Below, in pieces: positions 1 to 35,164 of a stretch of 35,164 bases of DNA. Made by a program: the position numbers and the translations under genes. The stretch's first letter is position 1; each line of letters opens with the position of its first letter. This DNA comes from Thermomicrobiales bacterium (GTDB taxonomy: Bacteria; Chloroflexota; Chloroflexia; Thermomicrobiales; UBA6265), in NCBI GenBank assembly GCA_020853615.1, contig JADYYO010000400.1, positions 1 to 35,164 on the forward strand, written 5' to 3'. Under the pieces are notes generated by a model. It worked only from the letters and a program-made list of their open reading frames with translations. It searched no databases and had not been told where the DNA came from.

Positions 1-1
1 C

Positions 2-637
2 CTAGAACATCGCCATCTGCGACGGCGGCGGCTCGTCGGACGCCTCCTCCTCGCGCCGCGCCGCCTCCGCTTCGGCCAGAATACGCGGCAGTTTGGCGAA
101 ATCATCCAGAATCGTCGCCTTCAGCGACTGCTGATGGAGCGCCGCCGCCGGGTGGTACATCGGCACGATCAGCCGGCGCCCAACCCGCTTCGGCTGGCCG
201 TGGATGCGCGAGATTCGCTCCCCGGGGAACCATTGCGCCATCGAAAAGCGCCCTAGCGTCACGATCACGTCCGGGTCGATCACCTCGATCTGCCGCTCCA
301 GCCAAGGGATACAGGCCGCGATCTCATCCGGCAGCGGATCGCGATTCCCCGGAGGGCGCGACTTCACGATATTGGTGATGAAAACTTGATCACGCGTCAG
401 CCCCGCCTTGGCCAGCAACTCCTCGAGGAACTTGCCGGCCGCACCGACGAAGGGCCGCCCCTGCTTGTCCTCGTTCCAGCCCGGAGCCTCGCCGATCAGC
501 ATGATCCGCGCATCGGCCGGCCCCTCCCCCGGCACCGCATTGGTCCGAGTCCGGTGCAACTCGCAGCGCGTGCATTTGCGGATCCCCTCCGCGATCTCCG
601 CGAGGGCCGCCTCCCGTTCAGCAAGTGTTGCCGTCAC
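2..637 (-). CDS. Family-4 uracil-DNA glycosylase
   Basis: Removes uracil from DNA as the first step of base excision repair. The 211-residue protein has motif A GEAPG at residues 50-53 region, followed by the ED..G.PFVG..G stretch (about 56-68), and the C-terminal HPAAAL motif near 162-167, both hallmarks of the thermostable family-4 (iron-sulphur) enzymes. Expected cluster ligands are visible at C22, C25 and C109, but the fourth, normally in a VKCRPP context, is Ser93 (codon TCG). The start is GTG at 637, preceded by a TAGGTGA-type ribosome site. It lies 69 bases downstream of the exonuclease/UvrC-like gene on the same strand and may be cotranscribed with it. The stop lies at positions 2-4, so the gene is complete. 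Confidence 0.93.
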   Translation of the reverse strand: MTATLAEREAALAEIAEGIRKCTRCELHRTRTNAVPGEGPADARIMLIGEAPGWNEDKQGRPFVGAAGKFLEELLAKAGLTRDQVFITNIVKSRPPGNRDPLPDEIAACIPWLERQIEVIDPDVIVTLGRFSMAQWFPGERISRIHGQPKRVGRRLIVPMYHPAAALHQQSLKATILDDFAKLPRILAEAEAARREEEASDEPPPSQMAMF

Positions 638-706
638 AAATCACCTACCCGATGTCGAACGCCGTCAACCGACCGCCGGTCCCACGAAATCTCAACAATG
701 CCATCC

Positions 707-5199
<4,493 letters not shown>

Positions 5200-5230
5200 C
5201 CTGCCGCGCCACAGCGGCGTGTGGAAGCCA

Positions 5231-5312
5231 TGTCATCCTGAGCTGGCGAAGGATCTCGGCTCCCGCGAACCCCGTCGCCCTTGGGCCGAGATGCTCCTTC
5301 GTCAGCATGACA
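5231..5312. repeat. REP-like imperfect inverted repeat in a convergent gap
   Basis: The left arm (5231-5259) begins TGTCATCCTGAG and ends GAAGGATCTCGG. The right arm (5286-5312), read on the other strand, begins TGTCATGCTGAC and ends in CATCTCGG. The arms can pair over about 27 bases with a few mismatches around a short GC-rich centre. The TGTCATCCTGAG...GAAGGATCT pattern resembles intergenic palindromes dispersed in Chloroflexota and Acidobacteria genomes; that resemblance is from memory. It lies between the convergent small ORF and pyrE, so it could also help end transcription in both directions. Confidence 0.7.
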
Positions 5313-5343
5313 CAGTGTTAAAGGGCCCCGCTGTAGGATACGA

Positions 5344-5931
5344 TCAAGGCTTCGGCGTCGTCCCTGGCTTGACGAGTGGCTCGCCGCGGCGGCAGAGCGG
5401 GCAGTCGGCGGCGTCCCAACTCTCGATCTCGAGCGAGGCGAGCGCGTAGAGCGGCGCGCCAACGTCGGTCTGCCCCGCGCTGCGATCGACGAGGATCGCC
5501 ACCCCCACGATCTCGACCGGTTCCTCCCGCAGCGCGCTCAGCGTCTCCCTGACCGAGCCGCCGGTGGTGAGGATATCGTCGACGACCAGCACGCGGGCCC
5601 CGGGCGAGAACGTCGTTCCGCGCCGAAACTCGCGCGCCGTCGATTCGGCCGACGCCCGTTCCGCGTAAGCCGCCTCGACGCTCAACTGGCGCGCCAGTTC
5701 GAAGGCGAGGATCACGCCCCCGGTCGTCGGCCCGACGACAACATCGATCGCCTCGTCCCGGAACTGCTCCGCCCAGAGCGCGCAGGCGGCCGAGGTGGCG
5801 CGTGGCCGCCGCAGCAGATCGAACTTCTCGACGTACTGATCGCTGTGCCGCCCCGACGAGAGGAGGAAATGGCCGCGCTTCAGCGCCCCCGCCTCGCGCA
5901 GCGTCTCCAGAATCCCGGTGTCGACCGTCAC
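5344..5931 (-). CDS. pyrE: Orotate phosphoribosyltransferase
   Basis: Joins orotate to PRPP to make orotidine 5'-monophosphate, the fifth step of pyrimidine synthesis. The 195-residue protein carries the PRPP loop VLVVDDILTTGGS in its second half and VVGPTTGGVILA upstream of it. Near the C-terminus is a CPLC pair followed by RRGEPLVKPG, a tail I associate with this form of PyrE. The start is GTG at 5931 with an AAGGGGAG ribosome site; it follows the antiporter stop by ten bases, so it is the last gene of the pyr operon. No pyrF follows. Confidence 0.95.
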   Translation of the reverse strand: MTVDTGILETLREAGALKRGHFLLSSGRHSDQYVEKFDLLRRPRATSAACALWAEQFRDEAIDVVVGPTTGGVILAFELARQLSVEAAYAERASAESTAREFRRGTTFSPGARVLVVDDILTTGGSVRETLSALREEPVEIVGVAILVDRSAGQTDVGAPLYALASLEIESWDAADCPLCRRGEPLVKPGTTPKP

Positions 5932-5941
5932 GCCACTCCCC

Positions 5942-6994
5942 TTAACCGGTGAAGAAGAACGATATCCCGAGGACGAGATAGAGCGCGATCAACTGCGCCC
6001 CCTCGAGCCAGTTCGACTCGCCATCGACCGAGATCAAGACCGCGATCAGCGCGGCGCCGACGAGCGCGACCAGCTCGTACGTGTTGAAGACGAGGTCGAG
6101 CGGCGCGCCCATCAGCAACCCGGCGGCCACCAGCACCGGCGTGACGAAGAGAGCGATCTGCAATCCCGAGCCGATGGCGATGCCGAGGCTCAGGTCCATG
6201 CGGTTCTGGTATGCGACCTGCACGGCAACGATATGCTCGGCGATATTGCCGACGAACGGCACCAGCATGACGCCGATGAAGAGCTCCGAGAGTCCCCATT
6301 GCTCCGCCACCGGCTCGATCGCCCCGACCAGCACTTCGCTCATCAGCACGACGCCGACCGTGGCGACCGCCATCAACCCGATCGCGATCGGCAGCGACAT
6401 CGCCGGTCCCTCATGCCCTTCGCGCACCTCCTCGGCCGGGCTCTCCTGTCGCAGCGAATAGACGATATAGAGGATGTAGATGATGAAGAGGACGGCGGCA
6501 ACGCCGTCGCTGAGAAACCCGATGTTCGCCGCCGAGGGGCGGACCTCCGCCGGCCCGAGCGCAAAGACGCCCGGCACGGTCAGCGCGATGACCGCCAGCA
6601 GCATCATCGAGGCGTTGGTCGAGGCGGTGCGGGCATCGAAGGTCTGCGTGCCATTCTTCAGCCCGCCAAGCAGAAGCGACAGGCCGAGCACGACGAGCGT
6701 GTTCCCGATGATGGAGCCGGCGATCGACGCCTTGACGACAGTGACCAACCCCTCGCGCAGCGCGATGATGGTAATGATCAGCTCCGCGGCGTTCCCGAGC
6801 GTCGCATTGAGCAGTGCCCCGATCTTCGGCCCGGTGTAGGTGGCGGCCTCCTCGGTCGCCCGGCCGAGAAGGCCAGCGAGCGGGATCAACGCGAGCGCCG
6901 ACGCCAGGAAGACGGCGGTCGCGCCGCCAGTCCCCGTATACTCGAGAACCAGGGCGATCGGCACGAGGATGAGGAGCGGCAGGATGAACTTCAC
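5942..6994 (-). CDS. Calcium/cation:proton antiporter (CaCA superfamily, CAX type)
   Basis: An inner-membrane exchanger of 350 residues with about eleven hydrophobic segments. Two family-defining repeats are plain: GALLNATLGNAAELI in the first half and PFVGNIAEHIVAV in the second, each with the acidic residue (Glu) that binds cation. It should export Ca2+ (possibly Na+ or K+) in exchange for protons. The start chosen is GTG 6994, which overlaps the pyrD TGA (GTGA) and puts the first hydrophobic helix at the N-terminus; an open frame upstream to 7105 only shadows pyrD. It sits between pyrD and pyrE with ten or fewer bases on either side, an unusual place for an ion transporter. Exact ion specificity cannot be read from the sequence. 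Confidence 0.92.
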   Translation of the reverse strand: MKFILPLLILVPIALVLEYTGTGGATAVFLASALALIPLAGLLGRATEEAATYTGPKIGALLNATLGNAAELIITIIALREGLVTVVKASIAGSIIGNTLVVLGLSLLLGGLKNGTQTFDARTASTNASMMLLAVIALTVPGVFALGPAEVRPSAANIGFLSDGVAAVLFIIYILYIVYSLRQESPAEEVREGHEGPAMSLPIAIGLMAVATVGVVLMSEVLVGAIEPVAEQWGLSELFIGVMLVPFVGNIAEHIVAVQVAYQNRMDLSLGIAIGSGLQIALFVTPVLVAAGLLMGAPLDLVFNTYELVALVGAALIAVLISVDGESNWLEGAQLIALYLVLGISFFFTG

Positions 6995-7986
6995 GCCCCT
7001 GCCGTCTCCCACGCGGTCAGCGCGGCTGAATCGCCGCGCCGGAAGCCCTCGTTGGCGATCCCGACAATCTGCCCGATCGATGCAAAGCCCTCGTGCTCGA
7101 GCCACGCCTGCAACTCATCGATCAGCCGGATCGGCAACCCGGGATCGACGAAGATGGCGGTGCCGATCTGGATGGCGGAGGCGCCGGCCAGGAAGAACTC
7201 CAGCGCATCGCGCAGACCCATGATGCCGCCCATGCCAATGACCGGCACCTTCACCGCCGCCGCGACCTGGTAGACCATCCGCACCGCGATCGGCTTGATC
7301 GCCGGCCCGGAGAGCCCGCCGGTCAGGTTCGCCAGGAGCGGCCGGCGGTGCTGCACGTCGATCACCATGCCGACCAGCGTATTGATGAGCGAGATCGCGT
7401 CGGCGCCGGCGGCCTCGACCGCCTCCGCGACGGCGACGATGTCCGTCGCGCCCGGGCTCAGCTTGACGATCAGCGGCAACGTCGTCACATCCCGCACCGC
7501 CCTCGTGACATCTGCCGACATCCCCGGGTCCCAACCGAAGCAGTAGCCGCCGCGCGCGATGTTCGGGCACGAGACGTTGATTTCAATGCCCGCGACGCCC
7601 GGCTGCTCGTCGAGCCTCGCGGCCATCGCCGCGTAGTCTTCGATCGTCTCCGCCGAGATGTTGACGATGGCGGGGACCGTCCACCGCTCCCACATCGGCG
7701 GATACTTCCGAATGAAGCCGGAGATGCCCGGATTCTGCAGGCCGATGGCGTTCAGCATCCCGGCCGGTGTCTCGATGATCCTCGGCATCGCGTTGCCGGA
7801 GCGCCGCTCAGGGGTGATCCCCTTGCTGACGAATGCCCCGAGCCGCTGCACGTCGATCACCCCGGCATACTCTTCGCCATAGCCGAAGCAGCCAGAGGCG
7901 GCGATCACGGGGTTGGCGAGCCGCAATTCCCGCGGATTGCGGGGCGCCAGGTCGACCGACAGGTCCGGAGGGGATCCATCCGTCAT
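6991..7986 (-). CDS. pyrD: Dihydroorotate dehydrogenase, class 1B catalytic subunit
   Basis: Oxidises dihydroorotate to orotate with FMN. The 331-residue protein has the class-1 signatures NPVIAASGCFGYG near the N-terminus, EINVSCPN with the catalytic cysteine, KLSPG, and the FMN phosphate-binding GMGGIMGLRDALEF stretch. The SCPN cysteine as catalytic base, together with the adjacent pyrK, marks the NAD-linked 1B type, which works as a PyrD2-PyrK2 heterotetramer. ATG 7986 has only a weak AAAGG-like ribosome site. It starts 37 bases after pyrK, and its stop overlaps the antiporter start. Confidence 0.96.
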   Translation of the reverse strand: MTDGSPPDLSVDLAPRNPRELRLANPVIAASGCFGYGEEYAGVIDVQRLGAFVSKGITPERRSGNAMPRIIETPAGMLNAIGLQNPGISGFIRKYPPMWERWTVPAIVNISAETIEDYAAMAARLDEQPGVAGIEINVSCPNIARGGYCFGWDPGMSADVTRAVRDVTTLPLIVKLSPGATDIVAVAEAVEAAGADAISLINTLVGMVIDVQHRRPLLANLTGGLSGPAIKPIAVRMVYQVAAAVKVPVIGMGGIMGLRDALEFFLAGASAIQIGTAIFVDPGLPIRLIDELQAWLEHEGFASIGQIVGIANEGFRRGDSAALTAWETAGA

Positions 7987-8023
7987 GGCGACCGCCTTTG
8001 GCGTGTCGTCGCGCCGCTAACGG

Positions 8024-8833
8024 TCACAGGATCACCTCGTCGAGGTCGAAGACCGGTCCCTTGACGCAGGAGGCGACCATGCCGTGCCGCGTCTCCACCA
8101 CGCAGCCGAGGCAGGCGCCGAGCCCGCAGGCCATTCCCCGCTCGACCGAAATCTGGACGGGCGGCTTGCGGTTGACGCGCAGCGGATCGACGACCGCGCG
8201 CAGCGTCCGGTACATCGGCTCTGGCCCGCACGCGAAGATCTGGTCGGCCCACGGCACGTAGTCGGCCGTCATGTCCGGCGCCAGACCGCGGTGCCCCCGG
8301 CTGCCGTCGTCCGTCGCGGCGACGAACTCGACGCTGCCAGCTAGCTCCGAGCTTGCGAGCAGGCCCGACTCATCGGCGGCGCCCATGATGAAGACGACAT
8401 CCATCCCTTTCGCCACCGCCTCGTCGGAGAGCATGACCAGTGGCGCGACACCGACCCCTCCGGCCACCATGAGCACCCGCTGGGTGCGCGGCGAAAAGGT
8501 GAATGCATTCCCCAACGGACCCAGGAGGCCGACCCTGTCCCCGACCACGCGATCGGCAAGCCAGGCGCTGCCGCGGCCATATGGCCTCACGAGAAAGATC
8601 AACGCCGACCGTTCGACATCGACCCGGTAGACCGAGAAGGGGCGGCGCAGCAGCGGATCGTATGCCGAGGGGAACCGGCAGCGGATATTGAAGAACTGGC
8701 CCGGCCGCAGCCGCTGCACGATCGCTGGCGGCGCACTGACGGTGAGCAGGAGGGAATCGCCCATGATCGGGTCGATCGCCAGGATCTGCCCCTCGAACTC
8801 CCTCGAGCTCCCCGATTCGTGTCCCATCTCCAC
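8024..8833 (-). CDS. pyrK: Dihydroorotate dehydrogenase electron-transfer subunit (PyrK)
   Basis: Passes electrons from the PyrD FMN to NAD+ through a 2Fe-2S cluster and FAD. The 269-residue protein has the flavin-binding RPFSVYR motif (about 64-70), the nucleotide-binding AGGVGVAPL stretch, and a C-terminal cluster site with cysteines at 236, 241, 244 and 256, followed by KGPVF. The start used is GTG 8833; an ATG two codons later (8827) is possible but would have the ribosome site directly abutting it. It lies 50 bases after carB and 37 bases before pyrD, matching their joint function. Confidence 0.95.
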   Translation of the reverse strand: MEMGHESGSSREFEGQILAIDPIMGDSLLLTVSAPPAIVQRLRPGQFFNIRCRFPSAYDPLLRRPFSVYRVDVERSALIFLVRPYGRGSAWLADRVVGDRVGLLGPLGNAFTFSPRTQRVLMVAGGVGVAPLVMLSDEAVAKGMDVVFIMGAADESGLLASSELAGSVEFVAATDDGSRGHRGLAPDMTADYVPWADQIFACGPEPMYRTLRAVVDPLRVNRKPPVQISVERGMACGLGACLGCVVETRHGMVASCVKGPVFDLDEVIL

Positions 8834-8883
8834 CCGCGGACCTACTCCGTCATGCCGCCCGGCGCTCTACTCCCTGCCAGCTG

Positions 8884-11800
8884 TCAGTATCCGGTTCCGG
8901 TCCTACGATACTCGGGATATGGCTGAACCGTATAGACAGCGTCGGACTTCGCCATCGCCGCGACGATCGTCCGGGCCGTATCGATCGACGTGATGCAGGG
9001 CACTCCCCGCTCGACCGCCGCGCGCCGGATCTCGATGCCGTCGAGAATCTCCTTGTCGGCCGGCCCCGGCGTGTTGATCACGCAATCGACCGTCCGGTCG
9101 AGGATGACGTCGAGCATGTCCGGGTGCCCGCGCCCGATCCGCTTCGTCACCATCTGCACCGGCATGCCATGCCGCTCGATCAGCGCGGCGGTCCCCTCCG
9201 TCGCGTAGAGCTTGTGCCCCATCCGCACGAGCTGACGGATCATGTCAACCGCGTCCGCCTTGTCTTCGTCGGCGAGCGTGATCAGGACCGACCCGTGCGG
9301 CGGGATCGCCAGCCCCGCGGCGACCAGCGCTTTGTAGAACGCCGGCTCGAAGGCGTGGTCGATGCCCATCACCTCGCCCGTCGACTTCATCTCGGGACCG
9401 AGATGCGTGTCGACGCCGCGCAGCTTCGCCATGGAGAAGACCGGCGCCTTCACCGCCACCAGCGGCTGCCGCGGCCAGAGTCCGCCGGCCACCCCCTGCT
9501 CCGCCAGCGAGTGCCCGAGCATGATCCGCGTGGCGAGCTGAACCATCGGCACGCCGGTCGCCTTGCTCAGGAAGGGGACCGTCCGCGAGGCGCGGGGGTT
9601 GACCTCCAGCACGTAGATGCGGCCGGCGTGGATGACGAACTGGATGTTGATCAACCCGCGGGCATTGAGCCCGATCGCGATCCGCGTTGTGTAGTCGACG
9701 ATCGTGTCGACCTCCGCTGGGAAGAGGTTGATCGCCGGGTAGACGGCGAACGAGTCGCCCGAGTGGACCCCGGCTCGCTCGATATGCTCCATGATCCCGG
9801 GGATCAGCACCCGCTCGCCGTCGCTGATCGCATCGACCTCGACCTCCCGCCCGAGGAGGTACTTGTCAATCAGCACCGGGTGCTCGGACGTCATTTCGGC
9901 GGCGTTGCGGATGTAGCGCGCGAGCTGATCCTGCCCGTAGACGACCTCCATCGCCCGGCCGCCGAGGACGTAGGAGGGGCGCACCAGCACTGGGTAACCG
10001 ATGCGGCTGGCGATCGACCGCGCGTCATTGAGCGAGGTGACTGTCGCTCCCGGGGGCTGGGGGATGCCGAGCCCGCGCAGGAACTCCTCGAACCGGTGGC
10101 GATCCTCGGCGAGATCGATCGAATCGAGCTGGCTCCCCAGAATCCGGACGTCGCGCTCGGCCAGCGGCTCGGCGAGATTGATCGCGGTCTGGCCGCCGAA
10201 CTGGACGATGACCGGGATCTCCTGCGAGATGACATCGTCGCCCGCCTCGTGCCGCAGCATCTCGGCCACGCTCTCCGCGTCGAGCGGCTCGAAATAGAGG
10301 CGGTCGGAGGCGTCGAAGTCGGTCGAGACCGTCTCCGGGTTGGAGTTGATCATGATCGAGGCGACGCCCTCGTCCTTCAGAGCGCGGGCGGCCTGCACCG
10401 CCGAGTAGTCGAATTCGATCCCCTGCCCGATCCGGATCGGCCCTGAGCCAACGACGACGGCGCGCTGCCGGTCGAGCGGCGTCGCCTCGTCCTCCTGCTC
10501 ATAGGTCGAGTAGAAGTACGGGGTCATCGCCGCGAATTCGCCGGCGCAGGTATCGACCATCTTGTAGACCGGGAACATCGCCAGCTCTTCCCGCATCCCC
10601 CGCACAGCCGATTCGGGTTGGCCACCGAGGCGGGCGATCGTCTCGTCGCTGAAGCCATCCCGCTTCGCATTCCAGAGGAGCTCGGGGGTGATCGGCCCCT
10701 TTTCCAGCCGGCGCTCCATGTCGACGAGCCCCGCGAGCTTGGTCAGGAACCAGCGGTCGATCCGGCTCAAGTCGTGCAGGCATTCGATGCTCTTGCCCCG
10801 CCGCAGCGCCGCGGTGACCGCCCAGAGGCGCAGGTCGTTCGGCCGCTGCACGAGGTCGAGGATCTTCTCGTCGCTCCAGGTGGGGTCTTCCCATAGCAGA
10901 TCGGTCGCGCCGCTCTCGAGCGAGCGGACCGCCTTCTGCAGCGCGCCCTCGAAGGAGCGGTCGATGGCCATCACCTCGCCGGTCGCCTTCATCTGCGTGC
11001 CGATCGTTCGCTCGGCGCGGCTGAACTTGTCGAACGGCCAGCGCGGGATCTTCACCACGACGTAGTCGAGCGCCGGTTCGAACGCGGCGGTTGTCTTGCC
11101 CGTGACCGGGTTGGGCAGCTCATCGAGGCGGCGGCCCATGGCGATCTTCGCCGCCATCCGGGCGATCGGGTAGCCGGTCGCCTTCGACGCCAGCGCTGAG
11201 GAGCGGCTGACGCGCGGGTTGACCTCGATGACGGCGTAGTTCATCGAGTCGGGATCGAGCGCGAACTGCACGTTGCAGCCCCCCTCGATGCCGAGCGCGT
11301 CGATGATGCGCAGCGCCGAGGAGCGAAGCATCTGGTATTCGTCGTCCGTCAGCGTCTGCGACGGCGCGACGACAATGCTATCCCCGGTGTGGACCCCCAT
11401 CGGGTCCATGTTCTCCATGTTGCAGATCGTGATGCAGGTGCCATTGCCGTCCCGCATCACCTCGTATTCGATCTCTTTCCAGCCGGCGAGCGAGCGCTCG
11501 AGCAGGACCTGGTGAATCGGGCTGGCATTCAACCCGCCCGAGACGATGCTCTCCAGTTCGGCGTGAGTCGTCGCCACGCCACCGCCCGTGCCGCCGAGCG
11601 TGTACGCTGGCCGGACAACGAGGGGCAGCGGCACCTCTTCGGCAAAGGCGAAGGCCTGATCCAGGCTCGTGATGATGGCGCTGTCGACGACCGGCTCGCC
11701 GAGTCGCACCAGCAGGTCGCGGAAGAGCTCGCGATCCTCCGCCTGCCTGATGGCGCTCAACGGCGTCCCGAGAAGCCGGACGCCATAGCGATCGAGAATG

Positions 11801-12123
11801 CCTCGCTCGGCGACCTGAACGGCGAGATTGAGCCCCGTCTGCCCCCCCAGCGTGGGGAGGAGGCCATCGGGCCGCTCGCGCTGAATGATGCGGCGCACGA
11901 CCTCCGGGGTCAGCGGCTCGATGTAGACCGCGTCGGCCACCCCCTCGTCGGTCATGATCGTCGCCGGGTTCGAATTGACGAGGATGGTGCGCACCCCCTC
12001 CTCGCGCAGCGCGCGGCACGCCTGTGTGCCGGCATAGTCGAACTCCGCCGCCTGCCCGATCACGATCGGTCCCGAGCCAAGGACCAGGACGCTCTCCACC
12101 GTCGCCCCGCCCGCCTCACGCAT
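8884..12123 (-). CDS. carB: Carbamoyl-phosphate synthase large subunit
   Basis: Makes carbamoyl phosphate from bicarbonate, ATP and ammonia delivered by CarA. At 1079 residues it is the usual length. Both homologous halves are intact: the first opens with [11 protein letters not shown] and has [18 protein letters not shown], the second opens with [12 protein letters not shown] and has [16 protein letters not shown]. Each half contains an ATP-grasp domain. The last 140 or so residues are the MGS-like allosteric domain (from about [11 protein letters not shown]). The start ATG 12123 overlaps the carA stop by eight bases, indicating coupled translation that would help keep the subunits stoichiometric. 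An in-frame extension to 12153 is inside carA and is not needed. Confidence 0.97.
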
Positions 12124-13327
12124 TCGCCTGACCCGCCCTGTTCTCGTCCGCAATGGCTCGGCTCCCGACGAGCTCCAGAAATTCGTCGAACAGACGGTCG
12201 TTGTCGAGCGGACCCGGCGACGATTCCGGGTGGAACTGCACGGTCATCACCGGCAGGTCGCGGTGAGCCAGCCCCTCGACCGAGCCGTCGTTGAGATTCA
12301 CGAGGCGAACTTCCCAGCCGGCGCTCGTCGGGACCGTCGAGGCGTCGACCTCGAAGCCGTGATTCTGCGAGGTGATCGTCACCCTGCCCGTGCGCAGGTC
12401 GCGCACCGGGTGATTCCCCCCGCGATGCCCGAACTTCAGCTTTCGCGTCCCCGCGCCGATCGAACGCGCCAGGAGTTGATGGCCGAGGCAGATCCCCAGG
12501 TAGGGGATGCCGCGCTCGATGATCCCCGTGACGACCTCCTGCCCGGAGTCGAGATGCATCGGATCGCCCGGTCCGGGGGAGACGATCACCCCGTCCGGCC
12601 GCAAGCGATCGATCTCGGCCAGCTGCGTGCCGAAGGGCACGACCGTCACTCGCGCGCCCCGCTTCGCCAGCGAGCGGACGATGTTCCGCTTGACCCCGCA
12701 GTCGATGAGAACGATGTGGGGTGAACCGCTCGTGCCAACGATCTCGCTCTCCGGGTTGGCGACGTCGCCGACCGCATCGAACTCCCCGGGCAGCGGCGCC
12801 GCTTGCGCCCGCGCGATCAATTCCGCGTCGTCCATCCCCTCCGCATCGGTGATGAGCACGCCGCGCATGTCGCCGACCTGGCGAATGTGGAGTGTCAGAG
12901 CCCGGGTGTCGATCCCCGAGATCCCCGGGATGCCGAAGCGTTTCAGATACTCGTCGATCGTGCCTTGCGAGCCCGCGTGGCTCGGAAAGTCACAATGTTC
13001 GCGAACGATCAGGCCCGCGATCCAGGGCTGGCGCGATTCGTCCTGATCGGGGTGGATGCCGTAGTTGCCGATGAGCGGGTAGGTCATGCAGACGATCTGC
13101 CCGCGAAACGAGGGGTCGGTACAGACTTCCTGGTAGCCGACCATCGTCGTGGTGAATACGACCTCCCCAGCGGCATCGCTCGTTGCACCGAAGCCGACAC
13201 CGCGGAAGATCGTGCCGTCTGCCAGCGCCAGCGCCGCATTGCCCGGCGGCGCGTAACGCGGCCGCGCGCTCCGCCCGAATGAGGGACTGGTGCCAAGGCG
13301 GGTGTTTCCAGATAGCTCAACAGTCAC
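12116..13327 (-). CDS. carA: Carbamoyl-phosphate synthase small (glutaminase) subunit
   Basis: Hydrolyses glutamine and channels ammonia to CarB. The C-terminal class-I amidotransferase domain has the nucleophile elbow [10 protein letters not shown] and the catalytic His/Glu in [10 protein letters not shown]; the N-terminal domain has [15 protein letters not shown] place the start at GTG 13327, because GGGGATGAG lies just upstream; it overlaps the pyrC stop by 11 bases. In-frame ATGs at 13339 and 13345 would add four or six residues but lack a ribosome site. Whichever is used, about 30 residues precede the usual first strand, so the N-terminus is longer than in most CarA proteins. Confidence 0.95.
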
Positions 13328-14651
13328 GATAGCGCTCATCCCCATCGACCAGCGTCAGTTTGACGCGGCCTCGTAGCTCACGGTTCAACAAGGGTGTGTT
13401 CGTACCCCGGGAGAGGAGGGTATCGTCGCGCGGCGTCCAGCGCTCGTCCGGGTCGAAGACCACGATATCGGCGGGAGACCCCGGCCGCAACTGCCCGCCG
13501 GACAGGCCCCAGAGCCGCGCCGGAACGCTGGTCATCGCCGCGATCGCCGCGGAGAGGGTGAAGTGCTCAGCCCGCACGAGCGAGAGCAGGACCGGCAGGG
13601 CCACCTCGCTCGCGGTGAACCCGAACGCCGCCGCGCTGAAGGGCCGCCCCTGCTTCTCCGGCCGCCCGTGCGGGGCGTGGTCCGTCGAGATGATGTCGAA
13701 GACATCGCCGCGCGCGAAGATGCGGGCCAGCGCGCGCACATCGCTCGCGGGCCGGAGCGGCGGATTCACCTTCGTGTCGGGATCGCCGCACTCGGCATCC
13801 ACCGCCGGGATCGGCGCGGCGTTGACCGGCGTCCGGCGCCCGGCCACCCAGGAGTCGTCCATGACGAGGTGGTGCGGCATGACCTCGGCGGTCACCCGCG
13901 CTCCCCGCCGCCGCGCCGCCGCGATCGCCTCCGCGCCGCGCCCGGTCGAGACATGGCAGACATGCAGCCAACCGCCGGTCAATTCGGCAAGCGCGAGATC
14001 CCGGTCGATGATGATCTCCTCGGCCTGCGGCGGAATGCCGCGAATCCCCAACTGCCGGGAGATGTCGCCCTCGTGCATCGCGCCGCCCGTCAGCGCCGGG
14101 TCTTCGCAGTGGACCATCACCGGGATGCCCAATTCCCGGGTCGCGGTCAGCGCCTCGCGCATCACTGCCGAGCTCCGGGTCGATTCTCCGTCGTCGGAGA
14201 AACCGACCGCCCCGGCGGCCGCGAGTGCGGCGTAGTCGGCGCTCCGCTCGCCCCGCCGCCCCTCGGAGATGGTTGCGATGGGCCGCACGCGGACGACGGC
14301 ATCCCGATCGATCCGGCGCTGCAGCTCTTCCAGCATCATCACCGAGTCGAGCGGCGGGTCGGTGTTCGGCATGCAGAAGACCGTCGTGAATCCGCCAGCG
14401 GCGGCCGCCGCGGTCCCTGTAGCCAGCGTCTCTTTCCATTCCTGGCCGGGCTCGCGCAGATGGACATGCACGTCGATGAGTCCGGGCGTGACGATCAGCC
14501 CGTCGACATCGACGGCCCGTTCGCCCGGCTCCGGGCTGAGCCTGCCAATCTCGGCCACGATGCCGCCGCGGACACGCACGTCGGCCCGCCCTTCGAGCCC
14601 GCTACCGGGGTCGATGATGGTCCCGCCGCGCAGAAGGAGGCTGCCGCTCAC
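13317..14651 (-). CDS. pyrC: Dihydroorotase (class I)
   Basis: Cyclises carbamoyl aspartate to dihydroorotate. The 444-residue amidohydrolase shows the metal-binding DVHVHLREPG, the substrate-loop MPNTDPP, HCED, HVCHVST and the STDHAPH motif with the catalytic Asp. I prefer GTG 14651 as the start because the protein then begins directly with LLLRGGTIIDPGSG, as homologues do. ATG 14693 would add 14 unusual residues encoded across a hairpin and T-run, and neither start has a strong ribosome site. It is the first gene of the pyr operon; its end overlaps carA. Confidence 0.94.
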   Translation of the reverse strand: MSGSLLLRGGTIIDPGSGLEGRADVRVRGGIVAEIGRLSPEPGERAVDVDGLIVTPGLIDVHVHLREPGQEWKETLATGTAAAAAGGFTTVFCMPNTDPPLDSVMMLEELQRRIDRDAVVRVRPIATISEGRRGERSADYAALAAAGAVGFSDDGESTRSSAVMREALTATRELGIPVMVHCEDPALTGGAMHEGDISRQLGIRGIPPQAEEIIIDRDLALAELTGGWLHVCHVSTGRGAEAIAAARRRGARVTAEVMPHHLVMDDSWVAGRRTPVNAAPIPAVDAECGDPDTKVNPPLRPASDVRALARIFARGDVFDIISTDHAPHGRPEKQGRPFSAAAFGFTASEVALPVLLSLVRAEHFTLSAAIAAMTSVPARLWGLSGGQLRPGSPADIVVFDPDERWTPRDDTLLSRGTNTPLLNRELRGRVKLTLVDGDERYRDC

Positions 14652-14670
14652 CGGACCGCGCTCGTCGCAG

Positions 14671-14688
14671 AAAAAAACCGCCTCGCGG
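14671..14688 (-). terminator. Terminator-like hairpin in the pyrC leader (possible attenuator)
   Basis: On the transcribed strand, CCGC-GAG-GCGG (14688-14678, five pairs counting the flanking A-T) is followed at once by seven T residues (14677-14671). It lies between the promoter at 14775-14804 and the preferred pyrC start at 14651. This is the arrangement expected of a transcription attenuator, but the stem is short and I could not define a convincing PyrR-binding loop or antiterminator. Confidence 0.35.
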
Positions 14689-14774
14689 TCCATTGCGGCC
14701 CGGGAGACGGCGATTCCGCCGTATGTCTTGTTGGGATTCTCGCCACCAAGCCCCTCGTCTCAAACGCTCGTGAG

Positions 14775-14804
14775 AGTATAGTCAGGCGCGGCAGCGTCCG
14801 TCAA
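14775..14804 (-). promoter_or_regulatory. Promoter of the pyr operon
   Basis: A sigma-70-like promoter reading toward pyrC: -35 TTGACG (14804-14799), an 18-base spacer, and -10 TATACT (14780-14775). Each box matches consensus at five of six bases. Transcription would start near 14768, giving a leader of about 117 bases to GTG 14651. It is the strongest promoter match seen in the window and sits in the gap between pyrC and the divergent endonuclease gene. Confidence 0.75.
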
Positions 14805-14863
14805 AAGTGTCGCGATCCGTGGCCAATCGTGTTGCCGTTCGCCGGACGCGGTATCCTCCCGGC

Positions 14864-15583
14864 ATGCTCGGGCCTGTCGACGCCGCCGATCGTGATGTCC
14901 ACGCCATGGGGCGGCGCTTGCGCGTCATCAATGACCGTCTCAAGGAGGAATATGGCGGGCCGCGGTGGCACGCGCACGGCCCGCCGCTCGATGTGCTGAT
15001 CGGCACCATCCTCTCGCAACACACGTCGGATACAAATACCACCCGCGCGTTCGCCTCGCTTCGCGCGCGGTTCCCTGACTGGCGCGATGTGGCCGCGGCG
15101 CCAGCGAGCGACATCGCGGACGCCATTCGCATGGGCGGGTTGGCCAACATCAAGGCGCCCCGCATCCAGCGCGTGCTCCGGGTCATCGCTGATGAATCCG
15201 GCGACTTCTCCCTCACCTTCCTCCGCGAGCTCCCGCTCGGGCGAGCCGACGCGTGGCTCCGCAATCTGCCTGGCGTCGGCCCCAAGACCTCGGCGTGCGT
15301 CCTCCTCTTCAGCCTCGGCCTCCCCGCGATGCCGGTCGATACCCACGTGCATCGCGTCAGCCGCCGGCTCGGCCTCATCGACGCGGACTGCTCGGCGGAG
15401 GACGCGCACGCGGTCTTCCGCGAACTCCTCGGCCCCGACCGCGATCTCACGTACGCCCTGCATCTCAATCTGATCGAGCACGGGCGCCGCGTCTGCAAGG
15501 CACGCTCCCCTGCCTGTCACCGTTGCGTGCTTGCCGACATCTGCCCGTCCGCGCCAACCGGAGATCGGAGCGCCGCGCCGTAG
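14864..15583 (+). CDS. Endonuclease III-like DNA glycosylase/AP lyase
   Basis: A base excision repair enzyme of the HhH-GPD superfamily (239 residues from ATG 14864). The helix-hairpin-helix LPGVGPKTS includes the catalytic Lys (about 141), and PVDTHVHR has the catalytic Asp (about 160). The C-terminal 4Fe-4S loop has the exact Nth spacing C-x6-C-x2-C-x5-C at about 211-227. The ILSQHTSD segment is the usual second helix. No clear ribosome site precedes any candidate start; ATG 14906 is an alternative, and the frame is open back to 14807. It may prefer oxidised pyrimidines like E. coli Nth, but substrate range cannot be read here. Confidence 0.92.
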   Translation: MLGPVDAADRDVHAMGRRLRVINDRLKEEYGGPRWHAHGPPLDVLIGTILSQHTSDTNTTRAFASLRARFPDWRDVAAAPASDIADAIRMGGLANIKAPRIQRVLRVIADESGDFSLTFLRELPLGRADAWLRNLPGVGPKTSACVLLFSLGLPAMPVDTHVHRVSRRLGLIDADCSAEDAHAVFRELLGPDRDLTYALHLNLIEHGRRVCKARSPACHRCVLADICPSAPTGDRSAAP

Positions 15584-15668
15584 CCCGGGTACGCTTCGCC
15601 AGGCGCAATTCGCGGCAACGTGCCTCGGGCTCGAGACGCGAGCAGGACGTGACAGGGGCAGGAACACC

Positions 15669-16439
15669 ATGAGGCTGACGGTTCTGGGGGGCAGCGCGGC
15701 GGGGCCAAACCCCGGGCAGGGATGCAGCGGCTACCTCATCGAGAGCGGCGCCACCCGGATCGTGGCCGATATGGGTCCGGGAACGCTCGCCCAGTTGCGC
15801 GAGCACGCCGACTTTCGGGCGCTGGACGCCGTGATCCTCTCCCACCTGCACCTGGATCATCTCCTCGATCTCCTCGCCCTCCGCTTCGCCCTCGCCTACA
15901 ACCCCATCCCCCCGCGTGCACCCGTTCCCCTCTGGCTTCCCCCTGGCGGACTGGCATTTCTCGACAAACTCGCGGGCGTCTTCGCCGAGCCGGGCAAGGC
16001 CGACGACTACTTCGCGGTCTTTGCGGCAGCCGAGTACGACCCAGCAGCGCCTCTTGAGGTGGGCGACCTGACCGTGCGCTTCACGCCGACCGCCCATTAC
16101 ATCCCCTGCTGGGCGATGCGCATCGCGGACGACGCGCGCGGCGACCTCTTCTATACGGCGGATACGGGGCCGTCGGCCGATCTCGCGCGCTGTGCTCAGG
16201 GCTGCCGGGTTGTCGTTTCCGAGGGGACCGTGGCCGGTCAACCCGAGGAACCAGTCGCGGAGCGCGGCCACCTGACCCCGCGTGAGGCCGGCACGCTCGC
16301 GCGGCGATGCGGCGCGGAGACGCTGGTACTGACCCACCTCTGGGCGGAGAACAACCAGTTCGCCTCTCTGATGGAGGCCGGTGACGCGTTCGGCGGAGAT
16401 GTTCTGCTGGCCACACCCGGCCTGCAGGTCAGTTGGTAG
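15669..16439 (+). CDS. Metallo-beta-lactamase-fold hydrolase (RNase Z-like)
   Basis: A 256-residue MBL-fold protein related in layout to RNase Z/ElaC-type phosphodiesterases. Metal ligands are all recognisable: SHLHLDH gives H59, H61, D63 and H64; H143 in PTAHY; D165 in YTADTGPS; and H223 in VLTHLW. RGHLTPREAG (about 199-208) resembles the conserved HxT motif of tRNase Z (H201-T203). It is shorter than classical RNase Z and lacks an obvious flexible arm, so function could be tRNA 3'-processing or hydrolysis of another ester. The start ATG 15669 has AGGA six bases upstream. It follows the endonuclease gene by 85 bases. Confidence 0.85.
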   Translation: MRLTVLGGSAAGPNPGQGCSGYLIESGATRIVADMGPGTLAQLREHADFRALDAVILSHLHLDHLLDLLALRFALAYNPIPPRAPVPLWLPPGGLAFLDKLAGVFAEPGKADDYFAVFAAAEYDPAAPLEVGDLTVRFTPTAHYIPCWAMRIADDARGDLFYTADTGPSADLARCAQGCRVVVSEGTVAGQPEEPVAERGHLTPREAGTLARRCGAETLVLTHLWAENNQFASLMEAGDAFGGDVLLATPGLQVSW

Positions 16440-16467
16440 CGGCAGTCGATCGCCGCGAATGGCGCAA

Positions 16468-16496
16468 TTGAGATGGCCGCGGGTCGGTGATAGACT
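16468..16496 (+). promoter_or_regulatory. Promoter candidate for the 16562 gene
   Basis: TTGAGA (16468-16473), a 17-base spacer, then TAGACT (16491-16496). The -35 matches consensus at five of six bases and the -10 at four, with ideal spacing. Transcription would begin near 16503, so the open-frame GTG at 16487 would be outside the message; this supports ATG 16562 as the start. Confidence 0.5.
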
Positions 16497-16561
16497 CAGG
16501 TCGTGCGCCCCGCGTGCAACGTGTCCCGCACGAACGACAGCGCAATTCTGAGAGTCGCACC

Positions 16562-17392
16562 ATGCCCCGCCGGATTCCCGGGATTCCCACAACCGTCAGT
16601 CTCTCCACGCGAGGCACCCTCATGCCGGCGTGGCTCGTGCAACACGTCGCTGCCGCCGCCGGCACGGCCGGCGTCGATATCGATGCGACCTCCGCGGTCA
16701 ATAGCTGGCTCGCCTTGCGTCTGGGCACACTCGAGAGCGCCTATGTTCCCGTGCGCTCGGTCTGGCTCCCCTGCGAGGCGGTGAACGCCGCGTGGAACCA
16801 GCGCCTCATCGAGCGCCTGTCCGAGCGTCAGGAGTCCGGCCCGCCGCGGGTGGTGCTGGTGCTTCCTCCCGGCGGTACGCTCCGCGAGTTGACGAAGTGC
16901 CTTGAACCGATTCTGGCGACCGCGTCACCCTGGCCACTTGCGATCGGGCTCTCGTCGGGATTCTTCAAGGGCGGCCGCCCGCACCTCGTCCAACTCGGCG
17001 CGATCCGCCGATTTGCCGAGGAATGGGACCTCGTCATGGCCGTCGATCTGTCGGGACGCTTCGATCCGACGTGGGAGGCCGAAGCTGCGATCGCCCGCAT
17101 CGGCGACCGGCTCAGCATTCTCCGACTCGGCGTCACGGCCCCGTCGCGTTCGGCAATCGGGCGCGACCGGGTGGCCTGCCGGGCGCTCCACGCCGCGATC
17201 GATCGCGGCCACGCCGTCGACATTGCGCTCTCGTCGGTCAGGTTGGCGCCATTGCCGATCGCGCCCCGCGGGGCGACCGAAGGGATCCGCCGGGCGACCG
17301 GCTATATCCTCGACCGCGCGGCGTTTCACGCCGAGGCGCTGCGCGAGGGCATCGATCACTTCGAGGGCAGCCCATCGTCCCGAGGAAGTTGA
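16562..17392 (+). CDS. Hypothetical protein, possible TIM-barrel fold
   Basis: I do not recognise this 276-residue protein. It has alternating hydrophobic strands and amphipathic helices, for example RVVLVLPPGG, PLAIGLSSGFF, WDLVMAVDLSG, LSILRLGV and GHAVDIALSSV, a rhythm typical of a beta/alpha barrel. The early GVDIDATSAVNSWLALRLG and the sequence of acidic strand ends recall the xylose-isomerase/AP-endonuclease-like sugar phosphate isomerase superfamily, but no clear metal-binding His/Glu set is visible, so it may be a catalytically altered member. There is no signal peptide or membrane helix. ATG 16562 is preferred because the promoter candidate lies just upstream; GTG 16487 and ATG 16622 are alternatives. 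It converges on rpsI. Confidence 0.75.
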   Translation: MPRRIPGIPTTVSLSTRGTLMPAWLVQHVAAAAGTAGVDIDATSAVNSWLALRLGTLESAYVPVRSVWLPCEAVNAAWNQRLIERLSERQESGPPRVVLVLPPGGTLRELTKCLEPILATASPWPLAIGLSSGFFKGGRPHLVQLGAIRRFAEEWDLVMAVDLSGRFDPTWEAEAAIARIGDRLSILRLGVTAPSRSAIGRDRVACRALHAAIDRGHAVDIALSSVRLAPLPIAPRGATEGIRRATGYILDRAAFHAEALREGIDHFEGSPSSRGS

Positions 17393-17406
17393 CCCCATAA
17401 CGGTCC

Positions 17407-17450
17407 ACGACCGGACCGCCAGCGGGCTCTATCGCTAGCGTTCCGGTCGT
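17407..17450. terminator. Inverted repeat between convergent genes, likely bidirectional terminator
   Basis: ACGACCGGA (17407-17415) is the exact reverse complement of TCCGGTCGT (17442-17450), and an inner AGCG/CGCT pair (17421-17424/17433-17436) can extend the stem-loop. It lies between the stop of the unknown gene and the rpsI stop, where transcription from both sides should end. No U-tract follows on either strand, so efficiency as an intrinsic terminator is doubtful. Confidence 0.5.
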
Positions 17451-17471
17451 CTGTTGCTCCCGACTGGGAAT

Positions 17472-17870
17472 CTACCGCTTGGTGTATTGAGGCGCCTTGC
17501 GAGCCCGCTTGAGGCCGACCTTCTTCCGCTCCTTGACGCGCGCGTCACGCGTCAGCAGGTGCGCCTGCTTCAGCGTCGGCCGCAGATCCTCGTCGTACCG
17601 GGTGAGCGCCCGGGCGATGCCGTGCCGGATTGCCCCGGCCTGGCCGGTGACGCCGCCGCCCACGACGCGAACCGTGATGTCGAATCGCTCTTGCGTTCCC
17701 GTCAGGCGCAGTGGCTCGAACAGCGTCTGCTGATAGATGGCGCGACCGCCGAAATAATCGGTCGCCGGACGGCCGTTGACCGTCACCTTCCCGCTGCCCG
17801 GGTAAAGCCGCACGCGGGCCACCGCGGTCTTCCGCCGCCCGACGCTCCAGATGTAACCTGCCTCAGCCAT
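17472..17870 (-). CDS. rpsI: 30S ribosomal protein S9
   Basis: A small-subunit protein whose C-terminal tail reaches the P-site tRNA. The 132 residues include the conserved [31 protein letters not shown] and a C-terminal KAPQYTKR; the terminal Lys-Arg is the tRNA-contacting end. It follows rplM by 37 bases, the normal rplM-rpsI pairing, and is the last gene of the ribosomal super-operon. Confidence 0.97.
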
Positions 17871-17907
17871 ATCGCTCGTTGCTCTCCTTTGTCCCGCTTC
17901 GCCGGTT

Positions 17908-18354
17908 CTAGGCCTCCAGCGGAAGCGCCTCGGGCTGCTGGGTCCTGTGCGGGTGATTCGGGCCGACGTAGACCTTCAGCTTGCGAAACTGCTTCTCGCC
18001 CAGGACATTCCCCGGCAGCATGCCGCGCACCGCGCTCTCGATCAGCCGCTCGGGGTGCTTCATGCGCACCTCGCGCACCGACCGGCGGCGGAGGCCGCCC
18101 GGGTAACCAGAGTGCCGGTAGTAATACTTGTCGGTCTCCTTGTTGCCGGTCAGGGCGACCTTCTCGGCATTGATGACCACCACGTAGTCGCCCATGTCGG
18201 CGTGCGGCGAGTAGGTCGGCTTCGTCTTGCCTCGCAACGTCGCCGCGATCACCGACGCGAGCCGGCCGAGAGTCTTCCCCTCCGCGTCGACCAGATACCA
18301 CCGCTTCCCGGTTTCCAGATCCGCTTGCTTCGGCGACCAGGTCCGCCGCTCCAT
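17908..18354 (-). CDS. rplM: 50S ribosomal protein L13
   Basis: An early-assembling large-subunit protein, 148 residues from ATG 18354. It has [45 protein letters not shown] and the C-terminal Y.GPNHPH.AQQP-like end. I chose ATG 18354 over ATG 18360 because GAGGAG lies seven bases upstream of the former but only one base upstream of the latter. It is followed by rpsI and preceded by truA. Confidence 0.96.
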
Positions 18355-18399
18355 TGCCATGCTCCTCAAACTCGCGCGCGCCCACCACGGCGCCGTCTG

Positions 18400-19218
18400 C
18401 TACCAGTCTTCAACCGGCTCGTCCCCGTAGCCGACTCGCCAGAGTGTCAACCCGTGGGGCGGCGCGACGACTGAACCTGCTCGCCGGTCAGCGGCGGCCA
18501 GAACCTGGCCGATCCACTCCGGCTCCTCTCGGCCCTGCCCGACCTCGGTCAGGGCGCCAACGATATTGCGCACCATGCGTGGCAGAAACCCATCGGCCAC
18601 CACGCGAACAACAAGCACGGTTCGCGGTGCAACGATCCCCGGACTCGCCTCCAGCACGACTTCGCGGCTCTCGCAGCGGAAGATCGTGCGGATCGTGCCG
18701 CGCGGCCGTCGCGCCCGCTCTGACCACGGAACCCCCTCGCCGCCGCTCGCGAACGACGCGAAGTCGTGGGTGCCGATCAGCAGCTTCGCTCCGGCCGCGA
18801 CCGCCTCGGCGGCGAGGGCCGCATGGCGGATCCACGCGTAGCGCCCCAGAAACGGGTTCGGCGGCCCCGGGGCGATCCAGTAACGATACTCCCTCCACCT
18901 CGCATCGAATCGCGGATTGAAGGAACGCTCGCACTCCCCGGCCGCCACCACCGCGAGATCGCTTGGGAGCCGGCTCTGTACCGTCCGCGCGAGCGCGTTC
19001 GCCGTCCCACGCCAACTGTCCAGATTGATTGCCGCGACCTGCCCGGCCGCGTGGACCCCCCGATCTGTTCGCCCGGCGAAGATCGTCGCCACCGGTTCGC
19101 CGGCGATCGCCAGGAGCGCCTGCTGCAGGACCCCCTGAACCGTTCGCTCCTGCGGCTGCGCCTGTGAGCCGGCGAAGCAGGTGCCGTCATACGCCAGCGT
19201 CAGCCGATACGTCGGCAT
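18400..19218 (-). CDS. truA: tRNA pseudouridine(38-40) synthase TruA
   Basis: Isomerises uridines 38-40 in the tRNA anticodon stem. The 272-residue protein has the TruA signature FAGRTDRGVHA with catalytic Asp52, the N-terminal YDGTCFAGSQ, and a second-half F.PRMVRNIVG-like motif. The start is ATG 19218; an upstream in-frame GTG (19227) would add only three residues. Placement between rplQ and rplM is common in Gram-positive and Chloroflexota genomes and links tRNA modification to ribosome supply. Confidence 0.96.
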   Translation of the reverse strand: MPTYRLTLAYDGTCFAGSQAQPQERTVQGVLQQALLAIAGEPVATIFAGRTDRGVHAAGQVAAINLDSWRGTANALARTVQSRLPSDLAVVAAGECERSFNPRFDARWREYRYWIAPGPPNPFLGRYAWIRHAALAAEAVAAGAKLLIGTHDFASFASGGEGVPWSERARRPRGTIRTIFRCESREVVLEASPGIVAPRTVLVVRVVADGFLPRMVRNIVGALTEVGQGREEPEWIGQVLAAADRRAGSVVAPPHGLTLWRVGYGDEPVEDW

Positions 19219-19242
19219 ACGTCGCACGCCATCGCGGCGCGA

Positions 19243-19599
19243 CTATGCCTCGAGAAACTCGATCAACGCCAGCGGCGCCGCATCGCCATGCCGCACGCCC
19301 AGCTTCGAAATCCGGGTGTAGCCGCCCGGCGCCTCCTCGAAGCGGGGCGCGATCACCTCGAACAGCCGGGCGGTTGCCGCCGGATGATCGAGCCGCGACA
19401 TCACCAGGTTCCGGGTGTGCGAGCTGTCCTCGCGCGCGATCGTGACGAGCTTCTCGACGATTGGCCGCAGCGTCTTCGCCTTCGCCTCGGTCGTCGTCAA
19501 TCGCTCGTGCAGGATCATCGAAACGGCGAGCTGCCGCAGCATCGCCTGCCGCTGGGCAGGGTTGCGGCCGAACTTCCGCCCCGCCTTTCGGTGCCTCAC
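19243..19599 (-). CDS. rplQ: 50S ribosomal protein L17
   Basis: A 118-residue large-subunit protein near the exit tunnel. It starts RHRKAGRKFGRNPAQRQAMLRQL and ends with GGYTRISKLGVRHGDAAPLALIEF, both characteristic. The start is GTG 19599, with AAGGAGGAG located inside the end of rpoA. The same frame is open further upstream, but that part reads across rpoA and is not L17. Confidence 0.97.
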   Translation of the reverse strand: MRHRKAGRKFGRNPAQRQAMLRQLAVSMILHERLTTTEAKAKTLRPIVEKLVTIAREDSSHTRNLVMSRLDHPAATARLFEVIAPRFEEAPGGYTRISKLGVRHGDAAPLALIEFLEA

Positions 19600-19603
19600 G
19601 GTT

Positions 19604-20713
19604 CTACTCCTCCTTGCCGGCGGGGCTTGCCGCCCCTGCCCCGTCCCCCCGCAGGGAGGCGACGGCTTCAGCCATCTCTTCGTCACCCGCGGCGAGCTCG
19701 CCGTCGAGGTCATCGAGTGCGTCGTCTTCCAGATCGAGGCCTTCGAGCAGCCCGGCGCTCGCGATGCCCACATCGCCTTCCGGCAGGTAGCCAGATTCGG
19801 CCAGCTTCTCACGCAACTCCGTCAGCGATCTCGGGCCGAAATTGCGAATCGAGAGGAGCTGATCGGGATCGATCGTGAGCACCTGGCCTACGCGCTCGAT
19901 CTGCCGGCTGCGCAGCGCGTTCAGCACGCGCGGCGAGAGCCCGAGATCGGCGAGAGGCTTGTTGAGCACCTCGTCCGGGATGACCAGGCCACCAGAGGCG
20001 GCCTCCTCCGACTCACCCTGGTTGAACGAGGCGAAGACCTGCGCCTGATCGACGAGGATCTTCGCAGCCTCGGCCAGCGCCTCGTCCGGCTCGATCGTCC
20101 CGTCGGTCAGCACCTCGATGATGAGCCGGTCGTAGTCGGTCATCGGCCCGACCCGGGTGTGCTCGACGACGAAGTTGACCCGCTCGATCGGCGTGTAGAT
20201 CGCATCGATCGGGATCTCGCCGATCGAGTACGACTCCTGCATCTCGGCCGGCTTGTAGCCGCGATCCCGGGTGATCCAGAGATCCATGTCGATCACGCCG
20301 TCAGGGCCGTCGATCGTGGCGATCACCTGCTCGGGGTTGATGACTTCGACCTCAGGCGGCCACACGACATCGCCGGCGGTGACCGTTCGCTCGCCCGATC
20401 CGTCACCCTGCGCGTAGAGATGCGCCCGAATCTCGTCGGAAATCTCCATCACACGCTTCAGGCGGACGCGCTTCAGATTGAGCACGATCTCCGTCACGTC
20501 CTCCCGGACGTTCGGGATCGTGGAAAACTCGTGCCAGACGTTGTCGAGGCGAATGCGCGAAACCGCCGCCCCCTCCAACGAGCGCAGCAGCATCCGCCGC
20601 AGGGCGTTGCCGAGCGTGGTGCCGTAGCCCGGCTCCATCGGCTCCGCCTTGTAGCGGCCGTAATTCAATCCAGTCTCGATCGTTTCAATGTGGAATTCAG
20701 GTCGTTCCAACAA
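19604..20713 (-). CDS. rpoA: RNA polymerase alpha subunit, with long acidic C-terminal tail
   Basis: Scaffold for RNA polymerase assembly and contact point for activators. Residues 1-230 are the dimerising N-terminal domain (GYGTTLGNALRRMLL near 29-43). Residues about 245-310 are the C-terminal domain with its helix-hairpin-helix (LLSIRNFGPRSLTELREKL region). Residues 311-369 form an extra acidic tail rich in Asp, Glu, Ala and Gly; most alpha subunits end near 315-330. The start appears to be TTG 20713: GGAGG lies nine bases upstream and the protein then begins with LERPEFHIET, as in homologues, while no ATG or GTG fits. The gene follows a 239-base gap where rpsD is normally found. Confidence 0.95.
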   Translation of the reverse strand: MLERPEFHIETIETGLNYGRYKAEPMEPGYGTTLGNALRRMLLRSLEGAAVSRIRLDNVWHEFSTIPNVREDVTEIVLNLKRVRLKRVMEISDEIRAHLYAQGDGSGERTVTAGDVVWPPEVEVINPEQVIATIDGPDGVIDMDLWITRDRGYKPAEMQESYSIGEIPIDAIYTPIERVNFVVEHTRVGPMTDYDRLIIEVLTDGTIEPDEALAEAAKILVDQAQVFASFNQGESEEAASGGLVIPDEVLNKPLADLGLSPRVLNALRSRQIERVGQVLTIDPDQLLSIRNFGPRSLTELREKLAESGYLPEGDVGIASAGLLEGLDLEDDALDDLDGELAAGDEEMAEAVASLRGDGAGAASPAGKEE

Positions 20714-20952
20714 AACGCGCTGCCTCCATGTCTCCTTCAGTCCGCTGGTTCGCACGGGGGACGCGTTCGCCCTCGCGCAAACACCCGCGGCGCCGCGGTC
20801 GCATCGCAAACGCTCCGCGCGGCCGGCACGTCATGACCACCGGCCGCGGGTCACCCATGGAGCACAACGCCTCGCGCGGCCCGGCGGCCCTGTCAATGCA
20901 CCCAATAACGTGGCGTTCAGGCTCCTCGCGGGCGCGATTATCGTCTCGCCTC
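20714..20952 (-). other. Structured gap between rpsK and rpoA, where rpsD is usually encoded
   Basis: No credible gene is seen on either strand in this 239-base gap. Its main feature is a perfect nine-base inverted repeat, CGCGGCCGG (20818-20826) with CCGGCCGCG (20840-20848), around a 13-base loop. No T-run follows it on the transcribed strand. An isolated TTGACA-like box (20896-20891) lacks a -10 partner. The gap could be a leader for rpoA, an attenuation site, or the scar of a lost rpsD. Confidence 0.6.
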
Positions 20953-21360
20953 TTAGACGCGGCGGCGCTTCGGCGGCCGGCAACCATTGAACGGAATCGG
21001 CGTGGTGTCAGTGATCGAGATCACCTGGACCCCGCTCGACTGCAACGAGCGGATGGCCATCTCGCGCCCGGAGCCCGGCCCCTTGACGAAGACGTCGACC
21101 TGCCGCAGGCCGTGCTCCATCGCCTTCCGCGCCGCGGCCTCGGCCGTCACCTGGGCCGCATACGGGGTGCTCTTCCGGCTCCCCTTGAATCCGTTCGACC
21201 CGGCGCTCGACCAGGAGATCACGTTTCCGCCCGGATCGGTCATCGTCACGATCGTGTTGTTGAATGTCGCCTGCACGTACGCCTTGCCGCGAGGGATGTT
21301 CTTCCGATCGCGCCGCCGAACGCGAGTCTTGCCCTTACCGCCTCGTCGCCTCTCTGCCAT
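20953..21360 (-). CDS. rpsK: 30S ribosomal protein S11
   Basis: A platform protein near the mRNA exit and E site, 135 residues. It has the diagnostic [45 protein letters not shown] and the C-terminal [16 protein letters not shown] basic N-terminal tail precedes the fold. It lies 68 bases after rpsM in the alpha-operon order. Confidence 0.97.
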
Positions 21361-21428
21361 TCCGGTGCATGTCCTCCATGATCGAGCGAACGCCCACGAT
21401 CAACGGGTGAGCGCTCGCATTGCGCTGA

Positions 21429-21800
21429 TTACTTCTTCTTGCGGCCGCCGACAGCGCGCCGAGGTCCACGGCGAGTGCGCGCATTGGTGCGCGTGCGCTG
21501 CCCGCGAGTCGGCAGACCGCGCCGATGACGCAGCCCACGATAGCAGCCGATGTCCATCAATCGCTTGATGTTCATCGCCACTTCCCGGCGCAGGTCGCCC
21601 TCGACCCGCATCTCCTTGTCGACGATCTCACGCAGGCGGTTGACCTCGTCGTCGGTCAGATCCCGCACCCGCGTATCCGGATTGATGTTGGTCCGCTCGA
21701 GCAGTTGCTGGCTCGTGTACGGCCCGATTCCGTAGATGTAGGGCAGCGCTGCCTCGACCCGCTTGTCGCGCGGCAGATCGACCCCCGCAATTCTTGCCAC
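21429..21800 (-). CDS. rpsM: 30S ribosomal protein S13
   Basis: A head protein contacting L5 and the P-site tRNA, 123 residues. It opens [18 protein letters not shown], has the helix-hairpin-helix-like [12 protein letters not shown], and ends with the basic [16 protein letters not shown] tail. It follows rpmJ by 36 bases. Confidence 0.97.
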
Positions 21801-21836
21801 GTCGTATCCCCTTTGTGCCCACTCGCGTGGGTGCGA

Positions 21837-21950
21837 TTAGCCCTGCCGCTGCTTGTGCCGGGGGTTGACGCAAATCACCCGGATCACGCCATGGCGACGA
21901 ATGATCTTGCACTTCTCGCAGCGGCGAGTGACCGAAGCTGCTACTTTCAT
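21837..21950 (-). CDS. rpmJ: 50S ribosomal protein L36, zinc-binding form
   Basis: A 37-residue protein, [33 protein letters not shown]. The C-x2-C ... C ... H set (C11, C14, C27, H32) marks the zinc-binding form. The start is ATG 21950; longer open frames upstream are not homologous. infA normally precedes it but is absent. Confidence 0.95.
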
Positions 21951-22036
21951 GTCCCAATCCTGTCGTGTCACCGGACAGAGACGTCCAGCGCCTCCAGGTA
22001 TCCGGCTCGTCTTCCTTCTGCGCGAACACACCGATA

Positions 22037-22056
22037 GCGCACGCCGTGGCGTGCGC
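22037..22056 (-). other. Strong hairpin between map and rpmJ
   Basis: GCGCACGCC (22037-22045) pairs perfectly with GGCGTGCGC (22048-22056), giving eight pairs with a four-base loop. It starts nine bases after the map stop codon and has no T-run behind it. It occupies the 114-base gap that usually contains infA. It could be a partial terminator, a processing site or a stability element. Confidence 0.55.
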
Positions 22057-22064
22057 CGAACACG

Positions 22065-22832
22065 CTATTCTAACACGGAACTCAATCGACGCGTCAACAC
22101 GCGCCCGCCCTCCGGGCTCACGGCGACCGTGTGCTCGAAGTGCGCCGCCAGCGAGCCGTCCGCGGTGACGACGGTCCAGTTGTCGCCCAGCGTCCGCGTC
22201 TCCTCTGTCCCGGTCGTCAGCATCGGCTCGATCGCCAGCGTCAGCCCCGTGCGCATCAACACGCCCCGGTCGGGCCGACCGATGTTGGGGACGTGCGGGT
22301 CCTCGTGCATCTGCCGGCCGATGCCGTGACCCCCGTAGTCCTTGACGACGCCGCGCTGTCGCGAGCGCGCGAAGGCCTCCACCGCGTGCCCGATCGCACC
22401 GAGCCGGTGATTCGAGACGGCCGCCGCCACCGCCCGATTGAGCGCCTCCTCGGTGTCGCGCAGCAGCGCCGCCGCCTCGTCAGAGATGGCGCCGACACCA
22501 TACGTCCACGCCGAGTCGCCGTGGAACCCCTCGAGGATGGCGCCCACATCGACCGAGACAATGTCCCCTTCACAAAGCCGGCGTCGGCCGGGAATGCCGT
22601 GCACGATCTCATCATTGACCGAGGTGCAGATGTGCGCCGGGTATCCGTGGTAGCCAAGGAACGAGGAGACGGCTCCCTGCTCCGCGAGCACGTTGCGCGC
22701 GATCTCATCGAGATCGGCGGTCGTCAGACCGGGAGTGAGCTCGCGCTCGATCGCGGCGTGAACGAGCGCCACGACATGACCCGCCGCCTCCATGCGCTGG
22801 ATCTCGCGCTCATTCTTGATGGTCATCGCCAT
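22065..22832 (-). CDS. map: Methionine aminopeptidase, type I
   Basis: Removes the initiator Met from nascent proteins. The 255-residue protein has all five metal ligands in context: D in SVDVGA, D in GFHGDSAWTY, H in YGGHGIGRQMHE, E in AIEPM and E in HFEHTVAV. The HICTSVNDEIVHGIP stretch is the usual substrate loop. ATG 22832 has GGGAG eight bases upstream. It follows adk closely, as in many bacteria. Confidence 0.97.
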   Translation of the reverse strand: MAMTIKNEREIQRMEAAGHVVALVHAAIERELTPGLTTADLDEIARNVLAEQGAVSSFLGYHGYPAHICTSVNDEIVHGIPGRRRLCEGDIVSVDVGAILEGFHGDSAWTYGVGAISDEAAALLRDTEEALNRAVAAAVSNHRLGAIGHAVEAFARSRQRGVVKDYGGHGIGRQMHEDPHVPNIGRPDRGVLMRTGLTLAIEPMLTTGTEETRTLGDNWTVVTADGSLAAHFEHTVAVSPEGGRVLTRRLSSVLE

Positions 22833-22843
22833 GGCGCCGCTCC

Positions 22844-23542
22844 CTATCGCCGGGGGGCCGAGTCGGCCATGACCCGCTCGCGGATCGCGGCGACGATCGC
22901 GTCAGTCACCTCGGCGATCGGCCGGTCGCCGTTGACATGGACGAGGACGCCGCGCTCGGCGTAGCGGCCGACCAGAGGCGCGGTCTCGCGCTCGTACAGG
23001 TCGAGCCGCTTCGAGACCGCCTCGGGCGTGTCATCCGCCCGCTGGATGAGTGTCCCGCCGCAGGCGTCGCACTCATTCAGCCGGGCGGGCGGATCGGAGA
23101 CGACGTTGTAGACCTTGCCACAGACAGAGCAGAGCCGGCGGCCCGACAGTCGCTGAATCAACTCCTCGCGGGGCACGTCGATGGCCACGACCGCGTCGAT
23201 CTTCTCCCCGCGCCGCGCCAGCAGGTCATCGAGCGCCGCCGCTTGCGCTGCGGTCCGCGGAAAGCCGTCGTAGAGCGCGCCGACGACCTGGCCACCCTCG
23301 CGGCCCTCGCGCGCAATCTCATCGAGGCGATCCGCGACGAGGGCGATGGTCAGATCATCCGGCACCAGCTCGCCCCGGTCGTAGATCGCCTTGATCTCCT
23401 GCCCGAGTGCGGTGCCGCTCTTGATCGCCGAGCGGAAGAGCTCTCCCGTGGCGACCGGGGCGAGATACAACTGCTCGCGGACCCGCTCGCTCTGCGTCCC
23501 CTTTCCCGATCCCTGGGGACCCATCAGGATCACGTGAATCAT
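22844..23542 (-). CDS. adk: Adenylate kinase with zinc-type LID
   Basis: Interconverts AMP plus ATP and two ADP. The 232-residue enzyme has the P-loop GPQGSGKGTQ, the AMP-binding TGELFR, DGFPRT, and a LID domain with CSVC and CDAC, so the long, four-cysteine zinc LID is present. The start is ATG 23542, in front of IHVILMGPQG; a GTG at 23569 would add nine unneeded residues. Its place after secY follows the usual spc-operon order. Confidence 0.97.
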   Translation of the reverse strand: MIHVILMGPQGSGKGTQSERVREQLYLAPVATGELFRSAIKSGTALGQEIKAIYDRGELVPDDLTIALVADRLDEIAREGREGGQVVGALYDGFPRTAAQAAALDDLLARRGEKIDAVVAIDVPREELIQRLSGRRLCSVCGKVYNVVSDPPARLNECDACGGTLIQRADDTPEAVSKRLDLYERETAPLVGRYAERGVLVHVNGDRPIAEVTDAIVAAIRERVMADSAPRR

Positions 23543-23609
23543 GAACAACCGGCTTCTTTCGTTGCCCACCCGGGCGGGCGATGCGCGCCGACCACGCGGC
23601 CCTCATCGC

Positions 23610-24929
23610 TTACTTGATGAATCCCTCGTAGTTCCGCATGACCAGTTGCGCCTCGAGCTGCCGCATAGTGTCGATCGCCACGCCGACAACGATCAGAAGC
23701 GAGGTGGCCCCGAGCAGGAGCGAGTTGACCCCGGTGATCGTACTCGCGATATACGGCAGGATCGCGACGAACCCGAGGAAGAGCGCCCCGATCAGCGTGA
23801 TGCGGTTCAGCGTCCGCATCAGGTACTGCTGCGTGTTCTTGCCCGGGCGGATGCCGGGAATGAACGCCCCCTGCCGCTGCAGGTTCTCCGAGATCTTCTG
23901 CTGCTGGAAGATCACCATCGTGTAGAAGTAGGTGAAGGCCACCACCAGCAGAAAATAGAGAATGTTGTACGGGATCGTGTTCGGGCTCATGAAGCGGGAG
24001 AGCTCGCCGGCGAAGTTGCGCAGCACCTCGTTGCTCGACGTCGACAGGAACTGGGCGATCAACCCCGGGAAGACCAGGATGCTCACCGCGAAGATCAGCG
24101 GAATCATCCCCGCCGAGTTCACTTTCAACGGGATGAACGTGGTGTTGCCGCCGTACATCCGTCCGGAGCGGACGCGCTTCGCGTGGTGGACCGGGATCCG
24201 CCGTTGCCCCTCGTTGATCAGCACAATGCCCACGATCGTCAGCAGGCCGATCGCTACGAACATGACGATGCCAATGATGTTCGTTGCCGACGTCTGCCCG
24301 CCCTGGAAGAGCGCGGACACCGCCCCCGGCAACGAGGCCACGATACCGCCGAAGATAATGATCGAGACGCCGTTCCCGATGCCAAACTCGGTGATCAACT
24401 CGCCCATCCAGACGAGGAGCATCGTGCCGGCCGTCATCGTGATCAGCGTGGCGATCGTCGGCAGGACGTTTTCCGGGTTGTGGAATCCGAAGCCCGTCAG
24501 CAGCGGCCGCCCGTCGGGACCCGTCTGCTGCGAAAAGAGGACGCCCTGCCCATAGGCCTGCAGCAGGGCCAGCGGCACGGTCAACCAATGGGTGTACTGG
24601 TTGATCTTGTTCCGGCCGCTCTGCCCCTCGTTGGATAGCTCATCGAGACTCGGAATGATCGGCGTCATCAACTGCATGATGATCGACGCCGTGATGTAGG
24701 GGTAGACCCCGAGCGCAACGATCGAGAAGTTCTGGAGGCTGCTCCCCGAGAAGATGTTGAGAATCCCCAGAAGCGCGTTGTTCTGGATGAACTCCCGCAA
24801 CCCTTCGCGGTTCACGCCAGGGACTGGCACAGCAGCGAGAAATCGGAAGAGAATCAGCATGCCCAGCGTGAACAGGATCCGGCGGCGAACGTCGGGGATC
24901 TTGAACGCGGTGAGAACAGCCTGCAGCAC
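23610..24929 (-). CDS. secY: Preprotein translocase subunit SecY
   Basis: Channel-forming subunit of the SecYEG translocon in the cytoplasmic membrane. The 439-residue protein has about ten membrane helices and family landmarks: a first helix with LILFRFLAAVPVPGVN, plug-region GSSLQNFSIVALGVYPYI, the GNGVSIIIFGGI stretch, and the cytoplasmic loop GIRPGKNTQQYL that contacts SecA and the ribosome. GTG 24929 has GGGAGG eight bases upstream. It begins three bases after the rplO stop. Confidence 0.97.
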   Translation of the reverse strand: MLQAVLTAFKIPDVRRRILFTLGMLILFRFLAAVPVPGVNREGLREFIQNNALLGILNIFSGSSLQNFSIVALGVYPYITASIIMQLMTPIIPSLDELSNEGQSGRNKINQYTHWLTVPLALLQAYGQGVLFSQQTGPDGRPLLTGFGFHNPENVLPTIATLITMTAGTMLLVWMGELITEFGIGNGVSIIIFGGIVASLPGAVSALFQGGQTSATNIIGIVMFVAIGLLTIVGIVLINEGQRRIPVHHAKRVRSGRMYGGNTTFIPLKVNSAGMIPLIFAVSILVFPGLIAQFLSTSSNEVLRNFAGELSRFMSPNTIPYNILYFLLVVAFTYFYTMVIFQQQKISENLQRQGAFIPGIRPGKNTQQYLMRTLNRITLIGALFLGFVAILPYIASTITGVNSLLLGATSLLIVVGVAIDTMRQLEAQLVMRNYEGFIK

Positions 24930-24932
24930 GGA

Positions 24933-25526
24933 TTACGCCTCCCGGCTGGCCGCGAGGGCCGCGAGCGCTTCCTTGCGGGTTGGCCCACCGACCTTGCCGA
25001 CGCGCGCGCGCTTCAGCTCCCGATTGAGCGGCAGCCGCCGGGTGCGCGGCTTTGCCGTCACCCACTCGTCCGTCCGCTCGAGCTCCTGCACCGAGCCGCC
25101 TGCCTGCTCGATCGCGGCCTTCGCCGCCTCCGAGAACGCCTGGGCATGGACAACGACCGGGCGCGTCAGTTCGCCCTGCGCCAGAATCTTGACCGGAAAC
25201 TGCAGCCCCCGGGTAATGCCCCTGGCGAAGAGCACCTCCGGGGTAATCGGCCCCTCGACCTCGATCTCATTGAGACAATCGAGGTTCACGACCTCCCAGG
25301 GCGTCTTGTAGATATTCGTGAACCCGCGCTTGTAGGGGAGCCGCTGCTGAATCGGCAGTTGACCGCCCTCGAAGCCGCGGCCCACGCTCTTGCCGCTTCG
25401 CGCGTTCTGCCCCTTCGTGCCACGGCCGGCGGTCTTGCCTTTGCCGCTGCCGTGGCCTCGGCCCACGCGCTTGCGCTCCTGGCGCGCGCCGGGGCCGCCG
25501 CGCAGATCGTCGAGTGTCAATGGCAT
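24933..25526 (-). CDS. rplO: 50S ribosomal protein L15, C-terminally extended
   Basis: A 197-residue large-subunit protein. The Gly-rich N-terminus (RVGRGHGSGKGKTAGRGTKGQ) and FEGGQLP.QRLPYKRGF are typical. The normal fold ends near AIEQAGGSVQELE (about residue 149). A further 48 or so residues, basic and containing PRTRRLPLNRELKRARVGK, form an unusual tail. The start is ATG 25526 with GGAAGGAA seven bases upstream. Confidence 0.95.
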   Translation of the reverse strand: MPLTLDDLRGGPGARQERKRVGRGHGSGKGKTAGRGTKGQNARSGKSVGRGFEGGQLPIQQRLPYKRGFTNIYKTPWEVVNLDCLNEIEVEGPITPEVLFARGITRGLQFPVKILAQGELTRPVVVHAQAFSEAAKAAIEQAGGSVQELERTDEWVTAKPRTRRLPLNRELKRARVGKVGGPTRKEALAALAASREA

Positions 25527-25569
25527 CGTCGCATTCCTTCCGAGCGCGACCCCGACTCCGGGGCCGGCT

Positions 25570-25806
25570 CTACGCTTCGTTCTCCAGCCTCTGCCCCGCG
25601 CCATTCCCGGCGGGGACCTCTTCGACCTTGACCAGATGCCGGATCTTCGTCACCATCCCCCGAATCGAGGGGGTATCTGGCCGTTCGACCGTAGCATGCA
25701 GCCGTCGCAGCCCCAGCGAGGCCACGGTTCGCTCCTGGTCGGCCGGCCGGCCGATCGTGCTTCGTACCAACGTAATCCGGAGTGTTCCGGTTCCCTGCTC
25801 GCTCAC
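25570..25806 (-). CDS. rpmD: 50S ribosomal protein L30
   Basis: A 78-residue protein with [13 protein letters not shown] and the T..LGLRRLH..V...DTP.IRGMV.KI.HLV pattern of bacterial L30. A 17-residue acidic/Gly-rich C-terminal tail extends beyond the usual 60 residues. GTG 25806 overlaps the rpsE TGA (GTGA), indicating coupled translation. Confidence 0.95.
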
Positions 25807-26444
25807 GAGCCGTTACTCCCTCGCGGCGCGCGACGGCGGCCGCGGCCAGCTCCCGCCGGCTCCGATTCGACCGGGGCGGCCGCGCTCACCGCCTGCGGCT
25901 GCTGGTTGGCCCGATGCGTGAATGGCCCCCGGCCCCGCCGGCGCGCAATCGCGTCCGCCGACTCCAACTCCTCCAGCGCCTTCAGCGTGGCCCGCACCAC
26001 ATTCACCGGGTTGTTGCTCCCCAGCGACTTGGTCAGGACATCCTTGATCCCGGCAGCCTCGACGACCGCGCGCACCCCGCCACCCGCGATCACCCCGGTG
26101 CCGGGAGCCGCCGGCCGCAACAGCACCTTTGCCGCGCCGAACGAGGTCTCCACTGGATGGGGAATCGTCGACCCCTCCAGCGGCACGGTGATCATCGACT
26201 TCTTCGCCGCCTCGACCCCCTTGCGGATCGAGTCGGGAACTTCATTCGCCTTGCCCAGGCCGGCGCCCACGCGCCCCTTGCCGTCGCCGACGACGACGAT
26301 CGAGCCGAAGCTGAAGCGCCGGCCGCCACGGTGGACCTTGGACACGCGGTTGATCTGAACGACGCGCTCCTCGAACTCGTTGCCGCCGTCGTCCTCCGAG
26401 CGGCGGCGCGGTCCGCGGTCGCGCTCTCCCCGATTCCTGTCCAT
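25803..26444 (-). CDS. rpsE: 30S ribosomal protein S5, extended at both ends
   Basis: A decoding-fidelity protein, 213 residues rather than the common 165-170. The core has [43 protein letters not shown] and the C-terminal-domain [19 protein letters not shown]. About 22 charged residues precede it, and about 45 residues rich in Ala, Pro, Gly and Arg follow it. ATG 26444 has AAGGAG seven bases upstream; a longer open frame upstream reads through rplR and is not S5. Confidence 0.95.
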
Positions 26445-26482
26445 GCACTGCTCCTTGATCGGCGCGCGAGCCGCGCGTGCTG

Positions 26483-26857
26483 CTAGAACGTCAACCCCGC
26501 CTCGCGCGCGCCGTCGGCCACCGCCTTGACGCGGCCATGGTAGAGATAGCCGCCGCGGTCGAAGACCACCGCATCGATGCCGGCCGCCTTCGCCCGCTCG
26601 CCAATCACCGTGCCGACCGCCTTCGCCCGCGCGCTCTTGGTCGCCTCGGCGCCGACCCGGTCCCGGATCTCCGGCTCCAGGTCGCTGGCCGCCAGGAGAG
26701 TATGGCCGCGGTCGTCGTCGATCACCTGCGCGTAAATGTGCGCTGACGAGCGGAAGACATTGAGACGCGGCCGCGCCTGGGTCCCGCTCACCTTGGCCCG
26801 CACGCGGACGTGACGCCGCTTCCGCGGGGTGAGCGCCTTTCGAAATTTTCGTCGCAT
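26483..26857 (-). CDS. rplR: 50S ribosomal protein L18
   Basis: A 5S rRNA-binding protein, 124 residues, ending [21 protein letters not shown] as L18 proteins do; [20 protein letters not shown] is the other signature. ATG 26857 has AGAAGGGAG eight bases upstream. An ATG 36 bases earlier is not supported. Confidence 0.96.
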
Positions 26858-26872
26858 TCCGGTTGCTCCCTT

Positions 26873-26897
26873 CTCCGCGCATCGGTGATGCACGGAG
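26873..26897 (-). other. Hairpin between rplF and rplR
   Basis: CTCCG-c-GCATC (26873-26883) pairs with GATGC-a-CGGAG (26887-26897): ten pairs interrupted by one C/A mismatch around a three-base loop. It directly precedes the rplR ribosome site on the message and could influence its translation. Confidence 0.5.
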
Positions 26898-26901
26898 TCC
26901 G

Positions 26902-27447
26902 CTACTTCGCCTTGCCCGCCTTGCCCGCCTTGCGGCGAACCCGCTCGCCGGCATAGCGGATGCCCTTGCCCTTGTAGGGCTCCGGCGGCCGCACCCGGCG
27001 AATCCGGGCCGCTTCCTCGCCGACCGCCTGCTTGTCGATGCCGAGCACCGAGAGGCGGGTGTTCCCGTCGAGCGCGTACGACACCCCCTCGGGAGGCGTC
27101 ATGCGCACCGGGTGCGAGTAGCCGACCGAAAGGACCAGGATCTTGCCGTCGAGCGCCGCGCGATAGCCGACGCCATGGATCTCGAGATCACGCTTGTAGC
27201 CGTTGGTGACGCCCTCGACCATGTTGTTGAGCAGCGTGCGCGTCAGGCCGTGGAGCGAGCGGTTTTCGCGCTCGTTGTTCGGCCGCTCCACGATGACGGC
27301 GCCGTCTTCCCGCTGCAGAATCATGCTCGGCTGAAACTGCTGCGAAAGCTCGCCCCTCGGCCCCTTGACCGTCACCTGATTGTTTTCGCCGATGTCGACC
27401 TGAACGTTCTCCGGGACCTTCACCGGCAGCTTGCCAATTCGAGACAT
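26902..27447 (-). CDS. rplF: 50S ribosomal protein L6
   Basis: A 181-residue protein near the factor-binding site. It opens [16 protein letters not shown], has the VKGPRGELS motif, and ends with [14 protein letters not shown] and a Lys-rich tail (KAGKAGKAK), the classic L6 signature. It lies 48 bases after rpsH. Confidence 0.97.
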
Positions 27448-27495
27448 TGTCGTTCTCCCGCGAGGCTCGACGCGCGAGCCGCCGCGCTTCAGATG

Positions 27496-27894
27496 CTAGA
27501 AGACCGTGCAGAGAACTTCGCCGCCGATTCCCCGACGCCGGGCCTCGTAACCGGTGATGACACCCTGCGGCGTGCTCACGATCGCGATGCCGAGCCCGCT
27601 CTGCACGCGCGGGATCTCGTCCTTGCCGGCATAGACGCGCAGCCCCGGCTTGCTGACGCGCTTCAGCTCGCGGATCGCCGGTTTGCGATCGGCGCCGTAG
27701 CGAAGCGAAATCACCAGTTGGTTCTGCGGCCGCCGCTCGATCACGCGGTAGTCCGCGATATAGCCTTCTTCCTTCAGGATCTTCGCAATCGCGACGAGGA
27801 TCTTGGTCGAGGGCATCGACGTCTCGGCCTGCCGCGCCATGCCCGCGTTCCGAATCCTCGTCAGCATATCGCTGATGGGATCATTGACACTCAT
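27496..27894 (-). CDS. rpsH: 30S ribosomal protein S8
   Basis: A primary 16S rRNA-binding protein, 132 residues, beginning DPISDMLTRIRNA and ending GLGIAIVSTPQGV.T..EAR..G.GGEVLCTVF. In E. coli S8 represses the spc operon by binding the rplE region; no similar structure was established here. It follows rpsZ by 49 bases. Confidence 0.97.
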   Translation of the reverse strand: MSVNDPISDMLTRIRNAGMARQAETSMPSTKILVAIAKILKEEGYIADYRVIERRPQNQLVISLRYGADRKPAIRELKRVSKPGLRVYAGKDEIPRVQSGLGIAIVSTPQGVITGYEARRRGIGGEVLCTVF

Positions 27895-27943
27895 GCGTCC
27901 GCTCTCCTCGAGTGAAAGTCACCTGCTTCAACCAACGCGGCCG

Positions 27944-28129
27944 CTACCAACTCGACTTGGTCACGCCGGGCAGGCGGCCAACGGACGCCAGCTCGCGAAA
28001 ACAGATACGACAGACCCCGAATTTTCGCATGTAGGCGCGGCTGCGGCCGCAAAGCCGGCAGCGGTTCACCTGCCGCGTCTGGTACTTGGCGGGCTTCTCC
28101 GCCTTCACGATCAAACTCTTCTTCGCCAT
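27944..28129 (-). CDS. rpsZ: 30S ribosomal protein S14, zinc-binding short form (type Z)
   Basis: A 61-residue S14 with CRLC and CRIC pairs that form a zinc ribbon, unlike the longer zinc-free S14. The C-terminal FRELA..G.LPGV.KSSW is conserved. It lies between rplE and rpsH as usual. Confidence 0.96.
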
Positions 28130-28157
28130 GCACTGGTCCTCCGCGCGTTACGCCGCG

Positions 28158-28712
28158 CTAGCTTGGTTGCTCCGTTCGGGCGAACGGCATCCCGAGCAGC
28201 GCGAGCAGCCGCCGTCCCTCTTCGTCGGTCCTGGCGCTGGTCACGAGGCTCAGCTCGAGGCCGCGCGTCTTGTCGATCTTGTCGTAGTCGATCTCCGGGA
28301 ACGCGAGCTGCTCCGAAAGACCGAGCGTGTAGTTGCCGCGACCGTCGAACGAGTTCGGCGAAACGCCGCGGAAGTCACGAATCCGTGGCAGCGTGATGCT
28401 GACCAGCCGGTCGAGAAATTCGTACATGTACGGGCCGCGCAGCGTGACCATCGCCCCGATGGGCATCCCCGCCCGCAGCTTGAACGCGGCAATCGACTTC
28501 TTCGCCCGCGTCACCACCGGCCGCTGCCCGGTGATGGTCGAGAGATCGTCCACCGCCGCCTCGAGGGCCTTCGCGTTGCTGACCGCTTCGCCGAGCCCGA
28601 TGTTGACCACGATCTTCTTCAATTCGGGAACCTGCATGACGTTGGAGTAACCAAACTCCTTCATCAGCTCGGGAACCACTTCTTCACGGTACCGGTCTCG
28701 CAGTCGCGCCAT
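28158..28712 (-). CDS. rplE: 50S ribosomal protein L5
   Basis: Binds 5S rRNA and bridges to S13 in the small subunit. The 184 residues include the conserved [12 protein letters not shown], the [22 protein letters not shown] stretch, and the [16 protein letters not shown] region. It follows rplX by 99 bases, the widest gap within the S10-spc part. Confidence 0.97.
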
Positions 28713-28811
28713 CGGTTCCTACCTGCTTCTTTCCATACGCTGGCGTATCCCGCCTGGTCCGCCGCCATCGCGGCGCTCAGGCCGCCATCCACCCTTCACT
28801 CGGAGTGTTCA
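28713..28811 (-). other. Gap between rplX and rplE with two small hairpins
   Basis: No gene is visible. Two short inverted repeats occur: ATACGC/GCGTAT at 28735-28748 and GCCGC/GCGGC at 28761-28774. On the message they precede the rplE ribosome site. A regulatory role in rplE translation is possible but not shown. Confidence 0.4.
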
Positions 28812-29138
28812 CTATCCCGCGTCGGGGCGAGGAATGTCCGCCTCGCACTTCTTGCAGTAGCGGACGTTCTTCCCTTCGGCGTTCTCGCGCACGCCCACCC
28901 GCGTCGGCTGGTTGCAGCTGGGGCAGATGAGCATCACGTTCGACACGTGCAGCGGCGCCTCGACTTCGACGATGCCAGCCTGCCGCGCGCGTCCCTGCTT
29001 GATGTGCTTCTTGACGATGTTCACGCCTTCAATGACGACGCGATCCCTGTCGATCTGATTGATGCGTACCGTCCCTTGCTGGCCCTTGTTTCTCCCGCTG
29101 GTCACCAGCACGGTGTCGCCACTACGAATCTTTCGCAT
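28812..29138 (-). CDS. rplX: 50S ribosomal protein L24, with zinc-type cysteines
   Basis: An assembly initiator protein, 108 residues. The KOW motif KIRSGDTVLVTSGRNKGQ.G is at the N-terminus, followed by VEGVNIVKKH and EAPLHVSNVML. The C-terminal half carries CPSC and CKKC, which would bind zinc as in the cysteine-bearing subtype of L24. Confidence 0.97.
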   Translation of the reverse strand: MRKIRSGDTVLVTSGRNKGQQGTVRINQIDRDRVVIEGVNIVKKHIKQGRARQAGIVEVEAPLHVSNVMLICPSCNQPTRVGVRENAEGKNVRYCKKCEADIPRPDAG

Positions 29139-29173
29139 GCCCTGCTGCTCCCGTTTCCAATCCGTCGCCCGGC

Positions 29174-29542
29174 CTACAGGACCTCAGGGGCGAGCGAAAC
29201 AATTCGCATGAACTGCTTCTCGCGCAACTCTCTGCCGACCGGGCCAAAGATGCGAGTCCCGCGCGGCGCGCCCTGGTTGTTGATCAGCACCGCCGCGTTG
29301 TCGTCGAACTTGATGTGGCTCCCATCCGGCCGGCCGTACTCCTGCGCGGTGCGCACGATGACCGCCCGGACGACTTCGCCCTTCTTGACCGCGGCGTTCG
29401 GCTGCGCTTGCTTGACCGTGGCGATGATGATGTCGCCAACGCCACCGTACTTCCTGCCGGAGCCTCCGAGCACGCGGATGCACAGAAGCTCCCGGGCTCC
29501 GCTGTTGTCCGCGACCTTCAGCCGCGACTCCTGTTGAATCAC
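29174..29542 (-). CDS. rplN: 50S ribosomal protein L14
   Basis: A 122-residue protein at the subunit interface, and the docking site of RsfS in bacteria. The sequence [19 protein letters not shown] and the [19 protein letters not shown] region are highly conserved. It follows rpsQ by 48 bases. Confidence 0.98.
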
Positions 29543-29554
29543 CAGTCTGCTCCT

Positions 29555-29584
29555 GCCCGCGCCCGGAGATTCGGCTCCCCGGGC
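29555..29584 (-). other. Hairpin between rpsQ and rplN
   Basis: GCCCG (29555-29559) pairs with CGGGC (29580-29584), and inner GGAG (29565-29568) pairs with CTCC (29575-29578), with an asymmetric internal loop. It begins seven bases after the rpsQ stop on the message. Confidence 0.45.
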
Positions 29585-29590
29585 ATGTCG

Positions 29591-29884
29591 CTAGACCTGA
29601 ACGCCGCGTTCGAGGATCTCGCGAACAATCCAGCGCTTCCGCTTCGAGAGCGGCCGCGTCTCTTCGATGCGCACCAGGTCGCCGGGCCGGCAGGTATTCT
29701 GCTCGTCATGCGCCAGGAACTTGTTGGTGCGCGTAATCCGCTTGTGATAGAGCGGGTGGCGGCGAACCGAATCGACGGAGACGACGACCGTCTTCTCCAT
29801 CTTGTCGCTCACCACGCGCCCGACCTTCTGCGATCGCCCCCGCCGCGGTTCGGCGGCAGCGACCTCTTCGACCTGCTCAGTCAT
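29591..29884 (-). CDS. rpsQ: 30S ribosomal protein S17
   Basis: A primary 16S rRNA binder, 97 residues. The core [17 protein letters not shown], the [19 protein letters not shown] and [14 protein letters not shown] segments are typical. An additional 17-residue acidic N-terminus ([13 protein letters not shown]) precedes the usual start. Confidence 0.97.
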
Positions 29885-29904
29885 TCCCGTTCCTCATGTC
29901 TCGC

Positions 29905-30126
29905 TCAGGCGCCACCGGTCGCCGCCGCCAGCTCCGCCTCGATCTCGCGCTCGGTCTGGATCGTGCGAATGCGCGCGATATCCTTGCGGATCTGCCGAAT
30001 GCGCGCGGTCGCCGTCAACTGACCGACCGCCTGCTGAAACCGGAGGTTCCGCCACTCCGCCTGCAGGTCCTCGATCTGACGGTTCAGGCGGTTGTCATCC
30101 ATCGCCCGGAGTTCCGCGGCCTTCAC
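29905..30126 (-). CDS. rpmC: 50S ribosomal protein L29
   Basis: A small helical protein at the tunnel exit, 73 residues: [19 protein letters not shown]...LRFQQA.GQL and a second long helix with [14 protein letters not shown] 30126 overlaps the rplP TGA (GTGA), so the two are translationally coupled. Confidence 0.96.
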
Positions 30127-30578
30127 GCCACCACCTCCTCGGCATCTTCAATCGTCGTCGGCACGCCTGCCGTCTGGCGTTCGATGAAGCGGCAGTCCAT
30201 CGGCATCTTCATCGCGGCGCGGCGCAGCGCCTCCTCGGCGCGAGCGCGATCGACGCCGCCGACCTCGAACATGACCCGCCCCGGCTTCACCACGGCGACC
30301 CAGTACTCCGGGTTGCCCTTGCCAGAGCCCATGCGCGTCTCGGCCGGCTTCTGCGTCACCGGCTTGTCGGGAAAGATCCGGATCCAGACCTTGCCGCCGC
30401 GCTTCAGATAGTTGGTAATCGCCCGCCGGGCCGCCTCGATCTGCCGGCTGCTCACCCAGGCGGGCTGCGTGGCCTGCAGACCGAACTCCCCGAAGGAGAT
30501 CTCGGTCCCGCGGTTGGCCTTGCCGGTCATGCGGCCCCGCATCATCTTGCGGTACTTGGTCCGCTTCGGCATCAACAT
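30123..30578 (-). CDS. rplP: 50S ribosomal protein L16
   Basis: Organises the peptidyl-transferase region and binds near 5S rRNA. The 151 residues start [15 protein letters not shown] (after two optional residues), with GLQA..PAW...RQIEAARRA and [22 protein letters not shown] 30578 has AGGAG eight bases upstream; ATG 30572 would match homologues equally well. Confidence 0.97.
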
Positions 30579-30605
30579 GATCGATGCTCCTGCTCGCGTG
30601 CCAGG

Positions 30606-30627
30606 GCCCAGCGCCAGCCGCCTGGGC
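30606..30627 (-). other. Hairpin between rpsC and rplP
   Basis: GCCCAG (30606-30611) is the exact reverse complement of CTGGGC (30622-30627), with a ten-base loop. On the message it begins ten bases after the rpsC stop. No T-run follows. Confidence 0.45.
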
Positions 30628-30636
30628 GCCCATTAG

Positions 30637-31323
30637 CTAATCCCCGGAAATCGCCGCCAGATCCGCCGTCAGCGACGCCGCGGTCACCGGCGCGCGCTCG
30701 GGGAGCACATCGCCGTTGTAAATCCAGACCTTGACGCCGATCCGGCCGTAGGTCGTGTGCGCATGAACGACGCCAAAGTCGATGTCCGCCCGCAGCGTCG
30801 AGCGCGGCACGCGCCCGCTCATCTCCGTCACTGACCGGCTCATCTCCGCGCCACCGAGGCGGCCGGAGAGGGTCACCTTGACACCCTTGGCGCCGCGACG
30901 GATCGCCTGCTGCACGGCATGCTTCATGGCGCGGCGGTAGGCAACGCGGCGCGAGATCTGCTCAGCGATGCTCTCCGCGATCAACGTCGCGTCCGTCTCG
31001 GGAGTCTTGATCTCCTCGATCTTCAGGTGGACCTTCTTGCCAACCTCGCGCTCCAGCATCTGTCGCAGCCGCTCGACGTTGGCCCCCTGCTTCCCGATGA
31101 CAATCCCCGGCTTCGAGGTATGGAGCGTCACATCGACCCTGTTCGCCGACCGCTCCAGCTCGATGCGGGAGATGCCCGCCCGCGTCAACTCGTTCAGGAT
31201 CAGGCGCCGGATGCGCAGATCCTCATGGAGCTGTTCGGTATAATTCCGCTCTGCATACCACTTCGATTCCCAATCGGAAACGATCCCGAGGCGGAAACCA
31301 ATCGGGTTGACCTTCCGTCCCAT
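30637..31323 (-). CDS. rpsC: 30S ribosomal protein S3
   Basis: Part of the mRNA entry channel, 228 residues. It opens [13 protein letters not shown] and has a KH domain with [15 protein letters not shown]; the C-terminal domain has [17 protein letters not shown] and the [18 protein letters not shown] end. Its ATG shares one base with the rplV TAA (TAATG), implying reinitiation. Confidence 0.98.
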
Positions 31324-31661
31324 TAGCTTCTCCGTTCCTCTGCGATGACCGTCATGTGGGTATTGCGGCGGAGAATACGCCCGACACGGCCCCGCGCTTT
31401 CGCCTTGAATCGCCGATACGTCGGGCCGTCATCGGCATAGATCGCCTTGATCCAGAGATCCTCCGGATCCATGTCGTAGTTGTTCTCGGCGTTCGCCGCC
31501 ACCGACTGCAGCAGCTTCCCGACATCCTCCGCGGTCTTCTGCGGCATGAACCGCGTCAACGCGATGGCATCGAGCACCCGCTTGCCGCGAACCGCGTCGA
31601 CGACCAGCCGCGCCTTCCGCGGGGAGACGCGGACTCCCTTGACGCTTGCTCGGACTTCCAT
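31323..31661 (-). CDS. rplV: 50S ribosomal protein L22
   Basis: Lines the exit tunnel, 112 residues. [20 protein letters not shown] at the N-terminus, AENNYDM and [21 protein letters not shown] in the loop, and the C-terminal T.I.AE are typical. The tunnel-tip loop associated with macrolide response looks intact. Confidence 0.97.
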
Positions 31662-31686
31662 GGCCTATCCTGTCTCCCCGCCCGCG

Positions 31687-31968
31687 CTAGCGTCGGCCGC
31701 GCCGGTCGGCGTCTTTTCCATGCCCGCGGTACGTCCGCGTCGGCGCGAATTCGCCAAGCTTGTGGCCGACCATCTGCTCCGACACGAAGATCGGAACATG
31801 CACCTTGCCGTTGTGCACGGCAACCGTGTGGCCGACCATCCCCGGAAAGATGGTCGACGCCCGCGCCCACGTGCGGATGACCCGGCGCTCGTTCGTGCGG
31901 TTGAGCGCGTCGATCTTCTCGCGCAGCTTGGCGTCGATGTAGGGTCCCTTCTTGGACGACCTCGACAC
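31687..31968 (-). CDS. rpsS: 30S ribosomal protein S19
   Basis: A head protein that contacts S13, 93 residues: [42 protein letters not shown], and [16 protein letters not shown]. The usual order rplB-rpsS-rplV is preserved with gaps of 15 and 25 bases. Confidence 0.97.
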
Positions 31969-31983
31969 GCTGAGCCTCCTCGC

Positions 31984-32814
31984 TTACTTTCGCTTCTTCG
32001 TGCGCGGCCGAACGATCATCGCATCGGTCCGCTTGTTGTTGCGGGTGCGCGCCTGAACCGGCTTGCCCCACTTCGTCTTGGGCTGGCCGCCGATCGGCGC
32101 CTTCCCCTCGCCACCGCCGTGCGGGTGGTCACGCGGGTTCATCACCGAGCCGCGAACGGTTGGCCGCCGGCCCTTGTGGCGGTTCCGCCCCGCCTTGCCG
32201 ATGACGATGTTCTCGTGATCGACGTTGCCGACCTGGCCGAGCGTCGCCATGCAGTTCAGGTGCACGAGCCGCACCTCGCCCGACGGCATCCGGATCTGGG
32301 CGTAGTCCTCGGACTTCGCCATCAACTGGGCCGAGGTCCCGGCCGAGCGGCAAAGCTGTCCGCCCTTGCCTGGATAGAGCTCAATGTTGTGGATCTGCGT
32401 TCCCGTCGGCACGTTGCGCAGCGGCATCGCGTTGCCGACCCGGATCGGCGCCTCCGGCCCCGAAACGACCATGTCCCCGACACTGACCCCGACTGGCGCG
32501 AGCATGTAGCGCTTCTCGCCGTCGACGTAGTGCAGGAGGGCGATGCGCGCCGAGCGGTTCGGGTCGTACTCGATGGCGGCAACCTTCGCCGGCACGCCGG
32601 TCTTGTTCCGCTTGAAATCGATGATCCGGTAGAAGCGCTTGTGCCCGCCGCCCCGGTGCCGCGTCGTGATCCGGCCGCGGTTGTTCCGGCCGGCGTGCTT
32701 CTTCAGCGGCTCGATCAGGCTCTTCTCCGGCTCCTTCTTCGTGATCTCCTCGAACGTGCTGACGCTCATCGAGCGCCGCCCGGGCGAGGTTGGCTTGTAA
32801 ATGCGGATAGGCAT
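31984..32814 (-). CDS. rplB: 50S ribosomal protein L2
   Basis: Needed for subunit joining and peptidyl-transferase activity. The 276-residue protein begins [13 protein letters not shown] and has [16 protein letters not shown] near 43-58. The conserved C-terminal [21 protein letters not shown] holds the critical His. ATG 32814 has AGGAAGGA seven bases upstream; an open frame extending to 32910 shadows rplW. Confidence 0.98.
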
Positions 32815-32846
32815 TCCTGTGTCCTTCCTCAGTCGACCCGGGACCG

Positions 32847-33158
32847 CTAGACCTGCTCGAAGATGTCGATGCGCTGCCCCGGGAAGAGGGTGATCACCGC
32901 CTTCTTCCACGAGCGCTCCTGCCCCCGGATGCGCCCGCTGCCCCGCCGGATCGCCCGCGAGCGGCGCGATCCCTTGACATTCATCGTATTGACGGCCTTG
33001 ACCCGGACATTGAACAGCTTCTCGACCGCCTCGCGGATCTGGATCTTGTTCGCCGTCACCGCGACCTCGAACGAGTACTGGTCCTGATCCATCAGGTCGG
33101 TGTTCTTCTCGGTAATCAGCGGCTTGACAATGACTTCTTCAACACTCAGCGCTGGCAT
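32847..33158 (-). CDS. rplW: 50S ribosomal protein L23
   Basis: Docking site for trigger factor and SRP at the tunnel exit, 103 residues. [25 protein letters not shown] and the basic [12 protein letters not shown] loop are typical. ATG 33158 immediately follows the rplD TAA with no gap; AGGAGGC lies inside the rplD end. Confidence 0.97.
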
Positions 33159-33866
33159 TTAGGCCTCCTGGCTCGCGGCAACGCGCTCGGCCCGCTCCGC
33201 CAGCCGCGCCTGCTTCCAGACGCTTGGCTCGCGCCGATCCTCATCGAGGGCCCAGAGCCCCTCGACAACCGGGATCGCCTCGGCCGTGACCAGAAGCCGC
33301 TCGAACTTCAGAATGTCGCGGACATTGAGGTATCGCGCATCGACGACCCAGACATCAGGCAAGTTGCCGGACGACTTGCGAATCGGCTCGACGATGCCGT
33401 CCGTCACGATGAGGACCGACCGGCTCACCGGAAGGTTCCCCAGGACCTCCTTCATCGCCTTCGTCTTCGGCTCGACAGCACTGAGCCCCTGCATGACCGT
33501 CAACTGCTGGTCGCGGACCTTGGCGGAAAGCGCTGAGCGAATGGCGAGCCGCCGCATCTTGCGCGGCATGCTTTGCGAGAAGTCGCGCTGGTGCGGCCCC
33601 CAGACCACGCCGCCGCCGATCCACTGCGGCGAGCGAATGGAGCCCTGCCGGGCGCGCCCGGTGCCCTTCTGCCGCCACGGCTTGCGGCCGCCGCCGCGCA
33701 CCTCGCCACGGGTCTTGGTGTCCCGCGTCCCGAGCCGCGCGTTCGCCTGCTGGCGCACCAGTGCCTGATGCATCACGGGAATATTCGGCTCGATGCCCCA
33801 GACGGAATCATCGAGCTCCGTCTGCGCGACCACCGCGCCTTGCTTGTCAACAACATCAACAATCAT
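33159..33866 (-). CDS. rplD: 50S ribosomal protein L4
   Basis: A tunnel-lining protein, 235 residues from ATG 33866. The conserved loop RGGGRKPWRQKGTGRARQG is present, followed by GGGVVWGP and KMRRLAIRSALS. In E. coli L4 represses its own operon via the leader of rpsJ. CCGGAG eight bases upstream supports ATG 33866 over a start at 33908. About 30 residues rich in Arg, Glu and Ala extend the C-terminus. Confidence 0.96.
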   Translation of the reverse strand: MIVDVVDKQGAVVAQTELDDSVWGIEPNIPVMHQALVRQQANARLGTRDTKTRGEVRGGGRKPWRQKGTGRARQGSIRSPQWIGGGVVWGPHQRDFSQSMPRKMRRLAIRSALSAKVRDQQLTVMQGLSAVEPKTKAMKEVLGNLPVSRSVLIVTDGIVEPIRKSSGNLPDVWVVDARYLNVRDILKFERLLVTAEAIPVVEGLWALDEDRREPSVWKQARLAERAERVAASQEA

Positions 33867-33923
33867 TGGGTATCTCCGGAGCCGGACCCGGATCTCGCCG
33901 GCGGCCATCCGCGCCTTGCGACG

Positions 33924-34559
33924 CTACTTCTTCTTCGACCCCTTGATGGCCCGACGGACGATCACCAGACCCTCGTTCGGCCCCGGCACCGATCCTCCAA
34001 CCAGCACCAGATTGCGCTCGGGATCGACGCGCAGCACCTTCAGATTCTGCACCGTCACCCGGTCATTGCCCATGCGCCCGGCCATGCGCAGCCCCTTGAA
34101 GACTCGCCCTGGCGTGGCGCTCGAGCCGATCGAGCCGGGCGCGCGCAGCCGGTCCGACTGGCCGTGCGTCTTCGGGCCGCCCCGGAAGCCGTGCCGCTTC
34201 ATGCCGCCCTGGAACCCGCGCCCCTTCGACGTGCCGATGACATCGACCAATTCGCCAGCCTGGAAGGCATCGGCCTTGATCACCTGCCCAACCGAGAGCT
34301 CGGCCGTGTCGTCCGCCTTCACCTCGCGCAGCGTCTTCGACATGAAGCCGCTCGCCTTGCGGTGGCCGCGCGCCGGGCTGTTCAGCCGCTTGTCGAGGCC
34401 GAACCCGAGTTGAACCGCGCTGTAGCCGTCCCGCTCCGGGGTCCTGATCTGCGTCACCACGCAGGGACCGACCTCGAGCACGGTCACCGGATGTGCAAGT
34501 CCCGTTTCATCGAAGATCTGGGACATCCCCAGCTTTTTCCCAATGAGCCCTTGAATCAT
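33924..34559 (-). CDS. rplC: 50S ribosomal protein L3
   Basis: An early-assembly protein near the peptidyl-transferase centre, 211 residues. It begins [17 protein letters not shown] and has [20 protein letters not shown] and [20 protein letters not shown], both L3 signatures; the central loop Gln within the GFQGG motif is present. ATG 34559 follows AGGAGAGAG. Confidence 0.97.
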
Positions 34560-34628
34560 TGGCTCTCTCCTGTCCTCCAGGAAGCGACGCAGCCCGCTGG
34601 CCGCCATCGCCTGCAGAGCGTGACTATT

Positions 34629-34662
34629 GCGCCGGGATGCTCCGAGCAGAACACCCCGGCGC
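34629..34662 (-). other. Extended hairpin between rpsJ and rplC
   Basis: GCGCCGGG (34629-34636) is the perfect complement of CCCGGCGC (34655-34662), and an inner TGCT/AGCA pair (34638-34641/34645-34648) extends the structure. It begins six bases after the rpsJ stop on the message, with no U-run. It may be an attenuator, a processing site, or a protein-binding site separating rpsJ from rplC. Confidence 0.55.
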
Positions 34663-34667
34663 CGCCA

Positions 34668-34988
34668 CTACAACTTGATCTCGATATCGACACCGGCCGG
34701 GAGATTCAATCGCATCAGCGATCGAATCGTGCTCCCACTTGGCTCCAGCACGTCGATCAGCCGCTTGTGCGTGCGGACCTCGAACTGCTCCTGCGAGTCC
34801 TTGTCGACGAAAGGCGACCGGATCACGCAGAACTTCTCGATCCGCGTCGGCAGCGGAATCGGCCCCGCCACCTTGGCGCCGGTCGACTCCGCCGTCTCCA
34901 CGATCTTGCTCGCCGACTGATCGAGCACCTTGTGGTCATAGGCCTTCAGGCGGATGCGAATCCGCTGACTTGGTTTGCGCGCGACCAT
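34668..34988 (-). CDS. rpsJ: 30S ribosomal protein S10
   Basis: A 106-residue small-subunit protein that also acts as NusE in transcription antitermination. [43 protein letters not shown] and the C-terminal [11 protein letters not shown] are all characteristic. It lies 49 bases after tuf. Confidence 0.98.
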
Positions 34989-35037
34989 CGCTCTCTTCGC
35001 TCCTGCCTGCCGCTACTCTCGGGCAATCGAACCGACG

Positions 35038-35164
35038 CTATTCGGTGATGGCGGTGACGACGCCGGCGCCGACGGTGCGCCCCCCCTCGCGGATGGCAAA
35101 GCGCAGCCCCTCCTCGATGGCCACCGGGGTGATCAGCTCCACCCCCATCTGCACGTTGTCCCCC
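35038..35164 (-). CDS. tuf: Elongation factor Tu, C-terminal fragment (runs off the window)
   Basis: Only the last 41 codons are in the window. They read [19 protein letters not shown], then [20 protein letters not shown] and TE, the C-terminus of EF-Tu domain 3. The stop is TAG at 35038-35040. Position directly upstream of rpsJ matches the common fusA-tuf-rpsJ order. The rest lies beyond the right edge. Confidence 0.95.

Follow-up and report, generated by a model that had tools for sequence, protein, structure and literature searches.

Background

Ribosomal protein S4, the product of rpsD, starts the assembly of the small ribosomal subunit, serves as a marker in species trees and, in the textbook account, represses the alpha operon of Escherichia coli. 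Chen, Roberts and Luthey-Schulten (2009, PMC3087516) sorted S4 proteins into C+ and C- forms, and proposed a route, path B, in which an S4 of the C-(IV) type is transferred into a genome that carries a C+ rpsD in its alpha operon and the C+ gene is then lost. They describe two instances, F. magna and M. flagellatus, in which the C+ gene was lost once a transfer had taken place, judge group-wide losses ancient, and include no Chloroflexi among their tabulated genomes with multiple S4 genes. A 2024 review (PMC10931766) notes that rpsD stands apart from the operon in many lineages and regards the reason for its scattered positions as open.

The locus described here, from a member of the Thermomicrobiales, can be compared with each of these systems. 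As in path B, there is a single zinc-free S4 outside an otherwise intact alpha operon, and the surroundings of the unlinked gene are variable; unlike in the published cases, species within a single genus differ by the loss, it has occurred repeatedly in one order, and some relatives retain remnants. The order rpsM-rpsK-rpoA-rplQ is kept with rpsD elsewhere, as in the Bacilli and Alphaproteobacteria, but there (PMC10931766) a separate rpsD is a trait of whole classes, whereas only some genomes of the present order show it. The zinc-switched paralogs L31A and L31B, treated in the same review, likewise comprise one form of a ribosomal protein that binds zinc and one that does not; in our genome the zinc form is gone rather than switched, and no palindromic operator was seen. 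With respect to regulation, the S4 of B. subtilis represses its own leader, whereas no leader family was found in the Thermomicrobiales loci examined. The alpha operon of E. coli is the same gene cluster, but our genome gave no match to the alpha-operon or S4-leader RNA families; according to the title of a paper cited in PMC7247131, most ribosomal protein leaders of E. coli are confined to Gammaproteobacteria. We found no report of genus-level, repeated S4 displacement with remnants in Thermomicrobiales in the open-licence literature that we searched, and the part of PMC3353972 available to us does not describe S4 displacement in Thermomicrobi.

Organization of the alpha operon

The window, that is, the whole stretch of 35,164 nucleotides that was analysed, is contig C400 of genome G000, a draft metagenome bin of 4.23 Mb in 413 contigs that is 85.9% complete with 4.77% contamination. 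An earlier sequence-only reading of the window proposed that rpsD is missing from the alpha operon and that a gap of 239 bases stands in its place. Both points were borne out: the genes on the minus strand run rpmJ, rpsM, rpsK, rpoA, rplQ, with rpsM, rpsK and rpoA consecutive and no rpsD, and the interval between rpsK and rpoA is exactly 239 bases. The features are as follows.

21837..21950, minus strand: probable rpmJ (L36), from its translation
21429..21800, minus strand: rpsM (S13), from the ORF and relatives
20953..21360, minus strand: rpsK (S11), 135 aa, from the ORF and its match to relatives
20714..20952, minus strand: rpsK-rpoA interval, the place of rpsD in relatives; no S4 remnant, no RNA family, fold at chance level
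20818..20848, minus strand: nine-base inverted repeat with a 13-base loop, within the rpsK-rpoA interval; not significant
19604..20713, minus strand: rpoA, with a TTG start at 20713-20711 after GGAGG, from the ORF and relatives
19243..19599, minus strand: probable rplQ (L17), with a probable start inside the longer ORF 19243-19812

The start of rpoA at TTG, also proposed from the sequence, is correct, as it is preceded by GGAGG and its position is held in the genus. The next codon in G003 is TTA, and therefore only the first TTG can be the start. By a simple Shine-Dalgarno rule rpoA starts with TTG in 40 of 57 genomes of the order, so the TTG is a habit of the lineage that is unrelated to the loss of rpsD.

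A second gene, infA, is also absent from its usual place before rpmJ, in the map-rpmJ interval at 21951-22064. A single infA was found in each of G000, G002, G003 and G012, on a contig other than the alpha-operon contig (G000:C364:2049-2249 in our genome), and in G045 there are two copies, of which one lies directly upstream of the alpha-operon genes. This looks like the same pattern of two copies followed by loss as in rpsD.

Content of the rpsK-rpoA interval

The gap had been described as structured, on the strength of a perfect nine-base palindrome. The arms exist, at 20818-20826 and 20840-20848, and the stretch contains a further perfect nine-base pair, but the palindrome is not beyond chance: a perfect stem of at least nine bases with a loop of 3-30 is present in 36 of 500 dinucleotide shuffles, and in 78 of 500 if loops of up to 60 are allowed. 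Such a palindrome is in line with chance in a stretch of 70% G+C. The fold of the whole interval gave a z score of -1.07, its stability being equalled or exceeded by 30 of 200 shuffles, and does not support the description. Alignment of the interval to the spacers of relatives yielded nothing beyond the Shine-Dalgarno sequence and the TTG; because the gap aligns with no relative's spacer, the stem is not conserved and covariation is not possible.

These results bear on the idea that the gap is a functional RNA element (a leader, a terminator or a processing site) that came to control rpoA after rpsD left. Such an element could draw on the perfect nine-base stem and on the fact that the G+C-rich gap folds stably in absolute terms, yet stem and fold are at the chance level and no spacer of a relative aligns. 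Furthermore, there was no terminator-like or promoter-like site in the interval, no Rfam match at the gathering score in the window and none at E values up to 5 in 20600-22900. We regard a functional RNA here as highly improbable. A hidden small gene was considered as well and rejected, as the 96-aa ORF that crosses the interval (20697-20987) has no Pfam match. Most likely, 20714-20952 is a neutral remnant spacer left by a deletion.

The S4 gene on contig C181

A search for rpsD elsewhere in the genome, which the sequence-only reading had suggested, did find an S4 gene, on contig C181, but it belongs to a different S4 lineage and is not the operon gene moved to a new place. This is the sole full-length S4 in the G000 assembly (G000:C181:1367-1960, 198 aa). 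It scores 216 bits with TIGR01017, against a cut-off of 177, and has the Pfam Ribosomal_S4 and S4 domains. The genomes of the same genus G001, G002 and G003 carry, directly before rpoA, an S4 of 214 aa with cysteines 9, 12, 26 and 31; the C181 protein has no cysteine anywhere and hence none at these zinc positions. Comparison by eye with the operon S4 of G001 shows a shorter N-terminal part, and RRFG and IDIYG in place of RREG and LYL. The signatures that Chen et al. give for the C-(IV) type are the absence of the C+ N-terminal insertion, Leu or Phe instead of Glu in RRxG, and Gly or Pro instead of Leu at residue 21. The C181 protein fits them, as it is without the insertion, has Phe in RRxG and has Gly at residue 21. 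No C+ S4 was found in G000, neither in the operon nor elsewhere in the 86% complete assembly; given this completeness and 4.8% contamination, a second S4 could be missing from the assembly.

The presence of an S4 gene elsewhere is what would be expected if the operon rpsD had been relocated and had lost its cysteines at the new locus. The identities and the S4 tree led us to reject this, and we give it next to no probability: the C181 S4 is 45.5% identical to the operon S4 of G001 and 70.2% identical to the second S4 of G133, a genome of another family of the Chloroflexota, and it falls in a separate clade with support of 100/98. For reference, rpoA of G000 and G133 are 49% identical and the operon S4 proteins of G001 and G133 63.5% identical.

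The C181 S4 gene is convergent with argG (G000:C181:199-1254), which shares 82-83% identity with its counterparts in G003 and G001. Another gene of the contig was detected in 4 of 12 genomes searched, and all four belong to the genus. Contig C181 therefore belongs to the genus. There is no S4 beside argG in G003 or G001, and no second full-length S4 was found in either. The argG is of an uncommon type, 78% identical to G125:C45:8857-9870 from another family of the phylum, and other searched genomes outside the genus match it at only 27-34%; it is possibly another transferred gene. G125 is also among the genomes with a close relative of the C181 S4.

Distribution of rpsD across the order

We searched 61 genomes of the order, in 57 of which rpsK and rpoA could be read on one contig; G006, G018 and G058 were left out for want of an rpoA match and G055 for a partial one. 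Between rpsK and rpoA, rpsD is kept in 40 of the 57 and absent in 17 (G000; G004, G009, G023, G024, G028, G030; G005, G008; G022; G007; G035; G039; G046, G048, G051, G060). On a quick tree of rpsM, rpsK and rpoA, with 20 of its 53 inner branches open, presence and absence require at least eight changes, a count that is blind to loss versus gain. Of the 17 genomes without the operon gene, 11 have a full-length S4 at another locus, and none was found in the other six (G007, G009, G023, G030, G039 and G051). Zinc cysteines were seen in none of the 18 unlinked S4 genes of the order, of which the G018 copy is uninformative because its N-terminus is missing. Among the 40 operon copies, all four cysteines are present in 37. 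In the remaining three (L061, L019 and L097, in G013, G036 and G034) a zinc-free S4 gene sits in the operon itself, a state reached by a route other than displacement.

Intermediate stages are also preserved. The C+ and C- forms occur together in G010, G045, G050 and G053 of the order and, outside it, in G133, G089 and G141. For decayed copies, a profile of the whole S4 was too insensitive, as it ranked even the tail in G005 among shuffles, and we therefore built a scan for the 16-residue tail with shuffles; the scan was devised after the tails in G005 and G008 had been noticed by eye. It covered 20 gaps without rpsD, namely the 17 of the order and those of G217, G125 and G076, and found decayed rpsD tails in four, each above 500 of 500 shuffles. 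The remnants read FTEALIVEYSCR followed by a stop in G005, ALNVEYYSR followed by a stop in G008, MPPNNESPIIEFRVR with the stop lost in G039 and, outside the order, IYEQLVVDRYSR followed by a stop in G125. No tail scored above all shuffles in the other 16 gaps; for the G000 interval 394 of 500 shuffles score as high, so that no S4 remnant was detected there. At the DNA level, the gaps of G005 and G008 match operon rpsD at 1e-6 and 1e-5, respectively, and the G039 gap matches the end of a congener's rpsD and the spacer that follows at 3e-23. G039 is 96% complete, and with its decayed operon rpsD no full-length S4 was found in it.

Taken for the window by itself, the absence of rpsD might be an artefact of assembly or binning, with rpsD lost during assembly of the window or the C181 S4 gene contributed by another organism in the sample. 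The draft state of the metagenome bin, which was examined as assembled sequence, speaks for this reading. It nevertheless appears very unlikely to us. The interval is 239 bases unlike the spacers of relatives and not a bare junction, the C181 genes match the genus, and rpsD is likewise absent in 16 further genomes of the order; the remnants in four other operons show real loss there. G217, a genome of two contigs that is 99% complete, has its one full-length S4 on C2 and its alpha operon, with a 105-base interval and no rpsD, on C1; as this genome is near-finished, the arrangement is real there.

Trees of S4 and kinds of unlinked copy

Two S4 trees were made, a quick one of 73 rows and a careful one of 29 rows. 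The 73-row tree includes 30 of the 40 operon copies, and the rpoA loci of G125, G217, G076 and G086, which held no S4, have no row in it. The unlinked copies fall into at least two kinds, which we call 'b' and 'c'. Kind 'b', with an MNFTG start and nine rows of the family, is one group with support of 97 in the 73-row tree, and kind 'c' comprises the second S4 of Sphaerobacter-like genera and of other Chloroflexota. The S4 of G000 falls within 'c', grouped with G133, G217 and G125 (100/99) and apart from seven order-mates of the same kind. The Sphaerobacter-type unlinked S4 proteins (L089-L095) have no zinc cysteines, RREG as in C+ forms and Gly rather than Leu at residue 21, a combination that is mixed by the criteria of Chen et al.

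Forcing the eight type-c S4 proteins of the order into one clade costs 25.5 log units (p-AU 0.015), and the simplest reading of the tree and this test is that the C- S4 was gained by transfer. Alternatively, the ancestor of the order may have carried several C- S4 genes in addition to the C+ operon gene, sorted afterwards by loss with no recent transfer; the S4 tree would also result if two old C- paralogs had been lost differentially. Second S4 genes are indeed widespread in the phylum, as the genomes with both forms named above illustrate, but the type-c proteins of the order do not form one clade, there is no type-c copy in any of G001-G003 and the S4 of G000 resembles that of G133 more closely than the rpoA identity would lead one to expect. 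Such old paralogy is in our judgement unlikely, and we infer transfer rather than sorting of old copies.

Regulation and zinc

It had been proposed that the relocation of S4 changes the control logic of the operon. This found no support, as neither the window nor 20 related loci contained an S4-leader or alpha-operon RNA. The 20 loci include three alpha operons of the same genus that bear rpsD, and only three tRNAs matched. Because no leader was found even in these operons, control of the E. coli type was not detected here to begin with, and because no S4 leader family was detected in any operon examined, nothing points to a lost S4 feedback loop.

Zinc economy may have been a driver of the exchange. 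A Zur-switched paralog would be expected to have an AT-rich palindromic operator before the C- gene. A generic screen for palindromes saw none with arms of at least nine bases in 16 regions upstream of unlinked rpsD genes, which, as far as such a screen goes, speaks against a simple zinc switch. Upstream of the unlinked rpsD in G046, G048 and G055 (L092-L094), by about 100-130 bases, there is a conserved stretch, GATCATGCGCGGCTGCATGCCCGCC ... GGCGGGG with a T run, which looks like a stem-loop and T run and is a possible attenuator.

Discussion

Our results suggest that a C- S4 was gained, that the C+ rpsD of the operon was then lost and that the S4 on C181 now stands in its place, and we consider this sequence of events likely. 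The genus ancestor would have had a zinc-binding (C+) rpsD in its alpha operon, and the lineage would have acquired an unlinked zinc-free (C-) S4, for which a different Chloroflexota lineage is the most likely donor. Once the ribosome accepted the C- S4, the C+ operon copy would have become redundant and could have been deleted, with the rest of the operon staying and a neutral spacer remaining between rpsK and rpoA; the 198-aa C- protein of C181 would now serve as S4. The absence of rpsD, the one full-length S4 elsewhere, its missing cysteines, its position in the tree apart from the operon S4 and from the second S4 of the order-mates, the remnants in other operons and the genomes with both forms are observed. 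We infer the deletion of rpsD in this species, whose own gap holds no remnant, and the use of the C181 protein in the ribosome.

The proposed process is ribosomal protein gene displacement of an already described type, path B in a recent, repeated form, and what is added to the known cases is a genus-level, repeated series with remnants in one order. For the lineage at large, we lean towards the view that C+ rpsD was lost repeatedly in Thermomicrobiales and the phylum (eight or more changes on the tree of the order's 57 genomes), that the replacements found represent several distinct zinc-free S4 lineages, and that all stages are preserved, from genomes with both copies through decayed tails to clean gaps.

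If this is true, membership of rpsD in the operon and any S4 feedback would be dispensable here, and shedding the zinc site would be the common outcome. The displacement of S4 warns against its use in concatenated trees of the Chloroflexota. The order is useful as a natural series of the stages of an S4 swap, and the states before, during and after it in one lineage would allow a direct test of zinc economy versus regulation as the driver of the swap.
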